A DNA stretch of 64,000 bases, from assembly GCF_001518015.1 (NCBI RefSeq), contig NZ_LPUY01000020.1, positions 1-64,000 of the forward strand. Reading direction: 5' to 3'. Each line of letters begins with the position of its first letter. Position 1 is the first letter of the stretch. Source of the DNA: Tritonibacter horizontis. GTDB lineage: Bacteria > Pseudomonadota > Alphaproteobacteria > Rhodobacterales > Rhodobacteraceae. The notes beneath the pieces were generated by a model that ran no database searches, was not told the DNA's origin, and saw nothing but the letters and a program-made list of their open reading frames with translations. Positions 1-64,000 of this stretch are shown here, piece by piece. Position numbers and translations under genes: made by a program.

Positions 1-60
1 AAAGGGCCATTCACCCCAAGGTATTTCTGAAAAGATGAAGGGGATGCCTGTGCAACTGGT

Positions 61-102
61 CTGCCCCCCTCACTCCTGTGTCAGCATTCGGGTGAGGGGC
101 AG
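61..102 (-). terminator. Hairpin downstream of ubiB
   Basis: The arms CTGCCCC-CCTCAC and GTGAGG-GGCAG form an imperfect inverted repeat just beyond the ubiB stop codon. There is no T-run after it on the minus strand, so it may be a weak or Rho-assisted terminator. Nothing else recognisable lies in bases 1-114. Confidence 0.35.
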
Positions 103-114
103 ATTGGCGGGGTG

Positions 115-1641
115 TCAGAACAGCTGATCGAACATGAGCGTGACGAGCACGCCGACCGCGACGCCAAGCGCGGCGGCGCGTTTCCAGGGATGGCGACGAG
201 GTGTCGGGTCTGGCTCTTGTGACTGGGCGATCAGGGCGCGTTCTACCAGTCCGGGCAGGCGGGGGCCGAACCGGGCCAGCACCATAGCCGTCTTGCCAAG
301 GTCAGAGGCAATGGCGCGGGGGCCGATGGAGGCCTTGATGTAGTCTTCGACCACCGGTTTGGCCACGTCCCAGATGTTGATGCGCGGGTCAAGCGAGCGG
401 GCGACGCCTTCGACCACCACCATGGTGCGTTGCAGCAGGATCAGTTCGGTGCGGGTTTCCATGCCGAAGCGTTCGGTGACCTCGAAGAGGTAGTTGAGCA
501 GGCGGCCCATGGAGATATGGGTGGCATCCATGCCGAAGATCGGTTCGCCTACGGCGCGCAGGGCGCGGGCGAATTCGTCGACATCGCGGGTGGCGGGGAC
601 GTAGCCTGCCTCGAAATGCACCTCGGCGACGCGCTGATAGTCGCGTTTGATGAACCCATAGAGGATTTCGGCGTAGACCCGGCGGGTGTAGAGGTCGATG
701 TGACCCATGATGCCAAAATCATAGGCGATGATGTCGCCATTGGCAGCGACCTTCATATTGCCCTGATGCATGTCGGCGTGGAAAAACCCATCGCGCAGCG
801 CGTGGTTGAGAAACAGCGACAATACCCGTTCGCCTAGGGCGCGGCGGTCATGGCCGGCCGCATCAAGCGCGTCATTGTCGCCGATCGGCAGCCCATCGGC
901 CCAGCCCAGCGTCATCACCCGGCGGGCAGAAAGATCCCATTGCACGGGCGGCAGTTTGAAGCCGGCATCCCCGGCGGTGTTGTCGGCGAATTCCGATGCG
1001 GCGGAGCTTTCCAGTCGCAGGTCCAGCTCGCCGCGCACCACGCCATCGAAATGTGTCACCACATCCATCGGGCGCAGGCGCCGGGCGCCGGGGGCGCAAA
1101 GCTCGACGATGCGGGCGGCAAAATAGAAGGCATCGACATCCTTGCGAAAGGCCCGTTCGACACCGGGACGCAGCACCTTGACGGCGACGTCCTGTCCGGT
1201 TTCTGCCAGCCGGGCGCGGTGAACCTGGGCGATGGAGGCGGCGGCGATGGGGTCGGAGAACTCGGAGAAAACCTCGGTCACCGGGCGGCCCAGCTCCTTT
1301 TCCACCTCGGCCATCGCGACCTCGCGCGGGAAGGGGGGCAGCTTGTCCTGCAGCACCCGGAGCTGCTGGGCCATGTCCTCGCCCACCACATCGGGGCGGG
1401 TCGAGAGCACCTGGCCGAACTTGATATAGGCCGGGCCAAGCGCTGTCAGGGCGCGGGTGGCGGGGGGCAGGGAGGGGTCGCCCTTGTAGCCGAGCCATTG
1501 GAATGGCCAGCCCAGCGTGTAGGCCACCATGCGCAGGGGCGCGGGCGCGTCAAAGGCGTCGAGCACCACATTCATGGCGCCGGCACGCACCAGGGTGGCG
1601 CCTGTGCGGATCAGGCGAACGATGTTGTGTGGGCCTCGCAT
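115..1641 (-). CDS. ubiB: UbiB-type atypical kinase/ATPase for ubiquinone biosynthesis
   Basis: 508 residues, the usual length for UbiB (ABC1/ADCK family). The diagnostic KxGQ motif is visible as KFGQ at residues 74-77, in a stretch that continues LSTRPDVVGEDM. Kinase-like elements follow: AVKVLRP for the nucleotide-binding lysine, HADMHQGN for the catalytic loop and DFGIMG for the metal loop. A hydrophobic C-terminal segment (about residues 487-508) fits membrane attachment. UbiB proteins extract or deliver membrane-bound ubiquinone intermediates using ATP. The gene starts three bases below the ubiE stop codon on the same strand, so ubiE-ubiB form an operon, the usual alphaproteobacterial arrangement (often followed by coaBC, which would lie outside this window). 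Confidence 0.93.
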   Translation of the reverse strand: MRGPHNIVRLIRTGATLVRAGAMNVVLDAFDAPAPLRMVAYTLGWPFQWLGYKGDPSLPPATRALTALGPAYIKFGQVLSTRPDVVGEDMAQQLRVLQDKLPPFPREVAMAEVEKELGRPVTEVFSEFSDPIAAASIAQVHRARLAETGQDVAVKVLRPGVERAFRKDVDAFYFAARIVELCAPGARRLRPMDVVTHFDGVVRGELDLRLESSAASEFADNTAGDAGFKLPPVQWDLSARRVMTLGWADGLPIGDNDALDAAGHDRRALGERVLSLFLNHALRDGFFHADMHQGNMKVAANGDIIAYDFGIMGHIDLYTRRVYAEILYGFIKRDYQRVAEVHFEAGYVPATRDVDEFARALRAVGEPIFGMDATHISMGRLLNYLFEVTERFGMETRTELILLQRTMVVVEGVARSLDPRINIWDVAKPVVEDYIKASIGPRAIASDLGKTAMVLARFGPRLPGLVERALIAQSQEPDPTPRRHPWKRAAALGVAVGVLVTLMFDQLF

Positions 1642-1644
1642 CGG

Positions 1645-2397
1645 TCAGATCTTCCAGCCGGAATGCAGGGCGGCGATGCCCATGGACAGGTTGCGGTATT
1701 TGGCGTTTTCGAACCCGGCCTGTTTGACCATGTTCAGGAAGCTGTCCTGGTCGGGGAAGTTGCGGATCGATTCCACCAGGTATTTGTAGCTGTCGTAGTC
1801 GCCGGCGATCATCTGCCCCATGCGGGGAATGACGTTGAAACTGTAGAGATCGTAGAGCTTTTGCAGCCCCTCGTTTGGCAGCTGGCTGAATTCCAGCACC
1901 ATCAGGCGGCCGCCGGGCCGCAAGACGCGGAAGGCTTCGTTGAGCGCCTCTTGCGGGCGGGTCACGTTCCGGATGCCAAAGGAAATGGTATAGACGTCAA
2001 AGGTATTGTCCTTGAACGGCAGCGCCATGGCGTCGCCGGTGACCCAATCAAGGCTGTCGGCCCTTTGTTCGGCCTCGGCGCGCTTGCGACCCTCTTCCAG
2101 CATCGGGGCTGTCAGGTCGAGCACGGTGGCGTGGCCCTGGCCTGCGCGTTTGAGAAACCGAAAGGAGATGTCGCCGGTGCCGCCCGCCACATCTAGCAGG
2201 CGCTGACCGGGGCGCGGTGCCAGCCAGTCCATCATTGCGTCCTTCCAGATCCGGTGGATGCCGACGCTCATCACGTCATTCATGATGTCGTATTTCGAGG
2301 CGACGGAGTTGAAGACCCCCTGCACGCGGCCTGCCTTTTCGTGCTCTGGCACGGATTGAAAGCCGAAATGGGTGGTGCCGTCAGATTTCTCGGTCAT
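1645..2397 (-). CDS. ubiE: Ubiquinone/menaquinone C-methyltransferase UbiE
   Basis: About 250 residues, matching the family. It begins [14 protein letters not shown] and contains the UbiE signature regions [17 protein letters not shown] and LDVAGGTGD (SAM-binding motif I), plus the late motif near ISFGIRNVT. It performs the C-methylation of the ubiquinone ring, a cytosolic, membrane-associated step. I chose the ATG at 2397 because the protein then has family length; an in-frame GTG at 2415 would add six residues and also has a purine-rich site upstream, so the start is not certain. It is the first gene of the ubiE-ubiB operon and is divergent from mutM. Confidence 0.93.
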
Positions 2398-2483
2398 TGG
2401 CCTTGTCGTCCTCACAGTTTCGCCCTTGTTATAGAGCGCTTATGGGGCGGCACAATGCGCCCTTCTGTCAGGGGAGTCCTCTA

Positions 2484-3335
2484 ATGCCTGAATTGCCCGA
2501 GGTCGAGACGGTGATGCGCGGCCTTGCGCCCTCGATGGAGGGGGCGGTGATCGCGCGTGCCGATGTGAACCGGCCCGATCTGCGCTGGCCCTTTCCCGAC
2601 CGCATGGCGGACCGGCTGACCGGACGACAGGTGATCGCGATGCGGCGGCGGTCGAAATACATTCTGGCCGATCTGGACAGTGGTGAGACGCTGTTGGTGC
2701 ATCTGGGCATGTCGGGGCGGATGACCGTGTCCGGCGATCCGCTGGGGCAATTCGTGCATGACCATCCGGCAGCGGCGAAACACGACCATGTGGTGCTGCA
2801 CATGGACAACGGCGCCCGGGTGACCTTTAATGATCCGCGTCGCTTCGGGGCGATGGATCTGCTGGACACTGCCGGAGCCGAGACCCACAAACTGCTGTCC
2901 GTGCTGGGGCCGGAACCCTTTGGCAACGATTTCAACGAGGCCCATCTGGTCGCGGCTTTTGCGGGGCGTCGCACGCCGGTGAAATCGGCGCTGCTGGATC
3001 AGGGAATCATTGCGGGTCTGGGCAATATCTATGTTTGCGAGGTGCTTTTTCGGGCAGGGCTGTCGCCACGTCGCGAGGCGGGGCGCATTGCCAAGCCGCG
3101 GGTTTCCGGCCTGGTCCCGATCATCCGTCAGGTGCTGAGCGAGGCGATCGAGGCGGGCGGGTCATCGCTGAAGGATTTCCGCCAAGCCAATGGAGAACTT
3201 GGGTATTTCCAACATCAATTTGACGTTTACGGACGCGAAAACGCCCCCTGCCGGCGCGAAGGATGTGACGGTGAGGTTCTCAGAATCACCCAGTCCGGGC
3301 GATCTTCGTTCTACTGTGGCAAGTGCCAAAGATAG
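2484..3335 (+). CDS. mutM: Formamidopyrimidine-DNA glycosylase (Fpg)
   Basis: 283 residues starting [14 protein letters not shown]. After Met removal, Pro is the catalytic nucleophile and Glu follows, the invariant Fpg/Nei N-terminus, so the ATG at 2484 is secure; a GGGGAG ribosome-binding site lies eight bases upstream. The C-terminus has the zinc finger (CRREGC ... CGKC), with the first pair spaced C-x4-C rather than the enterobacterial C-x2-C. The enzyme excises 8-oxoguanine and formamidopyrimidines and nicks the abasic site. Divergent from ubiE; the next gene on the same strand is 65 bp downstream. Confidence 0.95.
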
Positions 3336-3400
3336 CTTGAAAGAGAGGACCGCCGTGATAAGGACTCGAATTCAGGAGAAACAACCGAAAGCGAACTGTC

Positions 3401-4177
3401 ATGGCCTATGAGACGATCAACGTCGATATTCAGGACCACGTCTGCCTCATCAAGCTGAACCGGCCTGAGGCGTTGAACGCCCTCAATTCTGTCCTTCTGG
3501 GCGAGTTGTGTGCCGCTCTGGAAGACGCGGACGCCAGCGACAAGGTGCGGTGCATCGTGCTGACGGGCTCCGAAAAAGCCTTTGCGGCCGGTGCCGACAT
3601 CAAGGAAATGGCGGACATGAGCTATGTGGACGTGTTCACGTCCAACCTTTTTGCCGATACCAACAACCGCATCTGCGCCATTCGCAAGCCGATCATCGCG
3701 GCGGTCGCGGGCTATGCGCTGGGCGGGGGCTGCGAGGTCGCCATGATGTGCGATTTTATCATCGCGGCGGAAACGGCAAAGTTCGGCCAGCCGGAAATCA
3801 ACCTCGGGGTTGTGGCCGGCATGGGCGGGACCCAGCGTCTGACCCGGTTTGTGGGCAAATCCAAATCCATGGATATGAACCTGACAGGCCGGTTCATGAC
3901 CGCCGAGGAAGCGGAACGCGCCGGGCTGGTGTCGCGGGTGGTCCCTGCCAAGAAGCTGATCGAAGAGGCGATGGGCGCGGCCCAGAAGATTGCCGAGAAA
4001 TCCATGCTGACCTCGGTGGCGGTCAAGGAATCGGTCAATCGCGCGTATGAGCTGCCGCTGAGCGAGGGCATGCTGTTCGAGCGGCGGGTATTTCACGCCA
4101 TGTTCGCCACCGAAGATCAAAAAGAAGGCATGGCCGCCTTCCTGGAAAAACGCGAAGCGCAGTTCCGGGACAAGTAA
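3401..4177 (+). CDS. Enoyl-CoA hydratase (crotonase family)
   Basis: 258 residues, the normal size for a short-chain monofunctional enoyl-CoA hydratase. Crotonase-fold landmarks are the oxyanion-hole region AAGADIKEM, the [15 protein letters not shown] segment with the first catalytic Glu, and PEINLG with the second catalytic Glu. Both acids are present, which supports real hydratase activity on 2-trans-enoyl-CoA in beta-oxidation rather than isomerase or hydrolase activity. The location between mutM and rpsT is common in Rhodobacteraceae. No strong Shine-Dalgarno is evident next to the ATG. PaaF/EchA-type naming is possible but not resolvable from sequence alone. Confidence 0.9.
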
Positions 4178-4197
4178 GCCCGAACCGACGGGATCAT

Positions 4198-4230
4198 CGC
4201 AGGGCAGGGGCGAATGCCGCCCGCCCTGCG
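4198..4230 (+). terminator. Hairpin after enoyl-CoA hydratase gene
   Basis: An 8-bp perfect stem (CGCAGGGC / GCCCTGCG) with a further GGC/GCC pair inside lies 20 bases after the stop codon. It has no T-run, so termination is inferred from position and stem strength only. Confidence 0.4.
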
Positions 4231-4420
4231 TGGTCCGGGTCGTCCGGCGATGGGGCGGTGCAATGGCGGCTTGCACATTCCCGCCGAATCCCGTAGAAGC
4301 CGCCGTCATACATGCGCGTGCAGCCCGCTCTGGCTAGAATCACACCTGATGGATCTGATCCGGGTTCGGTTGGCACACGCCTTTTCGAGATATAGAACCC
4401 GTAGATAAGGTCAGTACACC

Positions 4421-4684
4421 ATGGCAAATAGCCCCCAGGCAAAGAAGCGCGCCCGTCAGAACGAGAAGCGTTTTGCTGTCAACAAGGCGCGTCGTTCGCG
4501 CATCCGCACATTCCTGCGTAAAGTTGAAGAAGCGATCGCTTCTGGCGACAAAGAAGCCGCAACCGCAGCCCTGCGTGCCGCACAGCCCGAGCTGATGCGC
4601 GGTGTGACCAAAGGCGTCTACCATAAAAACACAGCATCGCGGAAAATCTCCCGCCTGTCCGCCCGCGTTAAATCGCTCGGCTGA
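4421..4684 (+). CDS. rpsT: 30S ribosomal protein S20
   Basis: 87 residues, highly basic, beginning [17 protein letters not shown] and ending [14 protein letters not shown], both typical of bS20. It binds 16S rRNA in the small subunit. An AAGG site lies upstream of the ATG. A classic intrinsic terminator follows. The position directly upstream of dnaA is the standard alphaproteobacterial order. Confidence 0.97.
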
Positions 4685-4736
4685 GACGGGTCCGGGCGCC
4701 GTAATTTGCGGTAGGTTTTTCGGATAAATTGCTTCT

Positions 4737-4768
4737 AAAGGCATCGCTTTGCGGTGCCTTTTTTGTTT
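4737..4768 (+). terminator. rpsT intrinsic terminator
   Basis: A near-perfect stem AAAGGCATCGC / GCGGTGCCTTT (one G:T pair) with a TTT loop is followed at once by a T-rich tract. It is the strongest intrinsic terminator in this part of the window. Confidence 0.9.
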
Positions 4769-5260
4769 CCAAGGATTTCCAGTACTTCCGCCGAGTCGCA
4801 GGGATTCTTTGCCGTTGAATACAGAGTCAACATCATAGTTTCGTTGCCGCTCCATGTCCGAAATTGCTACCAAGGGTACAGCGATTCATTCGCTTGGGGG
4901 ATAGGCTGCTCGCGACGATTCTAACGGGCATTAGAGTCGTTATTGTCGGTGAACTACGCGCTGCGCGTGGCACCGGAAACGATGGTATTTGGCAATGTAC
5001 GCTGCATACCAGGCTTTGGCATCTATCCCATCCAGTGAGTTAAGGGGCGAGCGTTTTTCTTCGTCGCGGTGAGTTTTGTATCCGCGCGTTTTTTGACGTT
5101 GTTTTCGGTTTTCGAAACACGTGTAGGTCAGTTTGCATGCAGACTGGCGACGCTTTTTTTGTGCCCATCGCAATCTGGGTGTTTCTGCGGAAGCATTCAA
5201 AACGGGACGAAACGAAAGGCCGGAGAACTCTGGCCGAATATAGGATGCGTGAGGCGCAGC
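4769..5260. promoter_or_regulatory. dnaA upstream control region with GANTC cluster
   Basis: 492 bases without a gene. Six GANTC sites (CcrM methylation motif) occur in 146 bases at 4793, 4803, 4824, 4883, 4917 and 4934. Two of them fall in the 10-bp arms of a dyad at 4915-4940, and a small palindrome ACGCGC-T-GCGCGT lies at 4956-4968. The region turns AT-rich near 5090-5115. No consensus DnaA box (TTATNCACA) was found on either strand, so I do not call an origin. Cell-cycle control of dnaA by DNA methylation is the likely meaning by analogy with Caulobacter. Confidence 0.55.
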
Positions 5261-6658
5261 ATGACAGACGACACTTGGGGTCAACTCAGACAACGATTGC
5301 TAAAGACAGTCGGGCAAAACAACTTCACGACATGGATCGAACCTTTGGAGTTCGCGCAGGTTGATGACGGCGTGGCGACATTCCATGTGCCCACCAACTT
5401 TATGGGCAACTACGTCAGCCAGAACTTTGCCGATCTGATCCTGCATGAGTTCAACAAATCCGGCGAGTCGGTGCAGCGCCTTGCGTTCAAGGTTGCGGCT
5501 AATTCGCCGACCCGACCTGTGCAGCCAACCGGGGGCGAAGCAATCGAATCCTTTGCCGCCGTGCCGGTTCAAGGTGCGCAACAGGATGGTCCCGCGGTGA
5601 GATCGCCGCTCGAAGAGCTGCAGGCCGCGCCGCTGGACGCGCGGTTCACCTTTGACAGTTTTGTCGTGGGCAAGCCAAACGAGCTGGCCCATGCCGCGGC
5701 GCGGCGCGTGGCCGAAGGTGGGCCGGTGACCTTCAATCCGCTGGTGCTTTATGGTGGCGTCGGGCTGGGCAAGACCCACCTGATGCACGCCATCGCCTGG
5801 GAGCTGAAAGAGCGCAATCCGGAGCTGAACGTGCTCTACCTGTCGGCGGAACAGTTCATGTACCGCTTTGTTCAGTCCCTGCGCGAGCGCAAGATGATGG
5901 ATTTCAAACATCTGTTCCGCTCGGTTGACGTGCTGATGGTGGATGACGTGCAATTCATCGCCGGCAAGGACTCCACCCAGGAAGAATTCTTCCATACCTT
6001 CAACGCGCTGGTGGATCAGAACAAGCAGATCATCATTTCTGCCGACCGCGCACCGGGTGAAATCAAGGATCTGGAGGACCGGGTGAAGTCCCGCCTGCAA
6101 TGTGGCCTGGTGGTGGACCTGCACCCGACGGATTACGAATTGCGTCTGGGCATTCTGCAAACCAAGGTGCAACAGAACCTAAAGAGCTATCCGGATCTGC
6201 GGATCGCCGATGGCGTATTGGAACTGCTGGCGCATCGGATTTCAACCAATGTGCGTGTGCTGGAAGGGGCGTTGACCCGTCTGTTCGCCTTTGCCTCCCT
6301 CGTGGGGCGAGAGATCGACATGGATCTGACGCAGGATTGTCTGGCCGACGTGCTGCGCGCGTCCGAGCGCAAGATCACCGTCGAGGAGATCCAGCGCAAG
6401 GTGTCCGAATACTACAACATCCGCATGTCCGATATTATCGGCCCCAAACGGCTGCGGTCCTATGCGCGGCCGCGTCAGGTGGCGATGTATCTGTGCAAGC
6501 AGCTGACCAGCCGCAGCCTGCCGGAGATCGGCCGTCGCTTTGGCGGGCGGGATCATACAACCGTCATGCATGGGGTGCGACGGATCGAAGAGCTGAAGAC
6601 GATCGACGGCCAGATCGCCGAAGACGTGGAAATGCTGCGCCGGTCGCTGGAGGCGTGA
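5261..6658 (+). CDS. dnaA: Chromosomal replication initiator protein DnaA
   Basis: 465 residues starting MTDDTWGQLRQRLLKTVGQ, preceded by a GAGG site seven bases from the ATG. A longer open frame exists upstream, but homology starts here. Domain I is residues 1-80, a variable linker follows, then the AAA+ domain with Walker A GGVGLGKT at 165-172 and Walker B MVDDVQF, and a C-terminal DnaA-box-binding domain with the signature GGRDHTTVMHGVRRI. It binds DnaA boxes and opens oriC. Terminated by the hairpin at 6742-6779; dnaN follows 318 bp downstream with its own likely promoter. Confidence 0.98.
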   Translation: MTDDTWGQLRQRLLKTVGQNNFTTWIEPLEFAQVDDGVATFHVPTNFMGNYVSQNFADLILHEFNKSGESVQRLAFKVAANSPTRPVQPTGGEAIESFAAVPVQGAQQDGPAVRSPLEELQAAPLDARFTFDSFVVGKPNELAHAAARRVAEGGPVTFNPLVLYGGVGLGKTHLMHAIAWELKERNPELNVLYLSAEQFMYRFVQSLRERKMMDFKHLFRSVDVLMVDDVQFIAGKDSTQEEFFHTFNALVDQNKQIIISADRAPGEIKDLEDRVKSRLQCGLVVDLHPTDYELRLGILQTKVQQNLKSYPDLRIADGVLELLAHRISTNVRVLEGALTRLFAFASLVGREIDMDLTQDCLADVLRASERKITVEEIQRKVSEYYNIRMSDIIGPKRLRSYARPRQVAMYLCKQLTSRSLPEIGRRFGGRDHTTVMHGVRRIEELKTIDGQIAEDVEMLRRSLEA

Positions 6659-6741
6659 TCGGGGTTTGATCCCGCGCCAGCGCCGACAACGGTCGGATTG
6701 AAACCCACAGGCTGCGCCTCACGTTTGCCTGCACAGTAATG

Positions 6742-6779
6742 ACCGGTCCCGGGCGCCCTCCGGGGCCGGTTTTTCTTTC
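6742..6779 (+). terminator. dnaA intrinsic terminator
   Basis: A GC-rich stem ACCGGTCCCGG / CCGGGGCCGGT is followed by TTTTTCTTT. The rest of the 6659-6976 interval has no gene. A weak promoter-like pair, TTGTGT at 6891 and TAATCT at 6913 (16-bp spacer), could serve dnaN. Confidence 0.85.
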
Positions 6780-6976
6780 ACCTCTGAGGGAATTCAGACG
6801 CAGCTGCGCCTGATTTGTGACTTTGTGGCCGGGCGTGGCTCTCAGCCCTTGACGGCCCCACCAATCCCTTGGAGAAATCAATAAAAAACCTTGTGTTGAA
6901 GGGTGGGGCCGCTAATCTGCCGGTCCCGGCCAAAGGCCGTTCGCCCGAGACTGCCAGTCGAAGAGGAATGAGGGAT

Positions 6977-8098
6977 ATGAAGATCAGCATTGAACGCGGG
7001 ACGCTTCTGAAGGCTGTGGCGCAGGCACAGTCGGTGGTCGAGCGCCGCAACACCATTCCGATCCTGGCAAATGTGCTGATCGAGGCCGAGGGCAGCGACG
7101 TGATGTTCCGCGCCACCGATCTGGATATCGAGGTGGTCGACAAAGCCCCGGCCCAGGTCGAACGCGCCGGCGCCACCACTGTTGCCGCCACGACATTGCA
7201 CGAAATCGTGCGCAAACTGCCCGATGGTGCCTTGGTGACCCTGACCGCAGACGCTGCCAGCGGTCGGTTGACGGTCGAGGCGGGGCGGTCGAATTTCTCG
7301 CTCGCGACCCTGCCGCGCGAGGATTTCCCGGTGATGGCGACCTCGGAGTATCAGTCCAACTTCACCGGCAATGCCGCCATGCTGCGCCGTCTGTTCGACA
7401 AGTCGAAATTCGCGATCTCGACCGAGGAGACCCGGTACTACCTCAATGGGGTCTACATGCATGTCGCGGAGGGCGAGAGCGGCCGCAAGGCGCTGCGCTG
7501 TGTGGCCACCGACGGCCACCGTCTGGCCCGAATTGATGCGGATCTGCCGATGGGCGCCGAGGACATGCCCGGTGTGATCGTGCCGCGCAAGACCGTGGGC
7601 GAGTTGCGCAAGCTGCTGGACGATGACGAGATGGACATTGCCGTGTCGGTGTCTGAAACCAAGGTGCGCTTTGCCACGCCGAGCATTACGCTGACATCGA
7701 AGGTGATCGACGGGACATTCCCCGACTACACCCGTGTCATCCCGGTCGGCAACACCCGCCGGCTGGAAGTGGATGCCAGCGAATTCGCCAAGGCGGTGGA
7801 CCGTGTCGCCACCGTGTCCTCGGAGCGGTCGCGCGCGGTGAAGCTGCAACTGGACGAGGACCGGTTGATCCTGTCCGTCAACGCGCCCGACAGCGGCGCC
7901 GCCGAAGAAGAACTGGCCGTGGCCTATAGCGACGAGCGGCTGGAAATCGGGTTCAACGCCAAATACCTGCTGGAAATTGCCAATCAGGTGGATCGCGAAA
8001 ACGCGGTTTTCATGTTCAATTCCTCGGGCGACCCGACCCTGATGCGCGAAGGCAGTGACGAGAGCGCGGTCTACGTCGTCATGCCGATGCGCGTTTGA
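6977..8098 (+). CDS. dnaN: DNA polymerase III subunit beta (sliding clamp)
   Basis: 373 residues beginning MKISIERGTLLKAVAQAQSVVERRNTIPILANVL, with an AGGG site immediately upstream of the ATG at 6977; an in-frame upstream extension lacks homology. Three clamp-fold repeats span the length, and the C-terminal YVVMPMRV is the conserved hydrophobic-pocket tail. It tethers Pol III to DNA and is a hub for repair proteins. recF follows 66 bp downstream, so dnaN-recF and the LysE gene may be one transcript. Confidence 0.98.
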   Translation: MKISIERGTLLKAVAQAQSVVERRNTIPILANVLIEAEGSDVMFRATDLDIEVVDKAPAQVERAGATTVAATTLHEIVRKLPDGALVTLTADAASGRLTVEAGRSNFSLATLPREDFPVMATSEYQSNFTGNAAMLRRLFDKSKFAISTEETRYYLNGVYMHVAEGESGRKALRCVATDGHRLARIDADLPMGAEDMPGVIVPRKTVGELRKLLDDDEMDIAVSVSETKVRFATPSITLTSKVIDGTFPDYTRVIPVGNTRRLEVDASEFAKAVDRVATVSSERSRAVKLQLDEDRLILSVNAPDSGAAEEELAVAYSDERLEIGFNAKYLLEIANQVDRENAVFMFNSSGDPTLMREGSDESAVYVVMPMRV

Positions 8099-8164
8099 TC
8101 CGGGGGCGTTTCGGGCCTTGCGGCCCGGCCTTCGGCGGCGATATTTAAGAGAAGTTGAAATGCC

Positions 8165-9262
8165 GTGCTGGCGCTAACGTCCTTGTTCATGTCCCATTTC
8201 CGCTCGCATCTGCGGGCGGATTTGCATTTGGACGCCCGTCCAGTGGCGATCCATGGCGACAATGGCGCGGGCAAGACCAATATTCTGGAAGCCGTGTCGT
8301 TGTTTTCACCGGGGCGGGGGCTGCGGCGGGCCTCTGCGGCGGACATGGCGCGCCAGCCGGAGTGTCTTGGCTGGAAATTGCGCGGTGTGCTGCAGGCCGG
8401 TCATCAGAGTTTTGAGGTCGAGACCTCCTCGGAAGCAGGCAATGCGCGACAGGTGCGGATTGACGGAAAGGGCAGCAGTCAGGTTGCGTTGGGGCGGATC
8501 GCCCGCGTCGTCTGGTTGATCCCGGCGATGGATCGGCTGTGGATCGAGGGCGCCGATGGGCGGCGCCGGTTTCTGGATCGGATCGCACTGAGTTTTGACC
8601 CCGATCATGCCGAAGCGACACTGTCCTATGAAAAGGCAATGCGAGAGCGCAACCGACTGCTGAAGGACAATGTGCGCGACGCAGCCTGGTATCGGGTGCT
8701 GGAAGGACAGATGGCCGAGGCCGGCCATCGCATCCATCAGTCGCGTTGCCAGGCCGTGGAGCGGTTGCGCCAGGCGCAGGGGGCGGCGGAGACCGCCTTT
8801 CCGGTTGCGGACCTGGATCTGATCCAGGCGGAGGGCGCCATGCCCGAGAGCGCGGCAGATCTACAGGCGGCCCTGGATGCGGGGCGTGGCCGCGATCTGG
8901 CGGCTGGGCGGACCTTGATTGGACCCCATCGCAGCGATTTGATTGGCCGCTACGCCACCAAGGACGTGCTTGCCAAGGAGTGTTCGACCGGCGAGCAAAA
9001 GGCGTTGCTGGTGTCGCTGATCCTGGCCAATGCGCGGGCGTTGCAGGCCGAAGACGGGGCGGTGCCGATCCTGTTGCTGGACGAGGTCGCAGCCCATCTG
9101 GACGCCGGGCGCCGTGCGGCCCTTTATGACGAGATCTGCGCCTTGGGTACGCAGGCGTGGATGACGGGCACGGGGCGGGAGCTTTTTGCCGAGCTGGGGC
9201 CGCGCGCCCAACATCTGGTCGTCACCGATAGGGGTGGCACAAGCGAGGTCGATGTATTGTGA
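8165..9262 (+). CDS. recF: DNA replication and repair protein RecF
   Basis: 365 residues with a GTG start chosen so that the N-terminus (LALTSLFMSHFRSH) aligns with the family; an ATG eight codons later would cut into the first beta-strand. Walker A is GDNGAGKT at 31-38; the ABC-ATPase signature region and the Walker B LLLDEVAAHLD are present. RecF loads RecA at single-strand gaps with RecO and RecR. Its 3' end overlaps the next gene by four bases (GTGA), implying translational coupling. Confidence 0.96.
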   Translation: MLALTSLFMSHFRSHLRADLHLDARPVAIHGDNGAGKTNILEAVSLFSPGRGLRRASAADMARQPECLGWKLRGVLQAGHQSFEVETSSEAGNARQVRIDGKGSSQVALGRIARVVWLIPAMDRLWIEGADGRRRFLDRIALSFDPDHAEATLSYEKAMRERNRLLKDNVRDAAWYRVLEGQMAEAGHRIHQSRCQAVERLRQAQGAAETAFPVADLDLIQAEGAMPESAADLQAALDAGRGRDLAAGRTLIGPHRSDLIGRYATKDVLAKECSTGEQKALLVSLILANARALQAEDGAVPILLLDEVAAHLDAGRRAALYDEICALGTQAWMTGTGRELFAELGPRAQHLVVTDRGGTSEVDVL

Positions 9263-9879
9263 CGCTGACGTTCTGGGAACTTGCGATTTACGCTGGCGGT
9301 GTCTTTGCCCTGTTTCTGACGCCCGGCCCGGTCTGGTTGGCGCTGGTGGCGCGGGCCATTTCAGGCGGGTTTCACGCCGGCTGGCCCCTGGCGATCGGTG
9401 TCGCCATCGGCGATATCTTCTGGCCGCTGGTCGCAATTCTTGGGGTCAGCTGGATCACGGCTGCATCGGCGCAGATTGCGTTGGTTCTGAAAGGCGTTGC
9501 GGTGCTGGTTTTTCTGGTGATGGGGATCGCCACGATCCGCAGCGCCGGGCAACCGATTGCGGCCAACAGCCGTCTGACGCGGCCTGGCCCCTGGGCGGGG
9601 TTTGTTGCCGGGGTGATCGTGATCCTAGGCAATCCCAAGGCGGCGCTGTTCTACATGGGCATCCTGCCGGGGTTCTTTGATCTTTCGGGTGTGACGACGC
9701 GTGACATCGTGGCCATTTGCGCCGTGTCCATGGTGGTCCCCTTGCTGGGCAATATCATCCTGGCGGGCTGTGTCAGCCGGGTGCGGACGCTGCTGCGCTC
9801 TCCGACCGCGATGCTGCGAATGAACCTTGGGGCGGGCTATTTGCTGATCGCGGTGGCCTGCATCATTCCATTTACCTGA
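9259..9879 (+). CDS. LysE/RhtB family amino-acid exporter
   Basis: 206 residues, with about six hydrophobic segments. The N-terminal FALFLTPGPVWLALVARAISGGFHAG is the LysE-family signature region (TPGP). These proteins export amino acids or related small molecules across the inner membrane; the substrate cannot be deduced. It starts with GTG overlapping the recF stop. Its 3' end overlaps the end of the convergent tetR-type gene by eight bases. Confidence 0.88.
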   Translation: MTLTFWELAIYAGGVFALFLTPGPVWLALVARAISGGFHAGWPLAIGVAIGDIFWPLVAILGVSWITAASAQIALVLKGVAVLVFLVMGIATIRSAGQPIAANSRLTRPGPWAGFVAGVIVILGNPKAALFYMGILPGFFDLSGVTTRDIVAICAVSMVVPLLGNIILAGCVSRVRTLLRSPTAMLRMNLGAGYLLIAVACIIPFT

Positions 9880-10456
9880 CCAACCAGCAGGACAGGAAGG
9901 GCGCAAGCGCCTGAGCGGGGGGCTGTTTTTCGTGCTCCATACAGAAACCCAGCGCCAGGACGTGGTTGAGGAAGGCCTGTATGCCCTCGGCCAGTAGGGC
10001 GGGGTCGCGATCCGCCCGGATCTGCCCATGGGCCTGCATCTGAGCGATCCAACCTGCGAACATGGTGATCTGCCGGGTGAAGCTTTCGGTGATGACGGCG
10101 TCAACCTCGGCGCCGGTGGTGCCGGAGTATCGCAACAGCAGATCAAAGATCACCCGGTCCTGCGCCACAAAATCCAACATCGGGGTCAGCCGGATGGCGA
10201 TGTCTTCGGGGTGCGTCGGGGGCGGAGTTGCCTCCATTTCGTCGAGGAATTCGGTCATGCGCGCGCCCAGAATGACCGCCAGCAGGCCGTCCTTGTCGCC
10301 GAAGTGGGAGAAGAACGTCCCCTTGGCGACCCCCGCGTGGGCAACGACGTCCTCGACCCGGAGAGCAGAGTAGCCCTGCGTCGCAACGATTGTCTTTGCC
10401 ACTGTCAGGAGCTTCGCTCTTGTTTCCAAACGACGTTTCTGGGGAGCTCGGGTCAT
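9872..10456 (-). CDS. TetR family transcriptional regulator
   Basis: 194 residues from the ATG at 10456. The N-terminal helix-turn-helix is clear (LLTVAKTIVATQGYSALRVEDVVAHAGVAKGTFFSHFGDK), and the C-terminal ligand domain is unlike anything I can name. It is divergent from a flavodoxin-like quinone reductase gene. Three copies of a TGACC-N2-GGTCA-type palindrome lie in the 113-bp space between them, so it most likely represses both genes and responds to an electrophile or quinone. An upstream TTG at 10495 in frame would put operator sequence inside the gene and is less likely. Confidence 0.88.
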   Translation of the reverse strand: MTRAPQKRRLETRAKLLTVAKTIVATQGYSALRVEDVVAHAGVAKGTFFSHFGDKDGLLAVILGARMTEFLDEMEATPPPTHPEDIAIRLTPMLDFVAQDRVIFDLLLRYSGTTGAEVDAVITESFTRQITMFAGWIAQMQAHGQIRADRDPALLAEGIQAFLNHVLALGFCMEHEKQPPAQALAPFLSCWLVR

Positions 10457-10482
10457 GGGGCAGGCACGCTTTCGATAAATAG

Positions 10483-10546
10483 TGACCGTAGTCAATTTAT
10501 TAGTTGACCACGGTCATTTTGTGAGTCAATAAGATGACCACGGTCA
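10483..10546. promoter_or_regulatory. Triple palindromic operator between tetR gene and quinone reductase gene
   Basis: Three 12-bp sites: TGACCGTAGTCA (10483-10494, one mismatch to perfect symmetry) and two exact TGACCACGGTCA copies (10505-10516 and 10535-10546). Start-to-start spacing is 22 and 30 bp. They sit exactly between the divergent start codons, the usual place for TetR operators. Binding by the neighbouring TetR protein is inferred. Confidence 0.72.
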
Positions 10547-10569
10547 CATTTATCAGATTGGAACTGCGC

Positions 10570-11163
10570 ATGTCTACGCGGAAAATTATCCTCTTGAATG
10601 GCCACCCCGGCCGGACGTCCCTGAACAAAACCCTGGCGGAAACCTATCGTGCGGCGGCGGAAAAAGCCGGCCATGAGGTTCGGTTTCATGACCTGGCCGA
10701 GATGAGCTTTGACATGGATTTCGGCGAGGGTGGATTTGGCGATCCCAAACCGCTGGAACCGGACCTCGAAGCGCTGGTGAGAGACCTGGAATGGGCCGAG
10801 CATGTGGTGCTGACGACACCGATCTGGTGGGGCGCGATCCCGGCGAAGCTGAAAGGCGCCTTTGACCGGGCATTGCTGCCGGGCCGGACCTTCAACACGC
10901 GCAAGCTCTCGGCGCTGGGATTGCCGGAACCGATGCTGACGGGCAAGACCGCGCGGGTTTTGCTGACCTCGGACACGCCGCCGGTCTTTTTGCGGCTGTT
11001 TTACAGCAACGCCATCAAAAAGATCCTGGCGCGGCAGATCCTGGGGTTTGTCGGCATCAAACCGACGCGCTTCACCTCCTTTGCTCCGGCGTCGCATCCG
11101 GAATCCTCCCGCGTTGGCGAATGGTGTGAAAAAGTGCGTGCACTTGGGGCGCGTGCCGCGTGA
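10570..11163 (+). CDS. NAD(P)H dehydrogenase (quinone)-type flavodoxin-like oxidoreductase
   Basis: 197 residues from ATG 10570 (GGAA upstream). The N-terminus KIILLNGHPGRTSLNKTLAE is the FMN phosphate-binding loop of the NQO1/MdaB/YwrO flavodoxin-like fold, and TTPIWWGAIPAKLKGAFDR is the second conserved flavin-contact region. It probably reduces quinones or related electrophiles with two electrons. An upstream ATG at 10534 lies inside operator site 3 and is unlikely to be the start. Divergent regulation by the adjacent TetR protein is expected. Confidence 0.85.
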   Translation: MSTRKIILLNGHPGRTSLNKTLAETYRAAAEKAGHEVRFHDLAEMSFDMDFGEGGFGDPKPLEPDLEALVRDLEWAEHVVLTTPIWWGAIPAKLKGAFDRALLPGRTFNTRKLSALGLPEPMLTGKTARVLLTSDTPPVFLRLFYSNAIKKILARQILGFVGIKPTRFTSFAPASHPESSRVGEWCEKVRALGARAA

Positions 11164-11191
11164 TTCTGCCAAGAAAAAAAGGGGCTTGCGC

Positions 11192-11220
11192 GTGACATCC
11201 CCCCCCGGACCGCGTATAAA
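11192..11220 (+). promoter_or_regulatory. Putative sigma-70 promoter of gyrB
   Basis: GTGACA at 11192-11197 and TATAAA at 11215-11220 are separated by 17 bp, a good housekeeping promoter 28 bases upstream of the gyrB ATG. The AGGA at about 11238 is the ribosome-binding site. Confidence 0.55.
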
Positions 11221-11248
11221 ATCCGAAAGTAAAAATAGGATGGCGTGA

Positions 11249-13666
<2,418 letters not shown>

Positions 13667-13667
13667 A

Positions 13668-13672
13668 CCTTG
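13668..13672. repeat. Left target-site duplication CCTTG
   Basis: The five bases immediately before the TGTAGGGAAGCG end are CCTTG, and the same five bases follow the other end at 29128-29132. Five-base duplications are characteristic of Tn7/Tn5053-family transposition. Confidence 0.9.
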
Positions 13673-13715
13673 TGTAGGGAAGCGGATAAGTTTGCGTGGC
13701 GCGCATAAGTTTGCG
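13673..13715. repeat. Left transposon end: inverted repeat plus two internal sites
   Basis: The terminal 12-mer is followed by two 15-bp direct sites, GCGGATAAGTTTGCG (13682-13696) and GCGCATAAGTTTGCG (13701-13715), 19 bp apart. A degenerate third match falls at 13720 at the same spacing. Such arrays are TnsB/TniA transposase-binding sites in Tn7-like elements. The first site starts nine bases from the tip, exactly as at the right end. Confidence 0.85.
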
Positions 13716-14082
13716 CGTCTCTCACAACTTTCGTGGACCTATAATACTTATTAATCAGTATCTTGCGGTTTTTTTGTCACGATGGCTATGTTGCAGAACC
13801 ATGTCGAAGCCATCATCCTCCTGTCTGGCGTAGACGATTCCATTACCCTGCCAATGGCCAGACTTCACCCATTGCCCCTGACAGCTTAGGTCTTATCTAT
13901 GGGGGCAGCATGCCCCAATTAAGCTGTTTGGTTCTTCTCCAAACATCTGCAAGAAATCATTATTTGCGGTGTCCGATCGAACCATAAGCTTTACTTTATA
14001 GTAGCGCTTCCAGCGCCAGAAGGCAGAGAAGCCGACTTTGTCTACGGTAGTTAGGGCTTGCAGCGGTGCGAAAAGGACACTT
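13716..14082. other. Non-coding interior of the left transposon end
   Basis: No gene is supported in these 367 bases. The sequence is AT-rich near 13740-13780. A small hairpin GGGGCA-GCA-TGCCCC lies at 13902-13916 and could help terminate the minus-strand hsd transcript, although it has no T-run. Confidence 0.5.
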
Positions 14083-17000
14083 TTAGAGCATCAATCCTGC
14101 AGTGTACCGCTGCTCGAAAAACTTGAAGATGTCATCTGTGCGGATCTCTAACTCCTTATCGTTATATTTCGAAGCCGGGAGTCCAGTATTTTCATCGTAC
14201 AGGAGGTCGTAAATTTCTTGGCGAAGACCTGCTCGCGTTGCTTGCTTCTGAAAGATGTCGTTGACCTGTTCCATCCGCGCCTTAAGGGCCTCCAACACAG
14301 CGATAGAGGCAGACTTGATTTGCTTGATCTCCTCCTGGGATAGGTCAGCCCTAAAAAGAAGGTCAAAGATTGGCTTCTGATCGGCCGACAATCCCATAGC
14401 TACGTGAGATTGCGCCTCGGCCTCCATCTCAGCAGCGAGGTGTATGAGAGCCTCGAATGTCGCCTCGATTGTGTTCTTGTCTTTCTCTTTGTTGTATTCC
14501 TTGATGATCTTGTCGAACCGCTCTTCGAAATCCGTCAGGGTCGGATTTGCTGCCAACATTTTTGCCAATCGATTTCTCACGACCTCACGGAGGTCCTGAG
14601 TATCGCTGGCTTTTCTCTCGCTTTTCGCGAATTCCTTACGCAGGAGGTCGAAATTCACCTTCGAAATATCAAATATTCGATCACCCTCGGTGTCTGGAGT
14701 TATTTGGATCGCGTCGGCAACAATGGCGTTGAGTCGCTGGATGATCGCTGTCGTGTCAGCTTCCGCCTTATCATCCTGGAGGGAGCCATAAATGTAGTTG
14801 ATAGCTTGGTAGGATTTTTTGAAATCCTCTGCCCATCCAAAGGTCAGGCATGCCTTATATTTGCGGAAGACAGCCCGCGCGACAATTTCAAAGCCTTTCC
14901 GGGTTTCATCGTTCTGATTTATTGTCTCTTTGACGTCTTTAAGGGCCTTGAGCTTGTCAAAGCCTTCGGCCTTGCGCAGCCGGTCCAAATCAAACCCACC
15001 TTCTCTCAGGCGCTCTCCGACCAGTGCAATTGCTTCGACGAGTTCGCTTCGCAGTTTTTCTTCTGGATTTACAGGGTCGACATCTGGCCCAGGCTCATCG
15101 GGGCCACCAAGAGTTCCACCCCCAGTATGGCCAGCAAAAGTCGCAAGGGCCTTGCGCAGGTTTTTCAAGATTCCGCAGTAGTCGACGATTAACCCGTTGT
15201 TCTTACCTTCTTTCACGCGATTTGCCCGAGCAATTGCCTGCATCAGGGTATGGGCCTGCAATGGCTTGTCGAGGTACAGGGTCGATAGAGACGGAACGTC
15301 GAAGCCAGTCAGCCACATGGCGCAGACGATCACAATGCGGAAGGGATGCTCTTCCCGTTTGAACGCTGTCTCGACATCCAGCCGCATATCGATTTCGCGG
15401 CCACCGACTTTTTCCTTAACCGTAAAGCCATCCTTCATTCGCTTGCGATGCGGGATGATGTCGAGGCCCCAGTCTTTGAATTTCTTGATCTCATTCTGCT
15501 CGTCGCTGACAACAACGGCCATCTCGGTCTCGCGCATCCAGGCAATCTTGGCCTCGCGCTGAAGCCGTTCTTGGTCGTCGGCGATGGAACCGAGTTCGGC
15601 CTCAAGCGCAGCGATTTGGGCCTCCCACTCGGCCTGAATGTAGTTGTACATCCGAACGGCCGTGACCTTGTCGATGGCGACATACATCGCCTTGCCGCTT
15701 TCCCAGTTGGTTGAGAAGTGCCAGGCGAAATCCTTTGCCACATGCTTCAGGCGCGGCTCGGCTGTGACGATGTGATACTCGCGTTTCAGATCGTCTGACA
15801 GTTTCGCGGCCACATCTGGGTCATCCACCTCGGCTTCGGCCAAGGCATCAGCCAGGCGGCCATTCAGGTCTGCCCCCGCGATTTTTAGCTTGTCGCCACG
15901 GGCATCGTAGAACAGCGGCAAAGTCGCTCCGTCCTCGATGGCATCCTGGAAGTCGTAGGTGGACAGATACCCACCAAACACCTGCCTGGTGATCTCGTCA
16001 TTGGCGAACAAGGCTTTCTTGGCTGCGTCCTCATCGCTGATCGCCTCTACATTGGCCTTCAGAGTCTCAGACACCTTCTCCTGCGCCTTCTGGGCAAGTT
16101 TTGACAGGTGGTCGATTTCCTTGATCAAGGTCTTGGCCTGATCCGCCAGCGGCTGCATCGCCGTCCACGCCGCCGTCAGCGCGTCGATCGAGGCATCAGG
16201 CTGTGCCAACGCGGCGGCAGCCTCCCCATAGGTCTGTGCATCGGCGTTCAGCTTCTTAACACTGGTTTTCAATTCGGCGGTGTCGGTATGCGCGATGAAA
16301 TGGGTGCAAGCCTTGCCCAGCACATCCAGCAGGTCGGCAAAGTCAGTCTGCTGGGCCTCGTCCCGCGCGGTGGACAGATAATCCTGCACCAACCCGGCAA
16401 AGCGGTCTTCTTGCCCACGATACAGCCAGACGATGGAGGTGAGGTTCTTTTCCTGTTCAGGTGAGAAGTCGCAGATCTTGCGCGTCACCTTGCGGAAAAC
16501 CTGCCGCGCATCCAGCATCAGCACCTTGTCGCGCAGATGCTCGGGCTTGCCCTTGTCCATGAACCAGATCTCGCAGGGTACGGTGCGCGTGTAGAAGAAG
16601 TTGCCCCGGATCGCGAGCATGACATCCATGTCACCGGTCTTGACCATCGCCTCGCGGACCTTGGCCTCTTGCCCGCCCGCCGAGGACGCCTGCGACGACA
16701 TGACGATGCCTGCGCGGCCCGTTTCGGACAGGTAGGAATGGAAGAAGGACATCCAGACGTAGTTGCCGTTCGAGACTTTGCCGCCCTTGTTCCCGCCCGG
16801 TAGACCGAAGGATAGGCGCTTGTCATCCTTCATCTTCTCGGCGTCGATTTCGTCGACGTTGAAAGGCGGGTTGGCCATGACGTAGTCGAAGGGGGCTTGG
16901 CCCTTGTGCGGGTCTTCGTAGTAGCTGATGGCTTTCTGGATATCACCCTCAAGGCCATGCACCGCGAGGTTCATCTTGGCCAGGCGTAGGGTCGTCGGGT

Positions 17001-17598
17001 TCTTCTCCATCCCATAGAAGGTGAGACGTTCGTTCGGGTTGGCTTTCATGGTCTCCACGAAGTGGGCAGACTGCACGAACATGCCGCCAGACCCGCAGGC
17101 TGGGTCGATGACCTTGCCACTTGTGGGCTCGATGACATTCACAATGGTTTCCACGATGCTGATCGGCGTGAAAAATTCGCCGTTGTCGTGGGCTTTCTGG
17201 TCGGCGAACTGGGTCAGGAAATATTCGTAGATGCGGCCGAACACGTCGCCGTCTGCTTTGTGAAGCGCCGGGTCATTGAAAATGCGCAGCACCTGTCGCA
17301 AGGCGTCTTCATCAAGCTCGGCGTATTCCTGTTTCGGCAGAAGCCCTTCCAAGGTTGTGTAGTCTTCTTCGATCGACTTCATCGCCGCGATGACGGCCGT
17401 TGATGCTGTCTCGCTTTCAGGAAGGCTCACCAGGTAATCGAACTGAGCGTTGTCGCGAAGGAAAATGGACGAACGCGCTGAGAAATCTTCCTTGGTCAAA
17501 GCGCGGGTTTTGCCCCCGCGAGATGGCAAGGTTGGGATGATCTCGTCACGCACCTTGAGAAAGCGCGAGTAGGCATGACGTAGAAAGATCAGGCCCAT
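14083..17598 (-). pseudogene. Decayed type I restriction-modification gene: HsdM-HsdR in-frame fusion
   Basis: 1,171 codons. Residues 1-510 are an HsdM N6-adenine methyltransferase: DPACGSGG at 165-172 (SAM motif I), NPPF at 243-246 (catalytic motif IV), then the C-terminal coiled-coil. From about residue 533 (DEITRQVFGGYLSTYDFQDAIEDGA) it is the C-terminal part of HsdR, with late helicase motifs such as TGFDVPSLSTLYLDKPL and QAIARANR. The HsdR nuclease domain and Walker A half are missing, as is any HsdS specificity subunit, so a deletion near 16,000 fused the two genes. The HsdM N-terminus is also missing about 40-50 residues; homology begins right at the ATG. Restriction is almost certainly lost; orphan methylation without HsdS is unlikely. 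Confidence 0.85.
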
Positions 17599-17624
17599 AT
17601 CTGCGCCGCTTTGCTGAAGCCGAA

Positions 17625-19343
17625 ATGTGGCCTGATGTGTCTGACTTTCTCGGGTCCTTTGGCTTGCGTTACGGCAGACCGCTCATCGAGGGCGCTTTGG
17701 AAGTGGAGGGCATCCTCGAACTCCCTGCAGGTACTCTCAGAAATATTCTTCCTTCCGCAAGGCCATCAATACCGACCCGAAACTGGAGGTTCGAACGCCA
17801 TCATAGCGCGCCCGTATGTCCGGACTGTATTTCGGACGGTAAGCCGCACCATCATTCATGGCGGCACAGTTTCGTGACGGCCTGCTCCGAACATGGTTTG
17901 AGGCTCGTCGATGAATGCCCGATGTGCGGTGAGAATTTCATGCCCGGTCGCGGCGGGTATGACAGTTGCCATTGTGGCTGTCCGCTTGATCGCTTGCCGC
18001 GGAATCAGGCGCTGGAGGTAGAGGTTGCCTTGTCCGCGCTGATCTCCGGCGACATGCACCCCGCGCGATCTGCGCTCCCACCTGCTTTGGCATTTCGCAC
18101 ACCGGTAGACATTGGGGAGTTCGTATACTTTTTGGCAAGCGTCGAAGTCGAAACCGAGACCGGAAAACAGGGCAAGACGCCACTTCCAAAAAATCTGGCG
18201 GAGGCTACTGCATTTCTCGAACCAGTATTCTCTACCTTTTGTGACTGGCCGGCGAGGTTCGAGTGTGCAGTATCGGCACGGTTGTCAAACTCAGGCGCCC
18301 CAACCGCTCCCATGCGGCTTGGCAAGTGGTACCAACGGCTGAACGCATTCGACGGCCAAGCATACAATGACTTTCATGCTACCCTCGGAAAGGTCGTCCA
18401 ACGTGAGTTTGATGGTGCCTATGCAGGGGGAGCCGACGCCCCTTCTGATATGCGGAATTGGGTCAGTGCTGCAGAGGCAGCAAAGATTTTGCACATCCGT
18501 GCAGACCGTCTTGTGGATGCGACGGCAAAACAACGCATCCCCGGGAGGAAATATGCATCGGGCTTCGGGCACCGACACACGATGATCCACCGCGATACCG
18601 TAGCTGATATTGCGCGAGACAGGCAGCGTTTCATCGACAAAACTACGGCAAGGGAGGTCTTCGGCATATCGCGCAAACAATATGACCTTCTTGCTGAAGC
18701 TGGTTTTATTTGTCGGTTCATTCCTGAAACTTTGCCACCGCTGGTGGATGGCCAACACGACAGTGTCGCAATCAAACGGTTCGTCGCAGATACCGCCTCT
18801 ACCGCGACTGAAGTTGAAGGAACGACCGTTGCCCTCAAAGATCTGAATCTTCGCTTCACCACAGATGCGGCTGCGTTGAAGGAAGTATTTTGTCGTATCT
18901 CGAACGGCCGCCTTCGGCCCGCAAAGGGTTCCACAGATGGGCGCTTCGCTGGATTTCGGTTCTCCCGCAAAGAGGTTGATACAATCATCGCTGCCGTGCG
19001 CCATGGGCCAGGTCTCACCATTCAACTGGTCGCCGAACTGACAGGCTGGAAGGATCAATGCGTCGCGCAATGGTGCAAGCAAGGCCTGATCCAGCACGAA
19101 GAATATCCTCACGCAGGCAAGGTTGGCCGTATCATCAGCCAGGAAGACTTATGCAGGTTCCAAATGGAATATGTGCCAGTCTCTACTCTTGCGGGCCAGC
19201 TTGGCACATCCGCCCGCCATCTCATGACCACACTCTCGAATATTGGCATTGAGACCATCGGGGCTTTTCAGGATGGCACCGCTTGGCGTGGTCACCTCCT
19301 CAAACTTTCCGACTTGGCTTCAGCACGAAAGACGACGCAATGA
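17625..19343 (+). CDS. TniQ/TnsD-like target-selection protein, 5'-truncated
   Basis: 572 codons from the first ATG. TniQ zinc-binding pattern: C65-P-D-C68, C87-x2-H90, C98-P-M-C101 and CHCGC near 115-119, with the typical phrase CSEHGLRLVDECPMC. The C-terminal 350 residues hold several helix-turn-helix-like modules (around VSAAEAAKILHI, TAREVFGISRKQYDLL, TIQLVAELTGWKDQ and PVSTLAGQLGTSARHL), so it resembles long, DNA-reading TnsD proteins rather than short TniQ. In frame upstream, codons at 17601-17624 read LRRFAEAE, continuing TniQ homology, but this breaks at about 17600: the true start and about 20 residues are lost. It probably chose the target for transposition, perhaps the gyrB 3' end. 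The stop overlaps the next start (ATGA). Confidence 0.82.
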   Translation: MWPDVSDFLGSFGLRYGRPLIEGALEVEGILELPAGTLRNILPSARPSIPTRNWRFERHHSAPVCPDCISDGKPHHHSWRHSFVTACSEHGLRLVDECPMCGENFMPGRGGYDSCHCGCPLDRLPRNQALEVEVALSALISGDMHPARSALPPALAFRTPVDIGEFVYFLASVEVETETGKQGKTPLPKNLAEATAFLEPVFSTFCDWPARFECAVSARLSNSGAPTAPMRLGKWYQRLNAFDGQAYNDFHATLGKVVQREFDGAYAGGADAPSDMRNWVSAAEAAKILHIRADRLVDATAKQRIPGRKYASGFGHRHTMIHRDTVADIARDRQRFIDKTTAREVFGISRKQYDLLAEAGFICRFIPETLPPLVDGQHDSVAIKRFVADTASTATEVEGTTVALKDLNLRFTTDAAALKEVFCRISNGRLRPAKGSTDGRFAGFRFSRKEVDTIIAAVRHGPGLTIQLVAELTGWKDQCVAQWCKQGLIQHEEYPHAGKVGRIISQEDLCRFQMEYVPVSTLAGQLGTSARHLMTTLSNIGIETIGAFQDGTAWRGHLLKLSDLASARKTTQ

Positions 19344-19942
19344 AATCTGATTTCAGAACGTTCTCGGATCTGCCAAAATCGATTTTACGACCATTCAACT
19401 TGGATGAAGTCGCTGCGGTTGTTGACGTGGATCGCAAGGTTGTGGTCCGAATGATTAAGAAAGGTGGATTTCCTAAGTCCATATTTTCCAGTTCAAAGAC
19501 GGCTGTTAGCGGTTCCCAGCCGATGCTCAAACCGATCGCGTGCCCAATTGTACATTTTGACCTGGCGGCCGGACACCTTCTTAGTCCTCGGCTCCGCCGT
19601 AAATTGTTGCGAGAGATTGGCGATGTAGCGAGAGGCTCTTCGAAGCAAGGTGTATTCAAGAAAGGCATATTGCGCGTTGATTTGACCGGCTCGGTCACGA
19701 AGACGGTTTCAAGAATGGCCTCATTGGCAAGCGCCGAGGCTGCAGTCCTATTCGATCCTGAAATCAGGGGAGGGTTGCCGGTCATGCGGGGAACACGAAT
19801 TGGTGTTTACGAATTAGCGGATCTCTGCAGGTTTGAAACGGTTCACTACATTTTGGAGAATTTCCCAAGCCTGACGGCAGAGCATCTTGAACAGGCAAGC
19901 CTATATGCAAGGGCTCATCCGCTCAGTAGTGTCCCTGGTTGA
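19340..19942 (+). CDS. DUF433 (VapB45-like) protein coupled to tniQ
   Basis: 200 residues; the ATG overlaps the tniQ stop by four bases. The N-terminal part (RPFNLDEVAAVVDVDRKVVVRMIKKGGFP) looks like a helix-turn-helix. The C-terminal part (FDPEIRGGLPVMRGTRIGVYELADL ... NFPSLTAEHLEQASLYARAHP) is a DUF433 domain as in VapB45-type antitoxins, whose usual partner is a PIN-like toxin. No such toxin gene follows; the last residues LSSVPG differ from the usual charged tail, and non-coding sequence plus an IS derivative come next. It may be an orphaned antitoxin or a transposon accessory protein. Confidence 0.65.
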   Translation: MKSDFRTFSDLPKSILRPFNLDEVAAVVDVDRKVVVRMIKKGGFPKSIFSSSKTAVSGSQPMLKPIACPIVHFDLAAGHLLSPRLRRKLLREIGDVARGSSKQGVFKKGILRVDLTGSVTKTVSRMASLASAEAAVLFDPEIRGGLPVMRGTRIGVYELADLCRFETVHYILENFPSLTAEHLEQASLYARAHPLSSVPG

Positions 19943-20180
19943 GTTTGTTCTCTCTGGCAACCTGGAAAGGGCCACCGAAACCGCTGCTGCAGCTTGCACC
20001 TTCGGCGAGCCATGATGTCATTGGCTCGAAGCGGCCCATCAAAGAAGTAGCTTCTGCTGCCTTGATCCCCATGGAGATTGAAACGACCCATTGGAGCGGG
20101 CCTCATTGTTCGCGACCGATGCGAGTTTCCTATGCACATAGATCTGCGAGGGATGTTCGAAGGACAATTATCAAACTCTC
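19943..20180. other. Non-coding stretch between DUF433 gene and IS derivative
   Basis: No gene supported. The sequence TAGTGTCCCTGG at about 19927 resembles the outer tip of the IS256-type inverted repeat (TAGTGTCCCAGG), so this may be debris from an earlier insertion, but no matching second end was found. Confidence 0.35.
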
Positions 20181-20702
20181 GATAGTGTCCCAGGACGTGG
20201 TGTAACTTGTTCTCCGGCTGGGTGTTGAGCCGGTTTACAGGACGGCGATTTTCGCCGGGTCCATGATGTTATCCTCGCAGATGGCAGCGACGGTTTTCGC
20301 AGTTTGGGTATCTGAACATCGACGGCACCGGCACGCGTCTCCCATCGGCGTTCACGATACCCGTTTCGGCGGTTCATCCGCCCGGTGGAGCGCTCGTGTG
20401 CCCCGGCACCGCACAGCTGGTCTACATCCAGCGCCATCAACCGGTCGGCGACAAAGCCAAGCATCTCGGCAAGTATCTGGTGGTCGGCTGTCTCCGAAAG
20501 AAGCGCTTTCAACGCGGCCGTTTCTGATATCGTATCTTTGGTCATGGGGATCTCCTTGATCGGTAGGTCAGGTGTGCAACCCAATCCCTACCGGAGAACG
20601 TCCATGGCCGCCCAGCAACCCGCACGGGCTTCGCTTGAGCTACGCAAGGCTCCGTTCAGCCCGCGCTACCATCAGAATTACACCACCTCCTGGGACACTA
20701 TC
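20181..20702 (-). mobile_element. IS256-family deletion derivative with 8-bp target duplication
   Basis: Twenty-five-base terminal inverted repeats (20181-20205 and 20678-20702) match at 24 positions and begin GATAGTGTCCCAGGA. The element is flanked by a perfect 8-bp duplication, AAACTCTC, at 20173-20180 and 20703-20710, the size made by IS256-family transposases. At 522 bp it is far shorter than a complete IS256-type element (about 1.3 kb), so its middle is deleted and it can move only if a related transposase acts in trans. Confidence 0.88.
20228..20545 (-). pseudogene. N-terminal remnant of IS256-family transposase
   Basis: From ATG 20545 the minus strand reads MTKDTISETAALKALLSETA and then a stretch with GRMNRRNGYRERRWETRAG and VDVQIPKLRK, the conserved N-terminus of IS256/Mutator-type transposases. 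After about 90 residues homology ends at the internal deletion, and the DDE catalytic core is absent. The end coordinate is approximate. Confidence 0.75.
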
Positions 20703-20827
20703 AAACTCTCCGAACTGCGAACCATTTCTGTAGTTCAAATCTAATCATTAGCATGCGCACCTTCACTACAGATTGACACGCAGAGCAGCGTGTGCAGCAT
20801 CGAGCCATACTTATCAAGAGTTGCATT
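20703..20827 (+). promoter_or_regulatory. Presumed promoter region of the giant helicase gene
   Basis: An AT-rich 125-bp leader containing the palindrome CTAATCATTAG (20741-20751). The segments CTGTAG (about 20729) and CTACAG (about 20765) form a further dyad. It is the only space between the IS end and the gene, so a promoter must lie here or inside the IS. No convincing -35/-10 pair was identified. Confidence 0.3.
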
Positions 20828-23800
20828 ATGTCAGAAATCATTGATCCAATAACCACAGCTGAGGAAGATCAGAACCTCACGGTAACTTTCTCTACGGCGG
20901 ATAAAATCAATTTCTCCTCCGCCCAGAACGGCGTTTCGATTCTTCGCAAGATTAAGTTAATCAATGGGACAGATGCGCCTCTGGAGAACCTTTCTATTAC
21001 GATTGAGAGCACGCCCTCTGTCATCAAGCCGAAAACCTGGACGCTGGATCGGCTTGGCCCAGGCGAAGAACGGAAGCTGTCTGATCTCGAAACGCCCTTA
21101 AATGACGCGCTCCTATCCGGGCTGAACGAGGCAGAGTTTGGCCAATTGAAATTGACGGTATCCGCCGATGACACGCGACTGTTTCGCGAAGACCGTCGGA
21201 TCGAAATGCTGGCTCGGGACGAATGGGGCGGCATCGGAGATATGGCCCATCTGCTGGCTGCTTATGTCTCGCCCAACGATGCGGTGGTGGCAGCCATCCT
21301 GAAGGAGGCCGGTCGGCTGCTGGAGCGTGGCGGAAAAAGCGGCGCAATTGACGGCTACCAGTCGAAAGATCCAGGGCGTGTGTGGATGCTCGCGGGAGCA
21401 ATCTGGTCTGCGACCACCGCGCTTGGATTGACCTATGCCTATCCTCCAGCGTCTTTTGAGACACGCGGTCAGAAGGTTCGCAGCCCTGCGCGCGTTAAAT
21501 CAGAAGGGCTTGCAACCTGCTTGGACAGTTCCTTGTTGCTTGCTGCGTGCTTCGAAGCGGCTGGGTTGAACTCAGTGGTTCTATTTTCTGAGGGTCACGC
21601 TTGGGCAGGTGTTTGGCTTACCGAACGCGATTTCGGTCAGGTGACGGAACCTGATGTCATGACTGTGCGCAAGGCCATTGACGCCCGCGAGTTTATCACC
21701 ATGGAGACGACACTTCTAACAAAGCGACCAACTATCGGTTTGGAGCAGGCAGTCAGCGTCGGACGTGACCTGACGGCTGAACGCAATGAGCATACCTTCC
21801 AATTGGCCGTTGATGTTCGGCGGGCACGCGTCGCGCGCATCAGGCCGCTTGCCTCTCACAGCATTGAGACAAACCCAGAAGCTGAACTGATCGAAGCTGC
21901 GCCCCCAGCCTTGCCAAAGCCGCTGGCCTTTGATTTCCTGCCAGGTGATCTCGTAGATGAAGAGCCGAAGACGCCACAAGATCGCATTTCACGCTGGCAA
22001 CGTAAGCTGCTGGATCTGTCCCTGCGCAACCGCTTGCTGAATTTCCGCGATACCAAGCAAACTATCCCCTTTGTCTGTCCGGACGTTTCGAGTCTTGAAG
22101 ACCAATTGGCCGAAGGAAAGAAATTCAAAGCTCTTGCACTCAAGGACGAAGATCCAGTCGGACAGCGTGACCTGCTAAGCAAGGAAGAGCCTAAGCTGCT
22201 CGAAGATGTCGCGCGCGACGCCTTTGCCAAAGGACAACTGGCTGTCCCATTAACAGGAAAAGACACAAACAACCGCCTTCTCGGGCTTTTCCGCAAGGCC
22301 AAGAGCGACATGCAGGAAGGCGGCACCAATACTCTGTTTCTCGCCGCAGGCTTCCTGCGTTGGAAAAAGACTGACACCGATACACGCAGCTACCGTGCAC
22401 CATTATTGCTTATCCCCGTGAAGGTATCGCGTCGCTCTGCCCAATCCGAATTCATCATCGAGCACCACGAGGATGATGTCCGCCTGAACGCGACTCTCCT
22501 CGAGTTTCTCAAGCGCGACTTTGACCTTCATATCCCAGAACTTGAGGGGGAGTTGCCGCGTGATGAGAGCGGCTACGACCTGCCGCTGATATTCGAAATC
22601 ATGCGGCGCAAAGTGCGCGACGTCGCGGGGTTCGAGGTGGTGGTGGAACTGGCTATGTCAACCTTCTCCTTTGCCAAGTTCCTGATGTGGAAAGACCTGG
22701 TAGAGCGGACGGATAGCCTGCGCAATAATGCATTGGTACAGCACCTCGTCGACAATCCAACCGAGCCATTCCTTGCCGAAGGTGCGGCCGCACTTCCCTC
22801 AGCAGCTGATGTGGATCGACGGGTCGCACCACGAGATATGTTCACGCCGTTGCCTGCGGATTCTTCACAGTTGTCGGCTGTCCTTGCTGCACAGGACGGG
22901 CATGATTTTGTCCTTATCGGCCCTCCAGGAACCGGCAAAAGCCAGACTATCGCTAACATCATTTCGCAGTGTCTCGCAGTTGGAAAGACCGTTCTTTTCG
23001 TTGCCGAGAAGTCCGCGGCGCTGGACGTCGTACATCGTCGCTTATCGGCGCATGGGCTTGGCGACGCGGTCTTGGAACTCCATTCCAACAAGGCAGACCG
23101 AAAGTCTGTGCTCAATCAACTGGGGCGTAGCTGGGATCGGCAGGGCGAAGTGTCAGAGGCCGAATGGATTCGAGTGACTGATGACCTTTCGATCAAACGC
23201 ACTCAGTTGAATGAGTACGTTGCGGCCCTTCATCGCAAGGGTACGCAGGGCTTCAGTGTCTATGAAGCGGTGGGCCATGCTGCGCACGCGGAGGTTTCTT
23301 TTGAGCTGTCCTTTGACAACAAGGATGCCCACGATGCCGAGAGCTATGCGCATTTAAGGACCTTGGCCGAGGCGGTCGGGCGCTGTCACCAAATTGTCCA
23401 GGACCGCCCAGCTTTGCCACTGGTCGGTGCCGAAGAGTGGTCTTTCGGCTGGCAAACTGAGCTTTTGTCGCGCTCGGAGAACCTGAGAAAGGCCACTCGT
23501 GAGGTGGCAGAGCACGCGACCGCCTTAACTGCTTTGTATGGGTTAACTGAAGATGCTCTGACCAAGGACCGGCTTGAAGAATTGGTGGCGCTTTCTGGAT
23601 GGCCGGCCAACGGTTCCGATGTAAGCTGGGGCTTGGAGGCGGACCTGCCGAATGCGGTCCAGGAAAGTGAACGACTTGCCCCAATGTTGGACGCGTATCG
23701 CACCGCGTCCGAGGCACTATCGGCAAGTTATCCTTTGGATCGACTGAGCACGATGCCGCTCGACCAGATGGATGCTGACTGGCGGCGTGCCCAAACCAAG

Positions 23801-26737
23801 TTCTGGCCATTCTCAACCTTCGCCAAATCCGCAGTGCGAAAGCTGCTGCAGACCTACGCTACAGGTGGCAAGGCTGATCCGAGTAACGACATTGCCGGTC
23901 TCGATGCCTTGCGGCGGATCAACGGCGACATCGAGACCATTGCATTGTCCAGCTGTCCCGCTTTCGAAAAGGCCGTAACCGACGCCACCCGTTTGGCCCA
24001 GTTGATCGGTGAGGCGCAGCAATTCAGAGCGGTGACCGACCCGCTGGCGTCAAAGGTCTCGGATCACTCACAATGGACTGAGGTCAAACTTACTCTGGCA
24101 CGCCGCGAGACTGGCGCCCTACGGACAGCCCTGGATGGCTTCAGTAAGGTTCATGAAAATTGGATCGCTCAGGCGGATGCCTTCCAGCAAGTAGCAGGCA
24201 CCGACCCTACAAAGCATTCCTTTGATGACCTCACCCAGCTGCTTGATCAAACGTTGGAGAACCGCGAGGCGTTGGAGGACTGGACGCGTTGGATCAACGT
24301 CCGCAATCAAGCTTGCGGGGCAGGATTGACCTCCCTGGTCGAAGCTGTTGAAGCCCGAACTTTGACTGGTGCCGTCGAAGAAGCTTTCACCACGGCCTAC
24401 GCCCAGTGGTGGCTGCCGCGGGCCATGGACGCAGAAGTAGCGCTGCGGGGCTTTTCCCACTGGTCCCATGAGGACGCGATCGACAAGTTCCGCGCCCTCG
24501 ACGATCGTGCTACTGAGATGGCAGCAGGGCAAGTCCTTCACCGCATCCGCCATGGTTTACCTGCTCGCGATGGCGTGGCCCGCAAATCGGAGCTGGGAAC
24601 CCTGCGCCACCAGCTCGGCCTGCAACGCCCCAGTATGCCGATCCGATCCCTGGTTTCAGAAATGCCTGATACCTTCACCAAACTCGCACCATGTGTGTTG
24701 ATGTCGCCGTTGTCTGTCGCGCAATACCTGCCTGCGGGGCAAGCTGCCTTTGACGTCGTAATCTTCGACGAAGCATCTCAGATCACAACCTGGGACGCGA
24801 TTGGCGCAATAGCACGAGGCCGGCAAGCCATTATCGTTGGCGACCCCAAGCAGCTGCCCCCCACCAACTTCTTTGGTCGCAACGATGACCCCGAAGAGGA
24901 TCTGCCAGAAAGCGAAAAAGACCTCGCTTCGATTCTTGACGAGGTGTCCGCTGCGGGTATCCCGACCCAGCAACTTGACTGGCACTACAGGAGCAGGGAT
25001 GAATCACTAATCGCATTCTCCAACTGGCATTACTATGGCGGGAGACTGGTGACCTTTCCGTCACCAGCCACGGAATCCCAAGCAGTAAAGCTGCACCAGA
25101 TAAATGGCACTTATGCCCGTGGCATGGGGCGCACTAACGAGGACGAGGCCCGAGCCATATCCCGTATGGTTGTGCTCCGGTTGACAGAATGGCTCGTGCT
25201 GCCTGAAGTAGAGCGCCTCACGCTTGGCGTCATCACCTTTAACGGTGAGCAACAAGGGCTGATCCTCGACCTGCTGGATGAGGAGCGCCGCAAGAACCCC
25301 GAACTGGAATGGTTCTTTGAAGACGAACGCGAAGAACCCGTCATCGTTAAAAATCTGGAAAACATCCAAGGGGACGAACGCGACATCATGCTGTTCTCGA
25401 TCACCTTCGGTCCGGATCACGCTGGCAAGCTTTCGATGGCGTTTGGTGCGCTCAATAGCGATGGTGGGGAGAAGCGGTTGAACGTAGCAATTACCCGCGC
25501 TCGGCAAGAGTTGCATATCTTTGCCTCGGTTCGTGCGGATCAGATCGACTTGACCCGCACAAAGGCGCTTGGCGTAAAGCACCTCAAGGGTTTCCTGGAC
25601 TTCGCGGCGCGTGGGCCAGTTGCACTTCCTTCGCAAGACGATGGCTCCCTCGGCCCTGTGGAGAACGTCTTTGAGGCGGCCATCAAAGTGGCCATTGAGG
25701 CGAAGGGTTGGGAACTACGGCCACAAATTGGTGTCTCCGGCTTCCGTATCGACTTGGGTGTCGTGCATCCGGATCATGCGGGCGTGTACCTTGCAGGGAT
25801 CGAATGCGACGGGGCGACCTATCACGGCTCTGCCACGGCGAGAGACCGGGATAAAGTACGACAAGCTGTTCTGGAAAACCTCGGCTGGACGATTTTGCGC
25901 ATCTGGTCGACTGATTGGTTCAAGAACCCAAAGGCCGTCGTGGAGCGTATCCATGACGCGCTGACGAACCATCTGGAGGACGACCGGGCAAGGCGCGCGG
26001 AAGAAGATGCCACCCGAGCTACTTCATTTGAAGAGGAATTGCCGACCGACGAAATCGAACCTGTCGAACAAAGTAATGCAACTGAAATGGTGACAGCTCC
26101 GGTGAAACTGGAGCAAGTGCCTGATCCAACTATGGATCTACTCGAACCTCGCGAAGAACCTCTTGTTGCAGGCGTTAAACGTCCGGAACATGATTTAATA
26201 GAAGCGGGCGCTACGGAGGTATTCGGAGATCTGCCTCCAGATCCGGAGCAATTCTACGATGCGGCCTACATCCCGCGCCTTGAACGTCTGATAGAGGATA
26301 TCGTCGAGAACGAAGGACCACTTCCAGTGACACTCCTTTCCCGGCGTGTCGCTCAAAAACATGGATGGCAACGTACTGGGCGACGTATCGTTGAACAGGT
26401 GCGCGCGGCCTTGGCGCGCATCGATGTCCACAATGCGGACGGCGTCGATTTTGCATGGAGGAAGGGCAGTCACTCAAACCGTGTACCGTTTCAGACTGAC
26501 CTGGATCGCAGCATCCGCGACATCTCGCGCGCAGAAATTGCCTGGCTCTATGACGCTAATGCACCGGCGCTCGAACGAAGCGACGACCCCGCTCGCGATC
26601 TATCGCGTCTGGTAGGCTTGCAGCGTTTGACAGCCGACAGCCGAAGTTATCTCGAAGCCTGTCTCGAATGGCGGAAAGAATCTACTTCGGAGCCAGTCGC
26701 AGACGCTCCACAGGAAAATCAGGATCGCGACCCGTAG
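20828..26737 (+). CDS. Giant transglutaminase-like / DUF4011 / SF1 helicase / PD-(D/E)XK nuclease / DUF3320 defence-type protein
   Basis: 1,969 residues from ATG 20828 (AAGAG upstream; a GTG at 20792 is a less likely start). An N-terminal beta-rich domain is followed by a transglutaminase-like segment with Cys231 (ATCLDSSLLLAA) and His257 (EGHAWAGVW), then DUF4011 (WQRKLLDLSLRNRLLNFRD). The superfamily 1 helicase has Walker A GPPGTGKS at 698-705, Walker B FDEAS around 1314 with GDPKQLPPTNF, and the late motif NVAITRARQELHIF. A Vsr/MTES_1575-type nuclease follows with Asp1642 (RIDLG) and Glu1659 (ECDGATYHG), then a DUF3320 domain near the C-terminus (AAYIPRLERLIEDIVE). Proteins of the DUF4011-helicase-Vsr type have been reported as single-gene antiphage systems (I recall the name Hhe). 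All motifs appear intact, so this is the most likely active defence cargo. Confidence 0.88.
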   Translation: MSEIIDPITTAEEDQNLTVTFSTADKINFSSAQNGVSILRKIKLINGTDAPLENLSITIESTPSVIKPKTWTLDRLGPGEERKLSDLETPLNDALLSGLNEAEFGQLKLTVSADDTRLFREDRRIEMLARDEWGGIGDMAHLLAAYVSPNDAVVAAILKEAGRLLERGGKSGAIDGYQSKDPGRVWMLAGAIWSATTALGLTYAYPPASFETRGQKVRSPARVKSEGLATCLDSSLLLAACFEAAGLNSVVLFSEGHAWAGVWLTERDFGQVTEPDVMTVRKAIDAREFITMETTLLTKRPTIGLEQAVSVGRDLTAERNEHTFQLAVDVRRARVARIRPLASHSIETNPEAELIEAAPPALPKPLAFDFLPGDLVDEEPKTPQDRISRWQRKLLDLSLRNRLLNFRDTKQTIPFVCPDVSSLEDQLAEGKKFKALALKDEDPVGQRDLLSKEEPKLLEDVARDAFAKGQLAVPLTGKDTNNRLLGLFRKAKSDMQEGGTNTLFLAAGFLRWKKTDTDTRSYRAPLLLIPVKVSRRSAQSEFIIEHHEDDVRLNATLLEFLKRDFDLHIPELEGELPRDESGYDLPLIFEIMRRKVRDVAGFEVVVELAMSTFSFAKFLMWKDLVERTDSLRNNALVQHLVDNPTEPFLAEGAAALPSAADVDRRVAPRDMFTPLPADSSQLSAVLAAQDGHDFVLIGPPGTGKSQTIANIISQCLAVGKTVLFVAEKSAALDVVHRRLSAHGLGDAVLELHSNKADRKSVLNQLGRSWDRQGEVSEAEWIRVTDDLSIKRTQLNEYVAALHRKGTQGFSVYEAVGHAAHAEVSFELSFDNKDAHDAESYAHLRTLAEAVGRCHQIVQDRPALPLVGAEEWSFGWQTELLSRSENLRKATREVAEHATALTALYGLTEDALTKDRLEELVALSGWPANGSDVSWGLEADLPNAVQESERLAPMLDAYRTASEALSASYPLDRLSTMPLDQMDADWRRAQTKFWPFSTFAKSAVRKLLQTYATGGKADPSNDIAGLDALRRINGDIETIALSSCPAFEKAVTDATRLAQLIGEAQQFRAVTDPLASKVSDHSQWTEVKLTLARRETGALRTALDGFSKVHENWIAQADAFQQVAGTDPTKHSFDDLTQLLDQTLENREALEDWTRWINVRNQACGAGLTSLVEAVEARTLTGAVEEAFTTAYAQWWLPRAMDAEVALRGFSHWSHEDAIDKFRALDDRATEMAAGQVLHRIRHGLPARDGVARKSELGTLRHQLGLQRPSMPIRSLVSEMPDTFTKLAPCVLMSPLSVAQYLPAGQAAFDVVIFDEASQITTWDAIGAIARGRQAIIVGDPKQLPPTNFFGRNDDPEEDLPESEKDLASILDEVSAAGIPTQQLDWHYRSRDESLIAFSNWHYYGGRLVTFPSPATESQAVKLHQINGTYARGMGRTNEDEARAISRMVVLRLTEWLVLPEVERLTLGVITFNGEQQGLILDLLDEERRKNPELEWFFEDEREEPVIVKNLENIQGDERDIMLFSITFGPDHAGKLSMAFGALNSDGGEKRLNVAITRARQELHIFASVRADQIDLTRTKALGVKHLKGFLDFAARGPVALPSQDDGSLGPVENVFEAAIKVAIEAKGWELRPQIGVSGFRIDLGVVHPDHAGVYLAGIECDGATYHGSATARDRDKVRQAVLENLGWTILRIWSTDWFKNPKAVVERIHDALTNHLEDDRARRAEEDATRATSFEEELPTDEIEPVEQSNATEMVTAPVKLEQVPDPTMDLLEPREEPLVAGVKRPEHDLIEAGATEVFGDLPPDPEQFYDAAYIPRLERLIEDIVENEGPLPVTLLSRRVAQKHGWQRTGRRIVEQVRAALARIDVHNADGVDFAWRKGSHSNRVPFQTDLDRSIRDISRAEIAWLYDANAPALERSDDPARDLSRLVGLQRLTADSRSYLEACLEWRKESTSEPVADAPQENQDRDP

Positions 26738-26856
26738 TTCTCCGGAGCGAAGGCATTCAAGAGATACAACCAATTTTAAGGTTGTGCCGGACGCATGAGT
26801 GATAGCGTCGCGTCCTACTGCCCCTTTTGGCTCTTAACATGATCGACGCTCTGGTG

Positions 26857-26892
26857 CAGTTACAGACAATTATTCGGATTTGTCTGTAACTG
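26857..26892. repeat. 13-bp perfect inverted repeat
   Basis: Arms CAGTTACAGACAA (26857-26869) and TTGTCTGTAACTG (26880-26892) are exact complements around a 10-base spacer. It lies 120 bases after the giant gene. It could be a terminator without a T-run, or an operator. Confidence 0.6.
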
Positions 26893-27039
26893 AAACTACG
26901 CGTCCAACGACCGCCAAGCATAGTTTCTTGAAATACAACCTGATGGCATGCATAGGCGATATCTTCAGTATTTCGCCCGATATACCAGTATAGTGGGTAA
27001 AATACCGTCGCTATACCGACAAAAAGGAGGCACAAAGCT

Positions 27040-27076
27040 CGGCCTCGATGCCCAGCCCCTTACGGAAAATGTTGAT
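27040..27076 (-). repeat. Inverted copy A of a 37-bp gene-end fragment
   Basis: Read on the minus strand it matches 28947-28983 on the plus strand at 33 of 37 bases. Both encode INI(F/Y)R(K/Q)GLG(I/L)(E/D)A before a stop codon, so they look like the 3' ends of two related, otherwise missing genes. Confidence 0.55.
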
Positions 27077-27223
27077 ATGAGTGCTTCCATTTGCCCCCGG
27101 AAGGGCCAGCATTGCTTTTGAAACAAGGTTCTTGTGGAAACTCTGAGGGGGAACGCAAGTGTGCTAAGTCTCGAAAATATCTTCGAGAGGGCTCCGAGCG
27201 GATCGCTGCGAGTATCCTCGACA

Positions 27224-27319
27224 TTTACTTGAGCTTGGACAACATCATTTACTTGAAATTGGACTATGATGTTTACTTGATAACGGACAAGGCTATATAC
27301 TTGAAATTGGACGCATGTG
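27224..27319 (+). repeat. Four tandem 24-bp direct repeats upstream of the Fic gene
   Basis: Units begin at 27224, 27248, 27272 and 27296, exactly 24 bp apart, with consensus TTTACTTGAAATTGGAC followed by seven variable bases. They end 16 bases before the Fic start codon. The spacing and position fit an operator array bound by the product of the downstream gene, whose N-terminal domain resembles AbiEi-type DNA-binding antitoxins. Confidence 0.75.
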
Positions 27320-27335
27320 ATGAATCGGGACGGTT

Positions 27336-28853
27336 ATGGTAGACAAACGGGAGATCTTGGCCGGCGCGATGGAAGCCCTGCACACCTTGCAGAAGCAAGG
27401 ACATCTTGTTGTTCGCAGCGGCGAGATCGACCCGGTGAGGATCAAGGCGCTAAGGAAGGCGGGCTATCTTCAGCCCATCATGAAGGGCTGGTATCATCTG
27501 TCGGACCCCAGTTCGCGTCCTGGTGACACGACGCCGTGGACGATGAGCTACTGGTCATTTATCCAGAGATACTGCGAGCATCGTTTCGGTAGCGACTGGG
27601 TTCTCAGTCCTGAGATTTGCCTTAGCCTGCATACTGGATCTCAGGTGCCGGTTACCCAGGTGATGGTGCATGCCCCCAAGGGAGGCAACAATGCTGTCGA
27701 ACTCCCAGGCAAGCGCTCGCTCTTCGATCTGAGGGTCAGGGAGCTTCCTGAGCAGGGACGGAGGATGCAGATGCCGAATGGGCTGAGGGTCTACACTCCG
27801 GAGGCCACGCTGATCCATATGGCAGAGAATTGCTATCATACGCAGGCTATGTCGGTGGCAGCACTGATGGGCAGCTACCGAAATGTCGATGTCCTGTTGC
27901 GCGCGGTGGTGGGCGGGGCGCACAGGCGCCCGGGTAACCGCCTGGTTGGCGCGTTCAAGCACTTGGGGATGGACGATCACGCCAAGCGCCTGGCCGATGG
28001 CATGCGCCGCGCAGATATGGATCTGAGGAATGAAAACCCCTTTACGGGGGAAGGCATTGCTGTTGTTGCTGGTGCGGCCCCGATCTCTAACATGTTGCGA
28101 GCGATATGGCAGAGGGACCGACAAGCGATCATTGACCTGCTACCGGCCCCGGGAGGGCCTGTGGAAGTCGACGAGGTGCTTGGGCGGATCGACGATGTCT
28201 ACACCCATGATGCCTGGAACTCGCTCTCGATCGAAGGTTATCGGGTCTCCGAAGAGCTGATCGAGAAGATTCGCAGCGGTAGCTGGGACCCGGAGGCCGA
28301 CATGTCGGACGCCACCTCTCGTGATGCAATGGCCGCAAAGGGCTACTGGAATGTTTTCCAGTCTGCCCGCGAGGTGGTGAAAACATCCATCGAGCGAGGT
28401 GAGCCGGTCTCGGTGCGCGACAATCTAAGCGATTGGTATCAGGATCTCTTCGAGCCGTCGATCGACGCAGGCATCCTGACGCGAGGCCAACTGATCGGAT
28501 ATCGCAATCACCCGGTATTTATTCGCACAGCCAATCATGTGCCCCCGGCGTGCGAAAAGCTTATGGATGCGATGGAGACCTACTTCGACCTCCTTGACGA
28601 GGAGGAGCATTCCGGAGTGCGCGCGGTGCTTGGTCACTGGCTTTTGGGCTACATCCACCCTTATCCCGACGGAAACGGGCGCCTCGCTCGTTTCGTGATG
28701 AACGCGGTGCTCGCGAGTTCGGGCTATCCATGGGCTGTGATCCGGCTCGATCAGCGGAGGCGCTATATGCAGGCTCTCGACGCTGCGAGTTTTGGAGGCG
28801 ATATCGCTCCCTTCGCGAAGCTGATAAGTGAGCATCTTGGCAACAAGCCCTGA
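27336..28853 (+). CDS. AbiEi-like domain fused to Fic AMP-transferase domain
   Basis: 505 residues. The N-terminal ~200 residues (ALRKAGYLQPIMKGWYHLSD ... LSPEICLSLHTGSQVP) resemble the winged-helix and companion domain of AbiEi-type antitoxins. The C-terminal half is a Fic domain with the catalytic loop HPYPDGNGR at His441 and following. An inhibitory motif S-x3-E-G (SLSIEG, Ser296/Glu300) precedes the Fic core, as in class II Fic proteins whose own helix blocks ATP binding. The catalytic residues are complete. It therefore resembles a one-chain toxin-antitoxin with a DNA-binding half, fitting autoregulation through the four 24-bp repeats directly upstream. Modified target unknown. Confidence 0.85.
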   Translation: MVDKREILAGAMEALHTLQKQGHLVVRSGEIDPVRIKALRKAGYLQPIMKGWYHLSDPSSRPGDTTPWTMSYWSFIQRYCEHRFGSDWVLSPEICLSLHTGSQVPVTQVMVHAPKGGNNAVELPGKRSLFDLRVRELPEQGRRMQMPNGLRVYTPEATLIHMAENCYHTQAMSVAALMGSYRNVDVLLRAVVGGAHRRPGNRLVGAFKHLGMDDHAKRLADGMRRADMDLRNENPFTGEGIAVVAGAAPISNMLRAIWQRDRQAIIDLLPAPGGPVEVDEVLGRIDDVYTHDAWNSLSIEGYRVSEELIEKIRSGSWDPEADMSDATSRDAMAAKGYWNVFQSAREVVKTSIERGEPVSVRDNLSDWYQDLFEPSIDAGILTRGQLIGYRNHPVFIRTANHVPPACEKLMDAMETYFDLLDEEEHSGVRAVLGHWLLGYIHPYPDGNGRLARFVMNAVLASSGYPWAVIRLDQRRRYMQALDAASFGGDIAPFAKLISEHLGNKP

Positions 28854-28867
28854 CAGAAAGGCTATGT

Positions 28868-28901
28868 CTCGAAGCGTATCGGCGCGCCAACACGCTTCGA
28901 G
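28868..28901 (+). terminator. Hairpin after the Fic gene
   Basis: Perfect 10-bp arms CTCGAAGCGT / ACGCTTCGAG enclose a loop that itself contains GGCGCGCC. It lies 15 bases after the stop codon and is not followed by a T-run, so termination is inferred from placement. Confidence 0.5.
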
Positions 28902-28946
28902 CCTTACTCCACAGCACGGAATGGTCACCCAAAGAGGGACGACGCC

Positions 28947-28983
28947 ATCAACATTTACCGTCAGGGGCTGGGCCTCGATGCCG
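28947..28983 (+). repeat. Inverted copy B of the 37-bp gene-end fragment
   Basis: Partner of 27040-27076. In frame it reads DDAINIYRQGLGLDAALSQ before TAG at 29010-29012. No start or upstream body of such a gene remains, so it is a 3' remnant next to the right transposon end. The family was not recognised. Confidence 0.55.
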
Positions 28984-29025
28984 CCTTATCCCAAGGCCAG
29001 CACCTACATTAGCACCGGATATGCG

Positions 29026-29127
29026 CGCAAAGTTATGCGCTCAAACGGCGCAAAGATATGTGCTCAATGTCATGGCTAAGTCATTGATATATGGTGATCG
29101 ACGCGCAAAGATACGCGCTTCCCTACA
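29026..29127. repeat. Right transposon end: inverted repeat plus three internal sites
   Basis: Three 15-bp sites in inverted orientation to the left-end ones: CGCAAAGTTATGCGC (29026-29040), CGCAAAGATATGTGC (29049-29063) and CGCAAAGATACGCGC (29104-29118), spaced 23 and 55 bp. The tip CGCTTCCCTACA (29116-29127) is the exact complement of the left tip. Unequal site number at the two ends is a Tn7-family trait. Confidence 0.85.
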
Positions 29128-29132
29128 CCTTG
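29128..29132. repeat. Right target-site duplication CCTTG
   Basis: Exact match to 13668-13672. Removing the element and one copy restores a continuous gyrB 3' flank leading to the terminator at 29155. Confidence 0.9.
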
Positions 29133-29154
29133 TCTCACGACACAGGAATCACGG

Positions 29155-29182
29155 GGCGTCGCACAAAATTTTGTGCGGCGCC
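29155..29182. terminator. Displaced gyrB terminator, probably shared with the convergent LysR gene
   Basis: A 14-bp dyad, GGCGTCGCACAAAA / TTTTGTGCGGCGCC with one G:T pair, is followed by AATTTCTTT on the plus strand. Before the transposon inserted it would have stood about 30 bases after the gyrB stop codon. It also lies beyond the 3' end of the minus-strand LysR gene, so it can act in both directions. Confidence 0.75.
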
Positions 29183-29231
29183 AATTTCTTTGCCCAATCT
29201 TGGATCCTTGCAGGCCAAGGGCAGATCAAAC

Positions 29232-30122
29232 TCAATCCAGAGTGGTGGCGAGTTCTTTGACGAAGGCCTTGATCCGTTTTAACCGCGCACTGGGCGTCAG
29301 GTTTCGTCGGGAAATGGACCAGAGCTGCTGATACCGGGGGAGGGGCAGGCGCGCGACCTCCACGCGATCTGCAAAGGGAAATGTCGCAAGACCGCTGCGT
29401 GGCAATAACGTGTAGCCCAGACCTTCGGCGACGGGGCCCGGTATCTGGCCGATCTGGTTCACGTAAGTGCGCAGCCTCAGCCTGTCGGAACCGGTGAACG
29501 CCATTGGGAAATTCAGCGAAAACAGCTCATTCGCATAGCGATAGACATCCGGGTGCGCGACAAGGCCCAGATTTTCAAGATCGTCGAACCCCACAGTCTG
29601 GCCTCTTCCCTTTGGGAGCACGAGGCACAGTTCCTCTTGCCCGATATGCTGTGCGTCGATGCGGGGATGACGTGGCTCTTCGCTGACCACGCCAAGATCA
29701 AAGCGCCCGTCCAAGACGCCTTCAAGAACGCGGTCCTGTGGCGCGGCTTCGACATGGATCGCGAGCTTGGGCGCATCGCGCATCAGATCTATGGCGCGAG
29801 GGTACAACAGCAGGGCGAAACTACCCGAGCAAGCGATCCGAAGCTCTCCAACGTTCGGATCCTCTCGCGTGATCTCGTCCCGCAGCGTTTTTTCCTCCGC
29901 GCGCCGTGACAGACCCAGATCGCGGACCGTTTCTCCTGCATCGGTCAGGGTGAAGCTCTTTCCATCCTGCGCGATCAGCTTTTGCCCGAGTTGCCGTTCG
30001 AGTTTGCGCAACTGTTGCGACACGCCCGGCTGCGTCATGTTCAGCCGTTCTGCGGCGCGGGTGAAATGCCCTTCTTCTGCGAGAACAGTGAAGGTTTCGA
30101 TCCAGGTGGCATTGAGCATCAT
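29232..30122 (-). CDS. LysR-type transcriptional regulator
   Basis: 296 residues. The N-terminal winged helix (FTVLAEEGHFTRAAERLNMTQPGVSQQLRKLERQLG) is a textbook LysR DNA-binding domain, followed by a periplasmic-binding-protein-like effector domain. Divergent from a VOC-family gene with a 17-bp dyad between them, so it probably controls that gene and itself. Two consecutive ATG codons (30122, 30119) could serve as start. The effector is unknown. Confidence 0.92.
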   Translation of the reverse strand: MMLNATWIETFTVLAEEGHFTRAAERLNMTQPGVSQQLRKLERQLGQKLIAQDGKSFTLTDAGETVRDLGLSRRAEEKTLRDEITREDPNVGELRIACSGSFALLLYPRAIDLMRDAPKLAIHVEAAPQDRVLEGVLDGRFDLGVVSEEPRHPRIDAQHIGQEELCLVLPKGRGQTVGFDDLENLGLVAHPDVYRYANELFSLNFPMAFTGSDRLRLRTYVNQIGQIPGPVAEGLGYTLLPRSGLATFPFADRVEVARLPLPRYQQLWSISRRNLTPSARLKRIKAFVKELATTLD

Positions 30123-30151
30123 TTATAACGCCATGTTTTGATATTCATTAA

Positions 30152-30168
30152 ATGTGATAATTTCACAT
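30152..30168. promoter_or_regulatory. Dyad between LysR and VOC genes
   Basis: ATGTGATAATTTCACAT has 6-bp perfect arms around five A/T bases and sits in the divergent promoter region. It contains the T-Nx-A form expected of LysR-type operators. Binding is inferred. Confidence 0.5.
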
Positions 30169-30220
30169 GCGAATGGCGCGTGTCTATATCTCTTTCAACT
30201 TCACATCGCAGGAGAATGAG

Positions 30221-30718
30221 ATGACCCAAACACCCCGCAGTTTTTCCCATATCGGCCTTTCGGTTCCGGACCTTGACGCTGCACTGACGTTTTATTCCGA
30301 AGTCATGGGGTTCTACGTGCTCATGCAACCGAGCGAGGTCGTCGAGGACGACAGTGCGATTGGTCTGATGTGTACAGATGTCTTTGGTCCGGGTTGGAGC
30401 CGCCTGCGGATCGCGCATCTGTCCACGGCGGACGGCATCGGGATCGAGCTTTTTGAATTCGCAGGCAACCATGCCCCGGACGACAACTTTGCGTTCCGTC
30501 GTCACGGGACGTTCCATTTTGCGATTCAGGACCCAAATCTGGAAGAGCTGCTGGCCCGCATCGTCGCCGCTGGCGGCAAACAGCGGATGCCAGTGCGTGA
30601 ATACTTCCCCGGAGAAAAGCCTTACCGCATGGTCTATGTCGAGGATCCCTTTGGCAATATCTTCGAACTTTATAGCCACAGCTATGAGCTGACCTATTCT
30701 GCCGGCGCTTATGCGTAA
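30221..30718 (+). CDS. VOC-family (glyoxalase/dioxygenase superfamily) protein
   Basis: 165 residues from ATG 30221, which has a strong AGGAG site upstream; an ATG at 30167 lies inside the operator dyad and is rejected. Two beta-alpha-beta-beta-beta modules are visible (FSHIGLSVPDLDAALTFYSEVMGF and GTFHFAIQDPNLEELLARI), and the late phrase VYVEDPFGNIFELYSHSYE carries the usual metal-binding Glu. It could be a lyase, dioxygenase or isomerase; the reaction cannot be told. Expected target of the divergent LysR regulator. Confidence 0.85.
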   Translation: MTQTPRSFSHIGLSVPDLDAALTFYSEVMGFYVLMQPSEVVEDDSAIGLMCTDVFGPGWSRLRIAHLSTADGIGIELFEFAGNHAPDDNFAFRRHGTFHFAIQDPNLEELLARIVAAGGKQRMPVREYFPGEKPYRMVYVEDPFGNIFELYSHSYELTYSAGAYA

Positions 30719-30855
30719 GACAGGGGTGCTGCTGCGGCGGTCAGGCTGGCGTGGTGACTTGTGCCAAGGCCCGACAGCAGTGGCGCCGCCCCTGCGCGGG
30801 TCCGCACCCTTTGAGGCGCAGCTTCAAAACGGTTGGTAAATTCCCACGGCGGCGC

Positions 30856-31749
30856 TCAACTGTGGGCGCTGCGTTCCTTGGCAAGGTGGATCTGTTTCTG
30901 CCGCTCGCGAAACCGGTTTTTATCGCTTTCCGACGTTTCATTGATGCATTGGTGACAGGAGACGCCGGCCTCATATTCGGGGCGGTCCTGATCTGAGGGC
31001 AGGATCGGGCGGCGGCAGCCATGACACAGGCTGTGCGGCCCTTCCTTCAGCCCGTGCCCCACAGAGACCCGGTTGTCGAAGACAAAACAGTCGCCTTGCC
31101 AGGTGCTCTGTTCCGGCGGCATTTCTTCCAGGTAGCGCAGAATGCCGCCTTTCAGGTGATAGACATCCTCGACCCCTTGCGACAGCAGGTAGTTTGTCGA
31201 CTTTTCGCACCTTATGCCGCCGGTGCAGAACATCGCGACCCGCTTGTTGTGGAACCGATCCTTGTTCTGTGCCCACCAGGCCGGAAAATCGCGAAAGCTC
31301 TCGGTCTTGGGATCAACCGCGCCTTCGAAGGTGCCGATGGCGACTTCGTAGTCGTTGCGGGTGTCGATCACGACCACATCGTCAGAGCGGATCAGATCGT
31401 TCCAGTCTTCTGGTTCGACATAGTTGCCGACAGTGGCGCGCGGATCGACATCGGGTTGCCCCATGGTGACGATCTCCTTTTTCAGGCGCACCTTCATCTT
31501 GCCAAAGGGTGCATGGTCACTGGTGGCTTCTTTCCATTCCAGATCGGCGCAGCCCCGCAGCGACCGGATATGCGCCAGGACCGTGTCGATCCCGCTGCGC
31601 GGTCCGGCGATGGTGCCATTGATGCCCTCATGGGCCAGCAGCAGGGAGCCTTGCACGTGCTGTTCCTCGCACAGATCCTGCAACGCTGCCTGCAGGGCGG
31701 CGGGGTCGGCAAACCGGGTGAACTTATAGAGCGCGGCAATGGTGTACAT
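30856..31749 (-). CDS. trhO: tRNA uridine(34) hydroxylase TrhO (rhodanese family)
   Basis: 297 residues from ATG 31749 (MYTIAALYKFTRF). An acylphosphatase-like N-terminal domain (LLLAHEGINGTIAG) is followed by a rhodanese domain with active-site loop CTGGIRCEKS, the combination that defines TrhO/YceA. It hydroxylates U34 of tRNA in the prephenate-independent route to cmo5U/mcmo5U-type modification. The C-terminal extension carries CHGCR ... CHQC, a likely zinc site. Divergent from pncA. Confidence 0.9.
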   Translation of the reverse strand: MYTIAALYKFTRFADPAALQAALQDLCEEQHVQGSLLLAHEGINGTIAGPRSGIDTVLAHIRSLRGCADLEWKEATSDHAPFGKMKVRLKKEIVTMGQPDVDPRATVGNYVEPEDWNDLIRSDDVVVIDTRNDYEVAIGTFEGAVDPKTESFRDFPAWWAQNKDRFHNKRVAMFCTGGIRCEKSTNYLLSQGVEDVYHLKGGILRYLEEMPPEQSTWQGDCFVFDNRVSVGHGLKEGPHSLCHGCRRPILPSDQDRPEYEAGVSCHQCINETSESDKNRFRERQKQIHLAKERSAHS

Positions 31750-31975
31750 GCCCCGGCCAGTAAAACGAAGCGCAGGCCTTTGCAAGATGGGAAAACGGAA
31801 GGTGAAACAGCGCCAATTGGGTCAATTGCGCCCGGCTGAGCCACGGCAAAGCAAAATTGGCAGCGGCTGGCAGGCAGTGCCTGTATCCATCTGCATCGAC
31901 GGAGGTTGAAAACCATTGCACATCCGGCCGTGAGAGGGTCCTGTTGGGGCGCCAAAACAACCAGAGGGTTTTCCG

Positions 31976-32569
31976 ATGACCAAAGCGTTGATTGTAATTG
32001 ATGTCCAGAATGATTTTTGTCCGGGCGGAGCGCTGGCTGTGCCGGACGGCGACCAGGTCGTCGCGCCGATCAATGCGATGATGGCGGGTTTTGAAACCGT
32101 GATCCTGACCCAGGACTGGCATCCGGCAGGGCATTCGTCTTTTGCCAGCGCGCACCCCGGACGCGGCCCATTTGACACGACAGAAATGCCCTATGGCCAG
32201 CAGGTTCTGTGGCCGGATCACTGCGTTCAGGGCAGTGCGGGCAGCGCGTTCCACCCGGACCTGCGCACCGATGGGGATTTGATTATCCGCAAGGGGTTCC
32301 GGCCGCAGGTCGACAGCTATTCGGCATTTTTCGAGAACGACCAGACCACGCCGACCGGGCTGGAGGGGTATCTGCGCACGCGCGGCATTTCAGAGCTGAC
32401 GCTGGTGGGGCTTGCGCTGGATTTCTGTGTCGCCTTTTCCGCCATGGATGCCCGGCGATTGGGCTTTAGCGTGAACCTTCCGCAAAATGCGTGCCGTGCA
32501 ATTGATCTGGATGGGTCTTTGGCGACGCAAATTGAGAATATGCGTCAAAAAGGCGTAATTATTACGTAA
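31976..32569 (+). CDS. pncA: Nicotinamidase
   Basis: 197 residues. The catalytic triad of the isochorismatase-like amidohydrolases is present: Asp9 (IVIDVQNDF), Lys106 (IIRKG) and Cys151 (ALDFCV). The metal site lies around D47-W-H49 and His53. It deamidates nicotinamide to nicotinate for NAD salvage. GAGG precedes the ATG. The same-strand pncB two genes downstream completes the Preiss-Handler entry, and a sensor kinase gene lies between them. Confidence 0.95.
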   Translation: MTKALIVIDVQNDFCPGGALAVPDGDQVVAPINAMMAGFETVILTQDWHPAGHSSFASAHPGRGPFDTTEMPYGQQVLWPDHCVQGSAGSAFHPDLRTDGDLIIRKGFRPQVDSYSAFFENDQTTPTGLEGYLRTRGISELTLVGLALDFCVAFSAMDARRLGFSVNLPQNACRAIDLDGSLATQIENMRQKGVIIT

Positions 32570-32658
32570 TCCGGGAAGGTAGATTTGTTAATCTCGGACT
32601 TGTAGGAAAGACGGCAAGGTCCGGTATCGTTGGTCGGACGCAACCGGGTTAGCGGGAA

Positions 32659-34929
32659 ATGGAGCAATCAAACCGGAAAATTGACGGGCCACTGACGTTG
32701 CACAGTGCACAGTTCAGCCCCAAAGGGTTGATGCTGCGCTATGCGTTGGACCGCAGTCGTTTCCTGAATACACGCCTCAGCGTCGGTTTTTGCGCCTGTT
32801 TGCTGCTCGGGGTGATTGTCGGCCCGCTCTGGCCCGGCATCGTGTTTGTTGTCTTTGTCCTCTGCGATGTCACAGAAAGCTGGTACCTGCGCAGCCTGTC
32901 GCACCGGATGGATGCTGGCATGTCGCTCGGCCAGGCGCGGGTTTCCACGACATTGCTGTCGATGCTGCATGCCCTGGTTGTTTGCGCTTTTGCCCTGATA
33001 CCGACGCTGGATAGCCATACGCACACCATTGATCATGCCGGGGTCGCCGAGCTGTTCTTTGTCGTCTGTGTAATACTGGGGCCCAGTCTGATGGCCTCGC
33101 TTGACTATCGGTACAACGCGGCCTCCGGCATTGTGCGTTTGGTGATCTATGCCGCCATGCCACTGGGGCTTGCCACGCAGATCCTGTTGTCAGGCGCTCT
33201 TCAAAGCCCGGATGGAGAGCTGCTGTTCGCCGGGCTGTTGGCCTTTTTCATGATGCAGTTCTGGTTTCTGATCTTTGTCCAGAAACGTCACCAACACGCG
33301 CGTCGGGCGATGCGATCACAGGCGCTCCAGCGGCAGGCGCTGGAAGATGCCTATCTGCGCCTGTTCGATCAGAAACAAGAAGCCCGCCGACTGGCAATGA
33401 TTGCCGAGAACGCCAACGACGGGGTTATGCTGATCGACTGTGATGGCACCATCGTCTGGGTCAACGACGGGTTTGTGCGCATGACCGGCTTTTCCTTTGA
33501 CGAATTGGTCGGGGCCAATCCCGGCAACTTGCTGAATTGCGACCGCACTGACCCCGAGGTGCTGCGAGATATCGAACGTGGCCGCGCCGAGGGAAAATCC
33601 TTTCGCCGGGAATTGATCAACAAGCGCAAGGATGGCGCGGAAATCTGGATCGAGACCAACCAGGTTCCGGTCTTTGACGACAAGGGCGAGGTGGAGCTTT
33701 TTATTGCGGTCGAACGCGATGTTACCGCCGCCAAAACCTATGAAAAGCAATTGGAAGAGGCGCGGCTTGCCGCCGAAGAGGGCGCCCGCATCAAGGAAGA
33801 ATTCCTGGCGACCATGAGCCATGAATTCCGCACCCCGATGAACGGTGTTATCGGCATGGCACAGATGCTGCAGGCCACCGACCTGACCAAGGAGCAACGG
33901 CTGTATTCCGATACGATCCTGTCCTCCTCGCGGGCGCTGTTGTCGCTGATCAACGATGTGCTGGATCTGTCGCGGATGACAGCCGCCGGAGTGTCGCTGT
34001 TCAAGGTGGAGTTCGATTTGCATGCCTGTGTCCAGGACACGGCGCTGTTGTTGAGCGGTCAGGCTGAGGAAAAGGATCTGTCCCTGTCGATCGAAATTGA
34101 CCCCGCCATGCCGGTCTGGGTCACGGGGGATGATCGCAGGCTGCGCCAGATCCTGATCAACCTGGTCGGCAATGCCCTGAAATTCACCAGCGATGGCGGC
34201 GTTGTCATTCGCGTCTCCGGGCAGATCCGTGACCGGACTCTTGCCCTCTCTATTGCGGTGGAGGACACAGGGATCGGTATCCCCACCGACAAGCTCGATT
34301 ATATTTTCGAGCGGTTTTCGCAGGCTGACAATGCCATCTCGCGACGCTATGGCGGCACGGGGCTGGGGCTGTCGATCTCACGCGGGCTGGCGCAGGCGAT
34401 GGGGGGCGACATCACTGTCACCTCCAAACTGGGCGAAGGGTCCTGTTTCACTCTCAACATTGATCTCGGGCTCGCGAGTTCAGCGCCGCGCGTCGTCGGA
34501 GAGGTCGAAGACAATCAGGCGCCGATGGATCTGTCCAGCTTGACCGGGCTGCGGTTGCTGGTGGCTGAAGACAACCGCGTGAACCGGCTGCTGATCAGCA
34601 AATTTCTTGCCGATGCACCGGTCGATCTGCGCTTTGCCACCGATGGCGCGGAGGCGGAAGTGCTGGCCAGCGTGCACAAACCCCAGGTGATCTTCATGGA
34701 TATGTCGATGCCGGAGGTGAACGGGCTGGAGGCGACACGGGCGATCAGGCGGCTGCCTATCGCGCAACCCTTTATCGCGGCGCTGACCGCCAATGTCGAT
34801 GATGTCAGCCGGCAGGCCTGCCTGGATGCAGGTATGGACGCCTTTCTCAGTAAGCCCCTGTCGCGCCGCGAATTGTTGACGCTGCTGGTCGAATTTGCCG
34901 AAACCGCGCGGGAACCTGAAGACAGCTGA
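32659..34929 (+). CDS. Membrane hybrid sensor histidine kinase with PAS and receiver domains
   Basis: 756 residues. About six membrane segments occupy residues 40-210, then a PAS domain (MIAENANDGVMLIDCDGTIVWVN), a HisKA domain with His388 in SHEFRTPMNG, a HATPase domain with N (NLVGNALKF), G1 (DTGIGIP) and G2 (GGTGLGLSI) boxes, and a C-terminal receiver with Asp681 (FMDMSMPE). It would autophosphorylate and pass phosphate to its own receiver and then to an unseen HPt protein. The signal is unknown. It sits between pncA and pncB with gaps of 89 and 63 bp, so co-transcription is plausible. Confidence 0.93.
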   Translation: MEQSNRKIDGPLTLHSAQFSPKGLMLRYALDRSRFLNTRLSVGFCACLLLGVIVGPLWPGIVFVVFVLCDVTESWYLRSLSHRMDAGMSLGQARVSTTLLSMLHALVVCAFALIPTLDSHTHTIDHAGVAELFFVVCVILGPSLMASLDYRYNAASGIVRLVIYAAMPLGLATQILLSGALQSPDGELLFAGLLAFFMMQFWFLIFVQKRHQHARRAMRSQALQRQALEDAYLRLFDQKQEARRLAMIAENANDGVMLIDCDGTIVWVNDGFVRMTGFSFDELVGANPGNLLNCDRTDPEVLRDIERGRAEGKSFRRELINKRKDGAEIWIETNQVPVFDDKGEVELFIAVERDVTAAKTYEKQLEEARLAAEEGARIKEEFLATMSHEFRTPMNGVIGMAQMLQATDLTKEQRLYSDTILSSSRALLSLINDVLDLSRMTAAGVSLFKVEFDLHACVQDTALLLSGQAEEKDLSLSIEIDPAMPVWVTGDDRRLRQILINLVGNALKFTSDGGVVIRVSGQIRDRTLALSIAVEDTGIGIPTDKLDYIFERFSQADNAISRRYGGTGLGLSISRGLAQAMGGDITVTSKLGEGSCFTLNIDLGLASSAPRVVGEVEDNQAPMDLSSLTGLRLLVAEDNRVNRLLISKFLADAPVDLRFATDGAEAEVLASVHKPQVIFMDMSMPEVNGLEATRAIRRLPIAQPFIAALTANVDDVSRQACLDAGMDAFLSKPLSRRELLTLLVEFAETAREPEDS

Positions 34930-34992
34930 ACCGCTTGCCGAAGGGGGCGACCCTGTCCTATCAATCGGTGAACAACCGCGAAAGGTCGACCC

Positions 34993-36282
34993 TTGGACAT
35001 TGCAACCCGCGTCTATAACCACAAGTGGAAGATTGATCCGATTGTCCGGTCGCTGATCGATACGGATTTTTACAAGCTGCTGATGTGCCAGTCGGTGTTT
35101 CGCAACAAGCCGGACACGCAGGTTACCTTTTCGCTGATCAACCGCTCTGACAAGGTGCCATTGGCCCGGCTGATCGACGAAGGCGAGCTGCGCGAGCAGT
35201 TGGACCATATTCGTTCGCTGTCGCTCAGCCGGGGGGAAAGCACCTGGTTGCGGGGCAACACGTTTTACGGCAAACGCCAGATGTTCCGCCCGGATTTCAT
35301 GGAGTGGTTCGAGGGGCTCCGGTTGCCCCCCTATCATCTGGAGCGGCGTGGCGATCAATACGAGCTGACATTTGAGGGGGCCTGGCACGAGGTCATGCTG
35401 TGGGAAATCCCGGCATTGGCGGTGCTGATGGAGCTGCGGTCGCGGGCGGTTCTGAACGACATGGGGCGGTTTGAACTGCAGGTGCTCTATGCCCGCGCGA
35501 TGACCAAGGTCTGGGAGAAAATAGAACGTCTGCGCCACGTCAAGGGACTGTCCATCGCCGATTTCGGCACCCGGCGGCGGCACAGTTTCCTGTGGCAGGA
35601 CTGGTGTGTGCAGGCGATGATGGAAGGGCTGGGACGGTCGTTTACCGGAACCTCCAACTGTCTTATCGCGATGCGGCGCGAGGTGGAGGCGATTGGCACC
35701 AATGCGCACGAACTGCCAATGGTCTACTCCGCCCTGGCCCAGGATGATGCGGCGCTGGCCCAGGCCCCATACGAGGTGCTGTCGGATTGGCACGAGGAGC
35801 ACGAAGGCAACCTGCGGATCATCCTGCCCGACACCTATGGCAGCAAGGGGTTCCTGGACCACGCGCCCGACTGGCTGGCAGGCTGGACCGGTATTCGGGT
35901 CGACAGCGGGGACCCGGCGACAGCCGCAGAAACGGCGATCCGCTGGTGGCAGGATCGGGGCGAAGACCCACGCAGCAAACGGGTGATCTTTTCAGACGGG
36001 CTCGACGTGGACAAGATCGCAGAATTGCACAGGCAGTTTTCCGACCGGGTCACGGTTTCCTTTGGCTGGGGCACGCTTTTGACCAATGATTTCCGCGGCT
36101 TGGTTCCCGGTGACGGGCTTGCGCCGTTTTCGCTGGTGTGCAAGGCGGTATCGGCCAACGGACGGCCGACGGTGAAACTGTCGGACAACCCAGAAAAGGC
36201 AATGGGACCGGCGGAGGAGATCGCCCGCTACAAGCGCGTCTTTGGCGTCGGCACACAGCAAAGCATCGAGGTGATTGTCTGA
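34993..36282 (+). CDS. pncB: Nicotinate phosphoribosyltransferase
   Basis: 429 residues, full family length. Conserved features include [14 protein letters not shown] near the start, FGTRRRHSF (with the phosphorylated-His region) and GTSNCLIAM. The start codon is TTG at 34993 with AAGG eight bases upstream; the next in-frame Met lies within the conserved DTDFYKLLM segment. The enzyme joins nicotinate and PRPP to give nicotinate mononucleotide, coupled to ATP hydrolysis. Its 3' end is 27 bp from that of the convergent aldehyde dehydrogenase. Confidence 0.95.
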
Positions 36283-36309
36283 GGCGATCAGGCCCCGCCC
36301 CGCGCTTGG

Positions 36310-37767
36310 TCAGCCGTGCTGCGCCGCCACGGTTTTGAGTTGTGAGAAGCCGTAAAGGGCCTCGAACCCCTTCTCGCGACCGTGGCCGGATTTTCCGACG
36401 CCGCCAAAGGGCAATTCGACGCCGCCGCCAGCACCATAGGTGTTGAGGAAAACCTGACCGGCCTTCAACCGCCTGGCGAGCCGGAATTGACGTGCACCGT
36501 CGCGGGTCCAAACCGCCGCAACAAGTCCGTAGTCGGTTCCGTTGGCGATCCGGATCGCGTCGTCTTCGGCGTCAAAGGGGATCAAGACCTGAACCGGGCC
36601 AAAGATCTCCTGCTGCGCCAGCGGATGATCGGGCGGCACGTCGGCGAACAGGGTGGGGCGCACATAGGCGCCGCTTGCCGGTGCGTGGGGGACGATCTGA
36701 CCCTGACCGGCAATGGTCAGGTCCGTCCCCATCGCAAGAAAGCCGGTGACGATTTCTTTCTGACGGGCCGAAATCAACGGACCAAGGCGCAGATCCTCGG
36801 CGGCGGGACCGACGGTCAGCTCGGCATAGGCATCGCCCATCCGCGCCTTGACCTGTTCGTAGATGGGACGTTCGACAAGAATACGAGAGGCCGCGGAACA
36901 GGTCTGGCCTGCGTTCTGGATGCCTGCATTGACAAGGAACGGCAGCGCCGCATCGAGATCCGCATCGGCAAAGACAATCTGAGGAGATTTGCCGCCCAGC
37001 TCCAGCGTCACCGGCACCACGTTTCGCGCTGCAGCGGCCTGAACCAAGGCTCCCGTCGCGACAGACCCGGTGAAGGAAAGATGCTGCACACCGGCGTGAC
37101 CGGACAGGGCGGCTCCGGCCTCTGCACCAAGCCCGGGCACCACATTCAGCGCACCGGCGGGCAGCCCCGCCTCTTCGGCCAGATGAGCAAAGGCAAGCGC
37201 GGTGAGGCAGGCCTCTTCTGCGGGTTTCAGGACGCAGGAATTTCCCATCGCCAGCGCCGCCCCGACAGAGCGGCCAATGATCTGCATCGGATAGTTCCAG
37301 GGCACGATGTGGCCGGTAACGCCAAGAGGTTCGCGCAGGGTGTAGACCGTATAGCCATTCATGTAGGGGATGGTTTCCCCCATCACTTTGTCCGCAGCGC
37401 CCCCATAAAATTCGCAATACCGCGCCAGCGCCACCGCGTCGGCGCGCGCCTGGGTCAGTGGCTTGCCAACATCCATCACCTCAAGTGCGGCAAGGGTGGC
37501 GACATTGTCGGCGATGACCTGCGCCAGACGGCTGAGAATACGGCCCCGTTCGGTTGCGCTCATCGCGCCCCAGGCGCCATCCTGTGCCGATTGTGCCGCG
37601 CCAACGGCGGCGTCTATGTCGGCGGCACCGCCACGCGCGATCTGGCAGATTTCACTGCCGTCCGAAGGGTTTGTCAGCGAAATCGTCGTGCCGCCCGCGG
37701 CGGGACGCCAGGCCCCCCCGATCAGGCAAAGGCTGGGATCGAACCAGAGAGGAGAGGTGTCAGCCAT
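36310..37767 (-). CDS. NAD(P)-dependent aldehyde dehydrogenase
   Basis: 485 residues from ATG 37767. ALDH-superfamily motifs: LELGGKSPQIV with the general-base Glu and NAGQTCSAASRI with the catalytic Cys; the proline-rich region PWNYPMQI is also present. It resembles betaine/gamma-aminobutyraldehyde-type dehydrogenases. It is the last gene of a minus-strand operon (ABC permeases, ATPase, GNAT, ALDH); its start overlaps the GNAT stop by eight bases. The substrate is probably an aldehyde made from the imported compound. Confidence 0.92.
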   Translation of the reverse strand: MADTSPLWFDPSLCLIGGAWRPAAGGTTISLTNPSDGSEICQIARGGAADIDAAVGAAQSAQDGAWGAMSATERGRILSRLAQVIADNVATLAALEVMDVGKPLTQARADAVALARYCEFYGGAADKVMGETIPYMNGYTVYTLREPLGVTGHIVPWNYPMQIIGRSVGAALAMGNSCVLKPAEEACLTALAFAHLAEEAGLPAGALNVVPGLGAEAGAALSGHAGVQHLSFTGSVATGALVQAAAARNVVPVTLELGGKSPQIVFADADLDAALPFLVNAGIQNAGQTCSAASRILVERPIYEQVKARMGDAYAELTVGPAAEDLRLGPLISARQKEIVTGFLAMGTDLTIAGQGQIVPHAPASGAYVRPTLFADVPPDHPLAQQEIFGPVQVLIPFDAEDDAIRIANGTDYGLVAAVWTRDGARQFRLARRLKAGQVFLNTYGAGGGVELPFGGVGKSGHGREKGFEALYGFSQLKTVAAQHG

Positions 37768-38233
37768 GATACGGTCCTTCGATCTCGAACGTGAAACTCT
37801 TGACCTGCTGGTCGGTGAAAGGCGCGCCCGTGCGCAGGGCGCGGACATTGGGAAACTGGGTTAGGCAAGTGTGCCAGAATGCATCGGCAGTTGGCGAGTG
37901 ACGAGAGACCCCCATGCGCCAGAAGCCTGGGAATTCGCTGAGGATCAGGGCTGCGGCGGCCCTGCCCAGACCGTTGCGCCGAAACCGTGGCAGAATCATC
38001 AGTTCGGACAGTTCCCGTCGGTCATCGGGCAGGTTCAGGACGATGGCAAATCCGATGCGGCGGCTGCAGTCGTGGACCCAGAAGGCGGTCACATCTCGCC
38101 GGTTCAGCATCTGTCCCGCCCGCCGTTGTGGATCAAGGCGGGCTTCGGGGGCGACCTCGGCGAAATAGGGCGCAAGGAGGGTGGCCAGGCGACCGCGCTC
38201 TCGCGGCAGGATCAGCGAGAGCGATACAGTCAT
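37760..38233 (-). CDS. GNAT-family N-acetyltransferase
   Basis: 157 residues. The acetyl-CoA pyrophosphate-binding motif is visible as LMILPRFRRNGLGRAAA (R-x2-G-x-G/A). The start overlaps the ABC ATPase stop by four bases and the stop overlaps the ALDH start, so it is translated as part of the operon. The acceptor is unknown; a small amine or peptide would fit the context. Confidence 0.85.
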   Translation of the reverse strand: MTVSLSLILPRERGRLATLLAPYFAEVAPEARLDPQRRAGQMLNRRDVTAFWVHDCSRRIGFAIVLNLPDDRRELSELMILPRFRRNGLGRAAAALILSEFPGFWRMGVSRHSPTADAFWHTCLTQFPNVRALRTGAPFTDQQVKSFTFEIEGPYHG

Positions 38234-39843
38234 GCCGGGGCTCCGGCGGTGTCATCCTCTGCAGTCATGTCGGGGAGCACCGGTGCGGCCGCAAGTAGGC
38301 GCCGCGTATAGGAATGCTGTGGCGCGGCGAACACCTGCGCCACCGGGCCGTCCTCGACGATTTCGCCGTTTTGCATCACCAGAACCCGGTCACAGATCTC
38401 GCGCACCACACTCAGGTCGTGACTGATGAAAAGGTAGGTCAGCCCATAGGCGCGGCACAGATCGGCGATCAGGTCCAGAATGCGGGCGCGCACCGAAACG
38501 TCCAGCGCCGAGACGGCCTCGTCAAAGAGGATCAACTCCGGTCGGGTGATCAGGGCGCGCGCGATGGCAATACGCTGGCGCTGGCCGCCAGAGAACTGAT
38601 GTGGGTATTTCTGCGCATCTTCCGGTCGCAGGCCGACATCGCTGAGCACCTGGGCCACCATATCCTCCCGGTTGCGGCCGGTGGGGGCGTCAGCTGCGCT
38701 GTGAAAAGGTTCGGTGATCAGCCTCTCGACCCGATGGCGGGGATTGAAGCTGCCAAAGGGATCCTGAAACACCACCTGCATCGCTTGCCGCTCGGCGGGG
38801 CTGCGCTTTTGCGACAGCGGCTGACCGTTCAGGAGCAGCTCTCCGCCTTGCAGACCCTCGAGCCCCAATATGGCCCGGGTCAGGGTGGATTTCCCACAGC
38901 CTGACTCGCCCACAAGGCCAAGCCGCTCGCCGCGATGCAGCGTGAAACTGACATCGTTGACGGCCCGAAACCGACCGTGTTTCGCAAAGAGGTGAGGGCG
39001 CGCAGTGGGGTAGTCGCGCACCGCATGCCGGACCTCAAGCAGGGGAGACCGTGCCTGACGCGCGGCTGGCAATGTCACCCTGTGCCGGGAGGCCTGAAAC
39101 AGCATCCTTGTATAGGGATGGCGCTGGTGGGTGAGGACGCTCATGGTCGGGCCGCGCTCCACCACTTCGCCGTTTCGCATGACCACGATGCGGTCCGCGA
39201 GGCCGGCAACCACGGCAAGGTCATGGGTGATGATCATCAGGCCCATGCCGGTTTCGCGGACCAGATCGCGCAGCAGGTCGAGAATCTGCGCCTGCGTTGT
39301 CACATCAAGGGCGGTGGTCGGTTCATCGGCGATCAGCAGTTTCGGGCGCAGCGCAATGGCCATTGCGATCACCACACGTTGCCGCTGGCCGCCTGACAGC
39401 TCGTGCGGATAGCGGTCCAGAGCGAAGCGGTCTGGCGGCAACCCGACCCGGGTCAACACCCGGGCGGCCTCGACTTCAGCTTCGGCGCGGGTCATGTCGG
39501 TGTGGATCTGGATCGTTTCCATGACCTGGGCGCCGATGGTCATCACCGGATTAAGCGCCGTCATGGGTTCCTGAAACACCATGCCGATGTCGCGGCCCCG
39601 GCGGCGGCACATGTCGTCTTCGGACAGGGCGCACAGCTCGGTCTCTTCGAGATAGATCGCGCCGCGGGTTTTGGCCACCTGCGGCAACAGCCGCATCACG
39701 GCAAGCGCGGTCATTGATTTGCCAGAGCCGCTTTCGCCGGTGACGGCAAGGATCTCGCCTGCCGCAATCGACAGCGTTACGTCCCGCAAGATCGGCAAGG
39801 CTCCGATGGAGAGGCTGAGGCCGGATATGTCGAGGAGGCTCAT
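38230..39843 (-). CDS. Oligopeptide-type ABC transporter, fused double ATPase (DppD-DppF type)
   Basis: 537 residues with two complete ABC modules. Module 1: Walker A GESGSGKS, signature LSGGQRQR, Walker [13 protein letters not shown]. Module 2: Walker A GESGCGKS, signature FSGGQRQR, Walker [14 protein letters not shown] single-chain fusion of the D and F subunits is common in Rhizobiales and Rhodobacterales. It powers uptake through the two adjacent permeases. Overlaps both neighbours by four bases. Confidence 0.95.
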
Positions 39844-40700
39844 GCGCGCCCTTCCAGCAATCGGGGATCGAACCGGTCCCGCAACCCGTCACCGAGCAGG
39901 TTGAGCCCAACCACGGTCAGTATGATGGCCAGACCCGGCACGATGGCCAGATGCGGGGCGAGGCTGACCATGGTCTGGGCCTCGGCGAGCATGCGCCCCC
40001 AGCTGGGGGTCGGCGGCTGGGCGCCAAGCCCGATGTAGGACAGGCTCGCCTCGGCCAGGATGCCAAGCGAAAATTGAATTGTTCCCTGAACAATCAACAA
40101 GTTCGATATGTTCGGCAGAATGTGTTCGACCGAGATGCGGGCCCGGCTTTTACCGGCGACACGGGCGGCCAGGATGAACTCGCGCGCCCAGAGGCTGAGG
40201 CTGCCGCCGCGTGCGACGCGGGCAAAGACGGGAATGTTGAAGATGCCGATTGCAATGATGGCATTGGCCGCGCTGGGCCCGAAAACCGCCGTGATCAGGA
40301 TTGCGATGACAAGCGAGGGGAAGGCAAAGACAAGGTCGTTTCCGCGCATGATCATCTCGTCCAGCCACGATCCGCGCATCGCCGCAGCGGCAAGGCCGAG
40401 CGGCACGCCGAGGCTCATGCCGATGCCGACAGACAGACAGGCCACGGCAAGCGAGGTGCGCGCGCCGACCATCACCATGGACAGGATATCGCGGCCAAAG
40501 TGATCGGTGCCAAGCCAATGCACCGCATTCGGCGGCTGCATCTTGTCGGGGATATTCATCACCGCGTGGTCGAATGGCGTCCAGACGAAGGAGACCAGCG
40601 CCAGGATCAGCATTATTCCGGCGAGCATGCCGCCCAGAATCAGGCTGCGGCTCATGGCGCGCGCCTTTTGGTTCGGGGGGATATCCGTGGCAGATGACAT
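39840..40700 (-). CDS. Oligopeptide-type ABC transporter permease (DppC type)
   Basis: 286 residues from ATG 40700. An N-terminal OppC_N-like helix is followed by HWLGTDHFGRDILSMVMVGARTSL, the hallmark of DppC/OppC permeases, and the inner-membrane EAA-type loop (RVAGKSRARISVEHILPN). About six membrane helices. An in-frame ATG at 40823 would overlap the upstream permease gene by 38 bases and lacks homology. Confidence 0.93.
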   Translation of the reverse strand: MSSATDIPPNQKARAMSRSLILGGMLAGIMLILALVSFVWTPFDHAVMNIPDKMQPPNAVHWLGTDHFGRDILSMVMVGARTSLAVACLSVGIGMSLGVPLGLAAAAMRGSWLDEMIMRGNDLVFAFPSLVIAILITAVFGPSAANAIIAIGIFNIPVFARVARGGSLSLWAREFILAARVAGKSRARISVEHILPNISNLLIVQGTIQFSLGILAEASLSYIGLGAQPPTPSWGRMLAEAQTMVSLAPHLAIVPGLAIILTVVGLNLLGDGLRDRFDPRLLEGRA

Positions 40701-40785
40701 GGCGGCGCGCCCCTTGTTTGACGGTTGCCCTGGGGCCAGCAGGCCGCGGGTGTCCCCCTGTGGTTCGCGCGCCGGATGGATGCGG

Positions 40786-41733
40786 TCATGGCGTCCTCCG
40801 AAGTCTGGGATCCACAAGTGCATAGGTCAGATCGACGAGGAAATTCACCATGATCACCGCAAAGACCAGTAGCATCACCACGCTTTCTACCACGATCAGG
40901 TCGCGCGCGGAAATCGCCTGAAAGACCAGCCGCCCGAGGCCGGGCAGGTAAAACACCTGCTCGATGATGATCGCACCGGCGAGGAGAAACGAAAACTGCA
41001 GCCCGATGATGGTCAGGACTGGGATCAGTGCGTTGCGGACACCATGGCGACGAATGGCCTGGCCCTGGCTCAAGCCCTTGGCGCGGGCCGAGCGCATGAA
41101 ATCCTCGTTCAGGACGTCCAGAAGGGCAGACCGCATGACCCGCGCCAAAATCGCTGCCTGAGGCAGCGCCAGCGCGATGGCCGGCAGGGTCAGCGCGTGC
41201 AGCCCGGCCCAGAGCCCCTTGTCCCAGCCGATAAACCCGCCCGCAGCGAACCAGCGCAGGTTGATGGCAAAGACCAGCACCAGCAGCATTGCAAACCAGA
41301 AGTTCGGAACCGCCATGCCAACCTGCGTCGCGCCCATCACCGACATGTCGCCCAGCTTGCCCCGGCGCGATGCGGCGAAAATACCGGCCGGCAGCGCAAT
41401 CAGGGTGGACAGGATCAACGCATAAAGCGCCAGCGGCAGGGAAACCCAGAGGCGGTCGCCGACCATTTTTGCCACTGGAGTGCGATAGGTATAGGAAGTG
41501 CCGAAATCGCCCGTGACCATCCCGGTGACCCAGCTGAAATAGCGGCTCAGTTTGCTCTGGTTGAGCCCCAGTTCTTCGCGGAGCGCGGCGACCGTATCCT
41601 CCTGCGCGCCGGTGCCCAGCATGAAGGAGGCGGGATCGCCGGGGGCCACTTCGATCACGGCAAAGATCACCATCGAAGCGATGGCGAGACTCAGGCAGAG
41701 CGAGAGGATGCGTTTGGCGAGATAGTGCAGCAT
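40786..41733 (-). CDS. Oligopeptide-type ABC transporter permease (DppB type)
   Basis: 315 residues. DppB/OppB features: an N-terminal helix starting HYLAKRILSL, then APGDPASFMLG, DFGTSYTYRTPV and the coupling loop RSARAKGLSQGQAIRRHGVRNALIP. Six membrane helices. It is the first gene of the tight operon; the matching binding protein is encoded 1.35 kb upstream on the same strand, beyond an oppositely oriented gene. Confidence 0.93.
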   Translation of the reverse strand: MLHYLAKRILSLCLSLAIASMVIFAVIEVAPGDPASFMLGTGAQEDTVAALREELGLNQSKLSRYFSWVTGMVTGDFGTSYTYRTPVAKMVGDRLWVSLPLALYALILSTLIALPAGIFAASRRGKLGDMSVMGATQVGMAVPNFWFAMLLVLVFAINLRWFAAGGFIGWDKGLWAGLHALTLPAIALALPQAAILARVMRSALLDVLNEDFMRSARAKGLSQGQAIRRHGVRNALIPVLTIIGLQFSFLLAGAIIIEQVFYLPGLGRLVFQAISARDLIVVESVVMLLVFAVIMVNFLVDLTYALVDPRLRRTP

Positions 41734-41855
41734 TGGCGGCAGGTTAGGGCGCGCGAGCCTGTCGGTCCAGAGGGAGCTTTGGAAATCCGCTTGGCAACGT
41801 GGTCGCGGTTGTGAGGGGGCTTGCGCTTTGGGTCCGGGTCGCTAGCTCTTGATCC

Positions 41856-42983
41856 ATGTTGGAGCGCCCCCTGTTCATCGGATCGGAAATCTATCGCGGC
41901 TCGTCCTATGGCGGGTGGCATCCGTTGCGCGTGCCGCGCGTGTCAACTGCGATGGACCTGTCGCGTGCCCTGGGGTGGCTGCCGCGAGAGGCCTTTGTGA
42001 CTTCGCCCCGCGCCAAACCGGCAGCCCTCCATGCGTGGCACACGCCCGCCTATGTTGCAGCGCTTCAGGCGGCCGAGGCGGCGTTGCAGGTTTCGGATAC
42101 GGTACGGGCGCGGCACCACATCGGGACCGTCTCGAACCCGGTGTTCCCCGAGATCTTCAGACGACCGGCAACGGCAGCGGGCGGGTCGATACTGGCAGGC
42201 GAGCTGCTGGCGCGGGGCGGCGTCGTTTACAATCCCGCAGGTGGCACGCATCACGGCATGCCCGACCGTGCCAACGGGTTTTGCTATCTCAACGATCCGG
42301 TCCTGGCGATGTTGTCGCTGCGCCATCACGGGGCCCGGCGAATCGCCTATGTGGATATTGATGCGCATCACTGCGATGGGGTCGCGGCTGGGTTTGCTGG
42401 CGATCCGGCGGTCTTGATGATCTCGGTGCATGAAGAAAACCTGTGGCCGCGAACAGGGGAGCTGTGCGACGACGCGGGCGGATCGGGCTTGAACCTGCCG
42501 GTGTCGCGCGGACTCAATGACAGCGAGATGGCGCATATCCGCGAGGCATTGATCCTGCCGACTGTGGCGGACTTCGCGCCGGATGCGATTGTGCTGCAAT
42601 GCGGTGCGGATGCGGTGACCGAGGACCCATTGGCGCATCTCGATCTGTCCAATAACGCCCATTGGCAGATCGTTGCGGCACTGAAAGGTCTCGCCCCGCG
42701 GTATCTTGTGCTTGGCGGTGGCGGCTATAATCCGTGGTCGGTGGGGCGGCTCTGGACGGGTGTCTGGGCGACGCTTCTCGGGCAGGATATCCCGGAGCGT
42801 TTGCCGGATGCCGCGCAAGATGTTCTGCGCGCCCTGACGTTCACGGGGCATCGTTTGGGCCGCAATCCACCCGAACATTGGTTCACCAGCCTGCGGGACA
42901 TCCCCCGCACGGGGCCGGTCCGGTCCGAGATCTTCGACCGGGTTGCGTATCTTCGGCAGCGATGGAAAAACCGCCCGTTGTAG
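41856..42983 (+). CDS. Histone-deacetylase-family amidohydrolase (AcuC/acetylpolyamine amidohydrolase type)
   Basis: 375 residues. The zinc-site and charge-relay motifs are intact: GGTHHGMPDRANGFCYLND, then VDIDAHHCDGV (Asp and His metal ligands) and QCGADAVTEDPLAHL (third ligand Asp), plus a late GGGGYN. In bacteria such enzymes remove acetyl groups from acetoin-pathway enzymes or from acetylpolyamines. It lies on the plus strand inside the minus-strand ABC operon, between the binding-protein gene and the permeases. The divergent promoter space with dppB (41734-41855) is 122 bp. Confidence 0.9.
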   Translation: MLERPLFIGSEIYRGSSYGGWHPLRVPRVSTAMDLSRALGWLPREAFVTSPRAKPAALHAWHTPAYVAALQAAEAALQVSDTVRARHHIGTVSNPVFPEIFRRPATAAGGSILAGELLARGGVVYNPAGGTHHGMPDRANGFCYLNDPVLAMLSLRHHGARRIAYVDIDAHHCDGVAAGFAGDPAVLMISVHEENLWPRTGELCDDAGGSGLNLPVSRGLNDSEMAHIREALILPTVADFAPDAIVLQCGADAVTEDPLAHLDLSNNAHWQIVAALKGLAPRYLVLGGGGYNPWSVGRLWTGVWATLLGQDIPERLPDAAQDVLRALTFTGHRLGRNPPEHWFTSLRDIPRTGPVRSEIFDRVAYLRQRWKNRPL

Positions 42984-43080
42984 GGCCCATCAGCGACCTT
43001 GCATCGCGATCCGGACAGCGCAAAAACAAGGCGACGGGCAGGGCAGTGCCCCGCCCGCAGGCTCTGGATTTGGTGGCGGG

Positions 43081-44559
43081 TTAGTCGGCCCAGCTCAGGG
43101 CACCGATCTCGATAGCGGCGGTCGGGGCGTTTACCCAGGTGCCGTTAAGTCCCGCTTTGGCGATGCCGATCTTGGCCAGCTGAAAGAGGTAGCCATTGAC
43201 GTAATCATCGGCAATTGTCTGCTGCGCCATTTGCAACATCTCGGTCCGTTTTTCGGGATCGGTGGTGGCATTCAGGCGGTTCATCAGCCCCTGAAGGTCC
43301 GGATTGTCATATTGGAAATAGTAGCCGGGTCGGGCGTAAATGCCGATGTCCATCGGTTCGGTGTGGCTGACAATGGTCAGCCCATAGGTCTTGCCCTTGA
43401 ACACTGTTTCCAGCCATTGCGCCCATTCCACATTGATGATCTCGGCGGTGATGCCGACCTCCGCCAGCTGTGCGGCGATGATTTCACCACCCCGGCGGGC
43501 ATAAGACGGCGGCGGCAGATGCAACGTGGTGGAGAAGCCATCCGGCAGGTTGGCCTCGGCCAGCAGCGCGCGTGCCTTGTCCGGATCGTGGTCGGATTGA
43601 CCGGTCAGATCCAGATAGGCGGGGTTATGCGGTGCGAAGTGGGTGCCGATTGGCGTGCCATAGCCAAACATTGCGCCATCAATGATCGCATGACGGTCGA
43701 TGGCATGGGCAATCGCTTCGCGCACCTTTGGATTGTCAAACGGCGACTGGGCGTTGTTGATGGAAAGGATCGTTTCACCTTCGGTCGAACCGACGAGCAC
43801 CTGGAATCTGGGGTCCGCTTCGAATTGGGCGACGTTCTCTGGCGCGGGGAAGTTGTCAAAGGCGTCGATGTCCTCGGCCATCATCGCGGCAAAGGCGGCG
43901 GTGGGGTCCGAGATGAATTTGATCGTAGCGGCAGAGAGCGGCGGTACCTCGCCCCAATAGGTGGGGTTGCGGACCAGTTCGACCCGGTCGCCCTGGATCC
44001 ATTCGTTGAAGCGATAGGGACCCGTGCCAATCGGATTTGTCTTCAGCATCTCCACCGATTCTTCGGCGACGATCACGGCATCGCCCCAGGCGAGGTTGAA
44101 CAGCAGGCTGCCATTGGGTTCCATCAGCGTCACGACGACCGTCTGGGGGTCGGTCACTTCGACATCAGAAATCGCGGTAAACAGGGCCTTCTGGGCGTTT
44201 GTGCTGTCCTCGGCGCGGGCCCGGTCCAGCGAGAATTTCACATCTGCCGCGTCCATCGCGCTGCCATCGTGAAAGGTGACCCCCTCTTGCAGGGTGAAGG
44301 TATAGGTCAGACCATCCTCGGAAATCTCCCAGGATTTTGCCAGCAGGGGCACGACAGCGCCATCGGGGGTGAAACGGGTCAGACCCTCGAAAATGTTGAA
44401 ATGCACCACGGCGTCAATCGCCTGCGCGGCCCCCGCAGTCGGGTCGAGATGGGGTGGCTCCAGGCTGGTGGCATAGGTGACCGTTTCCTTGGCCCAGCCC
44501 GCGCTGACCATCAGGCCGATGGCGCAAACCGCTGCCGCAAAGGGCGATTTGAAATTCAT
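43081..44559 (-). CDS. ABC transporter substrate-binding protein, family 5
   Basis: 492 residues with a Sec signal peptide (MNFKSPFAAAVCAIGLMVSAGWA, cleavage near residue 23). The body is an SBP_bac_5 protein: LEPPHLDPT, GLTYTFTLQEGVTFHDG and IGTGPYRFNEW are family landmarks. It binds peptides or other oligomers in the periplasm for the DppBC/DF-type transporter encoded on the same strand at 38230-41733. The histone-deacetylase-type gene interrupts the cluster, so the two parts may have separate promoters. Confidence 0.92.
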   Translation of the reverse strand: MNFKSPFAAAVCAIGLMVSAGWAKETVTYATSLEPPHLDPTAGAAQAIDAVVHFNIFEGLTRFTPDGAVVPLLAKSWEISEDGLTYTFTLQEGVTFHDGSAMDAADVKFSLDRARAEDSTNAQKALFTAISDVEVTDPQTVVVTLMEPNGSLLFNLAWGDAVIVAEESVEMLKTNPIGTGPYRFNEWIQGDRVELVRNPTYWGEVPPLSAATIKFISDPTAAFAAMMAEDIDAFDNFPAPENVAQFEADPRFQVLVGSTEGETILSINNAQSPFDNPKVREAIAHAIDRHAIIDGAMFGYGTPIGTHFAPHNPAYLDLTGQSDHDPDKARALLAEANLPDGFSTTLHLPPPSYARRGGEIIAAQLAEVGITAEIINVEWAQWLETVFKGKTYGLTIVSHTEPMDIGIYARPGYYFQYDNPDLQGLMNRLNATTDPEKRTEMLQMAQQTIADDYVNGYLFQLAKIGIAKAGLNGTWVNAPTAAIEIGALSWAD

Positions 44560-44789
44560 TTTCTCAGGTCCTCCTCTGGCGCCGGGAAGGCAGATCGCGA
44601 CCCGACGGGATCATGTCGCCCACGTTCGCGGGGCGATTGCGGGAAGCGTCCGTCTTTTTCGTCCCGTAATCAAGCTTTGCTGCTGTGCCGCATGGCTGGT
44701 ATTGCGGTGCCGCAGTTGATAAAGACCGACAACTTTGCCCGCCCGACTGCGATGTCGGCTGAAAAACGGTCCAGCCAAGGAGCCGAGAC

Positions 44790-45623
44790 ATGAGCGCCAC
44801 TGCCCGCAAAACCGCCTTCAACGCCGATGACATTCGCGCCCTCAAAGGGCAGCGCCCGATCGTCAGCCTGACGGCCTATACGACGCCGATGGCAGGCTTG
44901 ATGGATGCGCATTGCGATTTTGTGCTGGTCGGCGACAGCGTTGGGATGGTGCTGCATGGGCTGCCCTCGACGCTGGGGGTGACGATGGACATGATGGTGA
45001 TGCATGGCGCGGCGGTGGCCCGTGGGCTGAACCGCGCGATGATGGTGATCGACATGCCTTTCGGGTCATATGAAGAAAGCCCGGCCCAGGCCTTTCGCAA
45101 CGCCGCCCGGTTGATGGCTGAAACCAACGCCGCAGCGGTAAAACTTGAAGGTGGCGTGGAAATGGCGCCGACCATCCAGTTCTTGACCCGCCGGGGCATT
45201 CCGGTGATGGCCCATATCGGCCTGACGCCACAGTCGGTCAACACGCTTGGGGGCTACAAGGTGCAGGGCCGTGCCGAGGCCGCCAAGCCGCTGATCGCAG
45301 ACGCCCGCGCGGTGGCCGATGCCGGGGCCTTTGCCGTTGTGCTGGAAAAAGTGCCGGCCTCGCTTGCCGATCAGGTCACAGAGATTGTGCCGATCCCGAC
45401 CATCGGCATCGGCGCCTCGGTCGGGTGCGACGGGCAGATCCTGGTGGTGGACGACATGTTGGGATTTTTCACCGCGTTCAAACCAAAATTCGTCAAACGC
45501 TACGCAGATCTTGGCCCCGCGGCCGAGGCTGCGATTGCGGACTATGCCGCCGAAGTGCGGGCGCGGCGCTTCCCTGGCGCTGAACATATCTTTGCCGACC
45601 AGACTCCGGCACCGAAAGAGTGA
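44790..45623 (+). CDS. panB: 3-methyl-2-oxobutanoate hydroxymethyltransferase
   Basis: 277 residues. PanB landmarks: [25 protein letters not shown] near the N-terminus (metal-binding Asp), [19 protein letters not shown] and IPTIGIGAS. It makes ketopantoate from ketoisovalerate and methylene-THF, the first committed step to pantothenate. It is directly followed by panC, whose possible GTG start overlaps the panB stop. Confidence 0.97.
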
Positions 45624-45637
45624 AGGATCCCTTCCAG

Positions 45638-46480
45638 ATGACCCCCAAAATACTGCGTCGCCTTGATGACCTGCGCGCCCTGCGTCGGGACTGGATCCGC
45701 AACGGCGAGAGCCTCGCTCTGGTGCCGACCATGGGCGCGTTGCATGCCGGCCACCTGTCGCTGGTCGAAGCTGCGCGTGCCGCTTGCGACCATGTCGTGG
45801 TGACGATTTTTGTGAACCCAAAACAGTTCAACAATCCGCAGGATCTGGCCAGCTACCCACGGACAGAGGTCGAGGATGCCGCCAAACTCGCACCCTATGG
45901 CGTGGATGCGATCTATGTGCCCGATCCCGATCAGATGTATCCGGACGGCTATGCGACAACCGTCAGTGTGACCGGCGTGACAGAGGTGATGGACGGCCCC
46001 AACCGGCCCGGTCACTTTGACGGGGTGGCCACCGTGGTGGCGAAACTGTTCCTGCAATCCGGGGCAGACAAGGCGTTTTTTGGCGAGAAGGACTATCAGC
46101 AATTGCTGGTGGTCAAGCGCATGGTGCGTGATCTGAATATTCCAATCGAGGTGATCGGCTGTCCCACCGTGCGCGAGGCATCGGGTCTGGCGCTGTCCTC
46201 GCGCAACTTGCGCCTCTCCGCACAGGCGCGGGACACGGCAGGCGCGCTGAACCGGATGATGGAGACCGCCGCAGAGCAACTGAGGGCAGGTGCCGCCTGG
46301 GACCCTCTGCAAGCCGGAATGCGCGATGCGCTGGTTCAGGCGGGGTTTTCCGAGGTTGAATACATCGACCTGCGCAGCGCCACCAACCTGTCGGAACAGA
46401 CCGGACCAGAGACGGCGACGCGGATCTTTGTCGCAGCCTGGCTGGATGGCGTGCGGCTGATCGACAACATCGCGGTCTGA
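45638..46480 (+). CDS. panC: Pantothenate synthetase
   Basis: 280 residues from ATG 45638. The nucleotidyltransferase-like HIGH motif appears as PTMGALHAGHLSLV, with FVNPKQFNNPQDLASYPR and FGEKDYQQL further on. It condenses pantoate with beta-alanine using ATP. AAGGA lies ten bases upstream of the ATG; an in-frame GTG at 45620 overlapping the panB stop is an alternative start adding six residues. panB-panC form an operon. Confidence 0.96.
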   Translation: MTPKILRRLDDLRALRRDWIRNGESLALVPTMGALHAGHLSLVEAARAACDHVVVTIFVNPKQFNNPQDLASYPRTEVEDAAKLAPYGVDAIYVPDPDQMYPDGYATTVSVTGVTEVMDGPNRPGHFDGVATVVAKLFLQSGADKAFFGEKDYQQLLVVKRMVRDLNIPIEVIGCPTVREASGLALSSRNLRLSAQARDTAGALNRMMETAAEQLRAGAAWDPLQAGMRDALVQAGFSEVEYIDLRSATNLSEQTGPETATRIFVAAWLDGVRLIDNIAV

Positions 46481-46601
46481 CCTCAGCGTCGGTGTCCGCC
46501 GCAGTGCGCAACTTTCCACTACTACATGTTTAGTAGGGGCTGGCCGCGTCGGTGAAATTATGTCTACTCTCCGCTTCAAGATCTGAACCGGAGGGGAGCC
46601 G

Positions 46602-48086
46602 ATGACTTATATTCTTGCGATTGACCAGGGGACCACCTCGACCCGCGCAATTCTGTTTGATGCCGAAATGCAGGTGGCCGCCGTTGCGCAGGAGGAGTTC
46701 GCGCAGCACTATCCGCAAGCAGGCTGGGTCGAGCACGATCCCGAGGATTTCTGGGAGACTACCCTGTCCACCTGCCGGACGGTGATCAAAGACACGGGAA
46801 TTTCCAGCACGGACATCGCCGGGATCGGGATCACCAACCAGCGCGAAACCACAATCGTCTGGGACAAAAACACCGGTCAGGCAATCCACAACGCGATTGT
46901 CTGGCAGGATCGCCGGACGGCGCAGATCTGTGAAACCTTCCGGAACGACGGCCGGGAGGATATGGTACGCGCGACCACGGGGCTGCTGCTTGACCCCTAT
47001 TTTTCGGGCACCAAGGTCAAGTGGATCCTTGACACGGTCGAGGGCGCGCGGGCGCGGGCCGAAGCCGGTGAACTGATGTTCGGGACCGTCGACAGTTTCC
47101 TGATCTGGCGGCTGACCGGGGGGGCGTCACATGTCACCGATGCCACCAACGCAGCGCGCACCCTGATGTATGACATTCGCAAAGGGGACTGGAGCGACGA
47201 GATCTGCGACATGCTTGGCGTGCCGCGCGCGATGCTGCCAGAGGTGAAGGATTGCGCTGCGGAATTCGGGACCACACTTGGCGCGCATTTAGGTGGATCC
47301 ATCCCGATCCTTGGCGTTGCCGGCGATCAGCATGCAGCCACCCTTGGGCAGACCTGTTTCAAGCCGGGCATGATGAAATCCACCTACGGTACGGGTTGCT
47401 TTGCGCTGCTCAACACCGGCGACACGCCTGTTCTGTCAGAAAACCGGATGCTGACGACCATTGCCTATCAGCTGGATGGCACGCCGACCTACGCGCTGGA
47501 GGGATCCATCTTTATCGCCGGGGCGGCGGTCCAGTGGTTGCGGGATGGGCTGGGGATTATCGGCAAAGCCAGCGAATCGGGTGTGCTCGCGGAAAAGGCG
47601 GACCCGGTGCAGGATGTGATCCTGGTGCCAGCCTTTACCGGCCTTGGCGCGCCCTATTGGCAGCCGGAGTGCCGGGGCGGCATGTTCGGGCTGACCCGCA
47701 ATTCGGGGCCGGCGGAATTTGCCCGCGCCGCGTTGCAGAGCGTCGCCTATCAGACCCGCGACCTGTGGGAAGCGATGCGGGCAGATTGGAAGGGCGATAC
47801 CCAGGTGACCCTGCGGGTGGACGGTGGAATGAGCGCCAGCGACTGGGCGATGCAGAGCCTGTCCGACATTCTGGGCGCCGCCGTTGATCGGCCGGTGATG
47901 CAGGAAACCACGGCGCTGGGCGCGGCCTGGTTGGCGGGCATGCAGGCGGGTGTGTATCCGGATCAGGAAGGGTTTGCCGCGACCTGGGCATTGGATCGAG
48001 AGTTCAAGCCGATGCTGGACGCTGGGCGCCGCGATGCAGCCTATGACCGTTGGAAACGCGCGGTTCAGGCGGTGATTGGCGTCTAG
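46602..48086 (+). CDS. glpK: Glycerol kinase
   Basis: 494 residues. FGGY-family kinase starting [28 protein letters not shown] and the substrate-site region [13 protein letters not shown] are typical of GlpK, and [11 protein letters not shown] and [20 protein letters not shown] follow. It phosphorylates glycerol to sn-glycerol-3-phosphate. A GGAGGGG site precedes the ATG. No other glp genes are adjacent. A small dyad CTACTA-N6-TAGTAG lies upstream near 46520 and could be an operator. Confidence 0.96.
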
Positions 48087-48258
48087 GCGACATCCGCAGT
48101 GGTGCGTCTTCGGTGCGCAGGCGGGAGGAGGGGGCTCTCCCGCCCGGTGCGCATGCATATCCATGCAAGCGCACCCGTTGGGCCGGGCGCCGCTGACGCG
48201 GCGCGGTCCCGGTTGCCAGTCTTGTGTGCCACCCACGCCTGTCGTCAGAAAGCAGGCG
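48087..48258. other. GC-rich intergenic dyads between glpK and a convergent gene
   Basis: The spacer between the convergent glpK and FAD-monooxygenase genes contains several GC-rich inverted repeats, for example GGCGGGAG / CTCCCGCC at about 48121-48154. They may provide termination for both genes. No T-run is present. Confidence 0.4.
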
Positions 48259-49515
48259 TTAGCTGAGCCGCTGACCTTCGGCGATGGTGCGGGGCTGGGC
48301 ATTCAGCGCCGCGATGGAAAACCCCGAGATCGCCTTGTAACGGGCAGCATGGGCTGCCAGATCGGCGTGGGGGATCACGGTGTCGATGCTGTCAAAGTCG
48401 CCACCGCACAGATCTTCGACCTGCTGCAGGACCGCATCCGGGCCGTTTCCAGAGCGATTGGCCCGGCCGATCTGGGTCGCTGCCGGACGCATTTCTGCCT
48501 CGTAGCCCAGGAGCGCCGCTTCGGTCATGCCATGGCGCAGCAACTGGGCGCCGATCACGCGGGCATCCAGGATCGCCTGGCTCGCCCCGTTGGAACCGAC
48601 GGGATAGGTTGGATGGGCAGCGTCGCCCATCAGTGACATGGCGCCGAATGTCCAGCGTGGCAAAGGGTCCCGGTCCACCATGGGATATTCGTAAACCTGT
48701 TCCGCACCGCGGATCAGCATCGGCACATCAATCCAGTCAAATCGCCATTGCGCAAAATCAGCGATGAACCGTTCGACATCCACCGCCCGGTTCCAGTCTT
48801 CGCGTTGAAAATCGGCCTCGGGGTCGAACCGTTTCTCTGCGATCCAGTTGATGGTCGCCAGACCGTTCTCATCCGGTTGCGATATCGGGTAGGAAACGAA
48901 CCGCAGACGATTGTGGCCGATCATCACCATCGCTGCAGGGCCGCGAAAGAGCGGAGCGCGCGTGGTGGCGCGCCACAGGATGCGGCCATCCCAGATTGGC
49001 GGACCTTCTTCTGGGTATTGTCGGGCGCGCAATGCCGAATGAATGCCGTCGGCGGCCAGTAACAAGGTTCCATTGGCGCTGCTGCCATCGGCGAAGTGCA
49101 AGGTGACGCCGGTGTCGGAAGTCTGCCAGTCGACGGCGCGGGCGCCAGTTGTGATGACGTCAGCTCCGGCCCGCGCCACCAAGGCGCGATAGAGCAGCAT
49201 CTGCAAGGCGCCTCGGTGGACCGAAAATTGCGGCCAGGCATAGCCGGCGTCGCGGCCGCGCGGCTCCTCCCAGATGGTTTTGCCGTATTTGGAGAAAAAC
49301 CCGAGACTGCGGGTGCGCACGCCGATCGCGTCCAGCTCCGCTTCGAGCCCGAGATCAAACAGTTCGCGCACCGCGTTGGGTTGCAGATTGATGCCGACCC
49401 CCATCGGTTTCAGCTCTGCGCTGGCCTCAAACACCCGGAAGGGGACGCCGATCTGGTGCAGGGTCAGGCCCAAGGCGAGACCGGCGATGCCACCGCCTGC
49501 AATCAAAACTGTCAT
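48259..49515 (-). CDS. FAD-dependent monooxygenase (PhzS/UbiH-like)
   Basis: 418 residues from ATG 49515, which has a GGGAGGA site eight bases upstream. The class A flavoprotein hydroxylase fingerprints are present: GGGIAGLALG (FAD ADP-binding), LLLAADGIHSALR (DG motif) and LMGDAAHPTYPVGSNGA (GD motif). It probably hydroxylates an aromatic compound using NAD(P)H. Last gene of a minus-strand run that begins at arfB; its substrate is not revealed by context. Confidence 0.88.
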   Translation of the reverse strand: MTVLIAGGGIAGLALGLTLHQIGVPFRVFEASAELKPMGVGINLQPNAVRELFDLGLEAELDAIGVRTRSLGFFSKYGKTIWEEPRGRDAGYAWPQFSVHRGALQMLLYRALVARAGADVITTGARAVDWQTSDTGVTLHFADGSSANGTLLLAADGIHSALRARQYPEEGPPIWDGRILWRATTRAPLFRGPAAMVMIGHNRLRFVSYPISQPDENGLATINWIAEKRFDPEADFQREDWNRAVDVERFIADFAQWRFDWIDVPMLIRGAEQVYEYPMVDRDPLPRWTFGAMSLMGDAAHPTYPVGSNGASQAILDARVIGAQLLRHGMTEAALLGYEAEMRPAATQIGRANRSGNGPDAVLQQVEDLCGGDFDSIDTVIPHADLAAHAARYKAISGFSIAALNAQPRTIAEGQRLS

Positions 49516-49575
49516 TGTCTCATTCCTCCCACGGGACATGAAAACACCGCCAGCGCGGCAATGGCAAGCGGAGGG

Positions 49576-50130
49576 TCAGTCCCGCGCCGCAACGATCAGG
49601 TCAGGGCCAAAAATCACGTCTGCATAGTCCGCCAGATAGATCTTCAGCCAGGGGGTGAACCGATCAGGATGACGGGCCACCTCTGCCAGAAGGTCGTGGT
49701 AGTCGACCCAGCGGGTTTCCATCACCTCGTCGGGATTGGGCGTGAGGCCAAGCGGCTCCAGCATATGGGCCAGATACACATCGACCACCTCATGTTCGAT
49801 CAGGCCATCGCCGACGTCTGCACGATATTCAATTCGATGACGATACTCAGGATGCAGGCCCGACAGGCCCAGTTCCTCGTCCAGCCGCCGCACGGCGCAG
49901 ATGTCTGAGGCTTCGTTCCACATCGGGTGGGTGCAGCAGGTATTCGCCCAGAGACCGGGGGTGTGGTATTTTCCCATCGCCCGCCGCTGCATCAGGATCT
50001 GCCGGTCCTGAACCACAAACACCGAGACGGCCTTGTGCCGCAGCCCGTCCTGATGGGCGCGTAGCTTGTCGACGGGGGTCAGTTCGCCATCGACCCAGGC
50101 GGGTATCAGATTTGGGCTGCGCTCGGGCAT
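49576..50130 (-). CDS. idi: Isopentenyl-diphosphate delta-isomerase, type I
   Basis: 184 residues from ATG 50130 (AGGAG upstream). Nudix fold with family landmarks HKAVSVFVV, WANTCCTHP (catalytic Cys65/66) and the modified Nudix box AVRRLDEELGL; the catalytic Glu lies near RIEYRADVGDGLIEHE. It interconverts IPP and DMAPP. The cytochrome c gene lies 110 bp upstream on the same strand. Confidence 0.94.
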   Translation of the reverse strand: MPERSPNLIPAWVDGELTPVDKLRAHQDGLRHKAVSVFVVQDRQILMQRRAMGKYHTPGLWANTCCTHPMWNEASDICAVRRLDEELGLSGLHPEYRHRIEYRADVGDGLIEHEVVDVYLAHMLEPLGLTPNPDEVMETRWVDYHDLLAEVARHPDRFTPWLKIYLADYADVIFGPDLIVAARD

Positions 50131-50240
50131 GTCACTCCTGACGATATCGCGGCGCCGGGAACCACCGGCACGGAACGTCGAGCGTGTAGGGCAAGACGCC
50201 GCGAATCTCAAGGCGTCCCGCCTGGCGCCCAGGCGCGGCC

Positions 50241-50672
50241 TTAGTCGCTGGCAGCGGTATCCGGGGCGCCGAATTGTGCGAGATAGGCAAAGACGTCCGC
50301 ACCGCCGGATTTCAGGCGAAAACTCATTCTGGATTTCGCACCGGAATCGTCGAGATAGGTTTTCAGGAAGCCGCGTGGGTCTTCGAGGTAGGCAACAAAC
50401 TGTTCTTCATCCCAGACAAGCCCCGCTTCGCCCGCTGCCACGAGATCATCGCCATAGCGGAAATCCTTTGCGGTCCCGGCCGTCTGCCCCACGATGCCAA
50501 AGAGATTGGGTCCGGTTCTGCCCCCCTTTGCAAGGGTTTCGCCGCTGTCGGAAACGATCTGATGGCAGGATTTACACTTGCCGAACGTCTTTTCCCCGGC
50601 GGCGGCATCGCTTTCGGCAAGGGCGGGTGCGGCAAGGGCGGTGAGCAGTGCGGCGGCGGGAAGGTATTTCAT
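50241..50672 (-). CDS. Periplasmic c-type cytochrome (cytochrome c2-like)
   Basis: 143 residues. Signal peptide at the N-terminus (cleavage near ALA-E at 19/20), one heme-binding CKSCH at Cys33-Cys36-His37 and a Met axial ligand in SRMSF near residue 117. Class I cytochrome c of the c2/c550 group; an electron shuttle in the periplasm. Confidence 0.9.
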   Translation of the reverse strand: MKYLPAAALLTALAAPALAESDAAAGEKTFGKCKSCHQIVSDSGETLAKGGRTGPNLFGIVGQTAGTAKDFRYGDDLVAAGEAGLVWDEEQFVAYLEDPRGFLKTYLDDSGAKSRMSFRLKSGGADVFAYLAQFGAPDTAASD

Positions 50673-50806
50673 GTGCTGGCTCCTGTAGGGTCAGTTGGCT
50701 GTTGTCAGGATCGGGCGGATGCCGCCGATAAGTCAACGCGACTAAGTGTCAGCTGTGGTCTATGGGCCTGAAAAACAATCGCATATGGTGCCAAAACGCT
50801 TGCCGA

Positions 50807-51829
50807 TCAGGCCGGCCAGCAGGGCAGGATGTCGCCGGGTTCGGCGCGCGCCTCATAAACGGCACGGGCAATGGCGCGCGCAAGACAGAGCGAGGCCGCG
50901 TGGCACAGATCGAGCATATTGGCCGCAGGGTCACCCCGCGGGTGTGCGCCGGTGGCTGCGGCAAAGACCAGATCGCCATCATGGGGACCGTGTGAGGGCA
51001 CGATGGCGCGGGCCATGCCGTCATGAGCCGCCGTGGCCATGCGTTGCGCTTCGGCTTTGCTGAGGGTCGCATCGGTGGCAACAATCGCAATTGTGGTGTT
51101 GGTCCCGTTGGAGCTGACGGCTGCGCCTGCCAGATCGGCCATCGCCTCCAGCTTGCGGCTGCGCATGGCCCGGCCAAGTCCGGCGGCGGGGTCAGGGCCG
51201 AGGCCGCCAAATTCGCCATCAATTTCAAAGGGAGCCGCCCAGAAATGACGCTCGCCCGGGGTGGTGACCGAACCGATCGGATTGGCAACCACCAAAGCGC
51301 CGACCGTGTGGCCGCTGTCGAGCACCAGAGAGGCGGAGCCAAGGCCGCCCTTTTGCATGCCTGTCAGCGCCCCGGTGCCAGCGCCCGCAGTGCCAAGGTC
51401 GAATTCCACCGCGGCCGCGTCAAAGGCGGCGCGCCCCAGCGCGGGATAGGGGTTGGTCGGCCAATCCTTGGCGCCGCCGTTCAGCAGGTCAAAGACAATT
51501 GCGCCGGGCACGATGGGCACGATGGCCGGGCCAAGCCGGAACCCGCGGCCGATGGCGCGCAGGCCCTCGACGACGCCGGAACAGGCATCCAGCCCATAGG
51601 CTGATCCGCCTGACAGCACCAGCGCATCGACACCGGCAACCGTCTTGTCAGGGGCCAGAAGATCAGTTTCCCGGGTGCCCGGCGCGCCGCCCATGATGTG
51701 GACCGCCGCCGTGAAAGGGCGGTCTGCAGTGAGCACGGTGGTGCCGGATTTCAGCGTGGCATCGGCGGCATTGCCGACGCGCAGGCCTGCCACATCGGTG
51801 ATCAGGTTCTTTGCACCGGGGGTCATCAT
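50807..51829 (-). CDS. P1-family peptidase, NylC-like Ntn hydrolase
   Basis: 340 residues from the tandem ATG codons at 51829/51826. DmpA/NylC-family landmarks: ITDVAGLRVGNA, ALVLSGGSAYGLDA, GAIVFDLLNGG and the autocleavage region SSNGTNTTIAIVATDA, where the Asn-Thr bond is the likely processing site that frees a catalytic Thr. The Thr nucleophile favours the endo-amidase (NylC-like) branch over DmpA aminopeptidases, which use Ser. The natural substrate is unknown. Confidence 0.85.
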   Translation of the reverse strand: MMTPGAKNLITDVAGLRVGNAADATLKSGTTVLTADRPFTAAVHIMGGAPGTRETDLLAPDKTVAGVDALVLSGGSAYGLDACSGVVEGLRAIGRGFRLGPAIVPIVPGAIVFDLLNGGAKDWPTNPYPALGRAAFDAAAVEFDLGTAGAGTGALTGMQKGGLGSASLVLDSGHTVGALVVANPIGSVTTPGERHFWAAPFEIDGEFGGLGPDPAAGLGRAMRSRKLEAMADLAGAAVSSNGTNTTIAIVATDATLSKAEAQRMATAAHDGMARAIVPSHGPHDGDLVFAAATGAHPRGDPAANMLDLCHAASLCLARAIARAVYEARAEPGDILPCWPA

Positions 51830-51929
51830 CGGGCATCTCTTCTTTTGGTGTGGGGGCAGCAAAGCGGGGCGCCCGTGCCGGGCGCGCAGGCCAAGCGCTG
51901 GCGCGCCGATTGGCGGGGTGTGGCCGGCG

Positions 51930-52676
51930 TCAGATGCATCTGCCGCCGTCGACTTCCATGCAGACACCTGTGACCATGCTGGCCTCGTCCGAGCAGAGAT
52001 AAAGGGCGGCATTTCCCATGTCCTCGGGGGTGGAAAAGCGACCCAGCGGTATGGTGGAGAGGAACTTTGCCCGGATTTCCGGGGTGTCTTCTCCCATGAA
52101 GGATTTGAGCAGCGGCGTCTCGCCCGCGACCGGGTTGATCGCGTTGACGCGTACACCGGCCGGGGCGAGTTCGACGGCCATGGTTTTGGTGGCGGTGATC
52201 ATCCATCCCTTGGAGGCATTGTACCAGTTGAGCCTGGGCCGTGGCGAGACGCCGGCCGTGGAGGCAACGTTGAGGATTGCGCCGGAACCGCGATGTTTCA
52301 TATGCGGCACCAGCGCCTGTGCGGTCAGATAGACGGATTTCATGTTCACGTTGAACACCCGGTCGAAATCCTCCTCGGTGACGTCCTCCAGCGCGGTTGG
52401 CAGATGTGTCACCCCGGCGTTGTTCACCAGAATGTCGATATGGCCGAATTCTTCCAGCGCGACGTCGACCATTGTCGTCACCGCAGCGCGGTTGCTGACA
52501 TCAACGCGCTGCGCAATGGCACGACTGCCGAGAGAACTGGCCAGGTCGCGGGCTGCGGTCTCGTTTATGTCGGCAATCATCACGCGCGCCCCTTCGCGCA
52601 GGAATGCGTCGACAATACCCTTGCCAAAGCCTGACGCGCCGCCGGTGACAATGGCGGTTTTGTCCTTGAGCCGCAT
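51930..52676 (-). CDS. Short-chain dehydrogenase/reductase
   Basis: 248 residues, classical SDR. Cofactor motif TGGASGFGKG, NNAG at about 87-90, catalytic Ser in NVASTAG and Tyr-x3-Lys in YNASK. Asp in IADIN after beta-2 suggests NAD(H) preference. A GGGAGG ribosome-binding site is present. Similar to 3-oxoacyl/glucose-1-dehydrogenase-type SDRs; the substrate cannot be inferred. The NylC-like gene is 100 bp downstream on the same strand. Confidence 0.9.
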   Translation of the reverse strand: MRLKDKTAIVTGGASGFGKGIVDAFLREGARVMIADINETAARDLASSLGSRAIAQRVDVSNRAAVTTMVDVALEEFGHIDILVNNAGVTHLPTALEDVTEEDFDRVFNVNMKSVYLTAQALVPHMKHRGSGAILNVASTAGVSPRPRLNWYNASKGWMITATKTMAVELAPAGVRVNAINPVAGETPLLKSFMGEDTPEIRAKFLSTIPLGRFSTPEDMGNAALYLCSDEASMVTGVCMEVDGGRCI

Positions 52677-52744
52677 GAGTGGTCCTCCCTCGTCCTGATT
52701 TGGGTCAGGATGGCGCGGCGCGGCAGCCGGAGCAATCGGGAAAT

Positions 52745-53164
52745 TTAATCCTCGTCCACCCGGCCGCGGAGCGATTTTACCCCGGCACGGGTCTTTTTCG
52801 CCTTGATGCGTCGTTCGACGCTGCCTCGGGTGGGTTTGGTCGCGATGCGGCGTTTGGGTTTGACAAGCGCGCGCCGGATCAGCTCGGCCAGACGTTCGCG
52901 GATGATTTCGCGGTTGCGGACCTGCGAGCGGGTTTCGTCACATTGCAGGATCACGGCGCCGTCCTTGGTCCAGCGACGCCCGGCAATCCGGCGCAGCCGG
53001 GTTTTTACCGGGGCGGGCAGATGCGGCGAACGCTCCGCCTCAAAACGGAGTTCGACCGCCGAGGAGACCTTGTTGACGTTTTGCCCCCCTGGCCCGGAGG
53101 CGCGCATGAAGCTTTCGGTCAATTCCCAGTCCTGAAGGGTGATTTCGTCACTGATATGCAGCAT
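52745..53164 (-). CDS. arfB: Alternative ribosome-rescue factor / peptidyl-tRNA hydrolase ArfB
   Basis: 139 residues. The catalytic GGQ motif is in GPGGQNVNKVSS, and the C-terminal tail is strongly basic (KPKRRIATKPTRGSVERRIKAKKTRAG), which inserts into the empty mRNA channel of stalled ribosomes. Shorter than true release factors and without the anticodon-like domain, so ArfB/YaeJ. An ATG four codons upstream (53176) is possible as start. Confidence 0.93.
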   Translation of the reverse strand: MLHISDEITLQDWELTESFMRASGPGGQNVNKVSSAVELRFEAERSPHLPAPVKTRLRRIAGRRWTKDGAVILQCDETRSQVRNREIIRERLAELIRRALVKPKRRIATKPTRGSVERRIKAKKTRAGVKSLRGRVDED

Positions 53165-53310
53165 GGGGCAGACCATAGGGTGTTGTTACGACAGGGCAAA
53201 GTCCAATCTGGACGGCTACATCCGTAAAAGATCGGCAACCCGTCGCGGTGCCGGATCGGAAAGGAGGAGACCGCGCAAGGATCGATAGGTAGAGAAACAG
53301 GTCGAGAAAG

Positions 53311-53347
53311 AGAAGAAAAAGGGCCGCCCCAAATTGGTACGGCCCTT
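53311..53347 (-). terminator. Strong minus-strand intrinsic terminator
   Basis: On the minus strand AAGGGCCG / CGGCCCTT form an 8-bp perfect stem followed by TTTTTCTTCT. It closes a transcript that contains the 18-codon ORF at 53481-53425 and perhaps starts at the transporter gene upstream. Confidence 0.85.
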
Positions 53348-53424
53348 CCGAAAGTTTGTTGAGAGCAAAGGCAGGTGAGGGTTGCAGAAACCCGGCCGGT
53401 TGACCACTGCCAGAGAGGGCTGCC

Positions 53425-53481
53425 TCAGTAGAGGGCCGCTCCGGTTGTTGCTACACTCTGCTCCAATACCTTTCTTGACAC
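53425..53481 (-). CDS. 18-residue small ORF with a fully complementary Shine-Dalgarno
   Basis: GTG start at 53481, product MSRKVLEQSVATTGAALY, stop TGA. The preceding minus-strand bases (AAGGAGGTGATCCA) match the complement of the 16S rRNA 3' end over at least 13 bases, far beyond an ordinary ribosome-binding site, at correct spacing. A strong intrinsic terminator follows about 80 bases after the stop. It may be a leader peptide, a small protein, or a translated regulatory RNA. No family was recognised. The rest of the 53177-53564 interval holds no other gene. Confidence 0.5.
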   Translation of the reverse strand: MSRKVLEQSVATTGAALY

Positions 53482-53564
53482 TGGATCACCTCCTTTTCTC
53501 ACTGTTTCGGTTGAGATCAGACTGGCATGAATACCCCGGATCACCAAATGAAAATCGCGCGACG

Positions 53565-54197
53565 TCAGACGCGGGCGGTCTGGCTGCCTGCCAGGCGGGC
53601 AACAATCAGGCGGAACGGGATCAGGGCGATCAGCGCCAGTGCCAGCTTTACCCCCCAATCGGCAACAGCCAGCGAGACCCAGAGCGGCGCCATCGGGCCA
53701 AAACCGAGCAGGGGCAGAACCTCGCCCGCCCAGGAGACGTCATTGCCAGGTTCCAGCACGGTCAGCGCGCCGGAGAAGGCGACAGTAAAGAAGATCGCGG
53801 TATCGAGCGAGGATCCGACCAGGGTGGAGGCCAGGGGCGCGCGCCACCATTTCCCGGCGCGCAGCGCAGAAAAGATTGCCACATCAGCAAGTTGCGCCAG
53901 GAGGAACGCCAGGCCAGAGCCGATGGCAATGCGCAGGGTGACGAGGGGACCGAACTCGCCCATGATCTGGGTGCCGATCAGCGAACACAGCACGCCAACT
54001 GCAAAACCGGCCAGCACGACGCGGCGTGCGGCCTTGGCCCCGTAGACGCGGTTCATCACATCGGTGACGAGAAATGCGACCGGATAGGTGAAAGCGCCCC
54101 AGGTCAGCCAATTGCCAAAGAGAAACTGAACGAGGATATTGGAGGCCACAACAACGGCGGCCATGGCAAGGATGCCAGGAATATAGGTACGGGTCAT
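53565..54197 (-). CDS. Queuosine precursor transporter (YhhQ/QueT-like)
   Basis: 210 residues, about six hydrophobic helices. The VUT-1/YhhQ family pattern is visible in NILVQFLFGNWLTWGAFTYPVAFLVTDVMNRVYG and LVGSSLDTAIFFTVAF. It imports preQ0/preQ1 (queuosine precursors) across the inner membrane. The 18-codon ORF and strong terminator lie downstream on the same strand. Confidence 0.88.
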   Translation of the reverse strand: MTRTYIPGILAMAAVVVASNILVQFLFGNWLTWGAFTYPVAFLVTDVMNRVYGAKAARRVVLAGFAVGVLCSLIGTQIMGEFGPLVTLRIAIGSGLAFLLAQLADVAIFSALRAGKWWRAPLASTLVGSSLDTAIFFTVAFSGALTVLEPGNDVSWAGEVLPLLGFGPMAPLWVSLAVADWGVKLALALIALIPFRLIVARLAGSQTARV

Positions 54198-54323
54198 GTA
54201 TGGGTCCGTTTTTTAGACAAGGTCGCGGAGACTTGTGCGCCTTTGCGGGCGCGTCGATGGTGGCGTCGTCTATGCCCCTATGGCACGAATTGCAAGCGAT
54301 TCTGCGCCATGGACGCCCTCCCG

Positions 54324-55256
54324 TTACCCTGGCAGGTCTGGCAGGCGGTATTCGACGATCTCCGTGCGTTGCAGCCAGAGAAAGTTGTCGTCCGAAATCA
54401 TCGTGGCCCGCAAGCCGCCTGCGCTGTCCTGCCAGATACTGACGCCTTCCAGGTTGTCATGTCGCGCCAGCGGCGTGTTCAGCAGGATTGCGCCCCCTTC
54501 GAGACCGGTTGGTGTCAGGGTGAAACGCCTGAGCCGGGACCGAAATCCGACCGAGACAAATTTGCGTTCCAGGACATAAACCGCGCCATCCGGGCCGAAA
54601 TCCGCGCCCACGGGTAAAAAACCGTCCAGCTCCGGGTAGGGCCCCGCGCCACGCCAGCCCTTGCTTTCAGTCCAGCGCCAGACGCGGGGCACATCGGGTT
54701 TGCGCGGCGGTTTTTCGGAGATCAGAAGCAACTGCCCGGTCGCATCGCTGGCCAGGCTTTCAAAAGATCCGTTATAGCGGAACTTGCGAAAGGATTTCGG
54801 AGTGGGCAATTCGTGCACGCCGGTGGGCGAATAGGCCAGCACCCGATGCGGCGTCTCGAATGAGACAAAATAGGTATTACGCCCGACGATGGTCAGGCCT
54901 TCGCTGTCTTCGACTTCCGGGCGAATGGGGGCGCCATCGGCATCCAAAAGACGGTCGTGCCGGGTGATGCTGACTCCGGCGATCCGGTCCCCGTCCCGCG
55001 AAATCTGGCCCTCGACGATATGCGACCGGTCGGTGATCGCCACGAAACCGGTCCCGTCCCCGGTCAGCTCAATCCCAGAAAAACCCCCAAACCAATCCGG
55101 TGCCTCGTGCCAGCGAAAACTGGATATATGCTGGGCAGAGTTGCTTTCGGCGCGGGCCACGTTCCAAACGGCAGAGGCCGCCCAGGCTGCGGCACAGCAT
55201 ATCAGGACAAGCCCGGAAGAAAGCGTGGTCAGTCGGACAAGAGTACGGCGGCGCAT
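54324..55256 (-). CDS. Esterase-like activity of phytase family protein
   Basis: 310 residues with a signal peptide or N-terminal anchor (hydrophobic residues 8-30). The body matches the phytase-esterase-like beta-propeller family: WFGGFSGIELTGDGTGFVAITDRS, VEDSEGLTI, NGSFESLASD and RHDNLEGVSIW. Likely periplasmic; the catalytic role is unproven for the family. The start codon lies inside the mepA 3' end (28-base overlap), so both are probably translated from one message. Confidence 0.83.
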   Translation of the reverse strand: MRRRTLVRLTTLSSGLVLICCAAAWAASAVWNVARAESNSAQHISSFRWHEAPDWFGGFSGIELTGDGTGFVAITDRSHIVEGQISRDGDRIAGVSITRHDRLLDADGAPIRPEVEDSEGLTIVGRNTYFVSFETPHRVLAYSPTGVHELPTPKSFRKFRYNGSFESLASDATGQLLLISEKPPRKPDVPRVWRWTESKGWRGAGPYPELDGFLPVGADFGPDGAVYVLERKFVSVGFRSRLRRFTLTPTGLEGGAILLNTPLARHDNLEGVSIWQDSAGGLRATMISDDNFLWLQRTEIVEYRLPDLPG

Positions 55257-56152
55257 TGTTGGGGAAGATCCAAAAGGGTGTAATCCCGACGTGGTTGCGG
55301 CTTTGGCGCGTTGGGGTCAACCGGTTTTGGTGGCCGTGGGTTCAGGATGTCAGAAACCCATTGCCGGGCATCGTCACAGCCGTCTCCGTTTGGCGGTGGA
55401 TCCTGATCGACACAGCCGCGTGCGCCACGCGGGCAATTCAGCCGCACATGGAAATGGTAGTGGTGGCCATACCAGGGGCGAATTTTACGTAGCCAGCTGC
55501 GGTCGCCGGTCGCGGTATCACACATTTTGACCTTGGCACCGGGGAAGACGAAAATCCGCGCCACCCGAGGGTCTGATGCGGCCGCTTTCAGCACGGCGTG
55601 GTGCTGGGCGCTCCAGTTCTCATTGACATAGGCCCCAGCGGCACGGCGCAATGAGATCGAAGAGATATTTTCCCGCGCGTCCCGGCTGAGGTCGAGCCGA
55701 TCCGGTGGCAGCATCCAGATATCTGCATCCAGTCCAATCTGGTGGCTGCGATGGCCAGACAACATCGGCCCGCCTCTGGGCTGACTGATGTCGCCGACGT
55801 AGAGGCCTTTCCAGCCGGGTTGCCGCGCCGCGACACGGCTCAGGTCCTGAATGAAATCGATGGTTTCCGGGTGACCCCAGTTGCGGTTCCGGCTCAGACG
55901 CATGGCCTGCCAGGTGGGTCCGGTTTCCGGCAATTGCGCCGCGCCAGCCACACATCCCTTGGCATAAGACCCAAGCGGGTTGGGCCGCTGGGTGGAGGCA
56001 TCGCGTTTGGCCCCAAACAGCTGCTTGGCGGGCGCTGTGGAGCTGACTGTTTTGTTCGCATAGGCTGTGGCCGCGCTGCGCGGGCTGTCCTGCGCGGGGC
56101 TACAGGCGGCGAGCAACAGCGCCGCAAGGGTGATGTGCCGAATGACTCTCAA
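55229..56152 (-). CDS. mepA: Penicillin-insensitive murein endopeptidase (MepA family)
   Basis: 307 residues. A lipoprotein signal (LAALLLAAC) replaces the plain signal peptide of the enterobacterial enzyme. Zinc ligands typical of MepA/LAS peptidases are in GHRSHQIGLDADIWM and HYHFHVRL. It cleaves D-Ala-meso-DAP cross-links in peptidoglycan. Overlaps the upstream MFS gene by four bases and the downstream phytase-esterase-like gene by 28. Confidence 0.9.
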   Translation of the reverse strand: MRVIRHITLAALLLAACSPAQDSPRSAATAYANKTVSSTAPAKQLFGAKRDASTQRPNPLGSYAKGCVAGAAQLPETGPTWQAMRLSRNRNWGHPETIDFIQDLSRVAARQPGWKGLYVGDISQPRGGPMLSGHRSHQIGLDADIWMLPPDRLDLSRDARENISSISLRRAAGAYVNENWSAQHHAVLKAAASDPRVARIFVFPGAKVKMCDTATGDRSWLRKIRPWYGHHYHFHVRLNCPRGARGCVDQDPPPNGDGCDDARQWVSDILNPRPPKPVDPNAPKPQPRRDYTLLDLPQQCAAVLLSD

Positions 56153-57534
56153 ACCTGATCTCCTTCACCATCCACCCGCGACAATAAAAGCAGACCAAGG
56201 GCAAAGAGCGCAATCACTGGCGTCAGCCCAAGGCGCGCATTTCCTGTCAGTGTGGTCACCAGGCCAATCAGCGCGGGTGCGAGAAAGGCGGTTGCGCGAC
56301 CGGAAAGCCCATAAAGACCAAAGGCTTCGGTCGCGGTTTCCGGGCGGGTGTGACGCACCATCAGGGTGCGGCTGGTGGCCTGCAAGATCCCGCCGAAACC
56401 ACCGATCAAAACACCGCAGCCAAAGAAGATCTGGTCCGGCAGGCCAGATCCGTCAGCCAGGGCGATGCCAAAGAGCTCTGTCCGGGACATGTTGACGACG
56501 ACGAGGCAGACGAGGCTCAGCACCGCTATGGCGGCGCCGATCACAGGTTTTGGCCCAAACCGCCGGTCCGCCAGACCGCCGACCCAGGAAAACCCGGCGG
56601 CGGAAATCGCGGCAACAATGCCAAAGATGCCGATCTGGGTGATCGACCAATCCAGCACCAATCCGGCATAGACGCCGCCAAAACTGTAGAGCCCGTTCAG
56701 CGCGTCGCGGTAGAGCATCGAGGACACAAGATAGGCGGTCAGGCTCTTGCGCTGCTTCAACCCCTTCACGGAGGCGACCACCATCGACACGGCACGGCCG
56801 AGGCTGGCCTTGGCGCGGGAGGGCCCATGTGGGTCGCGCACCCAGCTGAAATAGGGGATCATAAAGACGATGAACCAAACCGCGACAAAGGGGCCGACCG
56901 CGCGGGTGCCCTGCTTGCTGTTGGCGTCCAGCCCCAGGATCGGGTCGATCCCGATCAATGTCTTGCCGCTGTCCTGTTCGACAAAAAGCAACAGCATAAT
57001 AAAGAGCGAGATCACACCGCCGAGATAGCCAAAGGCAAAGCCAGAGCCGGACACCTGGCCGATCTCGTCCTTGCTGCCCAATGTCGGCAGTTGCGCGTTG
57101 ATAAAGATCAGCGCAAATTCCGCCCCGATGAACCCGATCCCGAAACTGACAAGCATCCACCACATGTTGCTGCCGCCGGGATCCATGAACCACAGACCGG
57201 CGGAGCCGAGGACATAGGCCACCGAAAATCCGACAATCCATGGCATCTTGCGCCCGGCAATATCGGCCAGCGCCCCGATGAAAGGCGCACAGATACCGAT
57301 GATCAACCCGGTGATCGTGAGGCAGAGCGACCAGCTGAATTGGGCCTGCGCCCGCGCGGCCTCGTCCCCCAGGCCGGTCCCGAGGAAATACTGCGTCGCT
57401 GTCGCCGCGAAAAACGGTCCGAATACAAAGGTGACAAGCAGCGTGTGGTAAGGCTGGCTGGCCCAGTCGAAAAACCACCATCCCCAGACGCGTTTACGCA
57501 GGGACATCACCTGCGCCGCTGAACGTTCCGTCAT
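56149..57534 (-). CDS. MFS transporter, UMF1/Atg22-like
   Basis: 461 residues with about 12 membrane helices. The N-terminal WGWWFFDWASQPYHTLLVTFVFGPFF is the UMF1 (Atg22-related) family signature, and FGPKPVIGAAIAVL marks the second half. The substrate is unknown; yeast Atg22 exports amino acids from the vacuole. First gene of the MFS-mepA-phytase-like operon and divergent from yggT. Confidence 0.87.
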   Translation of the reverse strand: MTERSAAQVMSLRKRVWGWWFFDWASQPYHTLLVTFVFGPFFAATATQYFLGTGLGDEAARAQAQFSWSLCLTITGLIIGICAPFIGALADIAGRKMPWIVGFSVAYVLGSAGLWFMDPGGSNMWWMLVSFGIGFIGAEFALIFINAQLPTLGSKDEIGQVSGSGFAFGYLGGVISLFIMLLLFVEQDSGKTLIGIDPILGLDANSKQGTRAVGPFVAVWFIVFMIPYFSWVRDPHGPSRAKASLGRAVSMVVASVKGLKQRKSLTAYLVSSMLYRDALNGLYSFGGVYAGLVLDWSITQIGIFGIVAAISAAGFSWVGGLADRRFGPKPVIGAAIAVLSLVCLVVVNMSRTELFGIALADGSGLPDQIFFGCGVLIGGFGGILQATSRTLMVRHTRPETATEAFGLYGLSGRATAFLAPALIGLVTTLTGNARLGLTPVIALFALGLLLLSRVDGEGDQV

Positions 57535-57739
57535 CTTTGCCCCCGCAGTGCCCTGTTTGGCGCAAGGTATGGCAGGGCGCAGCCGGGGCTGGCAAGTCCG
57601 ACGTGGTCCGGCGGCGCAGGGGCCATCTGTTTCCCAGAAACCACCTGTTCACCCGGCGTCAACCAGGGCGCTGCGGAAGGGTTGCGAAATGCGCCGCCCC
57701 CGCCTACCTGTTACACGTTCGAAAAAGGAAGCTCTCAAG

Positions 57740-58027
57740 ATGCAGTCGCTGTTTCAAATCCTTATGCTGATCCTGGACGTGGTCTGGTTCTTCATCATTG
57801 CCCATGTGATCATGAGCTGGCTGATAAACTTTCAGGTTCTGAACCTGAACCAACAGTTCGTGTCGCAGATCTGGTATGGTCTCAACCGCATTCTTGAGCC
57901 GATCTATACTCCGGTGCGACGCATCATGCCCAATATGCAAGGCATCGACCTTGCACCGCTGGTGGTTCTGATCGCAGTCTATGCGCTGCGGATTATCCTG
58001 ATGAACAACGCCGCCGCATTCTACTGA
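57740..58027 (+). CDS. YggT family membrane protein
   Basis: 95 residues from ATG 57740, preceded by AAGGA. Two hydrophobic helices flank the conserved FRLI-like middle LNRILEPIYTPVRRIMPNMQGIDLAPLVVLI. YggT proteins are linked to cell division and turgor responses, but their mechanism is not settled. A GC-rich hairpin (GGGGGCCTTGCCCCCC near 58099) lies between it and recQ. Confidence 0.87.
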   Translation: MQSLFQILMLILDVVWFFIIAHVIMSWLINFQVLNLNQQFVSQIWYGLNRILEPIYTPVRRIMPNMQGIDLAPLVVLIAVYALRIILMNNAAAFY

Positions 58028-58177
58028 CCGAGCAGGACATCGGCGGCCGCGCCGACTGGTGGGTCCGCGCGCCTCTGCTGTCCTTGGGGGAATGTCTTCA
58101 GGGGGCCTTGCCCCCCGATTCGACCTGTGGGATTGTGCCGTCCATAGACTGAGCATCAAACCCACAGGCCTCCCCCT

Positions 58178-60217
58178 ATGAGCGACGCAATCCCCCTGTT
58201 GCGCGATATTTTCGGATTCGACGGGTTTCGCCCCGGACAGGAAGAGATCGTCGACGCCGTGACCGCCGGCGAAAACGTGTTGGCGATCATGCCAACGGGC
58301 GGCGGGAAATCCCTGTGTTTTCAACTGCCAGCGCTGCGCCGCACCGGGATTACCGTTGTCATATCACCGCTGATTGCACTGATGCGCGATCAGGTTCGGG
58401 CCTTGCAGGAAGCGGGCGTTTGTGCCGGCGCGCTGACCTCTGGAAATACCGAAGAAGAGACGGAAGCGGTCTGGGCTGCGATCGAGGCGGGCGAGCTGAA
58501 ACTGCTCTATATGGCGCCCGAGCGGCTGGCCGCAGGCAGTGCCATGGGGATGCTGAGGCGCATCGGCGTGTCGCTGATTGCCGTCGATGAGGCCCATTGC
58601 GTCAGCCAGTGGGGGCATGATTTTCGACCGGATTACCTGCGCATCGGCGAATTGCGTCGGGCGCTGGATGTGCCGCTGGCGGCGTTCACGGCCACTGCGG
58701 ATCAGGAAACCCGAGCCGAAATCGTTCAGAAACTGTTCGACGGCGAAGCGCCGCGGGCCTTTCTGCGGGGTTTTGACCGGCCCAATATTCACCTTGCGTT
58801 CGGCGCGAAGGACGGCCCGCGCAAGCAGATCCTCGACTTTGCCGAGGCGCGGCGGGGCCAGTCCGGCATCGTCTATTGTGGCACCCGCGCCAAGACCGAG
58901 GATATCGCCCGTGCCTTGTCGGCCTCCGGTCACGTGGCCTGTCATTATCACGGCGGCATGGAGGCGGAGGACCGTCGTATCGTGGAAACCCGCTTTGCCC
59001 GCGAAGATGGGCTGATCGTGGTGGCGACGGTGGCCTTTGGCATGGGGATCGACAAACCCGACATTCGCTGGGTCACCCATGCGGATTTGCCCAAGAGTAT
59101 CGAGGCCTATTACCAGGAGATCGGCCGTGCGGGACGGGATGGCGCCCCGGCCGAGACCATGACGTTGTTCGGGCCCGAAGATATTCGGCTGCGCCGCAAT
59201 CAGATTGATGAAGGCCTCGCCCCGGCAGAGCGGCGCGGTGCGGACCATGCCCGGCTGAATGCGCTTCTGGGTCTTGCCGAAGCGATGACCTGCCGCCGTC
59301 AGACCCTTTTGGGGTATTTTGGCGAAACCACCGAGCCATGCGGCAATTGCGATCTTTGCGATACACCGGTGGAAACATTCGATGGAACCATGGCAGTGCG
59401 CAAGGCGCTGTCGGCGATACTGCGGACCGATGAAACCTATGGCGCCGGGCATCTGATTGACATTCTGGTTGGCAATTCCACCGACAGGATGCGTCAGAAA
59501 GGCCATGAAAGCCTGTCAGTTTTTGGCTGCGGCAAGGAGCATTCCAAGGCGCAATGGCAGGCGATTTTTCGACAGATGATGGGCCGCGACCTGGTCCGAC
59601 CTGACCCGGAGCGCCACGGTGCGCTCAGGATGACCGAACCTGCCTTGCCGATCCTCAGGGGTGAGGCCGAGATTACCCTGCGCCTGGATACGATCAAGTC
59701 GGCGCCGCGCCGCCCGGCGGTCAAGGCGCTGGTTTCAGAGGAAGATGCGCCGCTGCTGTCGGCGCTGAAGGCCAAGCGGCGCGGGCTGGCGGAGGCGCAG
59801 AAGGTCCCGGCCTATGTGATCTTTCCCGACCGCACCCTGATCGAGATGGCGGAACGGCGTCCGCAGAGCCTTGATGAGATCGCCCGGATCAGCGGGGTCG
59901 GTGCCAAGAAACTGGACCGTTACGGCGATGATTTTCTCAGTGTCATCACCGGTGAAGCCGAGGCGCTGCACCCGGCGCGCCGAAAACTTGCTGGGCGGGC
60001 ACAGGGGTCGATTTACGACGCGCTATTGGAGGCGCAGGCCCGATTGCAACGTGGCAGTTGCGGTACGGAAAAGCCACTGACCTGTTCGGCGTCAACACTG
60101 GCAAAGGTCGCCCAGATGCGCAGCGACGACGCGAGTGGTCTGGAGCGGCTGCTGGGGGAGCGCCGCGCGGAACGTTTCGCCACGGCGTTTCTGGACGTCC
60201 TGCGCGGCGCAGGCTAA
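58178..60217 (+). CDS. recQ: ATP-dependent DNA helicase RecQ
   Basis: 679 residues. Helicase core with Walker A PTGGGKS (40-45), DEAH box VDEAHCVSQWGHDFRPDY and the late motif YYQEIGRAGRDG; RQC zinc-binding cysteines are in MTCRRQTLLGYFGE ... PCGNCDLC; the HRDC domain (FPDRTLIEMAERRPQSLDEIARISGVG) precedes a short variable tail. It unwinds DNA 3'-5' in the RecF recombination route. Confidence 0.96.
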   Translation: MSDAIPLLRDIFGFDGFRPGQEEIVDAVTAGENVLAIMPTGGGKSLCFQLPALRRTGITVVISPLIALMRDQVRALQEAGVCAGALTSGNTEEETEAVWAAIEAGELKLLYMAPERLAAGSAMGMLRRIGVSLIAVDEAHCVSQWGHDFRPDYLRIGELRRALDVPLAAFTATADQETRAEIVQKLFDGEAPRAFLRGFDRPNIHLAFGAKDGPRKQILDFAEARRGQSGIVYCGTRAKTEDIARALSASGHVACHYHGGMEAEDRRIVETRFAREDGLIVVATVAFGMGIDKPDIRWVTHADLPKSIEAYYQEIGRAGRDGAPAETMTLFGPEDIRLRRNQIDEGLAPAERRGADHARLNALLGLAEAMTCRRQTLLGYFGETTEPCGNCDLCDTPVETFDGTMAVRKALSAILRTDETYGAGHLIDILVGNSTDRMRQKGHESLSVFGCGKEHSKAQWQAIFRQMMGRDLVRPDPERHGALRMTEPALPILRGEAEITLRLDTIKSAPRRPAVKALVSEEDAPLLSALKAKRRGLAEAQKVPAYVIFPDRTLIEMAERRPQSLDEIARISGVGAKKLDRYGDDFLSVITGEAEALHPARRKLAGRAQGSIYDALLEAQARLQRGSCGTEKPLTCSASTLAKVAQMRSDDASGLERLLGERRAERFATAFLDVLRGAG

Positions 60218-60247
60218 GTCCGTTCCCAGAACACACGGAGGCAGAAC

Positions 60248-61012
60248 ATGCTGGTAGTCGTATCCCCTGCAAAGAAGCTCGACTGGACGGAACGCGATCT
60301 CGAAATGACCTTTCCTGAGATGCAACGCGATGCCATTGCGCTGGCTGCCGAGGCGCGCAGGCTCTCGGTTCCGGATCTCATGAAGCTGATGCATATCAGC
60401 GAAGATCTGGCGAGATTGACCTACGACCGGTTCCGTGACTTTCAGGATGATCCCAGCCCTGAGGAGCTGCGTCCTGCTGCGCTGGCTTTTGCGGGTGACA
60501 CCTATCAGGGGCTTGATGCGGCGTCGCTGGACGCGGAAGAGATGGCCTGGGCACAGGACCATTTCCGAATTTTGTCCGGTCTTTACGGTCTGTTGCGGCC
60601 CTGCGATGCGATCCAACCCTATCGGCTGGAAATGGGATCGCGCCTGAAGACCGCGAAAGGGAAGACCCTGTATGACTACTGGGGCGGCACCATTGCCGAG
60701 GCGTTGAACGCGCAGGTGGCGGACCTGGGCAGCGATCTGTTGGTGAATTGCGCCAGCCAGGAATACTTTGGTGCCGTCGATCTGACCCGGTTGCAGCCGC
60801 GCGTTGTCACTCCGACCTTTCTTGAAGACAAACCGGGTGGGCCGAAAGTGGTGAGTTTCTACGCAAAGAAGGCACGCGGTGCGATGGCGCGGTTCATCAT
60901 CCAGAACCGCATCACAGAAGCGGCATCCTTGCAGGATTTCGAAACTGGCGGTTATCGCTACCAGGCCGAGCTGTCGCAGGCCGACAAGCCGGTGTTCCTG
61001 CGCGAAAGCTGA
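60248..61012 (+). CDS. yaaA: Peroxide stress protein YaaA (DUF328)
   Basis: 254 residues, full length. Family landmarks: MLVVVSPAKKLDW at the start, FAGDTYQGLDA, LYGLLRPCDAIQPYRLEMG and NCASQEYF. YaaA lowers free iron and DNA damage under hydrogen peroxide in E. coli. ACGGAGG lies close upstream of the ATG. The 3' end is ten bases from that of the convergent kinase gene. Confidence 0.94.
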   Translation: MLVVVSPAKKLDWTERDLEMTFPEMQRDAIALAAEARRLSVPDLMKLMHISEDLARLTYDRFRDFQDDPSPEELRPAALAFAGDTYQGLDAASLDAEEMAWAQDHFRILSGLYGLLRPCDAIQPYRLEMGSRLKTAKGKTLYDYWGGTIAEALNAQVADLGSDLLVNCASQEYFGAVDLTRLQPRVVTPTFLEDKPGGPKVVSFYAKKARGAMARFIIQNRITEAASLQDFETGGYRYQAELSQADKPVFLRES

Positions 61013-61022
61013 GGCAACCGGA

Positions 61023-63278
61023 TCAGCCGGTGGCGCGCATCGCGCTGTCGTCTGCCTCTGTGGTGACAAGCGGCGCGACCCCGGCGGGCAGGTTTTTCAT
61101 GATCCGTTCGTGGATCAGAACCTTGCGCAAGGGTTTTGTCAGGTAGTCATCCAGCCCCGCGGCCAGGATCCCCTCGGAATCGCCATCCATTGCATGCGCA
61201 GTCAGCGCCACGATCTGCACATGGTGGTGGGTGGCTTTTTCGAGCTCGCGGATGGCTTGCGTGGCCTCCTTGCCATCCATTTTTGGCATGGAAATATCCA
61301 TGAAGATAAGATCTGGTTTGAAGCTCTGGTAAAGATCAACGGCCTCTAAGCCATTGTTCGCAAATTTCAATTCTATATCGAGATCTTTTACCATCTTGCG
61401 GAAAACCAGCTGGTTTGTCCGGTTGTCCTCTGCGGCGAGGATCCGCATGCGTGGCAGTTCAGAGCGGGCCGGGCTGGACAGGGTGGCTGCAGGCGTCGTT
61501 GCGGGATCGCTGCCCTGATCCGAACTCGCTGCGCCAGCCGCACGACGTCTTTCAAGCGCGCTGAGACCGGACAGGGCGTTGAACAGCGCGCCACGCGGCA
61601 GCGGTTTCTGCAGAACATCCGCAAAAATCTCCAGGATCGACGCATCGCGCAGATCCGCAGGATCGGACGAGAGCAAAATCACCGGAACATCCGGCCAGGA
61701 GTGGCGCAGGCTTCGCGCCAGTTTCAGACCATCCATGCCAGGCAGGTTGCGATCTGTGATGACCAGGTCGATGTCGTCCGACATCTTTTCCAGCGCCTCC
61801 GCACCAGTTGAAACCGGGAACACCTGAAGCCCAAGGCGCTGCAACTGACGGTTCAGGATTTCGCGGTTGATTTCCATATCGTCGACGATCAGCACGGTTT
61901 GCAGGTCTTCCGGCATTTCGGGCGCCTTGATCTGGCTGCCGTCCGCCACCGCCAAAGGCAGCTGGAAGCCAAAGCAGGAGCCGACGCCGAATTCGCTTTC
62001 GACCCAGATTTCCCCGTCCATCAACTTGATCAACCGCTCCGTGATCGCGAGGCCAAGCCCGGTGCCCTCGAACTGCCGGTTGGTTTCGTCTTCGACTTGA
62101 TTGAATTCGCCAAAGACATGCTGGATCTTTTCCTCGGGGATACCGATGCCGGTGTCCTCGATCGAGATATGCAGCATTACGGTATTGTCTTCGGGCTGCG
62201 GAACGCCGGTGACCCGTGCGGTCACATGGCCCTTGTTGGTGAACTTGACGGCGTTGCCGATCAGGTTGGTCAGGATCTGCCGGATGCGTCCAGGGTCGCC
62301 AATGAAATTGGTCGGCATGAACAGGTCGTAGTCCACCAGCAAACTCAGCCCTTTATCGCGGGCGTTGGCTTGCAGCAGCATGACCACTTCATGCATGCAG
62401 GCTTCCAGATCAAAGGGTTCCGGATGCAGGACCAGTTTTTCCGCCTCGATCTTGGAATAGTCGAGCACGTCATTGATGATCACCAGCAGCGCCTCGCCCG
62501 AGTTCTTGATCGTGTGGGCGTAAAGGCGCTGTTCCTCGGTCAGGTTGGTGTCATTCAACAGTTCCGCCATGCCGACAACCCCATTCATCGGGGTGCGGAT
62601 CTCATGGCTCATATTGGCGAGGAAAGCGGATTTGGCGCGATTGGCGGCTTCAGCGCGTTCGCGGGCGGCGCGCAGCTCTTCTTCGTAGTGGACGGTCGCG
62701 GTAATATCGAGCGCCAGGCTGACGATATCGCCGTCATGGCCGCGCTGGTCGATAAGTTTAAGGTAACGGTCATTCCACAGGCGGATGACCGTGGGTTCTG
62801 GCGCCGATGACATCCAGCGTTCGGTCATGGTCGCGCGCCAGGCATCCGCGGTCAGTTCTTCGGTGTCGATCAGCCCCTCGTCGGTGAGAATCTGCAGAAT
62901 CCGCACATAGGACACCCCCGGAGAGACCTCCTCCACGCCTTCAAAGATGTTGAGATAGGCCGTATTGGCGCCGATCAGCTTGCTGTTGTTGTCAAAGAAG
63001 GCGAATCCGTCCTGAAAAGCCTGGATCGAGTGCCACAGGCGACGCTCCGCCAGCTCCACCTTTTCATTCGCGGTATTGAGATCGCTTTTTACTTTTTCAT
63101 TCTCATCGCGAAAGGTGGCAATTTCGGCCTGGGTGGCGCCAATGCGTTTGGTCAAGGCAAGCGCATGCCTGCCAAGTTTGCGGTTTGCATCCGTCAGCTC
63201 AGCCTGTTTCAGCTCCAGCAGTCGCTCCGCCGCAAGTCGGGCTCTTCGCTCCTGTGCCAGTTTCTCAGCAAGCGACAT
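61023..63278 (-). CDS. Cytosolic hybrid histidine kinase with two receiver domains
   Basis: 751 residues without membrane segments. An N-terminal coiled-coil (about 1-80) is followed by a PAS-like domain ([24 protein letters not shown]), HisKA with His225 ([10 protein letters not shown]), a HATPase domain ([24 protein letters not shown]), receiver 1 ([14 protein letters not shown], Asp in [12 protein letters not shown]) and receiver 2 ([12 protein letters not shown], Asp in [11 protein letters not shown]). It probably feeds a phosphorelay through a separate HPt protein. The signal must be cytoplasmic or delivered by a partner via the coiled-coil. Confidence 0.94.
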
Positions 63279-63430
63279 CTACGCCAACTCCAGTCATTTT
63301 CCTCGTCCACACCTGTCGGGCCACCTTCGCAGGCAATTCTTAATTTGGCTTTAGCGATGCGGTTATGGTGCAGGTTCTTGCTATGGTGCCGAGCGCATGC
63401 CAGCCTCCGGATTGCGACAGGGGGGATTCC

Positions 63431-64000
63431 ATGCGGCACCTATTGATTTCACTGACTTTTCTTTTTTCTGTTAATTTTGCGACGATGCTCTCTGCGCAGA
63501 CCGCAGAGACCGGCGCGACGTCCCCCTTGCCGGAGGCCCGGTTTGTCACCCAGCCGGACACCGATCATTTCGGGGCGGACCTTCAGGCCCTGTTTGAGAC
63601 AACACTTCCAGCGTGCCAGCGGGCTTGTTTGAGCCAGTCGGCCTGTGTCGGGTTTGTCTACAATCTGAAATCGGCAGCCTGTTTTCCCAAATCCGAATTG
63701 CGCGACGCCTCTCCCTTTGTCGGGGCGTTGACAGTGCGAAAGCTGCCAGTCGAGGCCGACCTTGTGGCAAGGGCGCGTGAGCGGGCAGAGCGGCTGGAGG
63801 GTCTGGGCCAGAGCGACCTTGACGCCGCGCGTGATCTCGCCGGGGACATCGGCACGCGGTATCCGCTCAGCGGGGCGGATCTGCAGGGGCTGGTCGATGG
63901 GGCGCGGCAAGCCTTTGCCAGCAACAATGCCCCCCTGGCTGCGCGCTGGATGGGCGAAGCGGTCGCCTTGAGCGATGCGGCAGATCTTTGGGTGGATTAT
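63431..64000 (+). CDS. N-terminal part of a secreted PAN-domain protein, probably alpha-2-macroglobulin family
   Basis: Open to the end of the window (190 codons). A signal peptide (MRHLLISLTFLFSVNFATMLSAQ) is followed by a PAN/Apple-like motif: GADLQALFETTLPACQRACL, CVGFVYN and ACFPKSE with paired Cys. Large alphaproteobacterial alpha-2-macroglobulins often start with such a PAN domain, but the diagnostic thioester region would lie beyond this window. Divergent from the hybrid kinase gene. Confidence 0.65.
   Translation, partial: MRHLLISLTFLFSVNFATMLSAQTAETGATSPLPEARFVTQPDTDHFGADLQALFETTLPACQRACLSQSACVGFVYNLKSAACFPKSELRDASPFVGALTVRKLPVEADLVARARERAERLEGLGQSDLDAARDLAGDIGTRYPLSGADLQGLVDGARQAFASNNAPLAARWMGEAVALSDAADLWVDY

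Follow-up and report, generated by a model that had tools for sequence, protein, structure and literature searches.

Boundaries of the island

What placed a 15.5-kb island with defence-type genes directly behind gyrB in Tritonibacter horizontis? The stretch analysed here, referred to as the window, comprises 64,000 nucleotides of contig NZ_LPUY01000020.1, and an earlier note on it had proposed a complete Tn7/Tn5053-like element delivered by a single transposition event. The observations described below make it very probable that the island belongs, as a defective copy, to a group of Tn7-like transposons with the 3' end of gyrB as their homing site.

The ends of the element had been placed correctly to the base. 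The 12-bp left tip (TGTAGGGAAGCG, 13673-13684, forward strand) and the right tip (29116-29127, reverse strand) are exact complements, forming perfect inverted tips, and are flanked by identical CCTTG target duplications at 13668-13672 and 29128-29132; without its duplications the element is 15,455 bp long. A search of the whole 64 kb for TGTAGGGAAGCG with up to one mismatch returned two matches, both of them the tips, whereas shuffled sequences gave a mean of 0.21 matches and reached two in 1 of 100 shuffles. No further exact copy of the tip was found in the 139 contigs of the genome, and copies with one mismatch occur at two other places.

Each end also holds several copies of a short site, as the earlier note had claimed, here described by the 17-mer GCGCATAAGTTTGCGCG. 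The left end has two direct copies 19 bp apart on the forward strand (13682-13717), one with two mismatches (13682-13698) and one exact (13701-13717), the latter scoring on the opposite strand too because the 17-mer is near-palindromic. The right end has three copies on the reverse strand (29024-29118), at 29024-29040 (one mismatch), 29047-29063 (four) and 29102-29118 (three), with spacings of 55 and 23 bp. The remaining 64 kb contains four matches with up to four mismatches (10577, 54224 and 29160/29161), the last two being both strands of one palindrome directly beyond the right end. TGT/ACA tips, a 5-bp duplication and several sites at each end, to which TnsB would bind, are the features of a Tn7-like element, and the reading of the island as one transposon insertion with defined boundaries is supported.

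gyrB as a recurrent target

The left tip begins 6 nt past the stop codon of gyrB (11249..13666, forward strand; an 805-aa entry in the ORF list), the 3' end of which is the probable attachment site, judging from junctions in genomes of the family. This insertion point, unnoticed in the earlier note, is a recurrent one. TGTAGG was found 5 or 6 nt past the gyrB stop in 38 of 394 family genomes (31 at 5 nt, 7 at 6 nt) and in none of the 394 at gaps of 3, 4, 7 or 8 nt. The coding ends at the 38 junctions match GyrB at 79-100% identity over the 42-100 codons read. Related elements with different genes occupy the same landing spot behind gyrB in other bacteria of the family. The literature searched gave no description of Tn7-family elements attaching at gyrB; for parE, the paralogue of gyrB, such attachment has been published (PMC11406308).

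The junctions are associated with tnsD, the gene for the putative target selector. Strong tnsD matches among the 394 genomes all fell in genomes with a gyrB junction (5/5), as did the tnsD relatives from a second collection (4/4). Two weaker matches to the tnsD profile were obtained: G343 (E 1e-12) shows no gyrB junction, and in G332 (E 9e-10) the match is some 430 kb from the gyrB junction. Pfam TniQ had no match in 21 of the 41 junction genomes. A class-wide junction search of 385 rows found the junction in the window's own genome only, which, as five rows belong to the same family, amounts to none of the 380 rows from other families; the pattern presumes this family's last GyrB codons, and the negative is a weak one.

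The left ends at gyrB share further structure. A site in a shared register (at base 9, 28 or 49, counted from the tip) was present in 35 of 47 gyrB left ends and in 0 of 700 inner stretches; the consensus was drawn by eye from the compared left ends, so that the matches are partly circular and the inner stretches serve as the control. Ten of the 47 had no site at the threshold used. At junctions with a 5-nt gap, 33 different 5-mers were found among 36, a count that covers 36 of 44 loci and leaves out the 8 with 6-nt gaps; two of the 44 (L043 and L044) have no TGTAG tip, were kept by a default offset and are not counted as junctions. Because the 5-mers are so varied, the target is most likely recognised through sequence other than the cut site itself.

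The earlier note had predicted that the end sequences would accompany islands in other genomes, and the gyrB junctions, the tnsD relatives and the two-ended elements described below bear this out. It had also predicted an empty site in which a single CCTTG runs into the right flank; this was not found at any gyrB end read in the genus. Among 18 genus genomes, the right flank DNA matched in three (the genome itself, G006 and G009), and no copy linked to gyrB was found outside the genome itself: in G006 the matching DNA shares a contig with gyrB but lies about 220 kb away from it, and in G009 it is on another contig. The left end of G009 is 90% identical to that of the window over 231 bp, but its 5-mer is CGGGT; it is therefore an independent insertion.

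Relatives encode a set of Tns proteins

An element related to that of the window, in a Sulfitobacter MAG (L017), carries tnsA-tnsB-tnsC-tnsD; the right ends of the two are 94% identical. The TnsB of the relatives matches Mu-transpos_C (33.2 bits), with D260, D344 and E380 invariant in 3 of 3, and a search of the PDB matched Tn6677 TnsB (E 9e-21), which identifies it as a DDE transposase. Their TnsC matches Pfam TniB (65.9 bits) and VchTnsC (E 3.5e-9), which identifies it as an AAA+ regulator. A TnsA-like gene is in the expected place at L017, L018, L019, G314, G374 and G209. Its profile scores are below the cut-offs (Pfam 19.7 bits against 26.5; NCBIfam 32.4 against 110) and its profile matched nothing in the PDB; E..D..ExK residues are conserved in 4 of 4 aligned. 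At G090, tnsB, tnsC and tnsD were matched and tnsA was not.

The L017 TnsD scores above the cut-off of 27 bits for Pfam TniQ (33.6 bits), and the TnsD N-terminal region matches TniQ chains in the PDB (best E 2e-7), which identifies it as a target selector of the TniQ/TnsD type. The mean pLDDT of its predicted structure is 50.7, too poor for use, with repeated helix-turn-helix-like units suggested at higher confidence at about residues 440 to 590. The tniQ-like gene that the earlier note had recognised in the island is a 5'-truncated tnsD (17598..19343, forward strand), 88% identical to that of L017, with Pfam TniQ and HTH_17 regions; its TniQ score of 26.9 bits is just below the cut-off. Homology to the L017 gene starts at 17598, which is codon 16, and the first usable start codon, at 17625, is codon 25. 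Searched against plasmids, the window tnsD matched five records, each below 60% identity.

The window copy and its cargo

No match to tnsA, tnsB or tnsC was found in the window between 13000 and 33000. The window copy is defective, since these three genes and the start of tnsD, all present in L017, have been lost; the element described as complete is so in its boundaries only. On its gene content it would not transpose autonomously, and could be moved only with proteins supplied by another element.

The truncated tnsD meets a truncated hsdM at one junction, 17598. The latter is part of an in-frame deletion fusion of hsdM and hsdR (14083..17598, reverse strand), recognised by Pfam, PADLOC and NCBIfam as a type I restriction remnant; it lacks hsdS, the N-terminal part of HsdR and both ends of HsdM (PADLOC spans: MTase_I 38-552/653, REase_I 452-1002/1029). 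The loss would most simply be due to one deletion that removed tnsA, tnsB, tnsC and the start of tnsD and cut into hsdM.

The remaining cargo comprises a DUF433 protein (19283..19942, forward strand; Pfam 43.8 bits) and a DUF4011 helicase-nuclease (20792..26737, forward strand), a PADLOC candidate defence gene (PDC-S37) that is common to the window and L017 and 95.6% identical between them. Comparison of the two elements also revealed two nested insertions that L017 lacks. One is a deleted Mutator/IS256-type insertion sequence (20181..20702) with inverted tips and an 8-bp duplication (AAACTCTC). The other (27053..28970) has inverted tips (CAGCCCCT..) and a 12-bp duplication (GGCCTCGATGCC), no transposase was seen inside it, and it contains a Fic gene (27336-28853). 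The earlier view that the transposon insertion alone accounts for the defence genes does not hold for all of them: Fic is on a nested insertion of its own, and hsdM-hsdR is a deletion fusion.

Two-ended elements at gyrB

Exact duplications with matching right tips, 4-28 kb away, were found for seven elements. Two of these carry tnsABCD and both tips after gyrB: one of 18,482 bp in Mesobaculum littorinae (L123; GCGCG/GCGCG) and one of 27,710 bp in G209 (GGCCT/GGCCT). A right-end search at the 44 loci gave an exact duplication at four (the window, L083, L103 and L107). Only exact duplications were counted, because with random 5-mers a loose criterion (tip up to three off, duplication up to one off) yields 0 to 1.55 chance matches at each locus. 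No pairing was obtained for the right ends of the L017 element, G374, G090 and G314; the L017 element has two right ends, which do not simply match up with the gyrB junction there, and no link between its left end and gyrB was found on one contig. Cargo differs among the elements and includes defence genes.

At least three two-ended gyrB elements showed no tns genes: L083, L103 and L107 gave no tns match and had no transposase gene obvious by eye. Such elements, the complete absence of Pfam TniQ matches from G217, and the perfect tips and duplications of the window copy raise the alternative that the island reached this site already without tnsABC, mobilised in trans, and did not decay there afterwards. 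The joining of truncated tnsD and hsdM at one junction resembles decay, and arrival in the reduced form is considered the rather unlikely course; the order of these events in time is not readable from the sequence.

Comparison with known elements

By analogy with Tn7, TnsD, with its TniQ-family N-terminal and helix-turn-helix C-terminal regions, would read the terminal part of the coding sequence of gyrB, recruit TnsC, an AAA+ protein, and direct the nuclease TnsA and the DDE transposase TnsB. Insertion 5-6 nt beyond the stop with a 5-bp duplication would leave gyrB, an essential gene, whole. The binding of TnsD to gyrB is inferred from this homology.

Tn7 employs TnsABC with TnsD and has glmS as its target. 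The relatives share its gene order (with a TnsA-like gene in the place of TnsA, then TnsB-TnsC-TnsD), its 5-bp duplication, its TGT/ACA tips accompanied by arrays of (here predicted) TnsB sites, and insertion beyond the end of an essential gene presumably read by TnsD. They differ in having gyrB as the target, in the extra gene tnsX, in the absence of TnsE among the proteins scanned and in their low sequence similarity to Tn7, and the window copy differs further in lacking TnsABC. In Tn7-like elements the end with close-set sites tends to adjoin the attachment gene, according to PMC11406308, and the window's left end, with sites 19 bp apart next to gyrB, follows this tendency. The same source describes a Tn7017-type I-F3 CAST with a TniQ that has parE as its target; likewise, the elements described here combine a TniQ-family protein with insertion next to the gene for the B subunit of a type II topoisomerase, but the gene is gyrB instead of parE and each tns locus read has one TniQ-family gene. 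The nearest PDB entries to TnsB and TnsC come from I-F3 elements, and the window selector matches the PADLOC I-F TniQ model (51 bits). No Cas effector genes were matched among the scanned proteins of the window and L017-L019.

Members of the Tn5053 family have a TniQ-family selector, a 5-bp duplication, a TniR resolvase and res-site targets, and lack TnsA. An element of this kind (tniABQ and resolvase), transposing replicatively through cointegrates into res-like sites, would share the TniQ-family gene and the 5-bp duplications seen here, and the TnsC relatives do match Pfam TniB. However, in the relatives tnsB is accompanied by a TnsA-like gene and homing is to a single site in the chromosome, gyrB, and the elements are therefore Tn7-like, not Tn5053-like; none of the proteins scanned (8 from the window, 10 from relatives) is a resolvase, and the PDB chains nearest to TnsB and TnsC are of the Tn6677 type. 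A Tn5053-like origin is thus very improbable, and of the earlier designation only the Tn7 half is retained.

It is just as improbable that the gyrB-side tip is merely a conserved gyrB transcription terminator resembling a transposon end. A terminal hairpin with arms of at least 8 is possible at 13 of 47 left ends, and in G010 and G011 a similar hairpin 3' of gyrB is followed by host-type genes, so that the terminator reading may apply to old solo ends, where it is compatible with a transposon-end origin. Against it as a general explanation stand the matching right tips and exact duplications of the two-ended elements, the absence of a strong terminal hairpin from some left ends (including the window's own) and the association with tnsD. 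Integration through a site-specific recombinase, with its att site in the gyrB 3' end, would suit the fixed position at an essential gene, the varied cargo and the several elements without a transposase, but it is the least credible explanation, as a recombinase would reuse one core where the flanking 5-mers vary, these 5-mers are exactly duplicated beside inverted TGT..ACA tips in seven elements, and no integrase is among the 8 window proteins scanned.

Wider significance

With homing of Tn7-like transposons to gyrB as the preferred explanation, a broader scheme may be put forward tentatively. gyrB could be a docking site common to at least two Tn7-like lineages in the family, with two-site and three-site left ends, whose tnsD proteins are only about 35-43% identical from one lineage to another. 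Tns proteins encoded elsewhere would mobilise cargo-only islands with intact tips in trans, repeated docking would build tandem arrays that sort and exchange cargo, and the selector would read DNA for the C-terminus common to GyrB and ParE. The last point, if true, would tie it to the parE-homing I-F3 selector.

gyrB would join glmS, parE, comM, tRNA genes and others as a Tn7-like attachment site, giving a checkable rule for the family: cargo islands, some with defence genes, are to be sought 5-6 nt past gyrB, with base-exact ends. The elements without tns genes make the spread of Tn7-type islands in trans testable, and TnsD is a selector with a directly testable target that might serve to integrate DNA at safe sites in alphaproteobacteria.

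The additional gene tnsX

An extra divergent gene, named tnsX here, is present at 5 of the 6 loci with tnsA. A profile search of the PDB with tnsX found nothing, and its predicted structure (pLDDT 80.9) matched no PDB entry with an E value under 0.001; the top matches were SfsA, YaeQ and, weakly, BpuSI, which are proteins of the PD-(D/E)XK fold. The conserved D179..E193xK195 of tnsX agrees with such a fold, and offers a lead only.

A defective Tn7-like element downstream of gyrB

The 15,455-bp island at 13673-29127 lies between CCTTG pentamers (13668-13672 and 29128-29132), and its left tip begins 6 nt beyond the gyrB stop codon (TGA, 13664-13666). The tips match at 12/12 positions, and the tip 12-mer, with up to one mismatch allowed, occurs in the 64 kb only at the two element ends, against 0.21 occurrences expected. 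An earlier note had described the complete boundaries of a Tn7/Tn5053-like element here; the tips, pentamers and end sites were all located where it had placed them, and the insertion is real and correctly bounded. The element is Tn7-like, and it is defective.

From left to right the element carries an hsdM-hsdR fusion (minus strand), a TniQ-family gene (plus strand), a DUF433 protein gene, a short Mutator-type transposase remnant (minus strand), a 1981-residue DUF4011 helicase-nuclease and a Fic protein gene; no transposase of the element's own was found among these genes. In the fusion, positions 38-552 of the 653-position MTase_I profile are joined to positions 452-1002 of the 1029-position REase_I profile, so the island lacks hsdS, the N-terminal part of HsdR and the two ends of HsdM. 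A deletion has merged the truncated hsdM and hsdR into a single open frame of 1171 codons (14083-17598).

A GTDB search with the TniQ-family protein returned four relatives, from a Sulfitobacter MAG (locus L017, 88%), Mesobaculum littorinae (L018), an uncultured Sulfitobacter (L019) and Pseudophaeobacter EL27 (L020). At the first three, tnsA, tnsB, tnsC and the target selector tnsD are consecutive (families assigned on the L017 proteins). The window aligned to L017 over 17598-20180 (L017 9955-12539, 87%), 20699-27052 (12528-18880, 95%) and 28972-29127 (18870-19025, 94%). As the alignment begins at 17598, the hsdM/tnsD junction, the window lacks everything to the left of tnsD codon 16; the first usable start in its tnsD is codon 25. 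Two window stretches have no counterpart in L017: a Mutator/IS256-type remnant (522 bp, 8-bp duplications) and a 1918-bp insertion (27053-28970) containing the Fic gene, with inverted tips of ~24 bp, a 12-bp duplication and an empty site in L017. The 37-nt arms measured at this insertion include the near-palindromic duplication GGCCTCGATGCC, and no transposase was seen within it. Near its start (27224-27312) are three repeats of TTTACTTGA..TTGGAC at 24-bp spacing. Near full-length GajA and GajB (Gabija) matches in the L019 element show that defence cargo is also found outside the window element.

Transposition proteins of the relatives

The TnsB residues D260, D344 and E380, with 83 and 35 residues between them, were invariant in all three proteins compared. 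TnsB matched that of Tn6677, with prototype Tn7 TnsB lower in the match list; TnsC matched VchTnsC and TniB, and the N-terminal region of TnsD matched solved TniQ chains. TnsA is the weakest assignment, scoring below the cut-offs of both Pfam (19.7 bits; cut-off 26.5) and NCBIfam (32.4; cut-off 110), but its catalytic-type residues are conserved in 4/4. Of the six loci with tnsA, five (L017, L018, L019, G314 and G374, but not G209) gave a match to a divergent gene that precedes it, here called tnsX; this gene lies at L017 5369-6196, L018 4388-6223, L019 5411-6226 and L091 8917-9735. The L017 protein had no Pfam match above cut-off and no NCBIfam match. A PD-(D/E)XK-like D..ExK motif is visible in tnsX, and the longer L018 frame carries a ParB_N domain.

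Recurrent homing to gyrB

The window element is one case of recurrent homing to gyrB. Among 18 genomes of the genus, TGTAGG or TGTAGA stood 5-6 nt past the gyrB end in five (G000, G007, G009, G012 and G013), a count that excludes G008, where the gyrB match is incomplete and its end unreadable. Across 394 family genomes, with gaps of 3-8 nt allowed, TGTAGG followed gyrB in 38, and the reversed pattern was found in none. The gap was 5 nt in 31 and 6 nt in the other seven, and all 38 coding ends matched GyrB (79-100%).

An HMM built from three TnsD proteins matched 7/394 genomes. All five strong matches (G000, G374, G209, G090 and G314) had a junction and tnsD on the same contig; the two weak ones (G343 and G332) were not at gyrB. 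The junction pattern missed G374 and G209 because GyrB ends there in a different residue. The genomes of all four relatives have a junction, that of L017 on a different contig from the locus. Chance probabilities, which ignore relatedness between genomes, were 7e-19 for 38/38 gaps at 5 or 6 nt were gaps uniform, 9e-6 for 5/5 at face value (two junctions read by eye included), 0.007 by the blind pattern alone (3/5), and 9e-5 for 4/4 at the background rate. Where the junction reads TGTAGG or TGTAGA, 20 of 41 genomes have any Pfam TniQ match.

Twelve junction contigs (L040-L042, L085, L087, L092, L095, L108, L110, L113, L114 and L117) stop ~0.6-2.2 kb past gyrB, as if repeated sequence lay there. 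In G010 (L044) and G011 (L043), gyrB is directly followed by a hairpin that closely resembles a transposon left end; no clear element is present, and the hairpin may be an old end retained as the gyrB terminator.

Such homing appears undescribed in the searchable literature. The main texts of Benler 2021 (PMC8649781), a 2024 review (PMC11406308) and Faure 2023 (PMC10293859), as far as accessible, mention neither gyrB nor gyrase; the sites named in the accessible review text are glmS, yhiN, comM, parE, guaC, yciA, ffs, rsmJ and tRNA sites (PMC11406308), and in that of a Shewanella paper gyrB serves host phylogeny (PMC12452197). By title or abstract start, none of the papers retrieved presents gyrB as an attachment site.

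Left ends and the recognised DNA

Copies of a 17-bp site, predicted to bind TnsB, lay at base 9, 28 or 49 from the tip in 35 of 47 left ends (9 and 28 together in 20, 49 in eight); ten had no site at threshold and two had sites out of register. Control inner stretches had none in register (0/700). The high-identity tnsD group (window, L123-L125, G314 and EL27) has a two-site left end, with some sites below threshold, G374 has one site only, and G209 and G090, whose tnsD is ~35-43% identical to that of L017, have three.

The duplications comprised 33 distinct 5-mers among 36, while the coding end upstream was conserved. What is recognised is thus most likely the coding end of gyrB, although the encoded protein also keeps this end conserved, so conservation by itself does not prove recognition. 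The last gyrB codon is probably dispensable for targeting, since G374 and G209 differ there yet keep the spacing.

Two-ended elements after gyrB

Seven elements after gyrB have both tips and exact 5-bp duplications: the window element, those of G217 (L083, ~4.35 kb), G019 (L103, ~6.29 kb) and G060 (L107, ~14.07 kb, three mismatches in the 10-bp tip), the M. littorinae element L123 (18,482 bp), and those of EL27 (L126, 13,061 bp) and G209 (27,710 bp). Only the outer tip bases agree in EL27 and G209, so both are defined by CCTACA plus the 5-mer. In G332 (L100) a candidate right tip is 2 bases off and the duplication matches at 4/5. Among these elements, tnsABCD is present in L123 and G209; L083, L103 and L107 had no tns matches, and no transposase was obvious by eye among their ORFs. 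Another TGTAGG directly follows the right duplication in L083, and in EL27 the next TGTAGG overlaps it by one base, which suggests repeated docking.

The gyrB junction of G090 (L089 and L158) has GGGGTT, and its complement AACCCC lies 5.2 kb further on, between a right tip and a left tip that face each other. With tnsB, tnsC and tnsD on the opposite strand, the arrangement resembles the product of an inversion involving tandem elements.
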